The notes under the pieces are model-generated. The model worked only from the letters and a program-made list of their open reading frames with translations. It was not told where the DNA came from and did no database searches. From NCBI RefSeq assembly GCF_026672375.1, contig NZ_JAPPRA010000001.1, positions 806,001 to 870,000 on the forward strand: a stretch of DNA of 64,000 bases, given 5' to 3'. Position 1 is the stretch's first letter. Each line of letters opens with the position of its first letter. Positions 1-64,000 of the stretch are shown here, in pieces. Source of the stretch: Caulobacter sp. SL161. GTDB lineage: Bacteria; Pseudomonadota; Alphaproteobacteria; Caulobacterales; Caulobacteraceae. The position numbers were made by a program, and so were the translations under genes.

Positions 1-124
1 CGCATGCTGGTCCTCTTACAAGTCGTAACCGGATGTGTGCCGCCGTCCGCGTCGCGCGGCAAGCGGGCGCTTTACAAGATCGCGGCCGCCCCGTCTTAGT
101 CCCCGTGGGCAGGATGAACGGGCG

Positions 125-1099
125 ATGCGAATGGGCGGACTGATGGAGACCGTGAGGCGTTCGCGCTTCCTGGCCGACCTGTCGCCCCACGACCGCGACC
201 CGCGGCGGACCGCGCTCGTCATCCCGGTCGGGATCCTCACCGGCGCCGTGACAGGTCTGCTCGGCGCATTGGCGGCGGTCCTGGCCTTCATGCTGGTCGT
301 CGGCGGGCTGGATGGCGCGGCTGCGGCCACCGACCTGTTCCAGGTCTTCTCCAAGCCCGATCTCGCCGAGCCTACGGGACCACAGTCGCTCTTCATCCTG
401 GCCTGCCTGGCGGGCATGAACCTGGGCGCGGCCATCGGGTTCGTCATGGCCGCCGCCGCCATCCAGCGCCGGCCCTTCGGCGACTACATCAATGACGGAC
501 AGCCGCTGCGCTGGCGGTTGGTGCTGGGCGGACTGGTGCTGGTCGGCGTGGTGATGGCGGTGGTGATCGGTCTCGTCGCCGTGGTCTCTGGCCACGTCTT
601 CGAGCCGGTCGTGCTGAAGGTCTCGCCCAATCTGGTCGGGCGCTCGCTCTACGCCATCATCGCCATCGTCCTGCTGATCCTGGCCTCGGCCGCCGAGGAA
701 CTGCTTTTTCGCGGCTGGCTGCTGAAGCAGAGCGCAGCCTATATCCGCAATCCGATCGCCCTGATGGCGCTCAACGGCCTGCTCTTCGCGGCCATTCACC
801 TGGATCCCAATCTTGACGCCTTCCTGTTCCGCGCCGCCATGGGGGCGGGGCTGACCTGGATGGCGCTACGCCTGGGCGGCATCGAGCTGGGCATCGGCGT
901 CCACGCGGCCAACAACGCCGCGATCGTATTGCTGCTGCGCCCGATCACCTTGCAGCCCGACGCAGCGCGGGAGTTTCAGCCGGGACTGGTCGCCAGCGCC
1001 GTGGTGATGCTGGCGGGTTTCATCGGGATCTCAGAACTCTGGATGCGCTGGCCCGCCCTGCGCCGCTGGACTGGCCTGTCCGCCCCAGCCGCCGCCTGA
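125..1099 (+). CDS. CPBP-family intramembrane metalloprotease (CAAX protease-like)
   Basis: Predicted 324-residue polytopic inner-membrane protein. Hydrophobic segments are spread through the chain. The second half carries the family's catalytic motifs: AAEELLFRG (EExxxR), a His in LLFAAIHLDPN, and a third motif in GIGVHAANNAA. These residues coordinate metal in Rce1/CPBP proteases; bacterial members cleave membrane or peptide substrates, but this substrate cannot be read from sequence. The ATG at 125 lies about 9 bases after AGGATGA; an upstream in-frame ATG at 35 would add an Arg-rich stretch without a ribosome site. Its TGA abuts the stop of the convergent rluB. Confidence 0.82.
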   Translation: MRMGGLMETVRRSRFLADLSPHDRDPRRTALVIPVGILTGAVTGLLGALAAVLAFMLVVGGLDGAAAATDLFQVFSKPDLAEPTGPQSLFILACLAGMNLGAAIGFVMAAAAIQRRPFGDYINDGQPLRWRLVLGGLVLVGVVMAVVIGLVAVVSGHVFEPVVLKVSPNLVGRSLYAIIAIVLLILASAAEELLFRGWLLKQSAAYIRNPIALMALNGLLFAAIHLDPNLDAFLFRAAMGAGLTWMALRLGGIELGIGVHAANNAAIVLLLRPITLQPDAAREFQPGLVASAVVMLAGFIGISELWMRWPALRRWTGLSAPAAA

Positions 1100-2338
1100 T
1101 CAGCGTTTGGGGCCGCGCGGAGGGCCTGAGCGGGTCGTCGGCTTGCCGGGGCGTTCCGACAGACGCCGCGCCGCGCCGTCGGTCGGCTTTGCGCCCGGAC
1201 GAGGCGCGGCCGGCTTGCCGCGCGCAGCGGGCTTGCCGATGTCGATGAACTTGCTCTCGATCGACTTGGCCGGACGCTTGGCCTTGGCAGGCCCCTTCGC
1301 CGGACCCTTGCCGGCGCCCTTGGGCGGACCGTGTGGCGAGGCCTTCTTCTTCGGCTTGGCCCAACCGGGCTTGTAGACCGGCTTCTCGGGCTTCTCCGGC
1401 GTGTCCAGGATCACCGCCCGATCGGCGCGCGGCGCGCCCCGGCGTTGCAGTTCGCCCCCGCCTTCGGTGCCCGGGGCCTTGGTGGGGTTGGCGATCCCCG
1501 CGAACTTGGGCCGGTCGCCGGTCGGCATGTTCTCGGGCGATACAACGCCTTCGAGCAGCTCGCGGATGACGCGTGGGCCGACCTCCTCGATCTGGCCCGC
1601 GGCCAGGGTTCCCAGGGCGAACGGACCGTAGGACAGGCGGATCAGACGATTGACCTTCAGGCCGAGCGACTCCAGCACCTTGCGGACTTCGCGGTTCTTG
1701 CCTTCCGACAGGCTGACCGTGATCCACACGTTCTTGCCGCCCCCGGCCTTTTCATGGGCCTTGTCGAGCTTGGCGTCGATCGCCCCGTAGGTGACGCCCT
1801 CGATGGTGACGCCGTCCTTCAGCTTGTCGAGCTTGGCCTGGGTCGTGTCGCCGAAAGCCCGGGCGCGGTAGCGGCGGACCCAGGCGTTGCTGGGCGTCTC
1901 AAGCGCGCGCGACAGCTCGCCGTCATTGGTCAGCAGCAGCAGGCCTTCGGAGTTCAAGTCCAGGCGACCCACCGAGATCAGACGGGGCAGATCCTTGGGC
2001 AGGGCGCCGAACACCGTCGGCCGACCCTTCGGATCATGGTGGGTGGTCATCAGGCCGGTGGGCTTGTGGTAGCGGAAGATCCGCGTCGGCTCGCGCTCGG
2101 CCACCAGCTGGCCGTCGACGGTGAGAAAGTCGCCCGGCGCGACCTTGACCGCGGGCGTTGTCAGCACCTTGCCGTTGATCGCCACGCGGCCGGCCTCAAT
2201 CAGGCGCTCGACCTCGCGCCGCGAGGCGACGCCGGCCCGCGCCAGGGCCTTGGCGACCCGCTCGCCGGGGCCGCCGTCGAGATCTCCGTCTTGACCGTCG
2301 AGGTGAGGCTCGTACAGGGGATCGTGGGGTTTGGTCAT
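1100..2338 (-). CDS. rluB: 23S rRNA pseudouridine synthase, RluB/RsuA family
   Basis: Predicted 412-residue cytoplasmic rRNA pseudouridine synthase. An N-terminal S4 RNA-binding domain (about residues 23-85) precedes the catalytic domain with the family signature GRLDLNSEGLLLLTNDGEL, which contains the catalytic Asp. RluB modifies U2605 of 23S rRNA in E. coli; the exact target here is inferred. The last ~140 residues are a Lys/Ala/Pro/Gly-rich low-complexity tail, making it much longer than E. coli RluB (about 290). The ATG at 2338 follows AAGAAGGAC in good position; the longer in-frame start is less supported. It is divergent from tadA, a common arrangement in alphaproteobacteria. Confidence 0.88.
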   Translation of the reverse strand: MTKPHDPLYEPHLDGQDGDLDGGPGERVAKALARAGVASRREVERLIEAGRVAINGKVLTTPAVKVAPGDFLTVDGQLVAEREPTRIFRYHKPTGLMTTHHDPKGRPTVFGALPKDLPRLISVGRLDLNSEGLLLLTNDGELSRALETPSNAWVRRYRARAFGDTTQAKLDKLKDGVTIEGVTYGAIDAKLDKAHEKAGGGKNVWITVSLSEGKNREVRKVLESLGLKVNRLIRLSYGPFALGTLAAGQIEEVGPRVIRELLEGVVSPENMPTGDRPKFAGIANPTKAPGTEGGGELQRRGAPRADRAVILDTPEKPEKPVYKPGWAKPKKKASPHGPPKGAGKGPAKGPAKAKRPAKSIESKFIDIGKPAARGKPAAPRPGAKPTDGAARRLSERPGKPTTRSGPPRGPKR

Positions 2339-2389
2339 GGCGCGTCCTTCTTGGGCTGGGCGCATCTCTCGATGGGCTTTCGGTTTCTA

Positions 2390-2875
2390 ATGCGCACTGA
2401 TGAGAGCGAGGATCAAGACCACCGCATGATGCGCCTGGCGCTCGACGCCGCGCGCGCCGCAGCCGAGGCCGGCGAAACGCCGGTCGGGGCGGTGATCCTG
2501 GATCCCAGCACCGGCGAGGTGATCGCGACCGCCGGCAACGGCCCGATCGCGGCCCATGACCCCACCGCCCATGCTGAGATCGCCGCCATGCGCGCTGCGG
2601 CCGCCAAGCTTGGCAACTATCGCCTGACGGACCTGACCTTGGTGGTGACCCTGGAGCCTTGCGCCATGTGCGCCGGGGCGATCAGCCATGCGCGGATCGG
2701 GCGGGTGGTGTTCGGGGCCGACGACCCGAAGGGCGGCGCCGTGGTGCATGGTCCGAAATTCTTCGCCCAGCCGACCTGCCATTGGCGGCCTGAGGTGACG
2801 GGCGGCGTGCTGGCCGACGAGAGCGCGGATCTGTTGCGCGGCTTCTTTCGCGCGCGCCGCAAGGCCAAGATCTAG
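2390..2875 (+). CDS. tadA: tRNA-specific adenosine deaminase TadA
   Basis: Predicted 161-residue zinc deaminase converting A34 to inosine in the wobble position of tRNA-Arg(ACG). It has the HAE zinc/proton-shuttle motif (AHAEIAAMR) and PCAMCAGAI (PCxxC) supplying two Cys zinc ligands. Family proteins often begin near the in-frame ATG at 2426, which would give a 149-residue protein; the upstream ATG 2390 is kept as the first start outside the divergent rluB leader. The TAG stop overlaps the stop of the opposite-strand gene within CTAG. Confidence 0.9.
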   Translation: MRTDESEDQDHRMMRLALDAARAAAEAGETPVGAVILDPSTGEVIATAGNGPIAAHDPTAHAEIAAMRAAAAKLGNYRLTDLTLVVTLEPCAMCAGAISHARIGRVVFGADDPKGGAVVHGPKFFAQPTCHWRPEVTGGVLADESADLLRGFFRARRKAKI

Positions 2876-3288
2876 TTGACCATCGCCGAGGTCAGGAGAA
2901 CCTTCGAGCCCGGCTTGCCCAGCACCTGGTCGGCGGTCTTCTGCAACTCGCGGGCCATATGGTCGATGTCCGGCGGCGCGCCGCCGCGCAGGCCGGCGGC
3001 GTAGACCATCAAGGTCTGGGCGAAGGCTGCGCGCAAGCGAGGCGTCGAGGCCTGGGCGCGCTCCATCAGCTTGGCGTCCTTGATCTCCAGGCCCGTCTCG
3101 ACCGTCATCACGCCACGACGACCATCGCGTCGCAGGATGACGGCGTTGATCGGCGCCAGCGCGAAATAGGTGACCTGCTCTTTCTTGTCGTCCTTGCCCT
3201 TGCCGGCGAGGGCCGGCGTGGGCGCGAGCAGGGGAGCCGTGGAAAGCACGGCCAGCAGGGCAAGGGACAGAAGGCGATCTCGGCGCAT
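2872..3288 (-). CDS. Small exported protein, weakly FliL-like, function unknown
   Basis: Predicted 138-residue protein with a clear Sec signal peptide (Arg-Arg start, hydrophobic core, ALA cleavage site near residue 28). The mature part starts with a Lys/Asp-rich linker (GKGKDDKKE), followed by a strand-rich region and an amphipathic helix. The pattern of a beta segment, 'P R...L' helix, and a C-terminal VLLTSAMVN strand loosely recalls the periplasmic part of FliL, but there is no transmembrane anchor and the resemblance is only by eye. It lies convergent to tadA (stops overlap) and divergent from flmA. Confidence 0.65.
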   Translation of the reverse strand: MRRDRLLSLALLAVLSTAPLLAPTPALAGKGKDDKKEQVTYFALAPINAVILRRDGRRGVMTVETGLEIKDAKLMERAQASTPRLRAAFAQTLMVYAAGLRGGAPPDIDHMARELQKTADQVLGKPGSKVLLTSAMVN

Positions 3289-3353
3289 ATCGCTTTGTAG
3301 CGCGACGTGGTTGACGTCCTCTTTACGTGTGGTGGCGCATCAAGGGGCGTTAA

Positions 3354-5607
<2,254 letters not shown>

Positions 5608-5611
<4 letters not shown>

Positions 5612-5883
5612 CCCCGTGACTTTGCGGGGCGGCCCTTGAAGTAGGCCAACGGAAACACCGTGCCGAAGCAGGCGGTCATGGCGCCGAGAACCAGGACGAA
5701 CGGCGGGACGCCAGGCGCGAGTTTGGCGATGGCCATCATCCCCGTGATCGGTCCGACGATCAGGAGAGCCGTAGCCAACCAGCCTTGCCAGCGGATAGGC
5801 CAAGCCGAAAAGCGGCCTGCGGTCAGGACGTATTCGAACCAGACTTCTCTAGCGCGTTCATCCTGACGGGGGCGTTGCGTCAT
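5608..5883 (-). CDS. Small two-helix membrane protein
   Basis: Predicted 91-residue protein with two hydrophobic segments (about residues 33-53, TALLIVGPITGMMAIAKL region; and 60-80, PFVLVLGAMTACFGTVFPLAY) and a basic C terminus. No catalytic motif is visible and I do not recognise the family. A good GAGGAG ribosome site precedes the ATG. Its stop overlaps the last codon of flmB on the other strand (TTAA). Confidence 0.6.
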
Positions 5884-5945
5884 GCGGACCGATCTCCTCA
5901 GCCTTCAGCCTTGGGGAGATATTCGCGTAACGTGCAAGTTCTGCG

Positions 5946-7643
5946 TCAAGCCGCGTGGCTCAGCAGACTCTTGATCAGATCCATGGTCTGAGGCGAATTC
6001 GTCAGCTGTTCGCGGGAGCTGGGATCCTTGGCCAGCTTCAGGGCCTCGAACCGCGCCTTGTCGGCCACCGGACCGGTGGGACCGGCCTCGCCCATGGCCA
6101 GCTTGGCCAGAAGTTGCAGGCGATGGGGCAGGGGCGCCGGCGCGCGCACGAGCATGGTCAAAAGGCGCGTATCGCCCTCGATCAGACCGCCGATCTCGCC
6201 CAGCTTGGCGCAAAGCGGTTCATAATCCTCGCGAACAAGACCGGATCGAGACAGCGAGCGCTGCAGAGCGGCGAGGTGGCTGAGCTTGGCGACCGGCGAG
6301 TCCGGGCCTTGCCGCATTTCCTTTTCGAACCGCATCGCGCTGATGTTGGCGTTCAGCCAGCGTGAGGCGTTGCGCTTGTTGACCGCGCCCATGACGTTCT
6401 CGGCTAGGCGGATCAACATCTTGATCTCTTCATGCGCAGAGCGGTCGCGGCCGAGCAGAGCCTCGATGAAGTCGCCGTTCAGCAGGGTCTTGGAGCGGGT
6501 CGTGAAGGCGACTTGGATGTCTTCGCCTTGCAAGATGCGCCCGGCGGCGGCGGTCAGGCCCATGGCCAGCGCGCGCAGATATTCGATCTCGGCCTCGGCG
6601 TCTTGCGGCTTGAGGCGGCGCACGCCGTTGAGCTCGGTCAGCACGCGCTGGGCGATGGCCTTGCGCACGCTGGGAAAGTGGTCCTCGGCGAGCCATTCGC
6701 TGAGGCGGCGCGCCGTGCCCGAAAGGTCAGGCATGCAGGCGCGGACGCCCGGCTCGATCTTGATCAGAGCCTCCACCGCCGCGCCGCCTGTCAGGCGGGT
6801 CATGGCGGCCAGGGTGGCGCCCAGGTCGTCCTTGGTGTCGAGAAGGTCGGCCATACCGGCGCGCGAGCCGATGATCTCGGCGAGCGGCGCCTCGATGGCC
6901 TGCAAGGCCGCGACGCGCGCCCGGGCCTCGGCGGGCGCAGCGTCGGCCAGGTCGAGCAGGCGGGCGATCTTGTCGGACCAGTTGGTGGCGGGCGCGATCG
7001 ACGCGGCGACGCCGGCGCCCAGCAGGAAGGCGCGATCGGGATCGGCCACCAGGCGCTCGGCGGCCCTGGCGAAGCCTTCCTTGTCGAGGTCGGGAAGCGC
7101 GCCCTTCTTGAACGCCTTCATCAGGTTGGCGATGGTGCGCTCGACCAGCCCGTGGAAGTGGCGCATGACCTCGTGCACGGACTGTCCGCGCGCTTCGGCC
7201 TCGGGAATGGCGATCTTTTGCAGCGCATGCTGCAGGTCCGTGCCCGACGCTTCCAGCTTTTCGACCAGGTCGGGTCGGTGCAGCAGTTCGAACGGCGTGG
7301 CCTTGTGGCGGCTCAGCCAGCCTTCCAGCAGGCGACCGATCCGGTCGCGGGCGTGGGCGGTGTAGAGATCGGCCGGCTGGACGCAGAGCGGATCGCGGTC
7401 CTCGACCTCCTTCTTGGGCTTACCGCCGTCGACGAGACCCTTGGTGAAGATCGAGATCGACTTGTACTCGCCGGTGGACGGGTCGAGCGTCTCCTTGGTC
7501 ACCCGCGAGGCGACCGCGCGGTTCTGGGTGAGGACGTCTTCAGCCACCTGCAAGGCGTGCGCGCGGTTTTCAGTGGCGATTTCCAGCGTCCACTGCGCGC
7601 CGACCTTGCGTCGGACAAAAAGCTCGTAGTGGACTTGGCTCAT
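5946..7643 (-). CDS. Conserved-looking hypothetical protein, 565 residues, helical
   Basis: I do not recognise this protein. The first ~90 residues look like a compact alpha/beta domain (HYELFVRRKVGAQWTLEIAT, then AEDVLTQNRAVASRVTKET). The rest is Ala/Leu-rich and mostly helical with no long hydrophobic segment or signal peptide, so it is probably cytoplasmic and possibly a helical-repeat scaffold. It has no recognisable nucleotide-binding or metal motif. It is transcribed divergently from chvI across a 216-base gap, so it could share control with the ChvIG system; that is inference. Confidence 0.75.
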   Translation of the reverse strand: MSQVHYELFVRRKVGAQWTLEIATENRAHALQVAEDVLTQNRAVASRVTKETLDPSTGEYKSISIFTKGLVDGGKPKKEVEDRDPLCVQPADLYTAHARDRIGRLLEGWLSRHKATPFELLHRPDLVEKLEASGTDLQHALQKIAIPEAEARGQSVHEVMRHFHGLVERTIANLMKAFKKGALPDLDKEGFARAAERLVADPDRAFLLGAGVAASIAPATNWSDKIARLLDLADAAPAEARARVAALQAIEAPLAEIIGSRAGMADLLDTKDDLGATLAAMTRLTGGAAVEALIKIEPGVRACMPDLSGTARRLSEWLAEDHFPSVRKAIAQRVLTELNGVRRLKPQDAEAEIEYLRALAMGLTAAAGRILQGEDIQVAFTTRSKTLLNGDFIEALLGRDRSAHEEIKMLIRLAENVMGAVNKRNASRWLNANISAMRFEKEMRQGPDSPVAKLSHLAALQRSLSRSGLVREDYEPLCAKLGEIGGLIEGDTRLLTMLVRAPAPLPHRLQLLAKLAMGEAGPTGPVADKARFEALKLAKDPSSREQLTNSPQTMDLIKSLLSHAA

Positions 7644-7859
7644 GCCCTACCCGCTCCAGGAGCGGTAACTATGGCGTACGAGACCTTAAGGCGAGGTTGA
7701 GGATAATTTCTGGTGACCCGTGCGCCGCAATCGCGCCTTGCTCGAGCCGCAAAGCGTCGCCAGAAGCAGGGAAAGCTTTACCGCGCCGTGCGTTGAAGCT
7801 GTGACGCCCGACCGATAGGATCGGGCGAACACGGAAGGTGAAGGACACGTATCGACCCG
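7644..7859. promoter_or_regulatory. Divergent promoter region of chvI and the 565-residue protein gene
   Basis: 216 bases without a gene between divergent starts. It contains a small hairpin CGCTCC-AG-GAGCG beside the minus-strand start, and an A/T-rich patch (GAGGATAATTTCTGG) typical of a core promoter. I cannot place individual operators with confidence. Confidence 0.4.
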
Positions 7860-8567
7860 ATGGCCGCGATCACGCTCATTGACGACGACGAGAACATCGT
7901 CGCTTCGGTCTCGCTGGCCCTGGAGAGCCACGGCCATACCGTGAAGGCCTATTACGACGGCGCCTCCGGGCTGGAAGCGGTGGAGGCCAGTCCGCCGGAC
8001 CTGGTGATCCTGGACGTGAAGATGCCGCGCATGGACGGCATGGAAGTGCTGCGCCGCCTGCGCCAGACGTCCGAAATTCCCGTGATCATGCTGACGTCCA
8101 AGGATGACGAGATCGACGAGATCCTCGGCTTCAACCTGGGCGCTGACGACTATATGCATAAGCCGTTCAGCCAGCGGCTGCTCCTGGAGCGCGTAAAGGC
8201 CGTGCTGCGTCGTGCTCGCCCCGAGGAGGACGAGGCGCCTTCCGCCGCCGGCGCGGCGGGGTCCAAGACGATGAAGCGCGGCAAGCTCACCCTCGATCCC
8301 GCCCGCCATGACAGCTTGTGGGACGGAAAGCCCGTCCGCCTGACCGTAACCGAGTTCCTCTTGCTGCAGGCCCTGGCCCAGCGCCCTGGTTTCGTGAAGA
8401 GCCGCGACAACCTGATGGACGCGGCCTACGACGATCAGGTCTATGTCGACGACCGCACGATCGACAGCCACATCAAGCGCATGCGCAAGAAGTTCCGTCA
8501 GGTCGACCCGGAATTCGACTCCATCGAGACCCTGTACGGCGTTGGCTACCGTTACCGCGAAGCCTGA
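7860..8567 (+). CDS. chvI: Response regulator ChvI (OmpR/PhoB family)
   Basis: Predicted 235-residue DNA-binding response regulator. The receiver domain has the acidic pocket (DDDE at 8-11) and phospho-acceptor Asp52 in [12 protein letters not shown]; the C-terminal ~100 residues are an OmpR-type winged helix ([31 protein letters not shown]). In alphaproteobacteria ChvI pairs with ChvG and controls the response to acid, minimal medium and envelope stress; in Caulobacter it activates an sRNA regulator. chvG follows with overlapping coding sequence, and hprK and PTS genes come after, the typical alphaproteobacterial order. Confidence 0.92.
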
Positions 8568-10146
8568 GGCGCCCGCGCCTGAGCCCCTGCGGCGCTTTGC
8601 CTGGCCGCGCGGCTCGCGGCTGGGGCGCCTGATCGTTGTCCTTAACGTCGTGGCCCTGGCGATCGTCATCGTCGGGGCCTTGATCCTCAATGAGCTGCGC
8701 AACGGCCTCGTGAACGCGCGGATCGACAGCCTCACGACCCAGGGCGAGCTGATCGCCAATGTGATCGACCAGTCGGCCACTGTGGGGGAGCCGGAGCCGG
8801 CGCTCGATCCCTATACGGCCAGCCAGATCTTCCAGCTGCTGTTCATCCCCCGCTCGCAGCGCGCGCGGCTGTTCGACGCTGAGGGCAAGGCGCTGGCCGA
8901 TTCGTTCGTGGTGGCCGACCGCGTCGACTGGAAGGTGCTGCCCCCCGCCCGCAAGCCCGAGCAGAAGGCGGCCGACTCAAAAGCCACGCCCGAGAGCGTC
9001 GCCAAGGCCAAGCGCGCCCAGGAGGCTTTGACCAACGAGATCGCTCAGGCCATGCGCGGGCGGACGGTCGCGGGAACCCGGATCGCCGAGAACGGCGAGC
9101 GGGTCGTCTCGGTGTCGATCCCGATCCAGCATGTGAAGGCGGTGCTCGGCGTCCTGACACTGGAGGCCAGCGACGTCGATGAGATCATCGCCGCCCAACG
9201 CAAGGCCCTGTTGCCGTTCATCGCGGTGGCCATGCTGGCGATCCTGACCTCCAGTGTGCTGCTGCATAGGCTGATCGCTGTGCCGGTTCTGCGCCTGGCC
9301 CGTGCGGCGGACCATGTGCGCCTGCAAGGCGCTCGCGCCATTTCGCTTCCCGACCTCTCGGAGCGGAAAGACGAGCTGGGCGACCTGTCACGCTCGCTGG
9401 AGGACATGACCCATTCGCTGTCCGAGCGGATGGACGCCATCGAGCGCTTCGCCGCAGACGTCGCGCACGAGATCAAGAATCCGCTGACCTCGATCCGCTC
9501 GGCGATCGAGACCCTGGACCTCGTCACCGAGCCGGCCGCCCGCGCGCGGCTGCTGGCCATTCTGCAGAACGACGTCAATCGCCTGGACCGGCTCGTCACC
9601 GACATCTCCAACGCCTCGCGCCTCGACGCGGAGCTGTCGCGTGAGCATCCCAAGGCGCTCGATCTGGGGCGTCTTTTGACGGAGGTGGTGAGCCTCTACG
9701 AGAACCAGTGGCGTCCCGGCGACGCGCCGGGCAGCGTGCGCGTGTCACTCAGTCTCGCGGACCCCTCACAACCGGCGATCATCCTGGGCCGAGAGACGCC
9801 GATCGGACAGGTGTTCCGCAACCTGATCGACAATGCGCGCTCATTCAGCCCGGCCGACGGCGAGGTGCGCGTGACCTTGTCGCGGACCCGGGGCGGGCTG
9901 ATCGCGGCTGTCGAGGACGACGGGCCGGGCATGCCGCCCGAAAACCTCGAGACCATCTTCGAGCGATTTTACACCTCGCGCCCCAAGGGGCGGGCGTTCG
10001 GCGGCAATTCGGGCCTGGGCCTGTCGATCGCTCGTCAGATCGTCGAGACGCATGGCGGTACGATCCATGCGGAGAACCGCAAGGACGCGACCGGGGCGGT
10101 GGTCGGCGCGCGCTTCATCGTCGAGTTGCCGGACGTGCGCGAATGA
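8542..10146 (+). CDS. chvG: Sensor histidine kinase ChvG
   Basis: Predicted 534-residue membrane kinase partner of ChvI. Order: TM1 (about residues 24-50), a periplasmic sensor region of about 190 residues with a Lys/Ala/Glu-rich stretch, TM2 ([20 protein letters not shown]), HAMP, HisKA with His309 in [15 protein letters not shown], then HATPase with N (IDNARSFSP), DDGPGMPP and [10 protein letters not shown] motifs. The only reasonable start before TM1 is the TTG at 8542, inside the last codons of chvI; longer in-frame starts would lie deep inside chvI. The stop overlaps the hprK ATG (ATGA). Start certainty is moderate, identity high. Confidence 0.88.
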
Positions 10147-10577
10147 TCCGCCACGGCGGCCTGATCGCTCTGCGCCACCAAGGGTTTTGGCGCGGCGCGC
10201 TGATCGAAGGCCCGTCGGGAGCCGGCAAAAGCGACCTGGCCCTGCGCGCTCTGGATCAGGGTTTCCGTCTTGTCGCCGATGATCGCGTCGTGACTTTCGC
10301 TGCGGGCGGTCGCCTCTACGGACGCGCGCCCGAGACCTTGGCGGGGCTCATCGAGGTGCGCGGGCTCGGCGTGGTCACCGCCGCCGCCGTCTCCTTCGCG
10401 GAGATCGCGCTGATCATCCGCTGCGTCGACGCTCCAGGCCGGGTCGAAAGACTGCCTGGGCCCCGTGTCGAGCAGATTGCGGGCGTGGATGTTCCCGTTT
10501 TCGACCTGTGGCCGCCAGAACCCGCCGCGCCGGCGAAAATCAGACGCATGATGCAGTCTCTTGGAGTCCAATCCTAA
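10143..10577 (+). CDS. hprK: Short HPr kinase/phosphorylase
   Basis: Predicted 144-residue protein with the P-loop GPSGAGKS (residues 23-30) and the HprK signature GLIEVRGLGV. It lacks the N-terminal domain of Gram-positive HprK (about 310 residues), as is usual for the short alphaproteobacterial form. Family members phosphorylate and dephosphorylate HPr on Ser46, which is present in the HPr encoded two genes downstream. The ATG overlaps the chvG TGA, so kinase signalling and PTS regulation are translationally coupled. Confidence 0.87.
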   Translation: MIRHGGLIALRHQGFWRGALIEGPSGAGKSDLALRALDQGFRLVADDRVVTFAAGGRLYGRAPETLAGLIEVRGLGVVTAAAVSFAEIALIIRCVDAPGRVERLPGPRVEQIAGVDVPVFDLWPPEPAAPAKIRRMMQSLGVQS

Positions 10578-10652
10578 CGGGCGTATCAAGACCGCCCGCG
10601 CGACACTCTCCCGGTCGTGGCGGGAATGGGGATCCCGTTTGAGATACAAGGC

Positions 10653-11060
10653 ATGATCGGGCTCGTGATTGTGACGCACGGGCGTCTGGCGGAAGAATTC
10701 GTCTCCGCTATGGAGCATGTCGTGGGGCCGCAGGCCGCCGTAAAGGCGATCTGTATCGGTCCGGAAGACGACATGGAGCGTCGCCGCGCGGACATCCTGA
10801 AGGCGTGCGCAGCGGTCGACGAGAGCGGCGACGGCGTCATCCTGCTGACCGACATGTTCGGCGGGACGCCCAGCAACCTGGCCATCTCGGTGATGGAGCA
10901 GACCAAGGCCGAGGTGATCGCGGGCCTCAACCTGCCCATGCTCATCAAGCTGGCCAGCGTGCGCCAGCGCGAGACGTTGCAGGCCTGTGTCGCTCACGCC
11001 CAGGAGGCTGGACGCAAGTACATCTCCGTGGCCTCCTACGTGCTCGCCGGAGAAAAGTGA
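10653..11060 (+). CDS. PTS mannose-type EIIA component
   Basis: Predicted 135-residue cytosolic EIIA of the mannose/sorbose family. The active His is His9 in MIGLVIVTHGRLAEE, and TDMFGGTPSNLA is the family's conserved second motif. No EIIB, EIIC or EIID gene is nearby, so it is most likely a regulatory phosphate acceptor, not part of a sugar transporter. The start at 10653 gives the family N terminus; ATGs at 10617 and 10626 would add a stretch of 9-12 residues without homologous character. It lies between hprK and HPr in the same operon. Confidence 0.87.
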   Translation: MIGLVIVTHGRLAEEFVSAMEHVVGPQAAVKAICIGPEDDMERRRADILKACAAVDESGDGVILLTDMFGGTPSNLAISVMEQTKAEVIAGLNLPMLIKLASVRQRETLQACVAHAQEAGRKYISVASYVLAGEK

Positions 11061-11065
11061 CGCGC

Positions 11066-11335
11066 ATGGCTTCAAGAACGGTCGAGATCGTCAACGAGCG
11101 GGGATTGCACGCCCGGGCCTCGGCCAAGTTCGTGAAGATGGCGTCAGGCTTCGACGCCGAGGTGACCGTCAGTCGCGAAGGCGCGTCCGTCGATGCGCGA
11201 TCGATCATGGGTTTGATGATGCTCGCGGCCGGCATTGGCTCGACCATCGACATCAGCGCCGAGGGCCCCGAGGCCGAAGCCGCGATCGAAGCTCTGTGCG
11301 AGCTGGTCGGCAACCGGTTCGACGAGGAGCGGTAA
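11066..11335 (+). CDS. ptsH: Phosphocarrier protein HPr
   Basis: Predicted 89-residue HPr. His15 in NERGLHARASAKFV is the PEP-dependent phosphorylation site and Ser46 in DARSIMGLMML is the HprK site, so it can receive both signals. It sits 5 bases after the EIIA stop with GGAGAAAAG upstream. In this gene order (chvIG-hprK-EIIA-HPr) it is taken to be part of a regulatory PTS sensing PEP and carbon/nitrogen state. Confidence 0.92.
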   Translation: MASRTVEIVNERGLHARASAKFVKMASGFDAEVTVSREGASVDARSIMGLMMLAAGIGSTIDISAEGPEAEAAIEALCELVGNRFDEER

Positions 11336-11384
11336 CACCCTCCGCCTCCGGAGCCCGTGGACCTTGGGCGGCCCCGTCCAAAAC

Positions 11385-11423
11385 AATCAAAAAGGGCTCT
11401 GAATGTCTGACTTCAGAGTCCGG
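11385..11423 (-). terminator. Rho-independent terminator on the minus strand
   Basis: Read on the minus strand: GGACTCTGAA, an 8-base loop, TTCAGAGCCC, then TTTTTGATTGTTTT. The stem is ten pairs with one mismatch and is followed directly by the T-run, so it terminates leftward transcription. On the plus strand it has no T-run and does not serve ptsH. Since the next minus-strand gene ends at 11575, a leftward transcript must extend about 150 bases past it or begin between. Confidence 0.7.
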
Positions 11424-11574
11424 GTTCTCGCTTGGATGCTCGCGTCTCGGTGAGACGGGTTCTGGGCTCGACAGGATCGAGGCTCCGGCTGTTCCCACCC
11501 AACCCGCAGGGCCAGCGATCCTGTTCCCATTTGAAACGAGGCTTTACGCCTCGCGCCCGTGTTCGCAGGCCAGC
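11424..11574 (-). ncRNA. Candidate structured small RNA or structured 3' UTR
   Basis: Upstream of the minus-strand terminator lie three further inverted repeats: CGAGGC-5-GCCTCG (11537-11553), a 9-bp arm pair CGATCCTGT/ACAGGATCG (11516-11524 with 11471-11479) and CGTCTC-3-GAGACG (11443-11457). No convincing coding sequence fits. It either forms the long structured 3' end of the micro-ORF transcript or is an independent small RNA of roughly 150-190 nt. I cannot assign it to a known RNA family. Confidence 0.4.
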
Positions 11575-11679
11575 CTAGTATACAAGGCCGATGCTGCTGA
11601 CAGCGGCGGCCGCCACGACGAAGACGGCGATCGCCACCAGTTCGTAGGCCTTGAAGAGCGGTTTATTCGGTGTACGCAT
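11575..11679 (-). CDS. 34-residue single-pass membrane micro-protein
   Basis: An ATG with a GGGGGA ribosome site 7-8 bases upstream opens a 34-codon frame. The product has a basic N terminus (MRTPNKPLFKAYELVA) followed by one hydrophobic helix rich in Ala/Val/Ile and ends in GLVY. The composition fits a small inner-membrane protein. A hairpin (11537-11553) followed by TTTC lies 22 bases beyond the stop. It is on the same strand and downstream of the exported protein gene at 11747-12145. Function unknown. Confidence 0.55.
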   Translation of the reverse strand: MRTPNKPLFKAYELVAIAVFVVAAAAVSSIGLVY

Positions 11680-11746
11680 TTACAGTTCCCCCGTCCCAAT
11701 TTGGTGCACGTGAACGCGTTTGGCGCAAGGGTGGCGCCATGCCCTT

Positions 11747-12145
11747 TCAGGGTCTTTTTCCGGGCCAGATCAGGTAGCCGATCCGATCCCGCCCCGCGGC
11801 GACGTAGTTGGGCCCATAGGCCCCCGGCGAAGGGCCGTAGCGGTCTTCCGCATACGACTCGCGCGCGCCGTAGCGGTCGTCCTGCGTTTCCACCGCCAAG
11901 GGCGCGTTGCCATAGCCCCACCGGTCGTGGTCGGACCATCCGCGATCAGCGCCGCACTCGACGCGTTCCCAACGATAGGCGCCGCCCGGTCCCGTCACCC
12001 GCCGGGTCTCGCAACCCCCACCTGCGCCGTCAGCCGACAGACGAGGATCGACGTGCCTGCCTCGCTCAGAACCCGCATGGGCGGGCGCCGCAGCCAGGCT
12101 GACGGCGGCGAGAACCAGGATGGAAAGGTGGCGAACAACGGTCAT
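11747..12145 (-). CDS. Small exported hypothetical protein
   Basis: Predicted 132-residue protein with a clear signal peptide (VVRHLSILVLAAVSLAAA, cleavage after AHA, near residue 24). The mature part is Arg/Gly/Tyr/Asp-rich and contains two Cys that could form a disulfide (GGCETRR and RVECGAD). The ATG at 12145 follows CAGGAGTCGCT, an ideal ribosome site, so the longer frame upstream is discarded. I do not recognise the family. Confidence 0.65.
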   Translation of the reverse strand: MTVVRHLSILVLAAVSLAAAPAHAGSERGRHVDPRLSADGAGGGCETRRVTGPGGAYRWERVECGADRGWSDHDRWGYGNAPLAVETQDDRYGARESYAEDRYGPSPGAYGPNYVAAGRDRIGYLIWPGKRP

Positions 12146-12287
12146 GAGCGACTCCTGAATTGTTAACAAAACCTTTCCAGGGCGCCCGTCATCGCCCTTC
12201 ACCCGATGGGCGAGCTTGCGCATTCCACGACTTCCCCTGACGCGCATCGCCCGCTAGCCTGCGCTCAAACAAGCGTTTGAGGCGGCG

Positions 12288-12929
12288 ATGGCGGTTGAAG
12301 CGGTGATCTGGGATTTCGGTGGGGTGTTCACGACCTCGCCGTTCGAGGCGTTCCGGCGCTACGAGATCGAGCGCGGCTTGCCCAGGGACTTCATCCGCAC
12401 GGTCAACGCCACCGATCCTGACGCCAACGCCTGGGCCCGGTTCGAGCGCGCGGAGATTGATGCGGCGGCCTTCGACGGCCTGTTCCGACAAGAGGCGCTG
12501 CGCCTCGGCCACGATGTGCGCGGGGCTGACGTCTTGCCCTTGCTGTATGGCGATCTGCGGCCTTCGGTCATGGCCGCGCTCAAGGCCTGCAAGGCGCGGT
12601 TCAAGGTCGGCTGCATCACCAACAATGTGCCGACGGGGCATGGTCCGGGCATGGCGCAGAGCGCTGAAAAGGCCCTGGCGGTCGGCGAGATCATGGCGCT
12701 GTTCGACGCTGTGATCGAAAGCTCCAAGGCGGGCGTTCGCAAACCCGACCCGCGCATCTACCAGATGATGTGCGAGTTGCTCGGGGTTGCGCCGGAGGCC
12801 TGCATCTATCTCGATGACCTCGGGATCAACTGCAAGCCCGCGGCGGCTCTCGGGATGACGGCGATCAAGGTGTCGGACGAGCGGCAACTGCTCGACGACC
12901 TTGCGAAGGCGACCGGATTGGCGTTCTGA
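12288..12929 (+). CDS. HAD-superfamily hydrolase (epoxide-hydrolase N-domain-like)
   Basis: Predicted 213-residue HAD-IA hydrolase. Motif I is VIWDFGGVF with nucleophile Asp9; the usual second Asp is replaced by Gly11, as in the subgroup related to the N-terminal phosphatase domain of soluble epoxide hydrolase and to haloacid dehalogenase-like proteins. Motif II Thr is in GCITNN, motif III Lys in [11 protein letters not shown], motif IV in CIYLDDLG. The substrate is unknown. A pterin dehydratase gene follows 28 bases later on the same strand. Confidence 0.82.
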
Positions 12930-12957
12930 GGGGGCAAAGCCCTTTCGGAGAGTTCAT

Positions 12958-13242
12958 ATGTCCCGTCCTAGGATCGGCGCCGCCGCCGCGATCACCCAGC
13001 TTGAGGGTTGGGCTATCGCTCCGAACCACAAGGACGCCATCGTCAAGACGTTCCGATTTGACGACTTCAACCAGGCCTTCGGGTTCATGACGCGTGTCGC
13101 GCTGATGGCCGACAAGCTCGATCATCACCCTGAGTGGTTCAACGTCTACAACCGCGTCGAGGTGCTGCTGACCACGCATGACGCCGACGGCGTGACCGAT
13201 CTGGACATCACGCTCGCGAAGTTCATGGACAGCGCCGCCTGA
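12958..13242 (+). CDS. phhB: Pterin-4a-carbinolamine dehydratase
   Basis: Predicted 94-residue PCD/DCoH protein. The signature [20 protein letters not shown] contains the His-His and neighbouring His/Trp that form the active site; length matches the family. It dehydrates 4a-hydroxy-tetrahydrobiopterin in pterin recycling, usually with an aromatic amino-acid hydroxylase; no hydroxylase gene is in the window. ATG 12958 has CGGAGAG upstream. Confidence 0.88.
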
Positions 13243-13285
13243 AGAATTCAAACTGCTGTTTGAATTATAATCGGGAGGACGCCGC

Positions 13286-14071
13286 ATGGCGCAGAGCACG
13301 GGCCGGGTCGCCGGCAAGAAGGCCTTCATCACCGGCGGCGCCCAGGGCCTCGGCGCAGCCGCGGGTCGCATGCTGGCCAAGGAGGGCGCCAAGGTCGCCC
13401 TGGCCGATATCAATCTGGCGGGCGCCCAAGCGGTGGCCGACGAAATCAACGCCGCTCACGGCGCCGGCACGGCCTTCGCGTTCGAGCTGGACGTGACCCA
13501 GGAAGATCAGTGGATCGACGTGCTGGCCAAGGCCGCTGAGGCGATGGGCGGTCTCTCGGTGCTGGTCAACAACGCCGGCATCGGCGGCGATGGTCCCATC
13601 GAGAGCCTCGACTTCGGGCTCTGGAAGAAGGTGATGTCGGTCAATGTCGACTCGGTGTTCCTAGGCGCCAAGCATGCTCTGACCCACATGCGAGCCCATC
13701 AGCCCGGCTCGATCATCAATCTGAGCTCGATCGCCGGCCTGATCGCCAACGGCAATTCGCCGGCCTATAACGCCTCCAAGGCGGCGGTCTGGCTGCTGAG
13801 CAAGAACATCGCGCTGTACTGCGCCAAGATGAAGCTCGACATCCGCTCGAACTCGATCCACCCGACCTTTATCGACACCCCGATCCTCGACGGCTTCTCG
13901 GCCCGGTTCGGCAAGGAAGAGGCCTTCGCCAAGCTGGCCCGTCAGGTGCCGCTGGGCCGCATCGGCGAGCCGACCGACATCGCCAATGCGGTGCTCTATC
14001 TGGCCAGCGACGAGAGCAGGTTCATGACCGGCGCCGAGATCAAGGTCGACGGCGGCATCTCGGCGATGTGA
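13286..14071 (+). CDS. Short-chain dehydrogenase/reductase
   Basis: Predicted 261-residue classical SDR: nucleotide-binding TGGAQGLGAAAG near the N terminus, NNAG (VLVNNAGIGG), catalytic Ser in INLSSIAGL and YNASKAA (YxxxK). The C terminus FMTGAEIKVDGG is typical of 3-hydroxysteroid/3-hydroxyacyl type enzymes; acidic residues after the second strand (LADIN) suggest NAD preference. Substrate cannot be named. A GGGAGGA ribosome site precedes the ATG. Confidence 0.83.
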   Translation: MAQSTGRVAGKKAFITGGAQGLGAAAGRMLAKEGAKVALADINLAGAQAVADEINAAHGAGTAFAFELDVTQEDQWIDVLAKAAEAMGGLSVLVNNAGIGGDGPIESLDFGLWKKVMSVNVDSVFLGAKHALTHMRAHQPGSIINLSSIAGLIANGNSPAYNASKAAVWLLSKNIALYCAKMKLDIRSNSIHPTFIDTPILDGFSARFGKEEAFAKLARQVPLGRIGEPTDIANAVLYLASDESRFMTGAEIKVDGGISAM

Positions 14072-14085
14072 TGGGGTTAAAAGTT

Positions 14086-14203
14086 CCTCCCCCGCGATGC
14101 GGGGGAGGTGGCCCAGAGGGCCGGGGGGGGGGGCTGCACGTTGGCGTAGAAGGCCCCTCAGTCCCTCCGTGACAGCGCCCCCGCATCGCGAGGGAGCGAC
14201 TGA
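14086..14203. repeat. Intergenic palindromic repeat, CCTCCCCCGC family
   Basis: A perfect 10-bp hairpin (CCTCCCCCGC, loop GAT, GCGGGGGAGG, 14086-14108) is followed by a G-rich tract and a second, imperfect TCAGTCCCTC/GAGGG..GACTGA pair. The same hairpin type occurs near 34980-35045, 45220 and 47380-47488. It lies between the convergent SDR and regA genes and may also stop transcription. Confidence 0.7.
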
Positions 14204-14210
14204 AATGCTT

Positions 14211-14768
14211 TTACCGCGGCGCCCGTTTCGCCAGGATCCGCTGCAGGGTCCGGCGGTGCATGTTCAGGCGACGCGCCGTTTCCGAGACGTTGTGACCACA
14301 CATCTCGTAGACCCGCTGGATGTGCTCCCAGCGCACGCGGTCGGCGCTCATCGGATTTTCGGGCGGGGCGGGCGCGGCGTCCTTGGCCGCCAGCAGAGCT
14401 CGGGCCACGTCGTCGGCGTCGGCGGGCTTGGACAGATAGTCGACCACGCCGGCCTTTACCGCCGCCACGGCGGTGGCGATGTTGCCGTAGCCCGTCAGCA
14501 TGATGACCTTGGCGTCGGCACGGGCGTCCCGCACCGCTTCGACCACCTTCAGACCCGAGCCGTCCTCCAGCCGCATGTCCAGAACAGCATGCGCTGGGGC
14601 CTGCGTCCGGAGAATGGTCAGGGCTTCGGCGACCGAGGCGGCCAGGGTCACCTCGAAGCCGCGCTGCTCCAGGGCTCGCCCCAGTCGGGTCCGCAGCGGC
14701 GCGTCGTCGTCCAGCAGCAGAAGCGACTTATCCGGCAGCGCCGCAACCAGTTCTCCGATATCCGCCAT
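14211..14768 (-). CDS. regA: Response regulator RegA/ActR (PrrA)
   Basis: Predicted 185-residue global redox response regulator. Receiver: DDD at 20-22, phospho-acceptor Asp64 in AVLDMRLEDGSG, and Lys in YLSKPADADD. A proline-rich linker (APAPPEN) leads to a Fis-type helix-turn-helix (NVSETARRLNMHRRTLQRIL) at the C terminus; both features and the length define the RegA/ActR/PrrA family. It is downstream of the cognate kinase gene by 77 bases on the same strand. Targets in relatives include respiratory oxidases and carbon/nitrogen metabolism. Confidence 0.9.
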   Translation of the reverse strand: MADIGELVAALPDKSLLLLDDDAPLRTRLGRALEQRGFEVTLAASVAEALTILRTQAPAHAVLDMRLEDGSGLKVVEAVRDARADAKVIMLTGYGNIATAVAAVKAGVVDYLSKPADADDVARALLAAKDAAPAPPENPMSADRVRWEHIQRVYEMCGHNVSETARRLNMHRRTLQRILAKRAPR

Positions 14769-14845
14769 AAAAGTCAGCGCCTCCCCGCGCTAATACTTGA
14801 GCAGGCCTAATAACAAACCATACTTTCGCGTTTCCGCATCACAAC

Positions 14846-16246
14846 TCAAGCCCCTGTATGTCCGGGCGCCTCAAGCGCGGGTCTGGGCCAGCGCGCCGAC
14901 ACCACCGCGCCGCCCCGGCGACCATTGCGGAAGTCCACGGTTGCGCCGGTTCGTTCCAACAAGGTCTTGGCGATGAAGAAGCCCAGGCCCATGCCGATAT
15001 GACCGGTACGCGAGCCCTCCGCGCCCGGACGAGTCGTGACATAGGGCTCACCCAGTTTCGCCAGCACTTCCGGCGAGAAGCCGGGCCCGTCGTCACGGGC
15101 CTCGATCACGATATGGCGGGCGTCAAAGCGCGCGATGACGATCACCTCGCTACGCGCGAAGTCCACCGCGTTCTCGACGATCGAGGTCATGGCGTGAATG
15201 ATCTCGGGCCTGCGCCAGATATCCGGCGCGGTTTCGCCGGAGGGGCCGTTGACGACGGCCTCGACGCGGATGCCGTGCACGAGATGCGGCTCGATCACGT
15301 CCTGCACCAGCTGAACCAGGCTCATGCGCTCGTGCACGGCGTCGGTCGCCTCGGGCATTTCGGTCAGGCGTTGCAGGATCTCGCGACAGCGCGCCGCCTG
15401 GCCGATCATCAGCTCGGCGTCCTCGCGCACCTCGTCGTTCGGCGCGTTCCTGGCCATCTCGCGGGCGACCACCGAGATCGTGGCGAGCGGCGTTCCTAGT
15501 TCATGCGCAGCGGCCGCGGCGAGGGCACCGAGCGCCGAGAGTCGCTGTTCCCGCGCCAAAACCGTCTCGGTCACGTTCAGCGCCAGCTCCATGCGCGCCG
15601 ACTCGCTGGCCGCTTGCCATGCATACAGACCCGTAAAGACGATCCCGAAGATCCGGGCAAGCACGATGGACCACAGCAGATTGGAGTTGGAGAGGTCTGG
15701 TAGCGGCCTTCCATCGACGGTCGGCAGCGGCAGGTGGAAGAGCGCCAGCAGGATCGACGACAGAATGGCCATGGCCCCCAACGTCAGGGCATAGCGCGCC
15801 GGCAGGGTGGCCGCTGCGAGGGTGACCGGCGCGATCAGCAGCAGCGAGAATGGATTCTGCGCGCCGCCCGTCAGATAGAACAGGCCCGAGAGCTGCAGGA
15901 TGTCGAAGGCGATCTGGGCGGTGGCCTCGCCGTCCCGCGCCAGTCTCTGGCCGCTCGAGGCCAGGCCCAGCAGAACGTTCAGCCAGGCCGACAGCGCGAT
16001 CAGGGTGAAGCACAGCGCCCAGGGCACCTGCAGCTTGAGGACCAGGCCGGCGAAGGTCAGGACGGCCGTTTGGCCCACGACCCACGCCCAGCGCTGAGCC
16101 AGCAGGGTGCGCACCCGCAAACGACCGCGGCGAAGCCCTGGGGCCGTCCAGGACCAGGCGTCGTCTTGCGCCGGCTCGTCGGCCAGCTTATCGAGCCCCT
16201 TGTGACGTTGATCGTCGGGCGCTCTCGCAAACGAAACGTCAGCCAT
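14846..16246 (-). CDS. regB: Redox-sensing histidine kinase RegB/ActS (PrrB)
   Basis: Predicted 466-residue inner-membrane kinase. About six hydrophobic segments fill residues 55-212; between them sits GGAQNPF (127-133), the ubiquinone-binding GGXXNPF box of RegB. HisKA has His248 in AAAHELGTPLAT, and Cys287 in ARCREILQRL matches the redox-active Cys of RegB. HATPase motifs VENAVDFA, DDGPGF and GMGLGFFIA follow. It is divergent from the SCO1/SenC gene with 56 bases between starts, the order known from purple bacteria. Confidence 0.9.
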   Translation of the reverse strand: MADVSFARAPDDQRHKGLDKLADEPAQDDAWSWTAPGLRRGRLRVRTLLAQRWAWVVGQTAVLTFAGLVLKLQVPWALCFTLIALSAWLNVLLGLASSGQRLARDGEATAQIAFDILQLSGLFYLTGGAQNPFSLLLIAPVTLAAATLPARYALTLGAMAILSSILLALFHLPLPTVDGRPLPDLSNSNLLWSIVLARIFGIVFTGLYAWQAASESARMELALNVTETVLAREQRLSALGALAAAAAHELGTPLATISVVAREMARNAPNDEVREDAELMIGQAARCREILQRLTEMPEATDAVHERMSLVQLVQDVIEPHLVHGIRVEAVVNGPSGETAPDIWRRPEIIHAMTSIVENAVDFARSEVIVIARFDARHIVIEARDDGPGFSPEVLAKLGEPYVTTRPGAEGSRTGHIGMGLGFFIAKTLLERTGATVDFRNGRRGGAVVSARWPRPALEAPGHTGA

Positions 16247-16302
16247 GGCCGCAGGATTGTCCAGAATTGCGCGCGTGGCGAGAGTAAAAGGATGAACCGC
16301 GC

Positions 16303-16893
16303 ATGCCCCGCCATCGTCTTGTACTCATTCTAGCGTGCGTCGTAGGCCTCGCGGTCGCTGTCGGCCTCGCCTGGAACGTCGGCGTCTTCCGTTCGGAACC
16401 CGCCGTGACCGTGGGCGGTCCGTTCGAACTGGTCGACCAGAACGGCGCGCAGACCAGCGAAAAGGCCCTGAAAGGCAAGTGGAGCGCGGTTTTCTTCGGC
16501 TTCACCTATTGTCCCGACGTCTGTCCTGGGACGCTGCAGGGTCTGGCGGCCGCGACCGACCAGCTGGGTCCCAAGGCCAAGGACTTCCAGATCGTCTTCA
16601 TCTCGATCGACCCTGCCCGCGACACCGTGAAGCAGATGAAGGCCTATCTCTCGGCCCCCTATGTGCCGAAGGCCACCATCGGTCTCACCGGGACCCAGGC
16701 GCAGGTGGACGCGGCCGCCAAGGCCTATCGGGTCTACTACGCCAAGGTCGGAGACGGCGTGGACTACACCATGGACCACTCGACGGCGATCTACCTGATG
16801 GACCCCAAGGGCCGGTTCAAGACGGTGATCCCCTACAACCTGCCGCCAGACGAGATCGCTCGTCGCATCAAGGATGCGGTTCGCGAGGGCTGA
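16303..16893 (+). CDS. senC: SCO1/SenC copper chaperone
   Basis: Predicted 196-residue membrane-anchored thioredoxin-fold protein. An N-terminal hydrophobic helix (residues 6-27) anchors it to face the periplasm; TYCPDVCP (CxxxC) and the distal His in YTMDHSTAIYLMDPKG are the copper ligands. It helps assemble the CuA or CuB centre of cytochrome oxidase. The regB-senC neighbourhood suggests coordinated control by redox state. AAAGGATGA is upstream of the ATG. Confidence 0.9.
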   Translation: MPRHRLVLILACVVGLAVAVGLAWNVGVFRSEPAVTVGGPFELVDQNGAQTSEKALKGKWSAVFFGFTYCPDVCPGTLQGLAAATDQLGPKAKDFQIVFISIDPARDTVKQMKAYLSAPYVPKATIGLTGTQAQVDAAAKAYRVYYAKVGDGVDYTMDHSTAIYLMDPKGRFKTVIPYNLPPDEIARRIKDAVREG

Positions 16894-16943
16894 TCCGGCG
16901 TAAAAATTCGCGATCGGCTGGACTTTGTTAGGCTTCGGCGTGT

Positions 16944-16962
16944 TATGTTGCGTTGCAACATA
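16944..16962. promoter_or_regulatory. Palindromic operator before the PHA depolymerase gene
   Basis: TATGTTGC-GTT-GCAACATA is a perfect 8-bp inverted repeat with a 3-base spacer, ending 11 bases before the ATG. Its core TGC-N3-GCA resembles motifs reported for PhaR-type regulators of polyhydroxyalkanoate genes in alphaproteobacteria. A protein bound here would block the ribosome site or promoter. The PhaR assignment is inference. Confidence 0.55.
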
Positions 16963-16973
16963 GCGGATAAGCC

Positions 16974-18236
16974 ATGCTCTACGCCCTCCACGAGGCGGCC
17001 TATTACGCCTCCACTCCGATGCGTCAGATGGCGCTGGCGGCCCGGGATTTCTGGGGATCGCCGTTGAATCCGGCCGCCGACACCGAGCTCGGCCGGCGCA
17101 TGCACGCCGGCGCGGACCTGTTCGCCAACGTCACGCGGCGCTACGGCAAGCCGAAGTGGAACATCGACACGGTCAAGGTCGGCCAGGTCGATGTCCGCGT
17201 TCGCCCGACGGTGGTCTGGGAAAGTCCCTGGGCGCGCCTCGTCCAGTTCGATCGCGACATGGCCGACATGCGCCGGGCGGGAAAGTTTTCGCTGGACCCG
17301 GCGGTGCTGATCGTCGCGCCGCTGTCGGGACACTACGCCACCCTGCTGCGCGGCACGGTCGAGGCCTTCCTGCCCGACCACGCCGTTTTCATCGTCGACT
17401 GGGTCAACGCCCGCGAGGTCTCGGTCCTGGAGGGGCGTTTCGACTTCCACGACTATATCGACCACGTCATCCAGATGCTGGAGGTGCTGGGGCCGCGCCC
17501 CAACGTCGTGGCCGTGTGCCAGCCCGGGCCGCCGGTCCTGGCCGCCGCCGCCCTGATGGCCGAGCAGAACCATCCCTCGCGCCCGGCCAGCATGACCTTC
17601 ATGGGCTCGCCGATCGACGCGCGCCTGTCGCCGACCGTCACCAACCAGCTGGCCGAGGAAAAGCCGTTCACCTGGTTCCAGTCGAACATGATCTACACGG
17701 TGCCGCCGCCCTATGCGGGCGCAGGGCGTCGCGTCTATCCGGGCTTTGTCCAGCTGGCCAGCTTCATGAGCATGAACGCCGAGCGCCACCAGGAAGCCCA
17801 TCGTCGCTATTTCAACCACCTGGTCAGCGGCGACGGCGACAGCGCCGACAAGCACCTGGAGTTCTATGACGAGTACCTGTCGGTGCTGGACCTGACCGAG
17901 GAGTTCTATCTCCAGACCATCGACATCGTCTTCCAGCAGTACCTGCTGCCCAAGGGCGAGCTGGTCCATCGGGGAACGCGCGTAAAGCCCGAGGCCATCA
18001 CCGACATCGGCCTGATGACGGTCGAGGGCGAGAACGACGACATCTCCGGTATCGGCCAGACCCAGGCCGCCCACGGCCTGTGCGCGAACATCCCCGAGGA
18101 CATGAAGCTGGACTATGTCCAGCCCAGCGTCGGCCACTACGGCGTGTTCAACGGCCGGCGGTTCCGCGAGGAGATCTATCCGCGCGTGCGCGCCTTCATC
18201 CGCAAGTGCGATCCGAACTTCGCGGAAGAAGCTTGA
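16974..18236 (+). CDS. phaZ: Intracellular polyhydroxyalkanoate depolymerase
   Basis: Predicted 420-residue cytoplasmic depolymerase of stored poly(3-hydroxybutyrate). The N terminus (YALHEAAYYASTPMR) and the lipase-box analogue VAVCQPGPPVLAA, with Cys as nucleophile in place of Ser, are typical of the Cupriavidus PhaZ1 group; downstream Asp (TVEGENDDISG) and His (PSVGHYGVFNG) complete the triad. No signal peptide. A strong palindrome lies just before the ATG. There are no other PHA synthesis genes adjacent; an acetyl-CoA acetyltransferase-like gene is 17 kb away. Confidence 0.9.
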   Translation: MLYALHEAAYYASTPMRQMALAARDFWGSPLNPAADTELGRRMHAGADLFANVTRRYGKPKWNIDTVKVGQVDVRVRPTVVWESPWARLVQFDRDMADMRRAGKFSLDPAVLIVAPLSGHYATLLRGTVEAFLPDHAVFIVDWVNAREVSVLEGRFDFHDYIDHVIQMLEVLGPRPNVVAVCQPGPPVLAAAALMAEQNHPSRPASMTFMGSPIDARLSPTVTNQLAEEKPFTWFQSNMIYTVPPPYAGAGRRVYPGFVQLASFMSMNAERHQEAHRRYFNHLVSGDGDSADKHLEFYDEYLSVLDLTEEFYLQTIDIVFQQYLLPKGELVHRGTRVKPEAITDIGLMTVEGENDDISGIGQTQAAHGLCANIPEDMKLDYVQPSVGHYGVFNGRRFREEIYPRVRAFIRKCDPNFAEEA

Positions 18237-18267
18237 GGTTCGCTACGGGATGCGGCCAAGTTCGATC

Positions 18268-18627
18268 ATGTCCGACCAAACAGTCTCGCTGATCGACCGT
18301 CTGGCGAACCTCAGCTTCCGCACGAAGCTCTTCGCTGTGGCGGTGGTCTACATGTTTGCCATGTTTGGCGCTTCGGAAGCGGGCGGCGGTGAGGCGGCGA
18401 TCCGGTTCTGGTTCGCCTCGGCCTTGCCGCTGGTCTGGCTGGCGACCCTCGCCCTTCATTGGCTTTCGCTGCGGCCCAGGCCCCCTCTGGGCGCGGCCGT
18501 TCGCGGCCTCGTCGAGCAGGCTCGCGCGCGGCCCCTGATCGCCGCGTTCTACGGCGTCGCGGCGGTGGCGATTGAAGTGTTCGTCGTGGCGGAGGCGCTG
18601 GGGCGGCCGCTGTTTCCCGCCGTCTAG
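18268..18627 (+). CDS. Small membrane protein, unknown
   Basis: Predicted 119-residue protein with about three hydrophobic segments (FAVAVVYMFAMFG; RFWFASALPLVWLATLALHW; LIAAFYGVAAVAIEVFVVAEAL). No motif recognised. ATG 18250 is an alternative start adding six residues, with GAGG further upstream; the choice is uncertain. It lies 31 bases after phaZ on the same strand and may be cotranscribed. Confidence 0.6.
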   Translation: MSDQTVSLIDRLANLSFRTKLFAVAVVYMFAMFGASEAGGGEAAIRFWFASALPLVWLATLALHWLSLRPRPPLGAAVRGLVEQARARPLIAAFYGVAAVAIEVFVVAEALGRPLFPAV

Positions 18628-18667
18628 GGTCTTGCGTGGGCGCTGCTGGGGGCCGATCTAGCGGGCA

Positions 18668-19399
18668 ATGGCCTTCTTCATGTCGAAAACCGCATCGACC
18701 CGCTTTGCCGACGGCGATCAGCTGGAGATCGGCGGCTGCCCTGTGCGGCTGCGCGTCGACGGCCGGGCGCGCCGGATCTCGTTGCGGGTCGATCGGGCCA
18801 AGTCCGAGGTCGTCGCGCTGTCGCCGAACCCGCGCCGCCTTAACGAGGCTGTCGCCTTCGCCCAGGAAAAGGCCGGCTGGATCGCCAAGCAGCTGGCGGC
18901 CCTGCCCCAACGCCAAAGCCTGGCGCCCGGCGGCCTGCTGCGCCTGAACGACAGGGCCTATCGTCTAGAGGTCGGTCCTGGCCGCGCCCGGATCGACGGC
19001 GACCGCATCGTCGCCCCCGATGACGCCAACTGGGGGCTGAAGGTCATTCGACTGGCCAAGCGTGAGGCCCTGACCGTTCTGACCGAGCGAACGGCGATCC
19101 ATGCCGCCGCTCTGGGACGTCCCCTGCCGTCGGTGGCCATCGCCGACCCGAAGGCGCGTTGGGGGTCATGCCGCCCGGCGACGTCCCGGGCGCCGGCCGC
19201 CATTCGCTATAGCTGGCGTCTGATCCTGGCCCCGGCGGCGGTGGCCGACTACGTGGCCGCCCATGAATGCGCACACCTGATCGAGGCCAATCACGGGCCG
19301 CGCTTCTGGGCGCTGTGCGAACAGCTGATCGGTGATCCGACCCCGCATCGTGCGTGGCTCAGAGCTCACGCCGCCGAACTGCACGCAATCGGAGCTTAG
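18668..19399 (+). CDS. YgjP-type zinc metallopeptidase (M48/WLM-like, DUF45)
   Basis: Predicted 243-residue protein. The C-terminal zinc motif HECAHLIEANHGPRFW has HExxH plus a downstream His, and KARWGSC is the conserved strand of the YgjP/SprT-like family. An N-terminal domain (RARRISLRVD) is also typical. It is presumably cytoplasmic; substrates of the family are unknown. It lies 40 bases after a small membrane protein gene on the same strand. Confidence 0.82.
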   Translation: MAFFMSKTASTRFADGDQLEIGGCPVRLRVDGRARRISLRVDRAKSEVVALSPNPRRLNEAVAFAQEKAGWIAKQLAALPQRQSLAPGGLLRLNDRAYRLEVGPGRARIDGDRIVAPDDANWGLKVIRLAKREALTVLTERTAIHAAALGRPLPSVAIADPKARWGSCRPATSRAPAAIRYSWRLILAPAAVADYVAAHECAHLIEANHGPRFWALCEQLIGDPTPHRAWLRAHAAELHAIGA

Positions 19400-19418
19400 G
19401 CGGGTCTAGGCGCGAAAA

Positions 19419-19504
19419 CCTCGCCTTTCGACAGGCTCAGGATGAGGTTTCCGACAGTCTCGGCCTCGCCCTGGTCCTCATCCTCAGCCTGTCGAGGGGC
19501 GAGG
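19419..19504. repeat. Inverted repeat of the TCGACAGGCTCAG family
   Basis: Two 29-base arms (19419-19447 and 19476-19504) are near-perfect inverted copies; each holds a TCGACAGGCT core followed by CAGGATGAGG or its variant. The same element occurs at 39915-39995. It lies between the convergent metallopeptidase and PBP genes and can form a stable hairpin. Confidence 0.75.
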
Positions 19505-19521
19505 ACCACGCGGGGGACTTT

Positions 19522-21483
19522 CTAGTACGGCAATTGGTCCGCGGGCGGAGGCTCGCCGGCGGGCGCCTCAGCCGCGGGGCCCTCCGGCGCAGGCGGCGCG
19601 TCCATCAGGTCACCGATGGGATCGATCGGCGCGACGGGGGGCGGTTCAATAACGCCCCCGGGTATGGGGGTCGCCTTCAGCCGCGGCAGCGCCGCCGCCA
19701 TGAAGACACGCCAGACCTCGGCCGGTGCGCCGCCGCCGGTGACGCGCTTCATCGGCGTGGCGTCGTCCTTGCCCGTCCAGACCGCCGTCACGAAGCCGCC
19801 GGTGTAGCCGACGAACCAGGCGTCCTTGTAGTCGCTGGTCGTGCCGGTCTTGCCGGCGATGTCGTAGCTGGCGACACGGGCGCGCGTGCCCGTTCCGCTG
19901 GCGACGACCTCGCGCATCATCTGGTTCATGTACTGCAGGCTGGGCGAGCCGATCACGGCGGCGCGGGCCTGTTTGTCGACGCTGTGGTCATACAGGACCT
20001 TGCCGCTGGCGGTGCGGATGCGTTCGATGCCGTAGCCCTTGGCCAGGAAACCGCCGTTGGCGAAGGGGGCGTAGGCCTGCGCCATCTCCATCGGCGAGAC
20101 CTCGACGGCGCCCAGGGCCATCGACGGGTCCAGCTGGATCTTGCTGGTGATCCCCAGGCGGCGCGCGGTGGCGGCGACGTTGCTGGTGCCGACCTCATTG
20201 GCGAGGCGCGCGGCGACGGTGTTGATCGATTGCGCTAGGGACGTCTGCAGGGTGATGGGGCCCAGGTACTTGTTGGTGTAGTTCTTCGGCTCCCAGTTGC
20301 CGATCTTCACGGGTTCGTCGACGACCATCACATTGGGCGTGCGGCCGGCTTCCATGGCGGTCAGAAAGACGAACGGCTTGAAGGCCGATCCGGCTTGACG
20401 GCGGGCGGTGGTGGCGCGGTCGAACTGGCTGTCGTTGTAGTCGGCGCCGCCGACATAGGCGCGGATGCGGCCCTCGCCGTCGATCGCGACCAGAGCGGCT
20501 TGCTGGACTCCCTGCTTGATATGGCCCTCGACGCCCAGCTTCACGGCGCGTTCAGCGGCGACCTGAATCGGCAGGTCCATCGTGGTTTCGACCACGAGGT
20601 CCTCGGTGGGTTCGCCCACCAGCGAGCGGACCTGGGCGTCAATATAGTCGGTGAAGTACTGGGCCCGCTGATTGGCCAGGGTGGCCGACACCTGAACGGG
20701 GGTTCGGAAGGCCTCGTCGCGTTCCTCGGCGGTGATCGCCTTGATGCGCACCATCTCATCCAGAACGATGGTGGCGCGGCGGGCGGCGCGTTCCTTGGCC
20801 GATACGGGCGAATAGCGGGCCGGACCCTTCATCATGCCGGCCAACAGGGCGGCCTCGCCGATGGTCAGCTGGTTGGCGGGCTTGTTGAAGTAGCGTTGCG
20901 AGGCGGCCTCGATGCCATAGGCGCCGGCCCCGAAATAGACCCGGTTCATATAGAGGGCGAGGATCTGCTTCTTGGAAAACTTCAGTTCCAGCCAGATGGC
21001 CAGGATCAGCTCCTGAGCCTTGCGGCGATAGTTCTGGGCGGGGCTCAGGAACAGGTTACGCGCCAACTGCTGGGTGATGGTCGAGCCGCCGCGCTGCGGA
21101 CCGTCGTGAGTCAGGTTCCAGGCCGCCGAGCGGATGATGCCCCAGGGGTTGAAGCCGAAGTGGTGATAGAACTGGCGGTCTTCGATGGCGATGAACGCCG
21201 CCGGGACATATTTCGGGAGAGCGTCCAGATCGACCGGCGGCGCATATTGGCTGCCGCGCACGGCCAGCAGGGCGCCGGAGCGGTCCAGATAGTTGATCGA
21301 GGGCTGACGCTTGACGTCATAGAGCTTGGACGTGTCGGGCAGGTCGCTGGCGAACACCGCGAAGAAGGCGACGACGAAGATCAGCCCCCAGACGCCGACC
21401 ACCGAACCCCAGTAGATCAGGGCCTGAAGCGGCGTGCGCTGCGGCTTCGCCGGCGGATTTCCGCCGAAGGGTCCGTTCGCCAT
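19522..21483 (-). CDS. Bifunctional penicillin-binding protein (class A PBP)
   Basis: Predicted 653-residue peptidoglycan synthase. One N-terminal transmembrane helix (about residues 22-46) is followed by the GT51 glycosyltransferase domain (EDRQFYHHFGF, GGSTITQQLARNLFLS) and a transpeptidase domain with SAFK (Ser366), SLAQSIN (SxN) and GKTGTTSDYKDAW (KTG). The C-terminal tail is Pro/Ala/Glu-rich. Caulobacter has several class A PBPs with overlapping roles; which one this is cannot be decided from the sequence alone. TAGGAA precedes the ATG. Confidence 0.9.
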   Translation of the reverse strand: MANGPFGGNPPAKPQRTPLQALIYWGSVVGVWGLIFVVAFFAVFASDLPDTSKLYDVKRQPSINYLDRSGALLAVRGSQYAPPVDLDALPKYVPAAFIAIEDRQFYHHFGFNPWGIIRSAAWNLTHDGPQRGGSTITQQLARNLFLSPAQNYRRKAQELILAIWLELKFSKKQILALYMNRVYFGAGAYGIEAASQRYFNKPANQLTIGEAALLAGMMKGPARYSPVSAKERAARRATIVLDEMVRIKAITAEERDEAFRTPVQVSATLANQRAQYFTDYIDAQVRSLVGEPTEDLVVETTMDLPIQVAAERAVKLGVEGHIKQGVQQAALVAIDGEGRIRAYVGGADYNDSQFDRATTARRQAGSAFKPFVFLTAMEAGRTPNVMVVDEPVKIGNWEPKNYTNKYLGPITLQTSLAQSINTVAARLANEVGTSNVAATARRLGITSKIQLDPSMALGAVEVSPMEMAQAYAPFANGGFLAKGYGIERIRTASGKVLYDHSVDKQARAAVIGSPSLQYMNQMMREVVASGTGTRARVASYDIAGKTGTTSDYKDAWFVGYTGGFVTAVWTGKDDATPMKRVTGGGAPAEVWRVFMAAALPRLKATPIPGGVIEPPPVAPIDPIGDLMDAPPAPEGPAAEAPAGEPPPADQLPY

Positions 21484-21736
21484 GATCGTATTGTTCCTAC
21501 CGCACAGACGTCTGGATCACGCCCCTTGAGGGCGCGACCGGTTTAGCCGAAGCCCACAAAACGCGCGACAAGATTGACGAGACATGAACGCGGCTGTTTT
21601 CGGGCGCGATCCCTGGCGCGGACCGCGTTTCCCTGGCGCGCCTGAGAGAAACCCTCGGCTTGCGCCCGCTGGGCATGAGGCGTAACGGAACCACGCCCCG
21701 CGAGGTCCGCCGGGCGATAGTCTTCAGGAGAGCGCG

Positions 21737-22765
21737 ATGGGTTACCGGGTCGCCGTGGTCGGCGCCACGGGCAATGTGGGCCGCGAGATGTTCAACATCC
21801 TCGAGGAAGTCAAATTCCCCGTGGACAAGATGCACGCCATCGCCAGCCGCAAATCCATCGGCGTCGAGGTCTCGTTCGGCAACGAGATCCTGAAGTGCGA
21901 GGACCTGGAGCAGTTCGACTTCTCCAAGGTCGATCTGGTGCTCATGAGCGCCGGCGGGTCGATCTCCAAGGCCTGGGGCGAGAAGATCGGCGCGGCCGGT
22001 CCGATCGTCATCGACAACTCCAGCCACTTCCGGATGGACCCCGATGTGCCGCTGGTGGTGCCGGAGGTGAACCCGCAGGCCGTCAACAGCATCCCCAAGA
22101 ACATCATCGCCAATCCGAACTGCTCGACGGCCCAACTGGTGGTGGCGCTGAAGCCGCTGCACGACGAGGCCAAGATCAAGCGGGTGGTCGTCTCGACGTA
22201 CCAGTCGGTCTCCGGCGCGGGCAAGGAAGGCATGGACGAGCTTTGGGACCAGACCAAGGGTGTCTATGTCCTGGGCGCGCCGCCGCCCAAGAAGTTCACC
22301 AAGCAGATCGCCTTCAACGTCATCCCCCACATCGACGTCTTCATGGAGGACGGCTTCACCAAGGAAGAGTGGAAGATGACCGTCGAGACCCAGAAGATCC
22401 TGGATCCGGCGATCAAGCTGACCGCCACCTGCGTGCGCGTGCCGGTCATGGTCGGCCACTCGGAGTCGGTGAACGTCGAGTTCGAGAGCCCGCTGGACGA
22501 GGATGAGGCCCGCGAGATCCTGCGTGAGGCCGACGGCATCGTCGTGGTCGATAAGCGCGAGGACGGCGGCTACATCACGCCCAAGGAATCCCAAGGCGAG
22601 TTTCCGGTCTACATCTCGCGCATCCGCAAGGACCCGACCGTCGAGAACGGCCTGGCGTTCTGGTGCGTGTCGGACAACCTGCGCAAGGGCGCGGCGCTGA
22701 ACGCGGTGCAGATCGCCCAGCTGCTGCACGACAAGGGCCTCCTGAAGCGCAAGGTCCTGGCTTAA
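21737..22765 (+). CDS. asd: Aspartate-semialdehyde dehydrogenase
   Basis: Predicted 342-residue NADPH enzyme of the aspartate family pathway to lysine/diaminopimelate, threonine and methionine. NADP motif VGATGNVGREM at the N terminus; catalytic Cys129 in IANPNCSTAQLVVAL; VSTYQSVSGAG and the conserved HIDVF region follow. CAGGAG lies 8 bases before the ATG. dapE and dapD, later in the same pathway, are elsewhere in the window. The 253 bases upstream hold its promoter and the PBP leader; no other gene is visible. Confidence 0.93.
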   Translation: MGYRVAVVGATGNVGREMFNILEEVKFPVDKMHAIASRKSIGVEVSFGNEILKCEDLEQFDFSKVDLVLMSAGGSISKAWGEKIGAAGPIVIDNSSHFRMDPDVPLVVPEVNPQAVNSIPKNIIANPNCSTAQLVVALKPLHDEAKIKRVVVSTYQSVSGAGKEGMDELWDQTKGVYVLGAPPPKKFTKQIAFNVIPHIDVFMEDGFTKEEWKMTVETQKILDPAIKLTATCVRVPVMVGHSESVNVEFESPLDEDEAREILREADGIVVVDKREDGGYITPKESQGEFPVYISRIRKDPTVENGLAFWCVSDNLRKGAALNAVQIAQLLHDKGLLKRKVLA

Positions 22766-22904
22766 GGACGGTCCCCGCCGTCCTGCGCCCAGCGGAGGAC
22801 GGCGGATTTCCTGGGCGCCGGTCCAGAATTTCCCAATCCTTCGCAAGATGCGGGGGGACGGCGGGCTTGCTACTTGCGAGAAGCCTTCCGAAAGGTCCGG
22901 TCAC

Positions 22905-23807
22905 ATGCCTCCCAGTTCCGCGGCCGAGAGTCGGTCAGCCTATTTCGCCGGCGTCGGTTGTTACCTGCTGTGGGGCTTCCTGCCCCTCTACTTCCACCTG
23001 TTGGCCAAGCTCGGCGTCTCCTCGTGGGAGATGATCGCCCACCGGTCGCTGTGGTCGGTGCTGTGGGCGCTGGGTCTTGTGTTGATCGCCAGACAGGTCG
23101 GGCAGGTCGCCCAGGTGCTGCGCCAGCCCAGGACGCTCGGGGTTCTCGCCCTGTCCACCCTGGCGATCTTCAGCAACTGGACGATCTATGTCTTCGCGGT
23201 GAACGCAGGGCACGTGATCGAGGCCAGTCTCGGCTATTACATCAATCCGCTGATGAACATGGCCGCCGGCGCCCTGCTGTTCCGCGAGCGGATGTCCACC
23301 GAGGGCAAGGTGGCGATCGGCTTGGCCGCTGTGGGCGTGGCCATCCAGACCGTGGCCCTGGGCCACCTGCCGATCGTCTCGCTGGGCCTGGCCTTGACCT
23401 TCTGCGTCTACGCCATCCTGCGCAAGCAGGTGAAGGCCGACGCCCAGACCGGCCTCTTCATCGAGTGCGCCTATCTGGCGCTGCCGGGCCTGGCCTATGT
23501 CTGGTTCCTGCAGGCGAGCGGCCAGGGCCACTTCGGCGCGGGCGCCGGGGTGACGACGCTGCTGGCGCTGGCCGGTCCGGCGACGGTGGTTCCGCTGGCC
23601 CTCTTCGCCTGGTCGGCGCGCCGCCTGCCGCTCAGCGCGGTCGGCTTCCTGCAGTTCATCGCGCCCACGATCCAGTTCCTGCTGGGCGTGGCGTTCGGCG
23701 AGCCCTTCACCCCGCTGCGGGCGCTGTCGTTCGTGTTCATCTGGCTGGGCGTGGCGACCTTCGCCTACGGGGCGTGGCGCAAATCCCGCGCCCTGGCGCC
23801 GGCTTAG
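22905..23807 (+). CDS. rarD: RarD-type EamA permease
   Basis: Predicted 300-residue membrane protein of the drug/metabolite transporter superfamily with about ten hydrophobic helices. The N-terminal helix GVGCYLLWGFLPLYFHLL and the ending VFIWLGVATFAYGAWRKS are typical of RarD. Substrate unknown (the name comes from chloramphenicol sensitivity). ATG 22905 has GAAAGG upstream; an upstream ATG at 22848 would add 19 residues before the first helix. Its stop overlaps that of the convergent serine hydrolase. Confidence 0.85.
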   Translation: MPPSSAAESRSAYFAGVGCYLLWGFLPLYFHLLAKLGVSSWEMIAHRSLWSVLWALGLVLIARQVGQVAQVLRQPRTLGVLALSTLAIFSNWTIYVFAVNAGHVIEASLGYYINPLMNMAAGALLFRERMSTEGKVAIGLAAVGVAIQTVALGHLPIVSLGLALTFCVYAILRKQVKADAQTGLFIECAYLALPGLAYVWFLQASGQGHFGAGAGVTTLLALAGPATVVPLALFAWSARRLPLSAVGFLQFIAPTIQFLLGVAFGEPFTPLRALSFVFIWLGVATFAYGAWRKSRALAPA

Positions 23808-24928
23808 AGGGAAGCGTACGCCGCCTCGATCAGGCGCACCGCGCGCGGATCGCCGATCAGGGCGTTACCCTGCTTGTTCATCACATAGGCGCCGGAGACG
23901 CCGCGCGACGGATCGGCGAAGGCGCACGAGCCGCCCCAGCCGGAGTGTCCGAACGCCTCGGCGGTGGGGCCATAGTAGAAGTTGGGCTCATTGCGCATGA
24001 AGCCCGCGCCCCAGCTGATTTCATAGGGCAGGACGAGGTCGCGGCCGCGTAGGCGCTCGGCGCTGGCGGCTTTGATCCCGGCCGGCGTGATCAGCGAGCG
24101 GCCCTCCAGCGTTCCGCCATTGGCCAGGGCGCCCATCAGGCGCGCCAGAGCCGGGGCGGTCGCATGGCCGTTGGCCGAGGGGATCTCGACGCGCCGCCAC
24201 TCGGCCGCGCCCTTGCCGCCGGGCGAGGACCACGGCTTGAAGAAGGCGGCCTCGACGGCCGGGTTGATCTCGCCGAACTGCGGCATGGCGGTCGGGCGCA
24301 TCAGGTCGGCGACGCGGCCGTGCTCGCTGTCCGGCAGGCCGATCCAGAGGTCGAGACCGAGCGGCTCGCAGATGTCCTGGCGCAGGGCCGTGCCCATGGT
24401 GCGGCCGTCGACCCGGCGGAAGATCTCGCCGGCCAGATAGCCGTAGGTCACCGGGTGATAGCCGCTGGCCGAGCCGATCGGAAACAGCGGCGCCATGGCC
24501 GCCAGCTTGGCGCAGGTGGCGTCCCAGTCAAACCAGATGGCCGGGTCGGTCTCGTCGGGGAAGCCCGAAAGGCCGGCCTGGTGCGACAGGGCCTGCTCGA
24601 CGGTCACCGCCGCCTTGCCCGCTTGCGCGAACTCGGGCCAGACGTCGGCGACGGGCTGGTCGTAGGCCAGCCGGCCCTCGTCGACCAGGCGCGCGATCAG
24701 CAGGGCCGCCACCGCCTTGGTGGTCGAAAACAGGGCGGTCAGGGTGTTGGGGCCGAACGGAACCTCGCGCTTGCGGTCGGCGAAACCGCCCATCAGATCG
24801 ACGACGACCTCGCCCTCGATCGCGAACGCAAAACGCGCGCCCAGTTCGCCCCCGTCGGCGAAGTTCTGTTCGAAGACCTCGCGCACCGCTGCGAAGCGGT
24901 CGGGGCAGAAGCCGGTGATGTCGGTCAT
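23804..24928 (-). CDS. Serine hydrolase, class C beta-lactamase/esterase family
   Basis: Predicted 374-residue hydrolase. The SxxK nucleophile motif is in LFSTTKAVAALL, the Tyr motif in HPVTYGYLAGE, and a third conserved region GHSGWGGSCAFADP near the C terminus. No signal peptide, so it resembles cytoplasmic EstB-type esterases more than a secreted beta-lactamase. A TTG start at 24949 overlapping the pdxY stop (TTGA) is possible and would indicate coupling. Confidence 0.83.
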   Translation of the reverse strand: MTDITGFCPDRFAAVREVFEQNFADGGELGARFAFAIEGEVVVDLMGGFADRKREVPFGPNTLTALFSTTKAVAALLIARLVDEGRLAYDQPVADVWPEFAQAGKAAVTVEQALSHQAGLSGFPDETDPAIWFDWDATCAKLAAMAPLFPIGSASGYHPVTYGYLAGEIFRRVDGRTMGTALRQDICEPLGLDLWIGLPDSEHGRVADLMRPTAMPQFGEINPAVEAAFFKPWSSPGGKGAAEWRRVEIPSANGHATAPALARLMGALANGGTLEGRSLITPAGIKAASAERLRGRDLVLPYEISWGAGFMRNEPNFYYGPTAEAFGHSGWGGSCAFADPSRGVSGAYVMNKQGNALIGDPRAVRLIEAAYASL

Positions 24929-24945
24929 GGTCGAGCCCGGATCTT

Positions 24946-25797
24946 TCAAGCCAGCCGTTCGATGCGGACGGTCGGCGAGGTCTGCTTGATGCGCGCGCCC
25001 ATGCCCACGATCGGCAGTTCGGGCGCGTTCCAGATATTGGCGGCGGTCACCGTCTCGGCCACGCCGCCGACGGCGCGGGCCAGGCCGTACGAGAAGGTCT
25101 GCCCCTCCAGGATCGAGGCGGCGTAGAGCGCGGTCAGAAGGTCGCCGGTGCCGTTGGGCGAGCGGTCGGACTTGGCGTGGGCGGCCAGCCAGGCCTCTTT
25201 CTTGTCGGCCAGCACCGCGCCGATCTCGGCCCCGCGATGGACCGAGGAGACCAGGGTGGTCTTGCCCAGCAGGCGGGCGGCGCGCATGGCCGACTGCGGA
25301 TCGCGGGCGTCGGTTCCGGTCAGCTTCTGCAGCTCCCAGGAGTTGCAGGCCACGACGTCAGCGCGGGGAATGAGGTCGGCGATGATCTCATCGGCCGTCT
25401 CCGCCGGGATGTAGAGGCCCTTGCCGGCGTCGCCCATGGTGGGGTCGACGATGACGGTCGGGCGGCGCATGGCCGCGCCGTTCGGACGGGGCGACTCGCG
25501 CACGGCGTCGATCACCCGCGCGGCGGCGCGCACCTGAGCGGCGGTGGCGAAATAGCCGGTGATGACCAGATCGACGAGGCCGAACAGGCCGTTGGCCTCG
25601 ATGCCGTCCAGCATGCCCTCGAACACCTCGATCGGCACCGGGGCGCCGCCGGGAATACCCCAGCCGGGATGACGACCGAACAGCACGGTCGGGACAACCA
25701 TCGAGTCGATCTTGAACTGCGCCAGGGCGGTGGCCTGGGCCGTCGCGCCGACCTGACTGCCGGCGACATGGCTGGAGATGATCAAGGCTAGCGGCAT
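24946..25797 (-). CDS. pdxY: Pyridoxal kinase
   Basis: Predicted 283-residue PfkB/ribokinase-fold kinase for B6 salvage. Seen: the N-terminal SSHVAGSQVGATAQ pattern of pyridoxal kinases, VVDPTMGD (Mg/ATP region), and SPNGTGDLLTALY with the catalytic Asp of the GTGD motif. It is followed on the same strand by the serine hydrolase with almost no gap. Confidence 0.9.
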   Translation of the reverse strand: MPLALIISSHVAGSQVGATAQATALAQFKIDSMVVPTVLFGRHPGWGIPGGAPVPIEVFEGMLDGIEANGLFGLVDLVITGYFATAAQVRAAARVIDAVRESPRPNGAAMRRPTVIVDPTMGDAGKGLYIPAETADEIIADLIPRADVVACNSWELQKLTGTDARDPQSAMRAARLLGKTTLVSSVHRGAEIGAVLADKKEAWLAAHAKSDRSPNGTGDLLTALYAASILEGQTFSYGLARAVGGVAETVTAANIWNAPELPIVGMGARIKQTSPTVRIERLA

Positions 25798-25854
25798 GGC
25801 AAAGCGATTAGCCGAGCAAGGCGGCCTTGAACAGGGCGTCTTCGCTCACCCCCG

Positions 25855-25884
25855 CAAAAGAAAAGGCCCGCCAGGCGGCGGGCC
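25855..25884 (-). terminator. Terminator of ahcY
   Basis: On the minus strand: GGCCCGCC, loop GCCT, GGCGGGCC, then TTTTCTTTTG. Perfect 8-bp GC stem followed by T-rich sequence, 32 bases beyond the ahcY stop and before pdxY. Confidence 0.85.
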
Positions 25885-25915
25885 TTCCCTATGGGAAATC
25901 AGACTTTTTCTGATC

Positions 25916-27307
25916 CTAGTACCGGTAGTGATCCGGCTTGAACGGGCCGGCTTCCGGAACGCCGATGTAATCGGCCTGGTCCTTGCGCAGCGTGGTCAGC
26001 TTCGCGCCCAGCTTTTCCAGGTGCAGGAAGGCGACCTTCTCGTCCAGGTGCTTGGGCAGGGTGTAGACCTGGTTCTCGTACTTGGCCTTGTTGGTCCACA
26101 GTTCGATCTGGGCCAGGGTCTGGTTGGTGAACGAGGCCGACATCACGAACGAGGGGTGGCCGGTGGCGTTGCCCAGGTTCACCAGGCGGCCTTCCGACAG
26201 CACGATGATCTTCTTGCCGTCCGGGAATTCCACGTGGTGGACCTGCGGCTTGATCTCGTCCCACTTGAAGTTGCGCAGGCCGGCGATCTGAATTTCCGAG
26301 TCGAAGTGCCCGATGTTGCAGACGATGGCGTTGTTTTTCATCCGGCGCATGTCGTCGACCGTGATGACGTCCTTGTTGCCGGTGGCGGTGACGAAGATGT
26401 CGGCCTTGTCGGCCACGTCGGCCAGGGTCTGGACCTCATAGCCTTCCATCGCCGCCTGCAGGGCGCAGATCGGATCGATCTCGGTGACGATCACGCGGGC
26501 GCCGCCTTGGCGCAGCGAGGCGGCCGAGCCCTTGCCAACGTCGCCATAGCCGCAGACCACGGCGACCTTGCCCGACAGCATGACGTCGGTGCCGCGACGG
26601 ATGGCGTCGACCAGGCTTTCACGGCAGCCATAGAGGTTGTCGAACTTGGACTTGGTGACGCTGTCGTTGACGTTGATGGCCGGGAACGGCAGCTCGCCCT
26701 TCTGGGCCATGTGGTACAGGCGGTGAACGCCCGTGGTGGTCTCTTCCGACACGCCGCCGATGGCCGCGCGGATCGCCGAATAGAAGCCCGGCTTTTCGGC
26801 CAGGTACTTCTTCATCACGGCGTAGAGGGCTTCTTCTTCCTCGTTCTGCGGGTTGTCGAGGATCGAGGGGTCCTTCTCGGCCTTGGGGCCCAGCACGCAG
26901 AGCAGGGTGGCGTCGCCGCCGTCGTCCAGGATCAGGTTCGGATAGCCGCCGTCGTGCCACTCGAAGATCTTGTGGGCGTATTCCCAGTACTCGACCAGGT
27001 TCTCGCCCTTGAAGGCGAAGACCGGGATGCCGGCGGCGGCGATGGCGGCCGCGGCGTGGTCCTGGGTCGAGAAGATGTTGCACGAGGCCCAGCGGACCTC
27101 AGCGCCCAGGGCCGTCAGCGTCTCGATCAGCACGGCGGTCTGGATGGTCATGTGCAGGCTGCCGGCGATGCGGGCGCCCTTGAGGATCTGCTGGGGACCG
27201 TACTCGGCGCGCGTGGCCATCAGGCCCGGCATTTCGGTCTCGGCGATGGCGATTTCCTTGCGGCCGAAATCGGCGAGCGAGATGTCCTTGACGATATAGT
27301 CAGCCAC
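25916..27307 (-). CDS. ahcY: Adenosylhomocysteinase
   Basis: Predicted 463-residue NAD-dependent enzyme hydrolysing S-adenosylhomocysteine to homocysteine and adenosine, so it keeps methyltransferases running. Seen: [30 protein letters not shown] (Rossmann NAD motif) and the C-terminal [13 protein letters not shown] start with AGGAG eight bases upstream is clear. A terminator follows, and an 18-bp palindrome lies 72 bases upstream. Confidence 0.95.
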
Positions 27308-27378
27308 GGTCGGCTCCTGCGGTCGGATGGGGATTTTGCCGACCTTATACGCGCGAGACCCCTTCCGAGCAATTAACG

Positions 27379-27396
27379 CATAAAGATATCTTTATG
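27379..27396. promoter_or_regulatory. 18-bp perfect palindrome upstream of ahcY
   Basis: CATAAAGAT/ATCTTTATG is perfectly self-complementary, AT-rich in GC-rich surroundings, and lies 72 bases before the ahcY start. The sequence type resembles motifs proposed for ArsR-family regulators (SahR type) of the methionine/SAM cycle. Functional assignment is inference. Confidence 0.65.
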
Positions 27397-27487
27397 TCAG
27401 GGGGTGTGGGCGACCGTTGGCCTCGGGTGGACGTCTACTTTTCGCCCTCGAGAAGGAGCTGTCCCTACATCTCACGGCGAGACGATC

Positions 27488-27581
27488 GCAGGGCTGAGCA
27501 GGTCACTCAAGGACCGCCCTACGGGCGGCCGCCGCGCGGCGACGCGCGAGCGTCGTCCTTGACTGACCTGATCAACCCTGC
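27488..27581. repeat. Cloverleaf-forming intergenic sequence
   Basis: A 16-bp stem with one mismatch (27499-27514 with 27555-27570) encloses three abutting perfect hairpins: CGCCC-TAC-GGGCG (27515-27527), GCCGC-CGC-GCGGC (27528-27540) and GACGC-GCGA-GCGTC (27541-27554), with no unpaired base at the junction. An outer GCAGGG/CCCTGC pair closes it. No gene is convincing in 27397-27634. It could be a repeat, a structured RNA or a cruciform; the strand is undetermined. Confidence 0.6.
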
Positions 27582-27634
27582 ACGCTGCAGCCTCCAAGAG
27601 ATTTAAGGATCGCACCCGACCGGGGCGGTCGGGG

Positions 27635-28345
27635 CTAGAGGGCGTCCAGGGCTTGCGGGACCAGCCAAGCCTCGTCTTGCCCGAAAGCTAGAACGCTTCG
27701 ACGAAGTTGGGCGATGGTTTCGTCGCTCAACAGCCAAGCACGTGTCCGGGACCGTTCAGGGTTGGGGACATCCGTCCAGAACGGCGGAGCCGCTTCGCCA
27801 TCCTGCTCCGCCGATCGCCAGTCAATGACGAATGAGGCGAGGCCTTGCGCGGCGGCCAAGCTTTCGCTCACGCGCCACGCCTGACGAGCCTCTTCCGTGG
27901 CGCCGCCGATCAGGGCAATTCCGGCCAGCCAATCGTGAGGATCTTGGATCTGAATCTCAAGCGTCCAGGAGAAGGCGGCGGTGAAGACAGCGCTCACGGC
28001 GGTTTGCTGATGCGCTGGCCAGGTCCGCCAGCCCGCCATCTCCAAACGCGAAGCGATGGCGACGGGGGCTGCCCCCATCCAGCTTGGGTCGTTGACGGCG
28101 AGCTCAAGAATTCGAGGGAGGAAATGCTGATAGTCCCTACCTGTACCAACGGTGGTGATGGCCCAACCAGCGTAAGGACCGATGTCAGCATTCGCGATAG
28201 CCGCAAGGGGGCGACCGGTCAGCATACGATGAATCGCCTCGGCATCCCTTGGCGGTGAAGCCTCAAGCGTCTTGGGGGCCGGCGCATCGGCGAAGACGCG
28301 ATAGGCGGATTCCAACGCTTTGATCAGGTCCGATGAAAGGATCAC
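27635..28345 (-). CDS. Hypothetical protein, coupled to GST gene
   Basis: Predicted 236-residue cytoplasmic protein that I do not recognise. It is Ala/Leu/Trp-rich with many predicted helices and no signal or catalytic motif. The GTG at 28345 overlaps the GST TGA (GTGA), so it is probably translated by coupling; a GTG 24 bases earlier is also possible. Its internal GC content and codon use look somewhat less extreme than its neighbours', so acquisition or relaxed selection is possible. Confidence 0.6.
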   Translation of the reverse strand: MILSSDLIKALESAYRVFADAPAPKTLEASPPRDAEAIHRMLTGRPLAAIANADIGPYAGWAITTVGTGRDYQHFLPRILELAVNDPSWMGAAPVAIASRLEMAGWRTWPAHQQTAVSAVFTAAFSWTLEIQIQDPHDWLAGIALIGGATEEARQAWRVSESLAAAQGLASFVIDWRSAEQDGEAAPPFWTDVPNPERSRTRAWLLSDETIAQLRRSVLAFGQDEAWLVPQALDAL

Positions 28346-29028
28346 CCCTGCTGCCCCAACCGCTCCCACCCGTCGAAGAACGGGAACCGCTCCGCCCAGA
28401 ACGCCTCCAGCCTCGGGTCCGCATCCACCCGCCGCACGGCCTGCGCCATTCTCGGCGCGGCCTCGTAGAACCGCACCCGCCGGGGCCCCCAGCGGCTGAC
28501 GACCGCGACATAGAGATCAAGCACGCCCAGCGTGTCGCCCAGCAGGTAGGGGCCGCTGTGACGGTCCATCAGCGGCGCGACCTGGCTTTCCATCATCGCC
28601 CAGCAGTCGGCGATCCGCTCGGCCGTCGCGGCCTTGATCCGCGCCTGCACCTCGGGGTCGGGCCCGCCCAGGCGCGCGGGCTCGTCGCGCACCCAGAACA
28701 GCGAATAGATCGAGGCCGGGATGAAGGTCATCCAGCGCAGGAACTGAGCCCGCATCGGATCGTCGATCGCGGGGCCGAGCTTCGCTTCTGGATAGCGGTC
28801 GGCCAGCCAGATCAGGATGGCGGCGCTTTCGGTGATCGTCTCGCCGTCGGGGGTGACCAGGGCCGGGATCTGCTTGAGCGGATTGACCGTCGCCACCTTG
28901 GCCTGCTCGACCTCGCCCTCCCAGGTCGGGGCCTCGATGATGTCGTAGGGCAGGCCGATCAGCGTCATGGCCGCCTCGATGGGCACGCCGCCCGATCCGA
29001 GGGCGCTGAACAGGCGATAGGCGGCCAT
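28342..29028 (-). CDS. Glutathione S-transferase family protein
   Basis: Predicted 228-residue GST. The N-terminal thioredoxin-like domain includes NPLKQIPALV (cis-Pro) and TESAAILIWLADRYPEA (glutathione gamma-Glu site), followed by the helical C-terminal domain. The substrate is unknown. ATG 29028 has GGAG upstream; the longer frame start at 29049 is not supported. Confidence 0.82.
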   Translation of the reverse strand: MAAYRLFSALGSGGVPIEAAMTLIGLPYDIIEAPTWEGEVEQAKVATVNPLKQIPALVTPDGETITESAAILIWLADRYPEAKLGPAIDDPMRAQFLRWMTFIPASIYSLFWVRDEPARLGGPDPEVQARIKAATAERIADCWAMMESQVAPLMDRHSGPYLLGDTLGVLDLYVAVVSRWGPRRVRFYEAAPRMAQAVRRVDADPRLEAFWAERFPFFDGWERLGQQG

Positions 29029-29041
29029 GGCGACTCCGGGG

Positions 29042-29070
29042 TTATCCACACCCGCTCACAACATCTTGTG
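29042..29070. promoter_or_regulatory. DnaA box and adjacent palindrome upstream of nrdB
   Basis: TTATCCACA (29042-29050) is a perfect DnaA consensus box. Next to it CACAA-CATC-TTGTG (29057-29070) is an inverted repeat that resembles NrdR-type boxes. A GATTC (GANTC, CcrM) site lies at 29143-29147, 17 bases before the nrdB ATG. Together they suggest replication-linked control; function is inferred. Confidence 0.55.
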
Positions 29071-29163
29071 GGGGTGCGACGCTGGCGCCACTAGATGAAC
29101 CGAGCGGCTTTGGTAGGGTAAGGCATCCTATCGCGTCCGCTCGATTCTGCCCGAGGCTCTGTC

Positions 29164-30207
29164 ATGTCCGCTCCGTCATCGCTGATCCTGCCTGGCCTTA
29201 TGACCCCCTCGGGCGGCTACAAGCCGTTCCGCTATCCGTGGGCCTATGACTTCTGGAAGAAGCAGCAGCAGGTCCACTGGATGCCCGAAGAGGTGCCGCT
29301 GGGCGAGGACCTCAAGGACTGGGCCGTCAAGCTGAACGACAAGGAACGGAACCTGCTGACGCAGATCTTCCGCTTCTTCACCCAGTCCGACGTCGAGGTG
29401 CAGGACAACTACATGGAGCGCTACGGTCGGGTCTTTAAGCCGACCGAAGTGAAGATGATGCTGGCCTCGTTCGCGAACATGGAGACGATCCATATCGCGG
29501 CCTACGCCCTGCTGCTCGAGACCATCGGCATGCCCGAGACCGAGTTCTCGGCGTTCATGGAATACGAGGCCATGAAGGCCAAGCATGACTACATGCAGAC
29601 CTTCGGCGTCGACTCGAACGCCGACATCTGCCGGACGCTCGCCATGTTCGGCGGCTTCACCGAAGGCCTGCAGCTGTTCGCCTCGTTCGCGATGCTGATG
29701 AACTTCCCGCGCTTCAACAAGATGAAGGGCATGGGCCAGATCGTCTCGTGGTCGATCCGCGACGAGAGCCTGCACTGCGACGGCATCATCAAGCTGTACC
29801 ACGCCTTCAACAAGGAAACCGGCGCGGTGACCAAGGCCGTGGCCGACGACATCGTCGACTGCTGCAAGACCGTGGTCGGCATGGAAGACAACTTCATCGA
29901 CCTGGCCTTCGAGGCCGGCGACATCCAGGGCATGACGCCCGACGACATCAAGGCCTATATCCGCTTCGTCGCCGACTGGCGCCTGCGCCAGCTGCACCTG
30001 CCCGAGGTGTACGGCGTGAAGGAAAACCCGCTGCCCTGGCTGCAGTCGCTGCTGTCGGGCGTCGAGCACGCCAACTTCTTCGAGGCCCGCGCCACCGAAT
30101 ACTCCAAGGCCGCGACCAAGGGCCAGTGGCACGGTTCGGACGGCGTCTGGACCAGCTTCGACGAGATGATGAAGAAGCGCTCGGCTGAGGCGATCCCGGC
30201 GGAGTAG
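29164..30207 (+). CDS. nrdB: Ribonucleotide reductase small subunit (class I beta)
   Basis: Predicted 347-residue R2 subunit that holds the di-iron/tyrosyl radical for deoxyribonucleotide synthesis. Glu and His ligands fall in the helices around MASFANMETIHIAAYALL-type sequence, MEYEAMKAKHDY, and RDESLHCDGIIKLYHAF. The large subunit gene nrdA is not in the window. Confidence 0.93.
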   Translation: MSAPSSLILPGLMTPSGGYKPFRYPWAYDFWKKQQQVHWMPEEVPLGEDLKDWAVKLNDKERNLLTQIFRFFTQSDVEVQDNYMERYGRVFKPTEVKMMLASFANMETIHIAAYALLLETIGMPETEFSAFMEYEAMKAKHDYMQTFGVDSNADICRTLAMFGGFTEGLQLFASFAMLMNFPRFNKMKGMGQIVSWSIRDESLHCDGIIKLYHAFNKETGAVTKAVADDIVDCCKTVVGMEDNFIDLAFEAGDIQGMTPDDIKAYIRFVADWRLRQLHLPEVYGVKENPLPWLQSLLSGVEHANFFEARATEYSKAATKGQWHGSDGVWTSFDEMMKKRSAEAIPAE

Positions 30208-30217
30208 TCCCTGATGT

Positions 30218-30352
30218 CCTTCTCCCCCTCGCGGGAGAAGGTATCATCCGAAGGATGACGGATGGGGGGTTCACGGCGCCGCCCGCGCGACCCCTCACCT
30301 GACCCGGCTATCGCCGGGCCACCCTCTCCCGCAAGGGGAGAGGGTTTTGTTT
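30218..30352. repeat. Two intergenic hairpins, the second a terminator-like stem
   Basis: CCTTCTCCC...GGGAGAAGG (30218-30241) and CCCTCTCCC-GCAA-GGGGAGAGGG (30322-30343). The second is followed by TTTTGTTT on the plus strand, so it can end the nrdB transcript. Similar CCCTCTCCC repeats are common in GC-rich alphaproteobacterial intergenes. Confidence 0.65.
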
Positions 30353-30367
30353 CGAGCGGAGCACCTA

Positions 30368-31240
30368 ATGACCAGTATCGCCGTGATCGGCCCCGGGGCC
30401 GTCGGTGGAACGCTCGCCGCCTGGCTGGCCCAGAATCCTGACCATGCGGTCACCGTCTGCGTTCGCACGCCCTTCGGGACCCTGGCGGTCGAGACGCCGG
30501 AAGGGCCGATCTCGGCGACCCCGCGCGTGGCGACCTCGCCGGAGAGTCTCGCGCCCGTCGACTGGGTGCTGGTGACGACCAAGACTTACGACACCGACGC
30601 GACCTGGAGCTGGCTGGACGCCCTGGTGGGGCCGCAGACCCGCGTGGCCATCCTGCGCAACGGCGTCGAGCACGTGGAGCCGTTCGTGGGCAAGATCGCC
30701 GCCGAGCGGCTGGTTCCGGCGGTGGTCGACATCCCGGCCGAGCGCTCGGCGCCGGGGCGGATGCTGCAGCGGCGCAACGGCTGGATCAAGGTTCCGGCCG
30801 GCGCGGCCGGCGAGGCCTTCGCAGGCCTCTTCGCCCACACGCCGATCGAGTTGCACGTCGTCGATGACTTCGTCACCGAGGCCTGGAAGAAGCTGGCGCT
30901 CAACTGCGCCGGTGCGGTCAACGCTCTGGTGCTCAAGCCCGCCGGGATCGCCCAGGACGAGGGCGCGGCGCAGGTCATGCGCAGCCTCGTGCGCGAGTGC
31001 CTGGCCGTCGGCCGGGCCGAGGGAGCGGATCTTTCGGACGATCTGCCCGACCAGGTGATCGCCGGCTATCGCGCCGCCGATCCGGGCTCGGTCAACTCGC
31101 TGCACGCCGACCGCGCGGCGGGACGGGCCATGGAGCTGGACGCCCGCAACGGCGTCATCGTCCGCCGGGGCGCCGTCCATGGGATCGCCACGCCGGCCAA
31201 CGCCATGGTGGTGGCGCTGCTGAACGCGGCGGCGCTGTAG
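30368..31240 (+). CDS. panE: 2-dehydropantoate 2-reductase family protein
   Basis: Predicted 290-residue NADPH-dependent reductase of the KPR/PanE family, which reduces ketopantoate to pantoate in pantothenate synthesis. GPGAVGGTLAAWLA is the N-terminal nucleotide motif, and the C-terminal domain has KKLALNCAGAVNAL (catalytic Lys and Asn) and NSLHADRAAGRAMELDA. Paralogues with unknown substrates exist, so the symbol is moderately certain. GGAG lies just before ATG 30368. Confidence 0.82.
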   Translation: MTSIAVIGPGAVGGTLAAWLAQNPDHAVTVCVRTPFGTLAVETPEGPISATPRVATSPESLAPVDWVLVTTKTYDTDATWSWLDALVGPQTRVAILRNGVEHVEPFVGKIAAERLVPAVVDIPAERSAPGRMLQRRNGWIKVPAGAAGEAFAGLFAHTPIELHVVDDFVTEAWKKLALNCAGAVNALVLKPAGIAQDEGAAQVMRSLVRECLAVGRAEGADLSDDLPDQVIAGYRAADPGSVNSLHADRAAGRAMELDARNGVIVRRGAVHGIATPANAMVVALLNAAAL

Positions 31241-31261
31241 GGCGCGCGCGCCGCCGAGGCT

Positions 31262-31705
31262 TTACGGCCGGTGGTTCTTCGGCAGGGCCTTGATCTCTTC
31301 CGGCGTCAGCTTGGTGATGGTCTTGGCGCGGATCGGCAGGGGCATGCCAAAGCCGTCCGAGACCCGCAGGTCCAGATCCAGCGGATGGCAGACGCTGTCG
31401 GGGCCGCGCACCACCGAGACCAGATGCGTGCCGGGCCAGGTCAGCTGGTTGGAGCCATAGGCCAGGTCGACGCGATAGACGTCGCGACCGCGCACCTTCA
31501 TGTACAGGGTGTTCTTGTCCGGCGCGCTCCAGCCGCGCCAGTCCGACAGGTAGAAGCACTGTCGCGCCGGCTTACCGTCCTTGGCGGGAGCCTTGGCGGC
31601 GGCGGGTGGTCCGGCGGGGGCCTGGGCCAGGGCGGCCGAAGCCGAGAAGCCCGCAATGGCCAGCCCGATCAGCGCGCCGCGCGCGATGGGGGAGATCTTG
31701 CTCAT
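31262..31705 (-). CDS. Exported small protein, DUF6491-like
   Basis: Predicted 147-residue protein with a signal peptide (GALIGLAIAGFSASAALA, cleaved near residue 26), a Pro/Ala-rich linker, and a domain with two Cys (ARQCFYLSDW, DSVCHPLD), a pattern resembling the DUF6491 family. Function unknown. GAGGAC precedes ATG 31705. Confidence 0.65.
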   Translation of the reverse strand: MSKISPIARGALIGLAIAGFSASAALAQAPAGPPAAAKAPAKDGKPARQCFYLSDWRGWSAPDKNTLYMKVRGRDVYRVDLAYGSNQLTWPGTHLVSVVRGPDSVCHPLDLDLRVSDGFGMPLPIRAKTITKLTPEEIKALPKNHRP

Positions 31706-31793
31706 GACGTCGTCCTCATAGTCCCTCGCTAGATGAGATTGGGCCACTTCCGGATCTTGTCAAGTTTTTACTGTACATTTGAAGCTGGACACG

Positions 31794-31824
31794 AAAAAGC
31801 CCGCCCCGCCGAGGCGGAGCGGGC
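31794..31824 (-). terminator. Terminator of the dicarboxylate/amino-acid symporter gene
   Basis: Minus strand: GCCCGCTCCGCC...GGCGGGGCGGGC stem followed by TTTTTCG, 28 bases past the symporter stop. Confidence 0.8.
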
Positions 31825-31851
31825 GATTTCAAGCGGCCGGGATCGCGGGGA

Positions 31852-33105
31852 TCAGGCCTTGGCGGCTTCCCCTTCGGGCGGGATGTCGTCCAGCTCACCC
31901 TCCCATTTGGCCACGACCGCAGCGGCGACGCTGTTGCCGACGACGTTGGTGGCGCTGCGGCCCATGTCCAGCAGATGATCGACGCCCAGCACCAGCGCGA
32001 TCCAGGCCTCCGGCAGGCCGAAATAGGTCAGGGTGGCCATGATCACCACCAGCGAGGCGCGCGGCACCCCGGCGATACCCTTGGAGGTCACCATCAGCAG
32101 CAGCAGCATGAAGATCTGCTGCTGGACCGTCAGCTCGACGCCGTGCGCCTGGACGATGAACATCGTGGCGAAGGTGCAGTACAGCATCGAGCCGTCGAGG
32201 TTGAACGAGTAGCCCAGCGGCAGCACGAACGACACGATCCGGCGGCGCACGCCCACCTTGGGCAGGCTGTCGAGAATGCGCGGATAGGCCGCTTCCGAGC
32301 TCGCGGTCGAGAAAGCCAGCAGGACGGGGTCGCGGATGACGCCGAACAGCGGGATCACCCGCTTGCCCAGCACCAGCAGGCCGGCGAGGAACAGCAGCGC
32401 CCACAGCACGCCCATCGCCGAATAGAAGCCCAGCACGAACTTGCCATAGGTGGCCAGCATGCCCAGGCCCTGGGTGGCGATGGTCGAGGCCAGGGCCGCG
32501 AAGATGGCCAGCGGGGCCAGCTTCATCACAAAGCCGGTGACCTTCAGCATGATCTGGGCGGCCTGCTCGACCAGTTCCAGAATCTGCGGGGCCTTGTCGT
32601 CCAGCGCCGCCACGGCGGTGCCGACGAACAGCGAGAACACCACGATCTGCAGGATCTCGTTCTTGGCCATGGCGTCGAAGATCGAGGTCGGCACCAGGTG
32701 GGTGATGAAGCCCTTCAGGGTGAAGGCGTCGGTCGAGGCCGAGGTCTTCATCGCCACATCGACATGGGCCATGTTCAGGCCCGCGCCCGGATCCAGCAGG
32801 TGGACCATCAGAAGCCCCAGCACCAGCGACACCGCCGAGGCGCCGATGAACCAGGTCATGGTCTTGGCGCCGATCCGGCCGACTGCGGCGGCGTCTTCCA
32901 TGTGCGCGACGCCGGCCACCAGAGTCGTGAAGACCAGCGGGGCGATGATCATCTTGATCAGACGCAGGAAGATATCGGTGATGATCGACAGGTTATCCGC
33001 GGCCGACTTGGCGCCGGCCGGGTCAAGAAACTGATTGCAGGTCCAACCGACCAGCACCCCCAGGATCATCGAGCCGATGATCAGATAGGCGAAGCGTTTA
33101 TTCAT
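31852..33105 (-). CDS. Dicarboxylate/amino acid:cation symporter (DAACS/GltP-DctA family)
   Basis: Predicted 417-residue membrane transporter with about eight helices. AFSTASSEAAYPRIL corresponds to the HP1 serine-rich loop, and TSKGIAGVPRASLVV to the HP2 region as seen in GltP-type proteins. Substrate is probably glutamate/aspartate or C4-dicarboxylates and cannot be fixed by eye. AGGGGGA precedes the ATG; a terminator follows. Confidence 0.87.
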   Translation of the reverse strand: MNKRFAYLIIGSMILGVLVGWTCNQFLDPAGAKSAADNLSIITDIFLRLIKMIIAPLVFTTLVAGVAHMEDAAAVGRIGAKTMTWFIGASAVSLVLGLLMVHLLDPGAGLNMAHVDVAMKTSASTDAFTLKGFITHLVPTSIFDAMAKNEILQIVVFSLFVGTAVAALDDKAPQILELVEQAAQIMLKVTGFVMKLAPLAIFAALASTIATQGLGMLATYGKFVLGFYSAMGVLWALLFLAGLLVLGKRVIPLFGVIRDPVLLAFSTASSEAAYPRILDSLPKVGVRRRIVSFVLPLGYSFNLDGSMLYCTFATMFIVQAHGVELTVQQQIFMLLLLMVTSKGIAGVPRASLVVIMATLTYFGLPEAWIALVLGVDHLLDMGRSATNVVGNSVAAAVVAKWEGELDDIPPEGEAAKA

Positions 33106-33485
33106 CTAGTCCCCCTGGCGCCTCACTTGGGCGTCGACGGCTTGTTCTGGTTGTCGGAAGGAACGACGCGCGAGAACGCCCGCGCCGCCATTGGCTCCTT
33201 CGTTGAGCATTTCAGCCCTTGTGGCCGACGCAAGCGGGTTCGTCCATGCTCTTAACGCGCCGAGCCATGATTGGAGGCGTCAACGCCGCGTCGAGGTCAT
33301 CAGCCGTCCAAGCGTCGAGCGATCCGTGGCGCGGGTCATCTGGTCGCCCCCAAGCTCCCAACGATCAGCGCATAAGGCGGCGCACACAGAGGAGGTCGGC
33401 AGTCGGGAGTTCATCAAGTAATAATTTTATTATTTGCGTCGCCCGACCGTCTCGCCAAGTTCGCAAAACGTCGCTATAAGGCGCC
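33106..33485. other. 380-base gap with no convincing gene
   Basis: Between divergent symporter and amn genes. Short plus-strand frames here have no good ribosome site and no recognisable protein features. An A/T-rich patch (33418-33436, AGTAATAATTTTATTAT) and CTATAAGG at 33474 probably belong to the amn promoter. Confidence 0.5.
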
Positions 33486-34940
33486 ATGTCAAACCAAGAA
33501 AAAGCAATCGCCGTCGTCGAACGGCTCAATGACGAATACGAACGCGCCGTCGGCGCTCTGCGCGACGCGCTCCGCGCCTATCTCGAAGATGGAACCCGCC
33601 CGGATCCGGCCGCCCGCTTCGACGGGACCTTCGCCTATCCCGAGCTGCGCCTGACCTACGACCCCGAAGCGCTGCCGCCGAAACTGGCCCGCTCCTACGC
33701 CCGCGTCAGCCGTCCGGGCGTCTATGCGACGACGGTCACCCGGCCCGCCCAGTTCCGCGACTATCTGGTCGAGCAGCTGACGCTCCTGATGGACGACTTC
33801 GAGGTCGAGATCGAGATCGACCGCTCGCGCCAGGAAATCCCTTATCCGTATGTGCTGGACGCCACGATCGACCTGAACCAGGCCGACGTGCGCAGCGAGG
33901 ACATCGCCCGCTTCTTCCCGACCACGGACCTGGCCTTCATCGGCGACGAGATCGCCGACGGCCTCTGGAACTCGGTGCTGGAGGATAATCATCCGCTGTC
34001 GCTGTTCGACGGCCTGCGCACCGACTTCTCGCTGGCGCGGCTCAAGCATTACACCGGCGCCCCGTCCGAGGACGTGCAGCAGTTCATCCTGTTCACGAAC
34101 TACAACCGCTATGTCGACGAGTTCGTCCGCTGGGGTATCGAGCAGCTGAAGCTGCCGGACAGCCCCTACACCGCGCTGTCGTGCGCAGGCGGCCTGACCA
34201 TCACCGCCAACACGGTCAATCCAGAGCTGGCGGTGGCGGAGTCGACCTGGCGCAAGCACCAGATGCCGGCCTACCACCTGATGGCCCCGGGCGGCTCGGG
34301 GGTGACCCTGGTCAATATCGGCGTCGGCCCCTCCAACGCCAAGACGATTTGCGATCACCTGGCGGTGCTGCGTCCGCAAGCCTGGCTGATGATCGGTCAC
34401 TGCGGCGGCCTGCGCGACACCCAGACCATCGGCGACTACGTCCTGGCCCATGCCTATCTGCGCGACGACCACGTGCTGGACGCGGTGCTGCCGCCCGAAA
34501 TCCCGGTGCCGTCGATCGCCGAGGTGCAGCGCGCCCTCTACGACGCGGCCAAGGCGATCAGCGGTGACAGCGGCGACCAGTTGAAGAAGCGCCTGCGCAC
34601 GGGCACGGTCGTCACCACCGACGACCGCAACTGGGAACTGCGCCACAGCCTCTCGGCCCTGCGCTTCAACCAGAGCCGCGCGGTGGCGATCGACATGGAG
34701 AGCGCCACGATCTCGGCCCAGGGCTACCGCTTCCGGGTGCCGTACGGGACGCTGCTGTGCGTGTCGGACAAGCCGCTGCACGGCGAGATCAAGCTGCCCG
34801 GCCAGGCCAACGCCTTCTACGAGCGGGCGATCAGCCAGCACCTGCAGATCGGCATCCTGGCCTGCAAGCTGCTGTACGCCGAAGGCCCGAACCTGCACTC
34901 ACGCAAGCTCCGCGCCTTCGACGAGCCGCCGTTCCGGTAA
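33486..34940 (+). CDS. amn: AMP nucleosidase
   Basis: Predicted 484-residue enzyme cleaving AMP to adenine and ribose-5-phosphate. The N-terminal AMN domain is followed by a nucleoside phosphorylase-like domain (VGPSNAKTICDHLAVL, MIGHCGGLRDTQTIGDYVLA, AIDMESATISAQGYRFRVPYG). Length and these motifs match E. coli Amn. AAGG lies 5 bases upstream of the ATG. Confidence 0.92.
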   Translation: MSNQEKAIAVVERLNDEYERAVGALRDALRAYLEDGTRPDPAARFDGTFAYPELRLTYDPEALPPKLARSYARVSRPGVYATTVTRPAQFRDYLVEQLTLLMDDFEVEIEIDRSRQEIPYPYVLDATIDLNQADVRSEDIARFFPTTDLAFIGDEIADGLWNSVLEDNHPLSLFDGLRTDFSLARLKHYTGAPSEDVQQFILFTNYNRYVDEFVRWGIEQLKLPDSPYTALSCAGGLTITANTVNPELAVAESTWRKHQMPAYHLMAPGGSGVTLVNIGVGPSNAKTICDHLAVLRPQAWLMIGHCGGLRDTQTIGDYVLAHAYLRDDHVLDAVLPPEIPVPSIAEVQRALYDAAKAISGDSGDQLKKRLRTGTVVTTDDRNWELRHSLSALRFNQSRAVAIDMESATISAQGYRFRVPYGTLLCVSDKPLHGEIKLPGQANAFYERAISQHLQIGILACKLLYAEGPNLHSRKLRAFDEPPFR

Positions 34941-34948
34941 GGCTCTAA

Positions 34949-35079
34949 AGCGCCCCCTCCGTCACGATGCGTGTAAGCATCGCGACACCTCCCCCGCTTC
35001 GCGGGTGAGGAGGACTAACTCCTCCCCCGTAGAACGGGGGAGGTGGATCGGCGCGAAGCGACGAGACGGAGGGGGCGCT
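34949..35079. repeat. 131-bp inverted-repeat element with internal hairpins
   Basis: Ends are perfect 15-bp inverted copies (AGCGCCCCCTCCGTC, 34949-34963 with 35065-35079). Inside are CGATGC..GCATCG and two CCTCCCCCG-type hairpins. It is the largest member of the CCTCCCCCGC family and lies between the convergent amn and thiolase genes. Confidence 0.75.
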
Positions 35080-35092
35080 ACGTCGCCGCCCC

Positions 35093-36331
35093 CTACACCC
35101 GCTCGATGATGATCGCCGGGGCCATGCCGCCGGCGGCGCACATGGTCACCAGGCCGCGCTTGAGGTCGCGGCGTTCCAGCTCGTCGAGGATCGTGCCGAT
35201 CAGGATCGAGCCGGTCGCGCCGATCGGGTGGCCCAGGGCCATGGCGCCGCCGTTCACATTGACCTTGTCGCGATCGAGCTTCAGGTCGCGAATGAACTTC
35301 TCGGCGACGACTGCGAAGGCCTCGTTGATTTCCCACAGATCGATGTCGTCGACGGTCAGGCCGGCCTTGGCCAGGGCCTTGCGCGCGGCCGGGACCGGGG
35401 CGTTCAGCATCAGGGTCGGGCTGTCGCCGACATTGGCCATGGCGATGACCTTGGCCCGCGGCTTGAGGCCGTTGCGCTGGGCGTAGGCCGGCGAGGCCAG
35501 CAGCACCGCCGCCGCGCCGTCCACCACGCCCGACGAGTTGCCCGCGTGGTGCATGTGCTGGATCTTCAGGTCCGGATAGACCTTGCGGATCAGCCCGCCA
35601 TAGGTGTTGCCCGCCTCGTCAACCGGGATCTCGGCCAGGGCCGCGAACGAGGCCTTCAGGCTGGCCAGCCCTTCGGCGGTGGTCTGCGGACGCGGGAACT
35701 CCTCGTGGTCCAGCGCCACCGAGCCGTCGTCGCGCAGCACCGGGATCAGGCTCTTGTCGAAGTGACCGCCTTTGATGGCGAGATCGGCGCGGCGCTGGCT
35801 CTCCAGGGCCAGGGCGTCGACATCGGCGCGGGTGATCCCCTCCAGCGTGGCGATGGCGTCGGCGCAGACGCCCTGGTGCGACTGCGGATGACGGGCGCGC
35901 AGGCGCAGGTTGCCGCTGTCCAGCATCGGCGGCGCGGTCGGGTTCGCGGTGGCCGAGGTGTAGGACATCATCTCGGTCCCGCCGGCGATGACCAGGTCCT
36001 CCATGCCAGACATGATCGAGGCCGCCGCCAGGTTCACCGTGGTGATGCCCGAGCCGCAGAAGCGGTCCAGGGTCACGCCGCTGGCGCGGACGTCATAGCC
36101 GGCGTCCAGCGCCGCCATCCGACCAAGGTCCCCCGCCTGCGACCCGCGCTGGCTGGAGGTGCCCCAGATGATGTCGTCGACTTCAGCGGTGTTGAGGCCG
36201 TTACGCTCGGCCAGGGCCTTCAGGACCGTGGCGGCCAGGTGCTGCGGGTGAAAGTCGGCCAGGGCTCCCTTGCCGACCTTGCCGATGCCGCGCGGGGTGC
36301 GGCAGGCGTCGATGATGTAGGCTTCGGCCAT
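35093..36331 (-). CDS. Acetyl-CoA acetyltransferase (thiolase family)
   Basis: Predicted 412-residue thiolase. Nucleophile Cys in LDRFCGSGITTVN, then NVNGGAMALGHPIGATG (His) and the C-terminal CAAGGMAPAI (second Cys). The family catalyses condensation of acetyl-CoA or cleavage of 3-ketoacyl-CoA; which direction is unknown. It could feed PHA synthesis but no phaB or phaC is nearby. GGGAGGG precedes the ATG, and an inverted repeat lies directly upstream. Confidence 0.87.
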   Translation of the reverse strand: MAEAYIIDACRTPRGIGKVGKGALADFHPQHLAATVLKALAERNGLNTAEVDDIIWGTSSQRGSQAGDLGRMAALDAGYDVRASGVTLDRFCGSGITTVNLAAASIMSGMEDLVIAGGTEMMSYTSATANPTAPPMLDSGNLRLRARHPQSHQGVCADAIATLEGITRADVDALALESQRRADLAIKGGHFDKSLIPVLRDDGSVALDHEEFPRPQTTAEGLASLKASFAALAEIPVDEAGNTYGGLIRKVYPDLKIQHMHHAGNSSGVVDGAAAVLLASPAYAQRNGLKPRAKVIAMANVGDSPTLMLNAPVPAARKALAKAGLTVDDIDLWEINEAFAVVAEKFIRDLKLDRDKVNVNGGAMALGHPIGATGSILIGTILDELERRDLKRGLVTMCAAGGMAPAIIIERV

Positions 36332-36344
36332 TGGGCCCTCCCAT

Positions 36345-36394
36345 GTTCAGTTCACATCGCCGGTCTTGCTGGCCGGGCTCGATGCGAACTGAAC
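36345..36394. promoter_or_regulatory. Inverted repeat upstream of the thiolase gene
   Basis: GTTCAGTTCACATCG (36345-36359) pairs with CGATGCGAACTGAAC (36380-36394) with one mismatch, and the loop itself contains CCGG/CCGG pairing. It ends 13 bases before the thiolase ATG, after the nudC stop. It could be an operator or a hairpin attenuator; no T-run supports a terminator. Confidence 0.5.
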
Positions 36395-36424
36395 GGGAGG
36401 CGCCGCTGGGGCAGTCCAGAGGTT

Positions 36425-37366
36425 TTACGCCTCCTCGGCCCAGGCCTTGATCAGCTGGTGGGCGATGGCCAGGGGCGGCGGGGCGAAGAGGCCCTCGAGC
36501 TCGCCCTTGATCAGCTGCCGGGCTTCCTCGCGGGTGAACCAGCGGACTTCCTCAAGCTCGGTCTGGTCCGGCGCGGCTTCGTCGCTGTCGACCTCGGCGA
36601 TCAGGCCCATCATCAGCGAGCTGGGCCAAGGCCAGGGCTGGCTGGAGTGATAGCGCACGGCCGTCGCCTTGAGGCCGGCCTCCTCCTGCAGCTCGCGGGC
36701 GCAGGCCTCCTCGATGGTCTCGCCGGGCTCAATGAAGCCGGCCAGGGCCGAGAACATGCCCTTGGGCCACATCGCCTGGCGGCCCAGCAGGCACTTGCCG
36801 TCATGGATCGCCAGCATGATCGCCACCGGATCGGTGCGCGGGAAGTGTTCAGCGTCGCAGGACGGGCAGACCCGCTTCCAGCCCCCGTCCGAGACCTCGG
36901 TCTTCTGGCCGCAGGCGCTGCACCAGCGATGGCGACGGCGCCACTCGAACATGGACTTGGCGGTGGCCAGGATGCCGGCGTCGGCCGGCGGCATGGAGGC
37001 GGCCGCGCCGCGCAGCTCTTCGAAACGACCCAGGCCCTGCAGGGGACCTTCGGCCGGATCGGCCGCGCCCTCGATGTCCACGGCGAACACCGCGATATCT
37101 TTCCAGAGGCCCAGATACAGCAGCTTCTCGCTCCCGCCGGCCAGGTCCTGGGCCATGTCGGCTCGGAGATAGGCGATCTGCACGCCCGTGGGCTTGCCGT
37201 CCTCGCCGAGGATCTCCTCGACCAGCGGCTTGCCGTTCCACAGCGCGACAGCCAGCGACTCGGGATCGGCCAGCTTTTCGGCGAGGAAGGCTTCGTCGCC
37301 GCGCCGCTCGCTGTCACGGTCCAGGGGGTTGCCGGCGAAGGTGTTGGTGATGATCGAAAGAGGCAT
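36425..37366 (-). CDS. nudC: NAD+ diphosphatase / RNA decapping NudC
   Basis: Predicted 313-residue Nudix hydrolase. The zinc ribbon has CSACGQ and CPSCDAEHFPRTDP, and the Nudix box is GFIEPGETIEEACARELQEEAG-like, followed by the SQPWPWPSSLMMGL signature that defines NudC. It hydrolyses NADH/NAD+ and removes NAD caps from RNA. It is upstream of the thiolase gene on the same strand. Confidence 0.92.
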   Translation of the reverse strand: MPLSIITNTFAGNPLDRDSERRGDEAFLAEKLADPESLAVALWNGKPLVEEILGEDGKPTGVQIAYLRADMAQDLAGGSEKLLYLGLWKDIAVFAVDIEGAADPAEGPLQGLGRFEELRGAAASMPPADAGILATAKSMFEWRRRHRWCSACGQKTEVSDGGWKRVCPSCDAEHFPRTDPVAIMLAIHDGKCLLGRQAMWPKGMFSALAGFIEPGETIEEACARELQEEAGLKATAVRYHSSQPWPWPSSLMMGLIAEVDSDEAAPDQTELEEVRWFTREEARQLIKGELEGLFAPPPLAIAHQLIKAWAEEA

Positions 37367-37404
37367 GCGCCACTCTGTAGCGTGAGCGGAATGACTCGTC
37401 AGCC

Positions 37405-37433
37405 TTGCATCCTGCGCGATGAGTCGCGATATA
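37405..37433 (+). promoter_or_regulatory. Housekeeping promoter of the SRP RNA
   Basis: TTGCAT (37405-37410), a 17-base spacer and GATATA (37428-37433) form a sigma-70-like promoter. It would start transcription near 37440, exactly where the SRP RNA hairpin begins. Confidence 0.65.
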
Positions 37434-37439
37434 GGCCTC

Positions 37440-37532
37440 GGAGATCGGCGCGGACGGAGTCCTCGCCAACCTGGTCAGGGCCGAGAGGCAGCAGCCACAA
37501 CGAGATCACCTCTGGGTCGTCTGCCGGTCTCC
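37440..37532 (+). ncRNA. ffs: Signal recognition particle 4.5S RNA
   Basis: The core GGTCAGGGCCGAGAGGCAGC (37473-37492) followed by AGCC is the conserved SRP RNA apical hairpin: the symmetric and asymmetric loops of domain IV with a GNRA-type tetraloop GAGA. Outer bases 37441-37449 (GAGATCGGC) pair fully with 37523-37531 (GCCGGTCTC), closing a long rod of about 92 nt. The RNA binds Ffh to target membrane proteins. It lies in the gap before dnaX, a linkage also seen in other bacteria. The exact ends are estimates. Confidence 0.85.
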
Positions 37533-37623
37533 ACCTCATTTTCCTCGAAATTCTGTCAGCAGATGCGCGCGCACTTGGGCGCGAGGCTTTTGCTGCGCCC
37601 TCCGCCCCACTACACTCTGCGCC

Positions 37624-39450
37624 ATGGCCGACCACGACGACCTCTCGCCTGATTCCGCGCCGCCGTGGGACGAGGCGCCCGCCGAGCGGGACGAGAACAC
37701 CGCCGACATCTTCGGCGATGCGCCGGCGCCGGTCGCCGAGGCGCGCCCCGTGGTCGAAACCCCGTCCGAGGGCGAGAAGGGCGACGCCTATACGGTTCTG
37801 GCGCGCAAGTACCGTCCGCGCACCTTCGAGGACCTGATCGGCCAGGAGGCTATGGTCCGCACCCTGGCCAACGCGTTCTCGACCGGCCGCATCGCCCACG
37901 CCTTCATGCTCACCGGCGTCCGGGGCGTCGGCAAGACCACGACCGCGCGCCTCCTGGCCCGGGCGCTCAACTACGAGACCGACACGGCGAAGGGCCCCTC
38001 GGTCGACCTCACCGTCGAAGGCTATCACTGCCGCTCGATCATCGAGGGGCGGCACATGGACGTGCTGGAACTCGACGCCGCCTCGCGCACCAAGGTCGAC
38101 GAGATGCGCGAGCTTCTGGACGGGGTGCGCTACGCCCCGGTCGAGGCGCGCTACAAGGTCTACATCATCGACGAAGTGCACATGCTGTCGACGGCGGCGT
38201 TCAACGCGCTGCTGAAGACGCTGGAAGAGCCGCCGCCACACGCCAAGTTCATCTTCGCCACCACCGAGATCCGCAAGGTTCCGGTGACGATCCTGTCGCG
38301 CTGTCAGCGCTTCGACCTGCGCCGGGTCGAGCCGGACGTGCTGGTCAAGCACTTCGACCGTATCTCGGCCAAGGAAGGCGCGCGGATCGAGATGGATGCG
38401 CTGGCCCTGATCGCCCGCGCCGCCGAGGGCTCGGTGCGCGACGGCCTCTCGCTGCTGGACCAGGCCATCGTCCAGACCGAGCGCGGCCAGACGGTCACCT
38501 CGACGGTGGTGCGCGACATGCTGGGCCTGGCTGACCGCAGCCAGACCATCGCCCTCTACGAACATGTGATGGCCGGCAAGACCAAGGAGGCGCTGGAAGG
38601 TTTCCGCGCCCTGTGGGGCTTCGGGGCCGATCCGGCGGTGGTCATGCTCGATGTGCTGGACCACTGCCACGCCTCGGCGGTGTCCAAGGCGCTGGGGCCT
38701 GACGCCCTGTCGATGCCCAAGGAACAGGCCGCGCGCCTGGCCGCCATCGGCGCCCACACTTCGGCCGGAACGCTTTCGCGCCTGTGGCAGATGCTGCTGA
38801 AGGCCCATGACGAGGTGCGGCGCGCGCCCGACGCCATGGCCGCGACCGAGATGGCGCTGATCCGCCTCTGCTACGCCGCCGACCTGCCCGGTCCGGAGGA
38901 GGCGCTCAAGGCCCTGCGCGACGGCGCGCCTGTGGGTGGTGGCGGCCCGGGCGGTGGCGTTGCGATCGGCGGCGGTGGCGCGGGCGGGGCGACGGCCTCG
39001 GCCCAGTCTCCGGTGATGATGGCCGCGCCCGGCGCCCAGGCCATGCCGGTGCTGGCCTCGTTCGACGACGTCATGGCGCTGATCGCCGCCAAGCGCGACA
39101 TCGGCCTGCGGCTGGACGTCGAGCAGTATGTCCGCCCGATCAATTTCCGCCCCGGCGCGCTCACCTTCGAGGCCGCGCCCGGCGCGCCCGGCAACCTGGC
39201 GGGACGCCTGGTTCGCTTCCTGAAGGAACATACCGGTCAGCCGTGGCTGGTGGCGGCCGAAGGCGGCGGCGGGGCCGAAAGCCTGATGGAGCGCCAGAAG
39301 CGCGAGGAGCGCGAGGCGCTGGAGGCCATCAAGCAGGACCCCTTCGTGGCCTCGGTGCTGTCGGCCTTCCCGGGCGCCGAGATCGTCGAAATCCGCAAGA
39401 TCCTCACCCCCGAGACGGCCCCGCTGGAGCCGGACGAGGAAGAGGGCTGA
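37624..39450 (+). CDS. dnaX: DNA polymerase III subunit tau/gamma
   Basis: Predicted 608-residue clamp-loader ATPase. After a 55-residue acidic N-terminal extension come the P-loop GVRGVGKTTTARLL (about residue 97), DEVHMLSTAAFNALLKTLEEPP (Walker B/sensor) and the clamp-loader lid. A Gly-rich stretch lies at about residues 435-457, then the C-terminal domain that binds alpha and DnaB. In C. crescentus, shorter gamma forms arise by ClpXP proteolysis, and such a Gly-rich tract may help processing stop; that link is inferred. Confidence 0.93.
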   Translation: MADHDDLSPDSAPPWDEAPAERDENTADIFGDAPAPVAEARPVVETPSEGEKGDAYTVLARKYRPRTFEDLIGQEAMVRTLANAFSTGRIAHAFMLTGVRGVGKTTTARLLARALNYETDTAKGPSVDLTVEGYHCRSIIEGRHMDVLELDAASRTKVDEMRELLDGVRYAPVEARYKVYIIDEVHMLSTAAFNALLKTLEEPPPHAKFIFATTEIRKVPVTILSRCQRFDLRRVEPDVLVKHFDRISAKEGARIEMDALALIARAAEGSVRDGLSLLDQAIVQTERGQTVTSTVVRDMLGLADRSQTIALYEHVMAGKTKEALEGFRALWGFGADPAVVMLDVLDHCHASAVSKALGPDALSMPKEQAARLAAIGAHTSAGTLSRLWQMLLKAHDEVRRAPDAMAATEMALIRLCYAADLPGPEEALKALRDGAPVGGGGPGGGVAIGGGGAGGATASAQSPVMMAAPGAQAMPVLASFDDVMALIAAKRDIGLRLDVEQYVRPINFRPGALTFEAAPGAPGNLAGRLVRFLKEHTGQPWLVAAEGGGGAESLMERQKREEREALEAIKQDPFVASVLSAFPGAEIVEIRKILTPETAPLEPDEEEG

Positions 39451-39465
39451 CAAAGGAAGCTTTTA

Positions 39466-39540
39466 TCCCGGGCCAGCGCAGCGCAGACCCGGGACCACGG
39501 CGAGCGCCGGCGTATCCGGCGGTCCCGGCTTTCGCCGGGA
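39466..39540. repeat. Three intergenic hairpins of the CCGGGA type
   Basis: TCCCGGG/CCCGGGA (39466-39494), CGCCGG/CCGGCG (39505-39521) and TCCCGGC-TTTC-GCCGGGA (39523-39540) fill the dnaX-ybaB gap. They could act as a terminator or repeat element. Confidence 0.6.
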
Positions 39541-39567
39541 TGACAAGTAGGTTTGGAGACCAAGACC

Positions 39568-39897
39568 ATGAAAGACCTCGGCGGCCTGATGAAGCAGGCC
39601 CAGGCCATGCAACAGAAGCTTCAGGACGCCCAGGCGCGTCTGGCCGAGAGCACGGTCGAGGGGACCTCGGGCGGCGGCATGGTCACCGTTGTCCTGAAGG
39701 GCACGGGCGAGCTGGCCAAGGTGGTGCTGGACGAAAGTCTGATCGAGCCCGGCGAGGGCGAGGTGATCGCTGACCTGATCGTCGCCGCCCACGCCGACGC
39801 CAAGAAGAAGCTCGACGCCAAGCAGGCCCAGATGATGCAGGACGCCGCCGGTCCGATGGCGGGCCTGATGGGCGGCCTGCCCGGGATGAAGTTCTGA
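39568..39897 (+). CDS. ybaB: YbaB/EbfC nucleoid-associated protein
   Basis: Predicted 109-residue DNA-binding protein. It begins MKDLGGLMKQAQAMQQKLQD and has the central VTVVLKGTGEL beta segment and the C-terminal GLMGGLPGMKF typical of the family. It sits between dnaX and recR, the classical order. ATG 39568 has GGAGACC upstream. Confidence 0.92.
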   Translation: MKDLGGLMKQAQAMQQKLQDAQARLAESTVEGTSGGGMVTVVLKGTGELAKVVLDESLIEPGEGEVIADLIVAAHADAKKKLDAKQAQMMQDAAGPMAGLMGGLPGMKF

Positions 39898-39914
39898 CGC
39901 GGTGGAGCCGCCAT

Positions 39915-39995
39915 CCTCGCCCTTCGACAGGCTCAGGGTGAGGATGTCTACTGAGCCGACCCTCCGCCTCACCCTGAGCTTGTCGAAGGGCGAGG
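39915..39995. repeat. Inverted repeat of the TCGACAGGCTCAG family (second copy)
   Basis: Two 29-base arms (39915-39943 and 39967-39995) are inverted copies with a single mismatch. Same family as 19419-19504. Located in the ybaB-recR gap. Confidence 0.8.
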
Positions 39996-40023
39996 CGGGC
40001 GCACCGCCTATCCGAAGGACCTG

Positions 40024-40626
40024 ATGGCCGCCTCCGCCGGACCCGAGATCGAGCGCCTGATCGCCCTGCTGTCCAAGCTGCCAGGCCTAGGACCGCGCTC
40101 GGGCCGGCGGGCGGCGTTGGCCCTGCTCAAGAAGCGCGACACCTTGCTGGCGCCGCTGGCCACCGCCATGGCTGAAGCCCAGGCCAAGGTTCGCACCTGC
40201 GGAACTTGCGGCTCGCTGGACGTCACCGACCCCTGCGCGGTCTGCGCCGACGGCTCCCGCGATGGCCGCTTACTGTGCGTGGTCGAGGAGGTCGGCTCGG
40301 TCTGGGCGATGGAGCGCGGCGGCTCGTTCAAGGGGCGCTACCATGTGCTGGGCGGGCTGCTGTCGGCGCTGGACGGGATTGGACCCGAGGCCTTGCGGAT
40401 CGGCGAGCTGGTCGGCCGGGTTGCGGATGGATCCGTCGCCGAGGTGATCCTCGCCCTGCCGGCCACGGTCGATGGCCAGACGACCGCTCACTACATCGCC
40501 GACCGTCTGGCCCAGACCAATGTGCCGGTGACCATGCTGGCGCGCGGCGTGCCTGTCGGCGGCGACCTCGACTGGCTGGACGACGGCACCATCGCCCAGG
40601 CCCTGCGCGCGCGTCGCCCGGCCTAG
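40024..40626 (+). CDS. recR: Recombination mediator RecR
   Basis: Predicted 200-residue protein. N-terminal helix-hairpin-helix ([17 protein letters not shown]), then a zinc finger with CGTCGSLD and CAVC, a Toprim region ([14 protein letters not shown]) and the family ending. It loads RecA together with RecF/RecO in gap repair. GAAGGACC precedes the ATG. Confidence 0.93.
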
Positions 40627-40665
40627 ACCCTTCCTGGATCGACAGACTCCGGCTAAGAACGGAGC

Positions 40666-41964
40666 ATGAACTTTTCTGATCCGTTCCTGATCCTGGCTCT
40701 CGTCTTCGCCCTGGCCGCCGTGGCGTTCGGCCTATGGGCTGTCAGTGCGCAACGCCGGGCCGCGAAGGCCGAGGCCCAGGCCTGGCTGCTGACCGAACGC
40801 CTGACTCAGGCCGAGGAGCGCCATCGCCTGCTGGAGGATCAGAGCGCCACCCAGATCGAGCTGATCAAGGCCCAGGCCGCCCAGAGCGCCAACGCCATCG
40901 CCGAGCAGCTGATCAAGCGCGCCGACGAGAACGCCAAGAGCCGCGAGCGCCTGGCCGAGGCCCGGCTGGAGGCCCAGCTCAAGCCGGTCGCCGAGACTCT
41001 CGCGAAGTTCGAGGCCCAGGTCACCGCCGTGGAGAAGGCCCGCGCCGAAGAGACCGGCGGCCTCAAGGCCCAGATCACCGCCCTGCTGGAGGCCTCGACC
41101 GCCACCCAGGCCGAGGCCCGCAAGCTGTCGGCGGCCCTGCGTCGCGGGGCGGGCGTGCAGGGTCGCTGGGGCGAGCAGACTCTCCGTAACGTGCTTGAGG
41201 CTGCGGGCCTCAACAGCCGCTTCGACTTCCAGGAACAGTTCAGCGTCGACAGCGACGAGGGCCGTCGCCGGCCAGACGTCAAGGTGACCCTGCCGGGCGG
41301 CGGGGTATTTGTGATCGACGCCAAGTGCTCGCTGAACGCCTTTCTGGAGGCGCAAGAGGCGACCGACGAGGTCCTGCGCGAGGCCGCCATGGCCCGCCAC
41401 GCCCAGAGCGTGCGCACGCACATGCAGGGGCTGTCGTCCAAGGCCTATTGGGACCAGTTCGCCGGCGAGGGCTCGCCCGACTTCGTGGCCATGTTCGTAC
41501 CCGGCGACGGCTTCCTGGCCGCCGCCCTGGACCGTCTGCCCGAGCTGATGGCCGAGGCCATGGATCGCCGGGTGGTGCTGGTGACGCCGACAACCCTGTT
41601 CGCGCTCTGCAAGGCCGTGGCCTACGGCTGGCGGGCCGAGGACCAGGCCAAGAACGCCGCCCGCATCGTCGAGGTGGGCCGTGAACTCTACAAGCGCGTC
41701 TCGGTCATGGGCGCCCACGCCGGCGCCATGGGTAAGGCGCTGGAAAGCGCCGTGGGCAAGTACAACCAGTTCGTCGGCTCGCTGGAGAGCCAGGTCCTGA
41801 CCCAGGCCCGCCGCTTCGAGGACCTGTCCGTCGACCACGAAGGCAAGAAAATCGACGAGCCCGCCGCGATCGAACAGGGCGTGCGTCCCCTCACGAAGTT
41901 GACCGCCGAGCCAGCCGTGGGACAATCCCCCACCTTGACGCTCGGAAATGACACGCCTACCTGA
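40666..41964 (+). CDS. rmuC: RmuC family protein
   Basis: Predicted 432-residue protein. An N-terminal hydrophobic helix (residues 3-24) anchors it, a long coiled coil follows (to about residue 160), then the RmuC nuclease-like domain ([37 protein letters not shown]). It limits recombination at inverted repeats in E. coli. Starts 39 bases after recR. Confidence 0.88.
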
Positions 41965-41972
41965 CGCTCATC

Positions 41973-42494
41973 ATGGCCATCCGTCGCATCCTTACCGTCG
42001 ATAACGCCGCCGACCTGGCGACGCTGAAGAAGATCTCCACGCCCGTGGAGGCCGTCACCGATGAGCTGCGCGCTCTGATGGATGACATGCTGGAGACCAT
42101 GTACGACGCCCCCGGCATCGGCCTGGCCGCCGTGCAGGTCGGCGAACCCGTCCGCGTGATCGTCATGGACCTGGCCCGCGAGGGCGAGGACAAGGCGCCG
42201 CGCTACTTCGTGAACCCCGAGATCCTGGCCTCGTCCGAGGACCTGCAGGGCTACGAAGAAGGCTGCCTGTCGGTGCCCGAGTACTATGACGAGGTCGAGC
42301 GCCCGGCCAAGGTCACCCTGCGCTACATGAACTACCAGGGCGAAACGGTCGTCGAGGAAGCCGAGGGCCTGTTCGCCGTCTGCATCCAGCACGAGATGGA
42401 CCACCTGGAAGGCGTGCTCTTCATCGACCACCTCTCGCGCCTGCGCCGCGACCGCGCCATGGCCAAGGTCAAGAAGGCGCGTCGGGCGGCTTAG
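41973..42494 (+). CDS. def: Peptide deformylase
   Basis: Predicted 173-residue metalloenzyme removing formyl from nascent proteins. All three motifs are present: [20 protein letters not shown] (Cys ligand) and [12 protein letters not shown] (HExxH). It is only 8 bases from rmuC, so likely in one transcript; fmt, its usual neighbour, is 3.5 kb away on the opposite strand. Confidence 0.93.
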
Positions 42495-42499
42495 GCAGA

Positions 42500-42979
42500 C
42501 TACCGCGACCGCCCCTGATCCGTCTCGTAGGGCGTCCCGTCTCGACGCCGGTAGACGCTCTCGCCGTCGCGCAGCACCAGATCGATATCCGGATAGTCGC
42601 AGCCGTCCTCATCGGGCCGTCGCGAGCCGACTTCCAGCAGCAGAACGTCCCGATCCGACCGGTTCTGGAAGCAGTGGCCATTGGGGACGCCGGCCTTGAA
42701 GCCCGCGCAGTCGCCGGCTCGCATCACCGTCTCGCCGTCATTCTCGACCAGCACCACCTCGCCCTCGACCACCCAGGTGAACTCATCCTCGGCCGTGTGC
42801 CAGTGGCGCTGACTGGACCAGGCGCCGGGCGGCAGGCGCAGCAGGTTGACGCCGAACTGATCAAGCCCGACCGCGTCGCCCAGCTTGGTGCGGTGGCGCT
42901 GCAGGCAAGGCTGGTTGAACGGCGTGGGATAGGCCGTGCCGACGCGAGTGGGGGCGGTGGCGAGATCGATCTTGGGCAT
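42500..42979 (-). CDS. Cupin-domain protein
   Basis: Predicted 159-residue single cupin: the first motif is [16 protein letters not shown] (metal-binding His-His-Glu) and the second [12 protein letters not shown]. Possible roles include sugar isomerase or dioxygenase; no function is assigned. Convergent with def. Confidence 0.75.
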
Positions 42980-43043
42980 GACCTACCTTGGAACAAGCGT
43001 GCGAGATTTGCGCGGACGCAAGGGGAAGCTTAAAGCCTGCACC

Positions 43044-44204
43044 ATGACCAGCCCCGCGCCCGTTTCCGTCAGCATCGACCCCGTCGAACTGGCTCAAGCC
43101 CTGATCCGCCGTCCCTCGGTAACCCCCGCCGACGCCGGCGCGATGGAAACGCTGCAGCGCCAGTTGGAGGCCCTGGGCTTTGCCTGCCGCCGCATGAAAT
43201 TCGGCGAGATCGAGAACCTCTACGCCCGGCGCGGGACGGCGCGGCCGAACCTTTGCTTCGCGGGCCATACCGACGTGGTGCCGGTGGGCGACGACGCCGC
43301 CTGGACCGCCGGGCCGTTCGAAGCCGAGATCAAGGACGGGGTGCTGTTCGGGCGGGGCGCGGTCGACATGAAGTCGGCCATCGCCGCCTTCGTCGCCGCC
43401 GTCGCCAAGATCCCCGAGCATGCCGGTTCGATCAGCTTCCTGATCACCGGCGACGAAGAGGGCGTGGCCGAGGACGGCACGGTCAAGGTCGTGGAGGCCC
43501 TGGCCGCCGAGGGCGAGATTATCGACCACTGCATCGTCGGGGAGCCCACCTCGGCGAACCTGCTGGGCGACATGGTTAAGATCGGCCGGCGCGGCAGCAT
43601 CAACGCCTGGATCACGGTCGAGGGCCGCCAGGGCCACGTGGCCTATCCGCACCGCGCGGCCAATCCGGTTCCGGTGCTGGTCGACATCCTGTCGGCCCTG
43701 AAGGCGCGGGTGCTGGACGAGGGCTATACCGGCTTCCAGCCGTCGAACCTGGAGATCACCACGATCGACGTCGGCAACACCGCCACCAACGTCATCCCGG
43801 CCTCGGCCAAGGCGCGTGTCAATATCCGCTTCAATCCGGCCCACAAGGGCAAGGACCTGGCCGCCTGGATCGAGGGCGAGTGCGCCAAGGCCGCGGAAGG
43901 CTTCGACGGAACAGCCAGCGCGCTGTGCAAGATCAGCGGCGAGGCCTTCCTGACCGAGCCGGGCGACTTCACGGACGTGATCGTCGCCGCCGTCACCGAC
44001 GCCACCGGCCGCGCGCCGGAGCTGTCGACCACCGGCGGCACCAGCGACGCCCGCTTCATCCGGGCCCTGTGCCCCGTCGTCGAGTTCGGCCTCGTCGGCT
44101 CGACCATGCACCAGGTCGATGAGCGGGTCCCGGTCGAGGAGGTCCGTCAACTGGCTGACGCCTACCAGGCCCTGATCAGCCGCTACTTCGCGGCCTTCGC
44201 CTAA
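43044..44204 (+). CDS. dapE: Succinyl-diaminopimelate desuccinylase
   Basis: Predicted 386-residue M20 metallohydrolase in the succinylase branch of lysine/DAP synthesis. Zinc ligands: [35 protein letters not shown], plus [13 protein letters not shown]. Length fits. dapD (previous step) lies at 47.5 kb. Confidence 0.92.
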
Positions 44205-44221
44205 AGCCGACGGGGACGAGG

Positions 44222-45142
44222 ATGAAGGCGCTCTCGATCCCCGACGTGCTGGCCGAGGTGGCGGTGCTGGTCAGGCCGCACTTCGGCAAGGGGCGTCCCG
44301 CCGACTACATCCCACAGTTGGCGACCGTGCCAGGCGACAAGTTCGGCATGGCCGTGCGGATGGTCGACGGCGGCGAGCATGTGATCGGCGACGCTGACGA
44401 GGCCTTTTCCGTCCAAAGCATAACCAAGGTCTTCGCTTTGGGGCTGGCCCTGAACCGGTTGGGCGACGAAACCTGGACGCGGGTGGGCAAGGAGCCCTCG
44501 GGCACGCCGTTCAACCACCTGTCGCTGTTGGAAGCCGAACAGGGCGTGCCGCGCAATCCGTTCATCAACGCCGGGGCCCTGGCGGTGACCGACGTGCTGA
44601 TGGACGTCACCCGCGATCCGGCGGCGCTGGTCCGCGACTTCGGCGGTTTCCTGTGCGGGGAGCGGTTGGAGATTGACCCTGCGGTGGCGACCTCGGAACT
44701 GGCCCACGCCTGGCAGAACCGCGCCATCGCCAGCCTGATGCGGGGCAAGGGCACGATCACGCACGATCCCGAGGCGGTGGTCGCCGCCTATTGTAGCCAG
44801 TGCGCCCTCTCCATGAGCTGTCGCCAGCTGGCGCGGGCCTTCCTGCCGCTGGCCGCCGGCGGCTTCTCGCCGATCGCGCATGAGACGGTGTTCCCCGAAC
44901 GCCTCACCCGGCGCCTGAACGCCCTGCTACTGACCTGCGGCATCTATGACAGCGTCGGCAGCTTCGCCTATCGCGTCGGCCTGCCGGCCAAGAGCGGGGT
45001 GGGCGGCGGCATTGTCGCGGTGATCCCCGGCAAGGCGACGGTCGCGGTGTGGTCGCCGGAGCTGGACCGGTTCGGCACCAGCGTGGTCGGCACGGCGGCG
45101 CTCGAGGCGTTCAGCCAGATCACCAACTGCTCGGTGCTGTAG
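44222..45142 (+). CDS. glsA: Glutaminase
   Basis: Predicted 306-residue serine-dependent glutaminase making glutamate and ammonia. Catalytic Ser-Lys in SVQSITKVFALGLAL; NPFINAGALAVTD, and SKSGVGGGIVAVIPG-type ending. GGGGACGAGG upstream of ATG. It follows dapE by 17 bases. Confidence 0.9.
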   Translation: MKALSIPDVLAEVAVLVRPHFGKGRPADYIPQLATVPGDKFGMAVRMVDGGEHVIGDADEAFSVQSITKVFALGLALNRLGDETWTRVGKEPSGTPFNHLSLLEAEQGVPRNPFINAGALAVTDVLMDVTRDPAALVRDFGGFLCGERLEIDPAVATSELAHAWQNRAIASLMRGKGTITHDPEAVVAAYCSQCALSMSCRQLARAFLPLAAGGFSPIAHETVFPERLTRRLNALLLTCGIYDSVGSFAYRVGLPAKSGVGGGIVAVIPGKATVAVWSPELDRFGTSVVGTAALEAFSQITNCSVL

Positions 45143-45159
45143 GGCGGGTCACGTGCCCC

Positions 45160-45268
45160 CACCTGACCTCGCTTTGCGAGGTCGTCCACCCCCGGAGGGG
45201 GCGGAAGGTCGCGCCGGATCCTTCTTCCCCCCATGGGGGAGGAGGGCCAAGGGCCCGGAGGGGGCAAG
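45160..45268. repeat. Intergenic hairpin cluster
   Basis: GACCTCGC-TTT-GCGAGGTC (about 45166-45184), CCCCC-GGA-GGGGG and a CTTCCCCCC/GGGGGAGG stem occupy the space between glsA and truA, convergent genes. Same type as the CCTCCCCCGC family. Confidence 0.6.
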
Positions 45269-46012
45269 TCAGTCCCCGTACCCCACGCCCACCAGATAGA
45301 GCCCATCCGCCGGCGCCACGGGCCCACACTCGCGGCGGTCCTTGGCCTCCAGCGCGGCTTTGACGTCGTCCACCGTCCAGCGACCCGCGCCGACCTCGAC
45401 CAGCGTGCCGGTCATCGAGCGGACCTGGCGGTGCAGGAAGCTGCGGGCCTCGAAGTCGAGGTGGATCTCTTCGCCCACCCGCCGCACGCGGGCGACGTCG
45501 AGGGTCTTCACCGGGCTCTTGGACTGGCAGTGCATGTCGCGGAAGGTGGTGAAGTCGTGCAGGCCAATGAGATGCTGCGCGGCGGCGTGCATGGCCTCGT
45601 GGTCGAGGTCCTTCTTCATGTGCCAGACGCGGCCCTTGTCGAGCGCCGGCGGGGCGCGGCGGTTCAGGATCCGATAGAGATAGCGCCGCTCATTGGCCGA
45701 GAACCGCGCGTGCCAGTCCCCCTCCGCCAACTCGGCCGATAGGATCGAGACCGCCTCGCGCGTCAGGTGGGCGTTGAGTGCGTTGAACACCGTCTGGGCC
45801 GGCCAGTCCTTTTCGAGGTCGACATGGACGACCTGGCCGGTGGCGTGGACGCCGGTGTCGGTGCGGCCGGCGGCGGCGATCCGCACGTCCTGCCCGCAGA
45901 AGGCCTTCACCGCCGCCTCGATCGCGCCCTGCACGCTGGGCAAGGTCGCCTGGGCCTGGAACCCCGCATAGGGGCGGCCGTCATACTCGACGAGGAGGCG
46001 GTAGCGGGGCAT
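45269..46012 (-). CDS. truA: tRNA pseudouridine(38-40) synthase
   Basis: Predicted 247-residue TruA. The catalytic Asp lies in [17 protein letters not shown], and [15 protein letters not shown] and [13 protein letters not shown] are family motifs. Its ATG overlaps the fmt TGA (TGATG), so the two are translationally coupled. Confidence 0.93.
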
Positions 46013-46938
46013 CAGGCCAGGACCGTTCCCGCCGGGACCGGGAAGCCGCGCGTGAAGATTTCGGCGTCCTGGACGCCCTTGCCCTCGCGCTGGGCCTTGA
46101 GCAGGCGGATTGCGCCTTCCCCGCAGGCGATCAGCAGGGCGTCGTCCAAGGCCGTTCCCGGCGCGCCGGACGCGGCCTCGACGCGCGACAGCAAGGCCTT
46201 CACGCGGACAGGACCTTTCTCCGACGGCGCCTCGAGCCAGGCGCCGGGGAAGGGCGAGAGGCCGCGGATGTGGCGATCGACTTCGGCGGCGGGCCGGCTC
46301 CAGTCGATGCGGGCCTCGGCCGACTTGATCTTCTTGGCGTAGGTGACGCCCTCCTCGGCCTGGGGCGTTTCCTGGACGACCTCGCGCTCGATGGCGGCCA
46401 GGGCCACGGGCAGCAGGCGCGCGCCGACGGCGGCCAGCTTGTCGTGCAGGGATGCGGCGGTGTCGTCGGCTGCGATGGCCACCTGCTCGGACATCAGGAT
46501 CGGCCCTTCGTCGAGGCCCTCGCTCATCCGCATGACCTGGACGCCGGTGACCGCATCGCCGGCCATGATCGCCCGCTGGATCGGCGCGGCGCCCCGCCAG
46601 CGCGGCAACAGGCTGGCGTGCAGGTTGAAGCAGCCGTGCTTGGGCGCCTCCAGCACGTCCTTTACCAGGATCTGGCCGAAGGCCACGACGACGGCGGCGT
46701 CGAGGTCCAGCGCCTTGAACGCCTCGATCTCCTCCGGGGTCTTCATCGACACCGGCGTGCGGACGGTCAGGCCCAGACCCTCGGCGAAGGCGTGGACCGG
46801 TGAGGGCTTCAGCTCCTGGCCGCGTCCGCGCGGGGCCGGGGGCTGGGAATAGACGGCGACGATCTCGTGGCCCGAGGCGACGAGTTCGGCGAGGCAGGTG
46901 ACGGCGAAATCGGGAGTGCCGAGGAAGGCGATGCGCAT
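46012..46938 (-). CDS. fmt: Methionyl-tRNA formyltransferase
   Basis: Predicted 308-residue enzyme formylating initiator t[16 protein letters not shown] terminus, the signature [19 protein letters not shown] and the [11 protein letters not shown] region are present. Forms an operon with truA. In most bacteria def precedes fmt; here def is separate. Confidence 0.94.
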
Positions 46939-47035
46939 GGCGGGGGTTTAGCGGGCTCGAGCCTCGGACGCAAAGCGGAGTCGGAACCGGGGCCTGGGTG
47001 CTCCGTTATCCAGCCGACCAACAAGGAGCACGACC

Positions 47036-47362
47036 ATGCGCTCCAAGCTGATGCTGATCGCCGCCGGGGCCGCCGCCCTGTCGCTCGCCGCCTGTTCGCA
47101 AGAACACGCCGCCGGGGTGAAGGAAGGGGCCAAGGCCGCTGCGTCCGACGTGAAGGACGCGGCCCATGAGATCGCCAACGACCCCGATGTCAAGGAAGCC
47201 GGGACGGCGATCAAGGAAAGCGCCAAGGAAGCGGGCGCAGAGCTCAAGGAAGCCGCCGGCGAGGCCGGGCAAGAGCTCAAGGAAGCCGGTAAGGACTTGA
47301 AGCAGGACGCCAAGGAAGGCGCCGCCGAGAGCGAGAAGCAACTGAATGAGGCGGCGAGGTAG
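47036..47362 (+). CDS. Lipoprotein with LEA-like amphipathic repeats
   Basis: Predicted 108-residue protein. Signal peptide with lipobox LAAC near residue 20, then Lys/Glu/Ala-rich repeats such as KEAG.ELKEAAGEAGQ, strongly amphipathic and predicted to be long helices. Resembles late-embryogenesis or YqjD-like helix proteins; function unknown. AAGGAG lies 7-8 bases upstream of the ATG. Confidence 0.7.
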   Translation: MRSKLMLIAAGAAALSLAACSQEHAAGVKEGAKAAASDVKDAAHEIANDPDVKEAGTAIKESAKEAGAELKEAAGEAGQELKEAGKDLKQDAKEGAAESEKQLNEAAR

Positions 47363-47378
47363 GTCGTCATTAAATCCT

Positions 47379-47488
47379 CCCCCTGGCGGGGGAGGTGTTC
47401 GCGAAGCGAACGGAGGGGGGAGGAAGCCCGATAGGACGAACTTCCCCCTCCGGCCTTCGGCCGCCTCCCCCATTTGGGGGAGGATTTT
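47379..47488. repeat. Intergenic hairpin element, CCTCCCCC family
   Basis: CCTCCCCC/GGGGGAGG hairpin, a GTTCGC-GAA-GCGAAC stem and a final CCTCCCCCATTTGGGGGAGG stem. Located between the lipoprotein gene and dapD, which converge. Confidence 0.7.
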
Positions 47489-47494
47489 GGGAGA

Positions 47495-48340
47495 TCAATC
47501 CCGCAGCAGGTCGTTGATCGAAGTCTTCGACCGCGTCTGAGCGTCCACCGTCTTGACGATCACGGCGCAGTAGAGGCTGGGACCGCCGTTCGGGTCGGGC
47601 AGGTTGCCGGGAACCACGACGCTGTAGGGCGGGACCTTGCCGATGTGGACGGCGCCGGTCTTGCGGTCGACGATCTTGGTCGAGGCGCTGATGAACACGC
47701 CCATCGAGAGCACCGAGCCTTCGCCGACGACCACGCCCTCGACGACTTCCGAGCGGGCGCCGATGAAGCAGTTGTCCTCGATGATGGTCGGGTTGGCCTG
47801 CAAGGGCTCCAGCACCCCGCCGATGCCCACGCCGCCCGACAGGTGGACGTTCTTGCCGATCTGGGCGCACGAGCCGACCGTCACCCAGGTGTCGACCATC
47901 GTGCCTTCGTCGACATAGCCGCCGATGTTCACGAACGAGGGCATCAGGATCACGTTCTTGCCGATGTGGGCGCCGCGACGGACGATGGCGCCGGGCACCG
48001 CGCGGAAGCCGCCGGCTTCGAATTGCGGAGCGTCCCAGCCGTCGAATTTGTTCGGCACCTTGTCCCACCAGGGACCCACGCCGCCGCCCAGGGCGCCCGA
48101 GCGCATCACGGTGTTTGGGTTCAGGCGGAACGACAGCAGCACGGCCTTCTTCAGCCATTGGTGCGTGAACCACTCGCCGTCGATCTTCTCGGCGACGCGG
48201 GCCTCGCCGCTGTCGAGCAGGCGCAGGGCCTCGTCGACGGCGGTGCGGACGGGACCGGTGGTCGCGGCCGAGACCTCGGCGCGGGCCTCCCAGGCGGCTT
48301 CGATCTCGGTTTGCAGATCAGACAGGCTCACGGCGGTCAT
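47495..48340 (-). CDS. dapD: Tetrahydrodipicolinate N-succinyltransferase
   Basis: Predicted 281-residue left-handed beta-helix acyltransferase. Hexapeptide repeats such as [19 protein letters not shown] and [11 protein letters not shown] cover residues 120-230; the succinylase branch of DAP synthesis. Its ATG overlaps the preceding HAD stop, so it closes an argB-HAD-dapD operon. AAGGAAG ribosome site. Confidence 0.94.
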
Positions 48341-49002
48341 GCGGGGCTTCCTTGCAGGCGCGCCGAGCTCAGGAACTCGGCGAGATCGTTGGTGCGGAAA
48401 TGGACGTGTTCGGAGGTCGAGGCGGCGGCGTGCGGGCCGACCAGCACGGTGGTCATGCCCAGGCGCGAAGCGGGAACCAGGTTCTTTTCGCTATCCTCGA
48501 AGAAGGCGGTCATCGGCGGATCGATGTCGTGCAGCTTGCAGATCCGGTCGAAGGTGGCGAGCGCCGGCTTGGGCACATAGTCGGCGGTCTCGATCGCGAA
48601 CAGCTCGGAGAACAGGTCCCGCAGGTTCAGGTGCGCCAGCACCCGCTCGGCGTGGCCGACCGAGCCGTTGGTGAAGATCAGTCGCCGGCCGGGCAGGGCG
48701 GCGATCGCCGCGCGAAGGGCCGGATCAGGCGTCAGGCAGTCCAGCGAGACATCATGCACCTCGTCGAGGAAGCGCGAGGGCTCGATCCCGTGATTGGCCA
48801 TCAGCCCGGCCAGGGTGGTGCCGTGCTCGGTGAAATAGCCATGCTGCAGGGCCCGCGCCTCGTCGCGCGGCAAGCCGGTCTCGCGCGCCACGAAATCCGT
48901 CATCTTGGCCTCGATGAGGCCCATGAACTGGGTCTCGATCGGGTAGAGCGTGTTGTCGAGGTCGAACAGCCAGGTGTCGACGTGGGAAAGGTCCGCGCTC
49001 AT
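48337..49002 (-). CDS. Pyrimidine 5'-nucleotidase-like HAD hydrolase
   Basis: Predicted 221-residue HAD-IA phosphatase; motif [12 protein letters not shown] with Asp14 and Asp16, Thr in [10 protein letters not shown], Lys in [11 protein letters not shown], and FFEDSEKNL. Related proteins dephosphorylate UMP/CMP. Starts and stops overlap argB and dapD by four bases on each side. Confidence 0.85.
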
Positions 49003-49976
49003 CGCTTGATGAGCGTGCCCGCGCCGTGCTCGCTGAACAGCTCGACCAGCATGGCGTGCGGGCGGCGGCCGTCCAGGATGACAACAGCCTCGACACCGGC
49101 TTCGATCGCGTGGATGGCGTTCTCCAGCTTCGGGATCATGCCGCCGGTGGCCACGCCCGTGTCGATCAACGCGCGCGCCTGTTCGATCGTCATTTCACGG
49201 ATCAGTTCGCCGTTGCCGTCGAGCACGCCCTTGATGTCGGTCAGCATGAGCATGCGCTTGGCCTTCAGCGCGCCCGCCAGCGCGCCGGCCACCGTGTCGG
49301 CGTTGATGTTGAAGGTGTCGCCAGCCGGCGAAACGCCGATCGGCGCGACGACCGGGATATAGTCGTGCTCCGAGGTCAGCAGGGCCTCGATCAGCTGCGG
49401 ATCAACCTTCGTCGGTTCACCGACAAAGCCAAGGTCGACGGCCTGCTCGATATTGCTGTCGGGGTCCTTCTTGGTCCGGGTCACCTTTTCGGCGGTGATC
49501 AGACGGGCGTCCTTGCCCGACAGGCCCACGCCGCGCACGTCGGCTTCGGCGCCGGCCAGCGTGATCCAGTTGGCGATTTCCTTGTTGATCGCGCCCGAGA
49601 GAACCATCTCGGCGACTTCCATCGTCGCTTCGTCAGTAACCCGCAGACCGTCGACGAAAGTCGACTTCACGCCTGCCTTATCGAGCATACGGCTGATCTG
49701 CGGGCCGCCGCCATGGACGACCACCGGATGCACGCCCAGCAGCTTCAGGAGCACCGCGTCGGCGGCGAAGACCTTGGCCACATCTTCCTGGCCCATCGCG
49801 TGACCGCCGTATTTGATCACCACCGTCTCGCGGTCGTAGATCTGGATGTAGGGCAGGGCCTCGGCCAGGGTCTTGGCGGTGGCCCAGCCAGCTTCCTCGG
49901 CGACGTCGGTCAAGGCGGCGGTCCTCGATGCGGAAAAGAGCGGCGCCTCGATAGCGGACCCCGCCCCCCCTGTCAT
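48999..49976 (-). CDS. argB: Acetylglutamate kinase
   Basis: Predicted 325-residue amino-acid kinase of arginine synthesis. KYGGHAMG (Lys-Gly-Gly substrate loop), [13 protein letters not shown] and the C-terminal [15 protein letters not shown] motif are characteristic. The N-terminal ~35 residues ([13 protein letters not shown]) are extra relative to common forms and the ribosome site at ATG 49976 is weak; a later TTG may be the true start. Confidence 0.88.
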
Positions 49977-50103
49977 CAAAAACGACGGCGCTGAATCCTC
50001 TGGCGGCGCGATCGAGCCGACGCTTCAACATGAGGATGGCGGTGGACATCGGCAGGTATGCCGGGTTCGGCGGAACCGCGAGCCGCGAGGCCCAGCAGCC
50101 GGA

Positions 50104-50562
50104 TCAAGTCAGGGTGTCGACCACGCCCCACCGGTCTGCGTAGGCCGGAGCGAGGGTGAGGCCCGCCGGCGCCGGTCCGGGCGCGTGTCCTACGGTCAAG
50201 CAAATGGCCAGATAGCCCAGGGCGCTCTTCACCCCGTGTCCGGAATAGGGCTTGCCGATCACCCCGCATGCGCCGGCGAAGTCGTCAGGCAAGCGCTTGA
50301 CATTGGCGGTCATGAACAGGGCGACGCCGCCGCAATCCTTGGCGATCCTGCGCGCCACCTCCACACCGGTAGGCCCATCGCTGAGATGAACATCGATAAG
50401 CGCGAGGTCAGGATGCAACTGCCGGGCCAGCGTCACGGCCTCGTCCGAACTCATGGCGCAGCCGAGCGAATGGAAACCGGCCTCCTCGATCAGATGTTCC
50501 AGCTCGATGGCGAGAAGCATCTCGTCTTCGACAATCAGAACATCGAGCGCTGGCCGGCTCAT
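50104..50562 (-). CDS. lovR: Single-domain response regulator LovR
   Basis: Predicted 152-residue receiver-only protein. DE pair at 13-14, phospho-acceptor Asp57 in ALIDVHLSDG, Lys in VIGKPY; it has a ~30-residue C-terminal extension. It is 18 bases downstream of the LOV kinase gene. In C. crescentus LovR works with LovK to modulate cell adhesion and the general stress response; the assignment here rests on gene order and motifs. Confidence 0.88.
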   Translation of the reverse strand: MSRPALDVLIVEDEMLLAIELEHLIEEAGFHSLGCAMSSDEAVTLARQLHPDLALIDVHLSDGPTGVEVARRIAKDCGGVALFMTANVKRLPDDFAGACGVIGKPYSGHGVKSALGYLAICLTVGHAPGPAPAGLTLAPAYADRWGVVDTLT

Positions 50563-50580
50563 GATCAAAAGCGTCCTTGG

Positions 50581-51687
50581 CTATTGCGTCCCATTGATGG
50601 GCAACAGAACGACCACGCGGGTTCCAGGTTCCGCATCGGTGGCCTCCCATTTCGCCTTCAGCTGCTGGCAGAGCAGCTGGACGATCGTGAGGCCGAAGCC
50701 GGAAGCCCTGGTTTCCCTATCCTGACCAACGCCGTCGTCGGTGATTTCGATCCGGAAGTCGCCGTTCAGGCGCGATAAACCGACAAAAATGCGGCCGCCG
50801 CGGCCCTCGGGAAAGCCGTGCCGCAGGGCGTTGGTCAGCAGTTCGTTGACGACGAGGGCCAAGGGGGCGGCCTTGGCGGCGGGGATTTCGACGCGCTCGA
50901 GATCCAGTTCAACGCGGATGTCGTCACGCATGGCCGATCCCATCAGGTCGGCGACCATGTCGCGGATAAACGCCGAGACGTCGAAGCGCTCCACGTCCTC
51001 GCTCTGGAACAGGCGTCGGTGGACGGTCGCAATGGCGTTGACCCGGCCCAGCATGCCTTTCAGCGACGCCTTGACCGCCGGATCGGGCACGCGCCGGTTC
51101 TGGAGCAGCAGCAGGCTTGAGATGAGCTGCAGATTGTTCTTCACACGGTGATCCACCTCATGAAGCAACGCGGTCTTCTGTTCGAGCGCCTCGGTCAGCT
51201 CCCTTGTCCGCTCTTCGACCACCTGCTGCAGACTGTCGCTGTGGTCCCGAGCGCGGAGCTCGACGACCTTCTTGCCGGTCACGTCCACCTGCGAGCCGAA
51301 GAAGTAGACAAGCTGGCCGGCGTCATTTCGCACGGGCGACATATTGAGTGCGTTCCAGAACGGCGAGCCGTCCTTGCGGTAGTTCAGGAGATCGACAGCG
51401 ATATCCTCTCCCGCCGCCAGCGCGTCACGCACCGCCTGGATCGCCTTGGGGTCGGTGTCTGGTCCCTGCAGGAACCGGCAATTGCGGCCGATCACTTCGT
51501 CGCGGGCATAGCCCGTCAGGCGCAGGAAGGCGTCGTTCGCGAAGATGATCGGAATGTCGGGCTGGGTGGCGTCGGCGACGATCATGGCCATGCGGGTGGC
51601 GCTGATCGCTGCGGCGAACGGGTCGTCGACGCCATATCCGGCGGCCAGTCGCTCGCCGGCCCGGCGCGATTCCGAATAGTCTTCCAA
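50581..51687 (-). CDS. lovK: Blue-light LOV histidine kinase LovK
   Basis: Predicted 368-residue photoreceptor kinase. LOV domain (about residues 25-135) with the flavin-adduct Cys70 in GRNCRFLQGPDTD; coiled linker (145-172); HisKA_2/HWE-type His180 in HEVDHRVKNNLQL; HATPase with NELLTNALRHGFP and GFGLTIVQLL. The start is a TTG at 51687 after GGGAGCTTAGCC. Numbering agrees with the known C. crescentus LovK, including Cys70 and His180. No transmembrane segment, so it is cytoplasmic. Confidence 0.92.
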   Translation of the reverse strand: MEDYSESRRAGERLAAGYGVDDPFAAAISATRMAMIVADATQPDIPIIFANDAFLRLTGYARDEVIGRNCRFLQGPDTDPKAIQAVRDALAAGEDIAVDLLNYRKDGSPFWNALNMSPVRNDAGQLVYFFGSQVDVTGKKVVELRARDHSDSLQQVVEERTRELTEALEQKTALLHEVDHRVKNNLQLISSLLLLQNRRVPDPAVKASLKGMLGRVNAIATVHRRLFQSEDVERFDVSAFIRDMVADLMGSAMRDDIRVELDLERVEIPAAKAAPLALVVNELLTNALRHGFPEGRGGRIFVGLSRLNGDFRIEITDDGVGQDRETRASGFGLTIVQLLCQQLKAKWEATDAEPGTRVVVLLPINGTQ

Positions 51688-51816
51688 GGCTAAGCTCCCA
51701 CCTCCCCGTGGACGCTCAACGTACCCGATCTTGTCGAGTTCCCAACAGAGGTTGCGCCCCGGCGTGAGGACCCGCCGGACCTGGAGCCTTTTTAGCTGGC
51801 CGCTGCGGTGATCGGG

Positions 51817-51848
51817 GGCTCGCCCGGACTTCCCGGAACAGGCGAGCC
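51817..51848 (-). terminator. Hairpin downstream of the binding-protein gene
   Basis: GGCTCGCC/GGCGAGCC arms (51817-51824 and 51841-51848) form a stable hairpin between sbp and lovK. No T-run follows, so its role as terminator is uncertain. Confidence 0.35.
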
Positions 51849-51860
51849 TCGAGGCCGGCG

Positions 51861-52910
51861 TTACTTCGGCCGATAAATCCGGTCGAAGGCGCCGCCGTCG
51901 TTGAAGTGCGTCGCCTGGGCCTTCTTCCAGCCGCCGAAGGTGTCGTCGATCGTCACCAGCGGGATCTGTTTGTACTTGCTGGCGTACTTGGCGGCGACGG
52001 CCGCGTTGCGCGGGCGGTAGTGATGCTTGGCGATGAGATTCTGAGCGAGCGGGCTGTAGAGGAAGTTCAGATACCCCTGGGCCACGGTTCGGGTCTTGCG
52101 ACGATCCACGTTCCTGTCGACCAGAGCGACGGTCGGCTCGGCCAGGATCGACAACGACGGATAGACGATGTCGAACTTGCCCGGCAGTTCCTCCTGGGCG
52201 AGGTAGGCTTCGTTCTCCCAAGTCAGCAGGACATCACCGATGCCGCGCTGGGTGAAGGTGGTGGTCGCGCCGCGTGCGCCCGTATCAAGGATCGGGACGT
52301 GTTCGAACAGGGCCTTCACATAGGCCTCGGCCTTGGCGGCGTCGCCGCCCGGCTGTTTGAGCGCCCACGCCCAGGCCGCCAGATAGTTCCAGCGCGCACC
52401 GCCGGAGGTCCTGGGATTAGGCGTGATGACCTCGACGCCGGGCTTGATCAGGTCGCTCCAGTCCTTGATCTTCCAGGGATTGCCCTTGCGGACCAGGAAC
52501 ACGATCGTCGAGGTGTAGGGCGCGGAGTTCTGCGGCAGCCGCGATTGCCAGTTGGCGGGCAGCAATCGGCCCTTGGCGGCGATTTCGTCGATGTCATAGG
52601 CGAGCGCCAGGGTGACGACATCGGCCTGCAAACCGTCGATCACCGATCGGGCCTGCTTGCCCGAGCCGCCGTGGCTTTGGTTGATGGCCAGGGTCTGACC
52701 GACGCGCGTCTTCCAGTAGGTCGCGTAGGCCGCGTTGATATCCTTGTAGAGCCCCCGCGTCGGATCATAGCTGACATTCAGCAGCGTGACGGGCTTGGGT
52801 TGGGCATTGGCGACACCGCTAAGCGCGGCTGGGGCGGCGAGCGCGCCAAGGCCGGCGGTAGCGGCGCCGAGGATACCTCGTCGCGTAGGTTTGTCAAAAT
52901 GACGAGCCAT
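51861..52910 (-). CDS. sbp: Sulfate/thiosulfate-type periplasmic binding protein
   Basis: Predicted 349-residue periplasmic protein with a Tat-like signal ([12 protein letters not shown]). The mature part matches Sbp/Cys[33 protein letters not shown] (oxyanion-binding), and [17 protein letters not shown]. No permease or ATPase gene is near. The porin gene lies 24 bases upstream on the same strand, so they likely form an operon; the next operon beyond is phosphate-related. Sulfate is the likeliest ligand, but another oxyanion is possible. Confidence 0.82.
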
Positions 52911-52934
52911 GAAGTGTCCTCGGAGCTGTGACGG

Positions 52935-54464
52935 TTAGAAGACGTACTGTGTTCGGACGGACCAGATATCGAGATCCTGGCCGACCTGCGCCCCTGCGGG
53001 CGGGGTTGAGCCGGCGACGAAGGCCGTGCCGCCCGGCGAGAGGCGATCGACCTCGACATTGCGGTACGCGGCGGAGAGCGAAACGACCGAATTGAGGTAC
53101 CAGTTCACGCCCAGCGACAAGATGTTCTGCTCGCCGCCACGGATCGCGCCGGCGACGGGCGAGGAGCCCGCCGGGCCCGCCAGATAGTCGAGGTCGAAGT
53201 TCGAATAGCGCGCGGCGAGTTCGATCGCGCCCCAGTTACCCTTCTTCAGGTCGAAGGGCTTGGCGGGGCGCGGCGCGTCGAAGCCCGCGGTCGCGGTGCT
53301 GTAGCGGCGAGCCTCGCCGGTCAGGGTCCAGCCGGCCTGGACGTACCAGCCATTGAACTTCGGATCCGGCAGCGTGCTGCTGCGGCGCTTGACCTTGATG
53401 TCGAAGTATTCGGCCTGAACGAAAACGTTCTTGCGCATCGCGCCGAACTCCAGACCGATCGCGGTCAGGCTGTCGGCGTCGATATTGCCCGTATCAATCA
53501 GGCGGGCGCCATCGACGCGCAATTCAGGTCGATCGCGCAGGCGCAGGTTGCTGATGGCGCCGCCTGTCGCGGCGACGTCCGGACCGCCCTTGGCGGGATG
53601 GATGACAAGGTTGGTGTTAACCCCGGTGTGGACCAGCCAGCCATCGCCCTTGAAGGGGACAACCGAGAACCGGCCGACAGCGCCGAGTTGTTCGTCGAAC
53701 GTCTGGGTCGTGACGGTGTTACCGGTGACGGCTGCGGAGAAGTTCCAGCGTTCGCCGCTATGGAACACCCCGATCGTCGCGCGGCCGTCGCCGCCTGCAA
53801 GACCTCGGACCGTTTCGGCGACCGACGCCCGCTCGGGGAAGAGCGATCCGGTGAAGCTTGCTGCGTCTTCTAGGCTGGTGGGGTGCGGATAGAAGCCCGC
53901 CCGGACTTTCACCGGCAAGCCGCTGTATTGAAGCCAGGCCGAGGAGATCTTCCCGGCCTCTTCCGTGCCGGAGCCGCCGAAATCGTAGACCATGTTGTAA
54001 TCGAAGGCGCCGAAGACCTTGCCTTCGACGCCCAGGCGAGCGCGGCGGACGTTTACGCCGTCGGAGAGATCGCGCACGCGGTCGTTTTCGGTCGCGTCGC
54101 CGAACGAGCCTCTGCGGAAGTCCGTGGCCAGGGGGCCAGCTGGCCTTTGGTCGTAGCGCGCGGCGTCGGCCTGGAAGAAGCCGCGGATCGACGCTGAGAA
54201 CGCCCCGTCGCCGGTGGAGAAGGTCGGGCGCCCGTTCGCCATGCTGACGGTGGTCGCGCTCTGAGCGGCTTTGGCGTCCTTGGTGGTGGCGGCCTTCAGG
54301 TCGGAGACCTGCTTTTGAAGGGCCTGAAGTTGCGCCTCAAGCGCGGCGATGCGGGCGGCGGCGTCGTCGGGCGACGAGGTTTGGGCCGACGCGGCGCCGG
54401 CGGTGATGAGTAGGGAGGCGCCCGCGATCAACGCGGCGCGGAAGGCAGTCTTGGCAACGGTCAT
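52935..54464 (-). CDS. OprO/OprP-type anion porin
   Basis: Predicted 509-residue outer-membrane protein. Signal peptide (AALIAGASLLITAGAASAQ), a periplasmic coiled coil (residues 35-66, AARIAALEAQLQALQKQVSD), then strand-rich sequence with repeated patterns such as GLAGGDGRATIGVFHSGERW and a C-terminal ending in Phe (RTQYVF), as expected of a beta barrel. Family members in Pseudomonas are phosphate/polyphosphate-selective and are induced by phosphate starvation. GAGGGG ribosome site. Confidence 0.83.
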   Translation of the reverse strand: MTVAKTAFRAALIAGASLLITAGAASAQTSSPDDAAARIAALEAQLQALQKQVSDLKAATTKDAKAAQSATTVSMANGRPTFSTGDGAFSASIRGFFQADAARYDQRPAGPLATDFRRGSFGDATENDRVRDLSDGVNVRRARLGVEGKVFGAFDYNMVYDFGGSGTEEAGKISSAWLQYSGLPVKVRAGFYPHPTSLEDAASFTGSLFPERASVAETVRGLAGGDGRATIGVFHSGERWNFSAAVTGNTVTTQTFDEQLGAVGRFSVVPFKGDGWLVHTGVNTNLVIHPAKGGPDVAATGGAISNLRLRDRPELRVDGARLIDTGNIDADSLTAIGLEFGAMRKNVFVQAEYFDIKVKRRSSTLPDPKFNGWYVQAGWTLTGEARRYSTATAGFDAPRPAKPFDLKKGNWGAIELAARYSNFDLDYLAGPAGSSPVAGAIRGGEQNILSLGVNWYLNSVVSLSAAYRNVEVDRLSPGGTAFVAGSTPPAGAQVGQDLDIWSVRTQYVF

Positions 54465-54656
54465 CGTTAGTCCCCTCTCGGCGCGCAGCGCGAGCCGACC
54501 TGCCGAGCCTAAGGGAGACGATTAACCCCAGCTCGGGAATAGAGATTAAGGGAGTCGGCCCCGAGATTTTCTTGAGGCGCGACGAAGTGTCGCGAAAAAA
54601 ACCGCGAATCTTCCATGGAATCAAACGGTTGAAGCGATTAACAATCCGTTCGCGCA

Positions 54657-54687
54657 AAAGGCCGCCTCGGTCTCCCGAAGCGGCCTT
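54657..54687 (-). terminator. Terminator of the autotransporter gene
   Basis: Minus strand: AAGGCCGCTTCGGG...CGAGGCGGCC hairpin followed by TTTTGCG; 39 bases past the autotransporter stop. Confidence 0.8.
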
Positions 54688-54725
54688 CTGCACAGATACG
54701 TAGCCTTGAGACGATTTGACGCGGC

Positions 54726-57700
54726 TTAGAACATCGCCCGACCAGAGAGGCGCAGATTGTAGCGCTTCTGCTTCTTGGCGGCTTCGACGCCGCCCTCCAG
54801 CGCCAGGTACGACATGGGCGTACCCGCCCGCAGGGCGAAGCCGGCGGTGAGCGCGCCTTGCTTGTCGTCCATCGCGGCCATCGAAAACACGTTGCCGCCC
54901 TTGAAGCGCGCCACGGTGTCGCCCACCGAGCCCGCCAGCGTCTGGCGGTAGCCGACGCGGACTTCCGGACGCCACCACACTTGCTTGCCGAAGTCAGCGC
55001 CCATCACCACGCCCAGTTCGCCGCTGAGGTTGCTGGAGGTGCGCTTGTCGACGGTCAGGTCGAAGGCGTCGCCACCGCCCGTTTCGGCGCGCTTGCCCTC
55101 GCGCAGCCAGACATAGTCGAGGCGACCTTCGGGGCGGGCGAAGAACCGGCCAAACTTCTGCTCATAGGCCATGCCGGCATAGGCGTTGGCGGTCACGCCG
55201 TTCCAGTCGGCGCTGTTTTTCAGGACCAGGTCCGCAACGCCGTCGCCGTTGGCGTCCGGCGCGATGAAGCGGCGATCACCTTGGAAGAAGGCGTAGCCCA
55301 GGCCACCGCCGGCGTTGAACCGCCAGCCGCCGATGGAGCGCCGCCAGTAGGCGCCGCTCTGCACGAACGAGGCGGTGGTTTGTTCGCCGACCTTGGCGAC
55401 CGTGTCGTGCTCTTCGATGCTGACATAGGCCAGGGTCAGGCCCAGCGCGCCGCCGGCGTCGCCCATCGCTTCATAGCCGCCCACGAAGCCAAACGCTTGG
55501 GTGTCCGAACCGAGGGTCTGGTCGGTGTCGCGACGGGTCAGCGAGTTGATCTCCTGCACCCAGACGCTGTCGGGGCCGTAGCGATCGCCTGGATCCGGGC
55601 GGAACATGGTCGCCGCCGAAACCTGCTGGTTGACCGTTTGCAGCGCGGCGAACAGGCCTTCGCCCTGGTCGGGCAGCATCTGGTCGTAGAGGTCGCGGAA
55701 ACCGTCACGCGAGTTCTGGTTCAGGAAAGTCGCGGCGAGGGTCGAGTCCGCGCCCAGCGCGCTGAACACGGCGTCATAGGCCGAGCTTTCGGCCTGATTG
55801 AAGCCGATCTCGGCGGCGGTGCGACGACGCACGTCGATATAGACGTTGTTGGTGTCGGCGCGGCTGGTCGCCACGTACAGGTAGGGCGACTCGGCCAGCA
55901 GGCTGTTGCCGATCGTACCGACGCTGATGTTCGAGCCCTGGATCACCGTGAACGTCGTCGGCTGCTTGACCAGATTGGCCATGCGGATGCCGAGTTCGGC
56001 GCCGGAGGCGATCGACGTCGCGCCCGAAACGACCAGCTTGGTGTTGGTTCCCGTTGTCGGGTCGGCCGAGAACAGAAGCTTGGCCTTGCTGCCCAGATTC
56101 ACGCTCGTGACGTTGAGGGTGTCGCTGTTGGCGATCGCCAGGCTGCCGTTGGCGATCGAGATGTCCAGTTTGCCGTCGGTGTCGTAGAGCTTGCCCACCG
56201 CGATGGCGCCGCCGTCGATCGACAGACGGTCCTGGCCGGCCCCGAAGGACATTTCGCCCAGCAGCGTGCCGCTCCAGAGGTTCAAGGTGTCGGCGCCGGC
56301 GCCGAACAGCACGTCCCCGATGGTCGACGGCGCGACCGTGGTCGTCGACGAGGTGGCGCTGGTGGTGGTGTCGGTGCTCGGGAAGGTGCTGGTCGAGGTG
56401 AAGTCCGCGGGCCCCGATTGGGTGAAGTTGACGCCCAGAGTGTTGGCGCGCAGATCCAGCGCGATCGTACGGCCCGTGGCGGTGACGCTCGCCACCGTTC
56501 CGTCGGCCTTGAAAGCCGGCGCGGCGACGGTCGCCCGGATCGAGCCGGTATTGGTGATGGTCCGCAGGGTCCCGGCTTGGTCGAGCACGGCGATCGCGTC
56601 GCCGGTCTCGCCCGTACGCGTGGCGGTGATGCTCCCGGAGTTGCCCAAGCTGCTCGCCGAGGCGCCGGCGGCGATCACCAGGCCACGGGCGCTGGCGGTG
56701 ACGCCGGATCCGGCGAACGATGCGGCGTTGGCGGTCAGCGCGCCGCGATTGAGGATCGAGGCCGCCGTAGCGCCCGAATTCAGCACTACACCGGTGGCGT
56801 TGGCCTCGTAGGAGGTCGCGGTGATCTGTCCGTCGTTGCGCAGGCCGCCGACCAGCGTGGTCGTCCGCTCGCCGCCAGCGCCGATCGAGACGCCGGTGGC
56901 CGAGACGCCATTATAGACGCCCGCTGCGGAGATGGCTCCCTTGGCGATCAGGCCATAGGCGTTGTCGCCGGATCCGACCGCGCCCAAGGTCACGTTCTGA
57001 CCGGCCGAACCGATCTGCAGCGCGGGGGCCGCGCCGAAGACGTTGATGCTCGAGGTCCCGGTGCTGCTCGACGAAATCGTTGTGGTCGTCGTCGTGCCGT
57101 CGCTGTTGACCTTCGTCGAATAGTTCAGGCCCTGCAGAAGGACCCCGCCGCCGACGTCGCCGCCGATGCGCACCGTCGGCCCGCCCTGTTGCAGGTCGTC
57201 GGCGTCCAGCTTGCCCAGAGCGTCCGTCGTCGAGGGGCGCGAGGTGTAGCGATAACCTGTGGCGCTGGTCGCCCCTTGCAGGACAAGCGCGCCCGAAACG
57301 TTCGCATCGATCGCCTGGGCGACGGCGTTGACGCCTTGGACGTTGATCTGGCCGCCCAAGGTCACCTTGCCCGTGACGGGCGAGGCGATTCGCACGCCAT
57401 AGGCGTTGTCGCCCGTGACGCTGATCGATCCGAGATTGGTGACGTTCCCGACGACGGGACCTTCCAGCAGCACGCCGGCGGAATTGTTGCCCTCGATGCT
57501 GATGATGCCGGTCGAGTCGTTGATGATGTCGCCGGTGAAGGTCCCCGCATTGGTCAGGCGAACGCCAAACCGGTTGGCGCCCTGGGCGAACACGCCGTCG
57601 AGGTCGCCGTCGGAGTCGCTGTCAGAGGCGGTGTAGTCTTCCAGCAGCGAAATCGTGGCCGAGTTGGTCAGGGCGCCGGTCCTGCCGCCGATGATGAGGA

Positions 57701-57971
57701 CGCCCACGCCGTCATTGACGCCGGTGGTCGACAGCGTCCCGAGATTGGTGACCTTGTGGTTGCTGTCGATCGTCACGATCGCGCCGGCCGCAGTCGGCTT
57801 GATCGAGCCGTCGGCGGTGATGCGGATGTCGTCTGCGGCCGTTCCGGTCGCCGTGCTGGTGGCGATCGGCGTCGTGCGCGCGTTGGAGACCGGGGTCTCG
57901 GCCGAGGCGGCGAAACCCATGGCCAGGAGAGGAGCGGCCGCGACTGTCGCGACCAGGACCTTGCGCTGCAT
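54726..57971 (-). CDS. Autotransporter outer-membrane protein
   Basis: Predicted 1081-residue type V secreted protein. Signal peptide MQRKVLVATVAAAPLLAMGF. The passenger (about 30-750) is a Gly/Ser/Thr/Ala/Asn-rich beta-helix-like repeat domain with recurrent VTNLGSISVTGDNAYGVR-type units. The last ~270 residues form the autotransporter barrel beginning near VWVQEINSLTRRD and ending LSGRAMF with the terminal Phe. No protease or catalytic motif was identified, so it is likely an adhesin or surface protein. GAGGTG precedes ATG 57971, and it is divergent from phoR. Confidence 0.88.
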   Translation of the reverse strand: MQRKVLVATVAAAPLLAMGFAASAETPVSNARTTPIATSTATGTAADDIRITADGSIKPTAAGAIVTIDSNHKVTNLGTLSTTGVNDGVGVLIIGGRTGALTNSATISLLEDYTASDSDSDGDLDGVFAQGANRFGVRLTNAGTFTGDIINDSTGIISIEGNNSAGVLLEGPVVGNVTNLGSISVTGDNAYGVRIASPVTGKVTLGGQINVQGVNAVAQAIDANVSGALVLQGATSATGYRYTSRPSTTDALGKLDADDLQQGGPTVRIGGDVGGGVLLQGLNYSTKVNSDGTTTTTTISSSSTGTSSINVFGAAPALQIGSAGQNVTLGAVGSGDNAYGLIAKGAISAAGVYNGVSATGVSIGAGGERTTTLVGGLRNDGQITATSYEANATGVVLNSGATAASILNRGALTANAASFAGSGVTASARGLVIAAGASASSLGNSGSITATRTGETGDAIAVLDQAGTLRTITNTGSIRATVAAPAFKADGTVASVTATGRTIALDLRANTLGVNFTQSGPADFTSTSTFPSTDTTTSATSSTTTVAPSTIGDVLFGAGADTLNLWSGTLLGEMSFGAGQDRLSIDGGAIAVGKLYDTDGKLDISIANGSLAIANSDTLNVTSVNLGSKAKLLFSADPTTGTNTKLVVSGATSIASGAELGIRMANLVKQPTTFTVIQGSNISVGTIGNSLLAESPYLYVATSRADTNNVYIDVRRRTAAEIGFNQAESSAYDAVFSALGADSTLAATFLNQNSRDGFRDLYDQMLPDQGEGLFAALQTVNQQVSAATMFRPDPGDRYGPDSVWVQEINSLTRRDTDQTLGSDTQAFGFVGGYEAMGDAGGALGLTLAYVSIEEHDTVAKVGEQTTASFVQSGAYWRRSIGGWRFNAGGGLGYAFFQGDRRFIAPDANGDGVADLVLKNSADWNGVTANAYAGMAYEQKFGRFFARPEGRLDYVWLREGKRAETGGGDAFDLTVDKRTSSNLSGELGVVMGADFGKQVWWRPEVRVGYRQTLAGSVGDTVARFKGGNVFSMAAMDDKQGALTAGFALRAGTPMSYLALEGGVEAAKKQKRYNLRLSGRAMF

Positions 57972-58111
57972 TACGAACGACACCTCGATAGAAACCGGGC
58001 CACTAATTCGGGTCACGATGCGGCGAAAATACGGTGAGTCCCGCTCGCAACACGCACTAGGGCGTCAATCGTCTATCGCATGGCTTGGCGGGGCGCCATA
58101 TCTGCTTCGTC

Positions 58112-58132
58112 GAATCGCCTCTCGCTTGAATC
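58112..58132. promoter_or_regulatory. Two GANTC sites upstream of phoR
   Basis: GAATC occurs at 58112-58116 and 58128-58132, 16 bases apart, within 40 bases of the phoR ATG. CcrM methylation sites in a promoter can link expression to the replication cycle in Caulobacter; here only the sites are seen. Confidence 0.4.
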
Positions 58133-58146
58133 GGTGAAGCCCCACG

Positions 58147-59562
58147 ATGCCGCTGGCGAACACACCCCAGACCGATCTCCGGCGCGATCCCGCCGGCGCG
58201 CCGTGGTCTCTGTGGATCGGGCCCGGAGCGCTTCTGGGGCTGGCCGCGAGCGGCTTGGCCGAGCCCATGCCGGCGGTGCTCGCCGCCCTGGCGGTGGGCG
58301 GCGCAGGCGTTTTCCTGAACCGGCGAAAGGCCGTCGCCGCAGGTGTCGCGCCCAACGCCCTGGTCCAACCCGTGGCCAAGCCGGTCGAGCCGCCGTTCGC
58401 CGCCATCCTGGATCGTCTGCCCGATCCGTTGATGGTGATCGCCGCCGAAGAGGCTGACGATCTGACGGGGCGACGGTTTCTGTTCGCCAACGCCGCCGCC
58501 CGAGAATTGTTCAAGATTCAGCACGCGGGAGCGTTGCTGGTCACGGCGGTCCGTCATCCGCGCGTCCTGGAAGCTGTCGATGAGGCGCTCTTCGGCGGGA
58601 TCGAGGGGATGGCCGAGTTCGAGACTGGCGGCGTCCAGGGACGATCCTGGCTGGCCTACGCCCGTCCGCTCAAGGAAACGGTCGGGCGATCCCGACTCGC
58701 TCTGCTGGCCCTGCGCGACGAGACAGACGCCCGGCGCAGCGAGCGCACACGAGCCGACTTCCTGGCCAACGCCAGCCATGAGCTGCGCACGCCGCTCGCC
58801 TCGTTGTCCGGCTTCATCGAGACGCTACGGGGGCACGCCAAGGACGACCCAGGCGCTCGCGACAAGTTCCTGGCCATTATGCTGGCCCAGGCTGAGCGGA
58901 TGTCGCGCCTGATCGACGACCTGATGAGCCTGTCGCGGATCGAGCTGAACGAGCATATCGCGCCGCTGGGACGCGTGGACCTCTCCATGGCCGTGATTGA
59001 CGTGATCGACGCCTTGGGGCCGCAGGCGCGCGACAAGGCGCTGACCTTTGACCCGATCCTGCCGCCGCGCGGCGGCGCAGTGGTCGACGGTGATCGCGAC
59101 CAGATCATCCAGGTAATTCAGAATCTCGTCGATAACGCCATCAAGTACACGCCCAGCGGTGGTGTCGTGCGGGTCGAGGTCTTTCCCAGCTTGGCTGCGG
59201 AAGCGGCGGCGGCGGCCCGTGATCCGTCGGCGCCGCGGATGTCGCTGCTGACGCCCGATCATGATCCCGTCGAACGATACGCCATGCTTCGCGTCATCGA
59301 TCGTGGCCCAGGGCTGGCGCGCGAACATCTGCCGCGTCTGACCGAACGGTTCTATCGGGTCGAAGGTCAGAAAAGCGGCGACCGCTCGGGCACGGGCTTG
59401 GGGCTGGCCATTGTCAAACACATCATGAATCGTCATCGGGGCGGGCTGACGGTCGAGAGTGTTCAGGGTGAGGGGGCCGCCTTCGCTGTCTACCTGCCCA
59501 TGGCTAAGGGCGAGGCGGGGGTGAGCGCGATGACCCCCCCAGCGGAAGCGGGAAGCGCCTGA
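58147..59562 (+). CDS. phoR: Phosphate-regulon sensor kinase PhoR
   Basis: Predicted 471-residue membrane kinase. Hydrophobic region at residues 20-60 (LWIGPGALLGLAASGL, VLAALAVGGAGVFL), a PAS-like linker, HisKA with His211 in NASHELRTPLASLSG, and HATPase with QNLVDNAIKYTPS, DRGPGLAREH, GTGLGLAIVKHI. Directly upstream of the pst operon; phoB, its partner, is beyond the window. Confidence 0.9.
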   Translation: MPLANTPQTDLRRDPAGAPWSLWIGPGALLGLAASGLAEPMPAVLAALAVGGAGVFLNRRKAVAAGVAPNALVQPVAKPVEPPFAAILDRLPDPLMVIAAEEADDLTGRRFLFANAAARELFKIQHAGALLVTAVRHPRVLEAVDEALFGGIEGMAEFETGGVQGRSWLAYARPLKETVGRSRLALLALRDETDARRSERTRADFLANASHELRTPLASLSGFIETLRGHAKDDPGARDKFLAIMLAQAERMSRLIDDLMSLSRIELNEHIAPLGRVDLSMAVIDVIDALGPQARDKALTFDPILPPRGGAVVDGDRDQIIQVIQNLVDNAIKYTPSGGVVRVEVFPSLAAEAAAAARDPSAPRMSLLTPDHDPVERYAMLRVIDRGPGLAREHLPRLTERFYRVEGQKSGDRSGTGLGLAIVKHIMNRHRGGLTVESVQGEGAAFAVYLPMAKGEAGVSAMTPPAEAGSA

Positions 59563-59594
59563 CTTTCGGCCGACCGCCGGTCGTTGTCGTCAAA

Positions 59595-59612
59595 CTGTCA
59601 TGTAATTGTCGC
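59595..59612 (+). promoter_or_regulatory. Pho box upstream of pstC
   Basis: CTGTCAT-GTAA-TTGTCGC matches the PhoB direct repeat (CTGTCAT and TTGTCNC 7-mers, 4-base spacer, 11-bp period). It lies 93 bases before the pstC ATG and supports PhoB activation under phosphate limitation. Confidence 0.8.
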
Positions 59613-59704
59613 ATAAGCACAGCGCCGGACCCGCATAGACGGACCGGGGGAGGACCCGCGATCCTGCGTGGTCCTCGACAACTCGCGCAAGATTAGCCTC
59701 ACGC

Positions 59705-61138
59705 ATGCTGACCTGGCTTTCGCTTATCGTTCTGGCGCTGTTTTCCAGCGTGGCCTTCGCGGCCGGCCGTCGCCGCGCCAAGACCGCCGCCGCTGGCCGC
59801 GCCCGAGTCCTGCATTCGCTGCCGGACTACTACGGCGCCTATGTCGCCCTCTGGGCGGGTATCCCCGCCGCCCTTCTTCTGCTGCTGGGTGTCATGTTCG
59901 GCGGTCGCGTCGAGGACGCGATCCTGCAGTCGACCCGTCCCGCCGCTGTTCAAGCGCTGGAGCCGGACCGCCAGGCGGTGTTCTACAGCGACGTTCGCGC
60001 GATCGCGGCCAAGCAGGCTCCGTCGGAAGTCATCTATGAGGGCGAGCTGAAGGTCGCGCTGGACGCCAAGGTCGTCGAGGCCAAGCGCATTGAGACCCTC
60101 CTGAACACCGGTATGCTCGGGGGCGCCGGGGTGCTGGCCCTGGCGGGCTTCCTCTTGGCCTTCCCGCGTATCAATCCCGAGTTCCGCGCCCGAAATCGCG
60201 TCGAGGGCTGGACCAGCGTGCTGCTGATCGCCTGCTCGGTCGCAGCCGTGCTCACCACTCTGGGCATCGTGATGTCGCTGGTCTGGGAAAGCTGGCGCTT
60301 CTTCCAGAGCGTGAACCCGCTTTCGTTCCTGTTCGGAACCGAATGGAGCCCCCAGATCGCCATGCGCGCCGATCAGGTCGCGTCCACCGGCGCTTTCGGG
60401 GCGGTGCCGCTCTTCGCCGGCACGTTCCTGATCATGCTGATCGCCATGCTGGTGGCCGCCCCTATCGGTCTCTATTCGGCGATCTATCTCTCGGAGTATG
60501 CCGGGCGCACCGTCCGGGGCGTGGTCAAGCCGCTGCTCGAGATCCTCGCTGGCGTGCCCACCGTGGTCTATGGCTTCTTCGCCGCCCTGACCGTGGGTCC
60601 GCTGTTCCGCGCGGGGTTCAACGCCATCGGCGCGGCCTTGCCGCCCGGCCCGCTGGCCACCTACCTGATGGAAGTCCAGAACCAGATGGCGCTGGTCGCG
60701 GGCGTGGTGATGGGGATCATGCTGATCCCGTTCGTCTCCTCGCTGTCGGACGACATCATCAACGCCGTGCCGCAATCCCTTCGCGACGGCAGCTACGCCA
60801 TGGGTGCCACCAAGTCCGAGACGGTCAAGAAGGTCGTCCTGCCGGCGGCCCTGCCCGGCATCATGGCCGCCATGCTGCTGGCCGTGTCGCGCGCTGTCGG
60901 CGAGACCATGATCGTCACCATGGCCGCCGGCCTGCAGGCCAAGCTCACCGCCAATCCGCTCGATACGGTGACCACCGTCACCGTCCAGATCGTCACCTTG
61001 CTCACCGGCGACCAGGAGTTCGACAGCCCCAAGACGCTGTCGGCGTTCGGTCTGGGCCTGACCCTTTTCGTGGTCACCCTGACCCTGAACATCGTCGCCC
61101 TGCGCATCGTCCAGAAGTACCGGGAACAATATGACTGA
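59705..61138 (+). CDS. pstC: Phosphate ABC transporter permease PstC
   Basis: Predicted 477-residue inner-membrane permease. The conserved MetI-like core with EAA-type loop (SYAMGATKSETVKKVVLPAALPG) is in the C-terminal 300 residues; an N-terminal extension of ~150 residues carries two extra hydrophobic segments, as in other alphaproteobacteria. It overlaps pstA by 8 bases. Confidence 0.93.
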   Translation: MLTWLSLIVLALFSSVAFAAGRRRAKTAAAGRARVLHSLPDYYGAYVALWAGIPAALLLLLGVMFGGRVEDAILQSTRPAAVQALEPDRQAVFYSDVRAIAAKQAPSEVIYEGELKVALDAKVVEAKRIETLLNTGMLGGAGVLALAGFLLAFPRINPEFRARNRVEGWTSVLLIACSVAAVLTTLGIVMSLVWESWRFFQSVNPLSFLFGTEWSPQIAMRADQVASTGAFGAVPLFAGTFLIMLIAMLVAAPIGLYSAIYLSEYAGRTVRGVVKPLLEILAGVPTVVYGFFAALTVGPLFRAGFNAIGAALPPGPLATYLMEVQNQMALVAGVVMGIMLIPFVSSLSDDIINAVPQSLRDGSYAMGATKSETVKKVVLPAALPGIMAAMLLAVSRAVGETMIVTMAAGLQAKLTANPLDTVTTVTVQIVTLLTGDQEFDSPKTLSAFGLGLTLFVVTLTLNIVALRIVQKYREQYD

Positions 61139-62426
61139 CGCGAACCTCGGCGCGGCCGCCCCGCGCCAGACCCTCTCGGCCGCCGAAGCCCGTCTGAAGA
61201 AGCGCCACCGCGCCGAGCGTCTGTTCAAGGCGCAGGGCGTCGCTGCGATCATCATCGCGATGATCTTCCTGGTGGTGCTGGTCGGACGGATCGTGACCCA
61301 GGGCTATTCGACCTTCCAGACCCACACGCTCTCGGTGCCGGTCTATCTGAACCCCGAGCGGATCGACACGTCCGACCTGTCCGGCGTCAACTACGACTAC
61401 ATCGTCGCCGAGGCGGTGATGAAGAAGCTGGGCGTGCAGGACGACGACTTCGGCACGATCTCGACCAAGGTCCAGGACCTGGTGTCGCGCGACTTCGGGT
61501 TCCAGCTGCTCAACAAGCTGAAAGCAGATCAGACGCTGATCGGTCAGACCGTGACCGTGACGGGACCGCTGAAGGCGGACGCGGATCTGTACTTCAAGGG
61601 CCAGATTGAGCGTTCGACTGATGAGGGCGACCGCAAGCTCGACAACCAGCAGCTGGACTGGCTGGACAAGCTGCAGAAGGATGGCGCGATCACGTCGGGC
61701 TTCAACACCGGCTTCTTCACCCATTCCGACTCGACCGAACCGGAACAGGCCGGCGTGTTGGGCGCGGTCGTGGGCTCGGCCATGATGCTGCTGATCACCG
61801 CCCTGATCTCGGTGCCCGTCGGCGTGCTGGCCGCCGTCTATCTCGAAGAGTTCGCGCCCAAGAACCGCTGGACCGACATCATCGAGGTCAACATCAACAA
61901 CCTCGCGGCCGTGCCGTCTATCGTCTACGGCCTGCTGGGTCTGGCTCTGTTCATCAACTGGCTCAACGTGCCGCGCGGCTCGCCGCTGGTGGGCGGCCTG
62001 GTGCTGGCTCTGATGGCCCTGCCGACCGTGATCATCGCCACGCGCTCGGCGCTGAAGGCCGTGCCGCCCTCGATCCGCGAGGCCGCCCTGGGCGTCGGCG
62101 CCAGCAAGACGCAGACGGTGTTCCACCATGTGCTGCCGCTGGCCATGCCCGGCGTGATGACCGGCGCCATCCTGTCGCTGGCCCACGCCCTGGGCGAGAC
62201 CGCGCCGCTGCTGATGATCGGCATGGTCTCGTTCGTGCCCGGCGTTCCGGAAGGTTTCACCAGCGCCGCCACCGTTCTGCCGGTGCAGGTTTTCATCTGG
62301 GAGAACGCGTCTGAACGCGCGTTCCACGAGCGCACCGCCGCCGCGATCATCGTCCTCCTCGTCTTCATGATCGTCATGAACGCCGCCGCCGTCATCCTGC
62401 GTCGCCGCTTCGAGCGCCGCTGGTAG
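61131..62426 (+). CDS. pstA: Phosphate ABC transporter permease PstA
   Basis: Predicted 431-residue permease with an N-terminal DUF3333-like extension (about 30-210) and the permease core with [25 protein letters not shown]. The overlap with pstC (ATG at 61131) suggests coupling. No pstS gene is in this cluster; the binding protein is elsewhere in Caulobacter. Confidence 0.93.
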
Positions 62427-62485
62427 GCTTGTCCATGACCTCGATCCTGAACCCCCTTGCTTCGCCCCTCCTCCAGGGACACGCC

Positions 62486-63319
62486 ATGACCGTCCAAAGC
62501 CCCGACGACTCCACCCGCGCCTCGGCGACCTCGACCGCCGCGCCGGCCGCTCCGGCGACCGCCGATCCCAAGATCAAGGCGCGCGGCGTCAAGGTCTTCT
62601 ATGGCGACAAGCAGGCCCTGTTTGATGTCGATCTCGACATTCCGGCCAAGTCGGTCACCGCCTTCATCGGGCCGTCGGGCTGCGGCAAGTCGACCTTCCT
62701 GCGTTGCATCAACCGGATGAACGACACCATCCCGAGCGCGCGCGTCGAGGGCTCGATCCTGATCGACGGCGCCGATGTCAACGCCAAGAGCGTCGACCCG
62801 GTGGTGCTGCGCTCGCGCGTCGGCATGGTGTTCCAGAAGCCCAATCCGTTTCCGAAGACCATCTTCGAAAACGTCGCCTATGGCCCGCGCATCCACGGCC
62901 TGGCCACCGGCAAGGCCGAGTTGGAGGCCATCGTCGAGAGCAGCCTCAAGAAGGCAGGCCTCTGGAACGAAGTCGCCGACCGCCTGCACCAGCCCGGCAC
63001 CGGCCTCTCCGGCGGCCAGCAGCAGCGTCTGGTGATCGCTCGCGCCATCGCCGTCTCGCCTGAGGTGATCCTGATGGACGAGCCCTGCTCGGCCCTGGAC
63101 CCGATCGCGACGGCCAAGATCGAGGAACTGATCGACGAACTGCGCAGCCAGTTCTGCATCGTCATCGTCACCCACTCGATGGCCCAGGCCGCCCGGGTGT
63201 CGCAGCGCACGGCGTTCTTCCACCTCGGCAAGCTGGTCGAGAGCGGCCCGACCGAGGAGATGTTCACCAATCCTCGCGACAGCCGCACCCAGGACTACAT
63301 CACCGGCCGCTTCGGCTGA
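62486..63319 (+). CDS. pstB: Phosphate ABC transporter ATPase PstB
   Basis: Predicted 277-residue ABC ATPase. Walker [14 protein letters not shown] (about residue 62), Q-loop [10 protein letters not shown], signature [16 protein letters not shown] and Walker [17 protein letters not shown] 62486 has AGGGAC 7 bases upstream; an upstream ATG at 62435 would add 17 residues. Confidence 0.94.
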
Positions 63320-63344
63320 TCCAGGCGCGCGGGAGAAAACAGAG

Positions 63345-64000
63345 ATGACCGAACATACCGTCAAATCCTACGGCGAAGAGCTGGCTCACCTGACGGCCGA
63401 AGTCACCCGCATGGGCGGCATCGCCGAGAGCCAGGTCGCCGACTGTATCGCCGCCATCGCCCGCCGCGACGGGCCGCTGGCCCAGGCCGTGGTCGCCGGC
63501 GACGAGCGTTTGGACACCCTGCAGTCCGAGATCGAGCGTAAGGCCTTCCGCCTGATCGCGCTGCGCCAGCCGATGGCGGTGGACCTGCGTCACGCCGTCG
63601 CCGCCCTGAAGATTTCGATGAGCCTCGAGCGCTGCGGCGACATGGCCAAGAACATCGGCAAGCGCGCCCTGATCCTGACCGAGGCTGACCCGATGAGCGC
63701 CCTGACGCGCTCCATCGAGCGGATGGGCAAGCTGGTTCAGGGTCGTCTGAAGGACGTGCTCGACGCCTACACCACCTCGGACCTGCAGCGCGCCATCGGC
63801 GTGTGGAGCCGCGACGAGGAAGTGGACGAGCACTACAACGCGATTTTCCGCGAGTTGCTCACCTACATGATGGGCGATCCCCGGACGATCAACGCGTGCA
63901 CGCACCTGCTGTTCGTGGCCAAGAATCTCGAGCGGATCGGCGATCACGCCACCAACATCGCTGAAATCATCCATTTCGAGCTGACGGGCGAGGAACTGAC
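63345..64000 (+). CDS. phoU: Phosphate-signalling protein PhoU (cut by window end)
   Basis: The first 218 codons of PhoU, with two repeats of the three-helix PhoU domain; metal-binding signatures ERCGDMAKNIGKRA and LERIGDHATNIAEI are visible in each half. It restrains PhoR signalling and phosphate uptake. GGGAGAAAAC precedes the ATG. phoB is expected downstream. Confidence 0.92.
   Translation, partial: MTEHTVKSYGEELAHLTAEVTRMGGIAESQVADCIAAIARRDGPLAQAVVAGDERLDTLQSEIERKAFRLIALRQPMAVDLRHAVAALKISMSLERCGDMAKNIGKRALILTEADPMSALTRSIERMGKLVQGRLKDVLDAYTTSDLQRAIGVWSRDEEVDEHYNAIFRELLTYMMGDPRTINACTHLLFVAKNLERIGDHATNIAEIIHFELTGEEL

Follow-up and report, generated by a model that had tools for sequence, protein, structure and literature searches.

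Bacterial genomes contain MITEs and comparable short mobile sequences, such as ERIC, RUP, and NEMIS (reviewed in PMC2229807). Caulobacter has its own described inverted repeats, CIR1–CIR4 (Chen and Shapiro 2003), which, according to PMC2229807 and PMC10969869, consist of two separate arms, a linker, and a loop in which GANTC is conserved. REPs, in turn, are palindromes of 20–40 bp that carry a terminal tag, GTAG or CGTC, and are associated with RAYT transposases; families with the CGTC tag exist in alphaproteobacteria (PMC3733652).

Here, we analyze a repeat of ca. 195 bp from Caulobacter and its relatives that has apparently not been described before. It lies upstream of ahcY in a 64-kb stretch of DNA, henceforth termed the window. 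The repeat resembles bacterial MITEs in being short, intergenic, and multi-copy, with dispersed copies and a long stem between its ends; terminal inverted repeats are present in most copies as an outer stem, CCTTACATCTC/GAGATGTAAGG, with ends that are not fixed. Unlike MITEs, it contains a four-way junction, three abutting hairpins, and a conserved G·G mismatch. We found neither a target-site duplication at the sites compared nor, in the flanks examined, a parent insertion sequence sharing its ends. With CIR1–CIR4 it shares the genus, a length of ca. 110 bp or more, an intergenic location, inverted repeats, and multiple copies. It is, however, a single nested cloverleaf rather than two arms with a linker (the CIR feature as given in PMC2229807), and a GANTC (CcrM) site occurs in only 23 of 142 copies, at no fixed position. 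Judged by those descriptions, which set it apart, the cloverleaf is unlikely to be one of CIR1–4. The flanks of loci L002, L080, and L044 contain two other families of palindromic repeats, CCTCCCCC...GGGGGAGG and CCCGTCATCCCGCGC...GCGCGGGATGACGG, which are abundant, with tens of matches per genome, and might correspond to CIR repeats of the literature.

Like REPs and BIMEs, the copies are dispersed intergenic palindromes, but at ca. 195 bp their architecture differs from that of a tagged palindrome of 20–40 bp. A RAYT-type Y1 transposase (PF01797) was present in 2 of 12 element-carrying genomes tested, and RAYT was rejected as a mobilizer since it is absent from most carriers. A more distant parallel, by analogy only, is the AAV inverted terminal repeat, in which a nested palindrome exists in a flip and a flop form. 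The cloverleaf likewise consists of nested palindromes and can have its inner part inverted, but it is a chromosomal intergenic repeat with three inner hairpins, and we know of no replication protein for it.

A cloverleaf nested in a larger palindromic element

The preliminary description of this DNA had noted, at 27499–27570, a 16-bp stem with one mismatch that encloses three perfect hairpins without unpaired bases between them, extended by an outer GCAGGG/CCCTGC pair. Direct reading of the sequence confirms the cloverleaf: the stem, the abutting hairpins, the extending pair, and the loops, comprising two triloops (TAC and CGC) and a GCGA tetraloop, are all present (Table 1). As read on the window sequence, the single mismatch is C·C (27506/27563). 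The proposed extent was correct for the inner part, whereas an outer stem and flanking hairpins had been missed and were revealed by comparison of copies. We define as canonical the strand that bears a G·G mismatch, i.e., the minus strand of the window. On this strand, the element runs from hairpin A through outer stem CCTTACATCTC, unpaired TTGGAGGCTGCAGCGT, and the long arm to the three abutting hairpins, and from there through the long arm, unpaired GATCGTCTCGCCGT, and outer stem GAGATGTAAGG to hairpin B. Hairpin A stops one base short of the stop codon of a 244-aa ORF (27635–28369, minus strand).

The supposition that such a fold is unlikely by chance was borne out for both strands. Predicted RNA folds reached −67.2 kcal/mol on the plus strand (z −5.48) and −74.4 kcal/mol on the minus strand (z −7.16), and none of 200 shuffles was as stable in either case. 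With DNA parameters, the z values were −5.8 and −7.4, respectively, and the minimum-energy fold of the single strand partly rearranges the cloverleaf core.

Table 1. Features of the element in the window, in window order, and examples of the linked ncRNA-like module at other loci.
Feature	Position	Strand	Sequence or remark	Basis
Whole element, ca. 195 bp	27438-27633	-		alignment of the four copies of this genome and 94 loci
Flanking hairpin B	27438-27455	-	sequence variable, pairing kept across copies	folds, alignment
Outer stem, one half	27463-27473	-	CCCTACATCTC; pairs with 27598-27608	copy alignment, folds
Conserved unpaired strand	27474-27487	-	GATCGTCTCGCCGT on canonical strand	near-invariant in Caulobacter copies
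Long arm, one half	27488-27513	.	GCAGGGCTGAGCAGGTCACTCAAGGA; mismatch base 27506	direct reading; pair counts
Core hairpin, third on canonical strand	27514-27528	.	CCGCCC-TAC-GGGCGG, triloop TAC	sequence, folding
Core hairpin 2, conserved middle hairpin	27529-27539	.	CCGC-CGC-GCGG; in general CCGC-NNN-GCGG	CCGC/GCGG in 236/242 three-hairpin cores (both strands counted)
Core hairpin, first on canonical strand	27540-27555	.	CGACGC-GCGA-GCGTCG, loop GCGA	sequence, folding
Long arm, other half	27556-27581	.	TCCTTGACTGACCTGATCAACCCTGC; mismatch base 27563	direct reading; pair counts
Conserved unpaired strand	27582-27597	-	TTGGAGGCTGCAGCGT on canonical strand	alignment
Outer stem, other half	27598-27608	-	GAGATTTAAGG	copy alignment, folds
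Flanking hairpin A	27615-27633	-		sequence, ORF list, folds
ncRNA-like module (example among others)	L092:2024-2478	+		
ncRNA-like module (example among others)	L110:763-1222	-		
ncRNA-like module (example among others)	L088:2002-2401	+		
ncRNA-like module (example among others)	G000:C1:2800413-2800541			

Copies in Caulobacter and related genera

A search for homologues, which the preliminary description had proposed together with covariance analysis, uncovered three further copies in this genome and many in relatives. The four copies of the genome (4.0 Mb, two contigs) lie at 833480 (the copy at ahcY), 1279303, 2419565, and 161259. By sequence search, the element was matched in at least 49 of 75 Caulobacter genomes, with 1 to at least 18 matches per carrier genome, where one copy may match on both strands. 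A 22-base stretch containing the unpaired strand GATCGTCTCGCCGT had matches in 83 stretches across the genomes of the collection, and all records concerned are named Caulobacter, Caulobacterales, or unresolved proteobacterial MAGs. Related cores also occur in other genera of the Caulobacteraceae; a covariance model comprising arms and core matched at least 44 of 199 family genomes and at least 8 of 22 genera, seven of these besides Caulobacter. In a class-wide search with the covariance model, the matches listed came from at least 2 of 385 genomes, one being this genome and the other a genome of a different family with a degenerate copy.

Two settings of individual copies were recorded. At locus L278 (genome G401, another alphaproteobacterial family), the one distant, degenerate copy among the matches listed is flanked, as read by eye, by a small ORF of RuvC-like appearance and by a tyrosine recombinase gene adjoining a tRNA (features at 912–1478 and 1631–2773). 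The ORF has no Pfam or NCBIfam match, and it and the integrase gene were discarded as partners of the cloverleaf, as they have no relatives near other copies. In several genomes that belong to another genus of the family, a gene reading as ffh is found close to the cloverleaf (L235, L242, L247, L319, and L329).

Covariation with few wobble pairs

Conservation of shape was counted in 133 copies located via the conserved inner stem, both strands being counted. The exact zero-gap three-hairpin core was retained in 121 of them, and in 129 two G residues face each other at one and the same stem position. Fixed across copies are this G·G mismatch, the stem sequence TCAAGGA/TCCTTGA, the CCGC/GCGG stem of hairpin 2, and the two unpaired strands.

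Covariance analysis revealed compensatory changes, and every arm pair covaries. In a set of 30 diverse sequences, whose three core hairpins were selected for perfect stems so that the support comes mainly from the arms, themselves taken from copies partly selected for paired arms, 27 of 39 pairs have double changes. In total, 222 double-changed cells were counted, compared to 59.7 in shuffles (0 of 500 shuffles had as many) and 19–27 in controls with slid partners. A less biased set of 58 model-aligned copies, the model of which still derives from copies partly selected for paired arms, showed 98.3% Watson-Crick, 0.4% G-U, and 0.7% A-C pairs (96.8%, 0.5%, and 1.5% for the arms alone), and the mismatch was G·G in 55 of the 58.

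In RNA under selection, changes commonly proceed via G-U. In the seed set, G-U of any kind occurs in only two arm pairs. An ncRNA-like module from the same genomes (see below) contains 12.6% G-U, counted in a structure that was itself predicted, which favors G-U over A-C. The near absence of G-U in the cloverleaf relative to this module suggests that its symmetry is maintained at the level of DNA rather than RNA. A cruciform site, one of the options raised at the outset, would fit both the scarcity of G-U and the conserved mismatch.

Turnover of sites and inversion of the core

Comparison of orthologous sites revealed that the element comes and goes. Upstream of ahcY it is present in G000, G069, and G072 and absent from 18 other genomes read, including G027 and G044 with 99% and 98% identical ahcY regions. 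Five genomes carry the element in the ispH–thrB intergene, where six others have only 41–43 bp between the genes. A further intergene, occupied in G072, has a short empty form in the window's own genome with ca. 20 bp between genes (window 42440–42560); its counterparts in G072, G069, G025, and G026 hold the cloverleaf together with other repeats. The sites form mosaics in which the element is mixed with further repeats and genes of foreign appearance, and which are gained and lost as larger blocks. Among the sites compared, there was neither a clean insertion of the element by itself nor a clean pair of occupied and empty sites and, due to this mosaicism, a target duplication could not be defined. 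When empty sites were sought by joining flanks that themselves carry repeats, other repeats dominated the results. We found no autonomous copy or mobilizing gene. The small repeat GGGTCGAAAGC occurs at a constant position on the left of hairpin A in roughly one fifth of copies and hardly ever on the right; we rejected it as the target site, since this frequency speaks for a target preference at most.

The core itself occurs in two orientations. At the orthologous ahcY site, G072 has it in the opposite orientation to G000 and G069, and both orientations were also seen at other sites. Inversion of a core between short inverted arms is a known result of strand switching or recombination.

A linked ncRNA-like module

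In several genomes, non-orthologous cloverleaf copies share sequence on the hairpin-B side, in which no convincing gene was found. This shared part holds a module of ca. 430 nt with a covarying terminal stem, GGGGAGG/CCTCCCC (GGAAAGGG/CCCTTTCC), and a −10-like sequence precedes it. Of 142 cloverleaf copies, 47 have the module in their examined flanks, and for 43 of these it lies downstream in the same orientation. By itself, it was matched in 57 of 75 Caulobacter genomes, often more than 10 times and up to at least 45 times per genome, and it occurs also in genomes without cloverleaf matches; this genome has 14 matches, none of them within the 64-kb window. Some copies are preceded by half or core-deleted cloverleaf remnants, and several reside at orthologous places in different species. 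Rfam searches gave no match at gathering score and nothing credible at permissive thresholds, and the module was not found in the literature searched. The cloverleaf has thereby led to a second multi-copy family of Caulobacter, one that resembles structured RNA genes.

Nature of the element

Many copies, presence and absence at orthologous sites, compensatory changes, asymmetric fixed marks, and two core orientations together make it probable that the element is a dispersed, non-autonomous, mobile-type DNA element of nested palindromes that is read as a hairpin or cruciform. A mobile repeat of nested palindromes had been among the initial options, and it is the one that the homologous copies, their compensatory changes, and their turnover favor. 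With compensatory changes and further copies on record, the observation also withstands the refutation criterion of the preliminary description, which called for both to be absent along with a transcript. The cloverleaf shape would be used as DNA, forming a hairpin on a single strand at replication forks or extruding as a cruciform. A trans-acting protein may read the four-way junction together with the fixed G·G mismatch, the invariant inner stem, hairpin 2, and the two unpaired strands as recognition marks, and then copy or move the element. Repeated rewriting of one arm from the other, by template switching or hairpin repair, would change both sides of a pair jointly, and we propose that such templating accounts for the double changes without intermediates. 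This scheme additionally assumes that selection re-establishes the G·G at its fixed position. The core could be flipped when the arms recombine or when a strand switches from one arm to the other. At ahcY, the element would be a passenger upstream of a conserved promoter region. With arms that co-change almost without wobble intermediates, the copies amount to a natural collection of DNA palindromes with four-way junctions that spans the family, and provide a ready test system for the copying, correction, and flipping of palindromes in bacteria.

Sequence-fixed marks across the whole family and the intergenic location of the copies would also be expected of a chromosomal protein-binding palindrome that serves a nucleoid, repair, or segregation factor and is spread and maintained by selection rather than being selfish. 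We regard this as unlikely, since 26 of 75 Caulobacter genomes have no sequence match among those listed, the number of matches per genome varies widely from a single one upward, and sites turn over between close species. Slightly less likely still is a structured non-coding or cis-regulatory RNA family in several copies. Strong covariation, conserved unpaired segments, and the fixed linkage to the ncRNA-like module in a third of copies point in this direction, but the pair frequencies given above leave no RNA-type wobble on either strand, and the orientation to neighboring genes is not fixed. Moreover, no Rfam family matched the cloverleaf above gathering score, a permissive search yielding only weak hits far below the gathering scores, and no promoter-like match was detected in a promoter test that is weak in Caulobacter. 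Scarce wobble and the lack of Rfam and promoter-like matches also disfavor the structured RNA that the preliminary description had considered. Quite improbable, in our estimation, is that cloverleaf and module form one noncoding mobile system, in which a folded-DNA site would be recognized in trans and moved or controlled with help of the multi-copy structured RNA of the module, which would be encoded in the same orientation a few hundred bases further downstream.

The least probable reading is a DNA-structure recombination site, akin to integron attC, that joins foreign genes to the chromosome. Integron attC sites act as folded single strands and, like the cloverleaf, keep their shape while the sequence varies. 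The genes adjoining the hairpin-A side differ between species at ahcY, at thrB, and at the G072 site, while the other side is conserved, and the lone outlier copy has, as read by eye, a tyrosine recombinase gene and a tRNA as neighbors. However, genes directed toward hairpin A do not outnumber those directed at the other side and barely exceed random expectation, no immediately upstream gene has a fixed orientation, left and right being alike, and the consensus lacks attC end motifs; no gene arrays were seen. The gene-cassette hypothesis was abandoned as neighboring genes show no bias. A first count had suggested a polarity of variable DNA (116 right-only versus 10 left-only shared flanks), which was mainly due to the downstream ncRNA-like module and disappeared under a stricter flank-conservation test (6 of 14 versus 5 of 12 loci).

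The ahcY neighborhood

Closer relatives share the promoter-side sequence of ahcY, including the palindrome CATAAAGATATCTTTATG or a near form of it, whether the element is present or not. This palindrome, located in the ahcY leader (window 27379–27396), is retained unchanged or nearly so in most of the relatives compared, and a SahR-type regulator may bind there. Since the promoter-side sequence is retained with or without the element, the mobile-type palindrome is probably a neutral neighbor of ahcY. Elsewhere in the window, an Rfam search located the bacterial small SRP RNA (RF00169) at 37442–37533.
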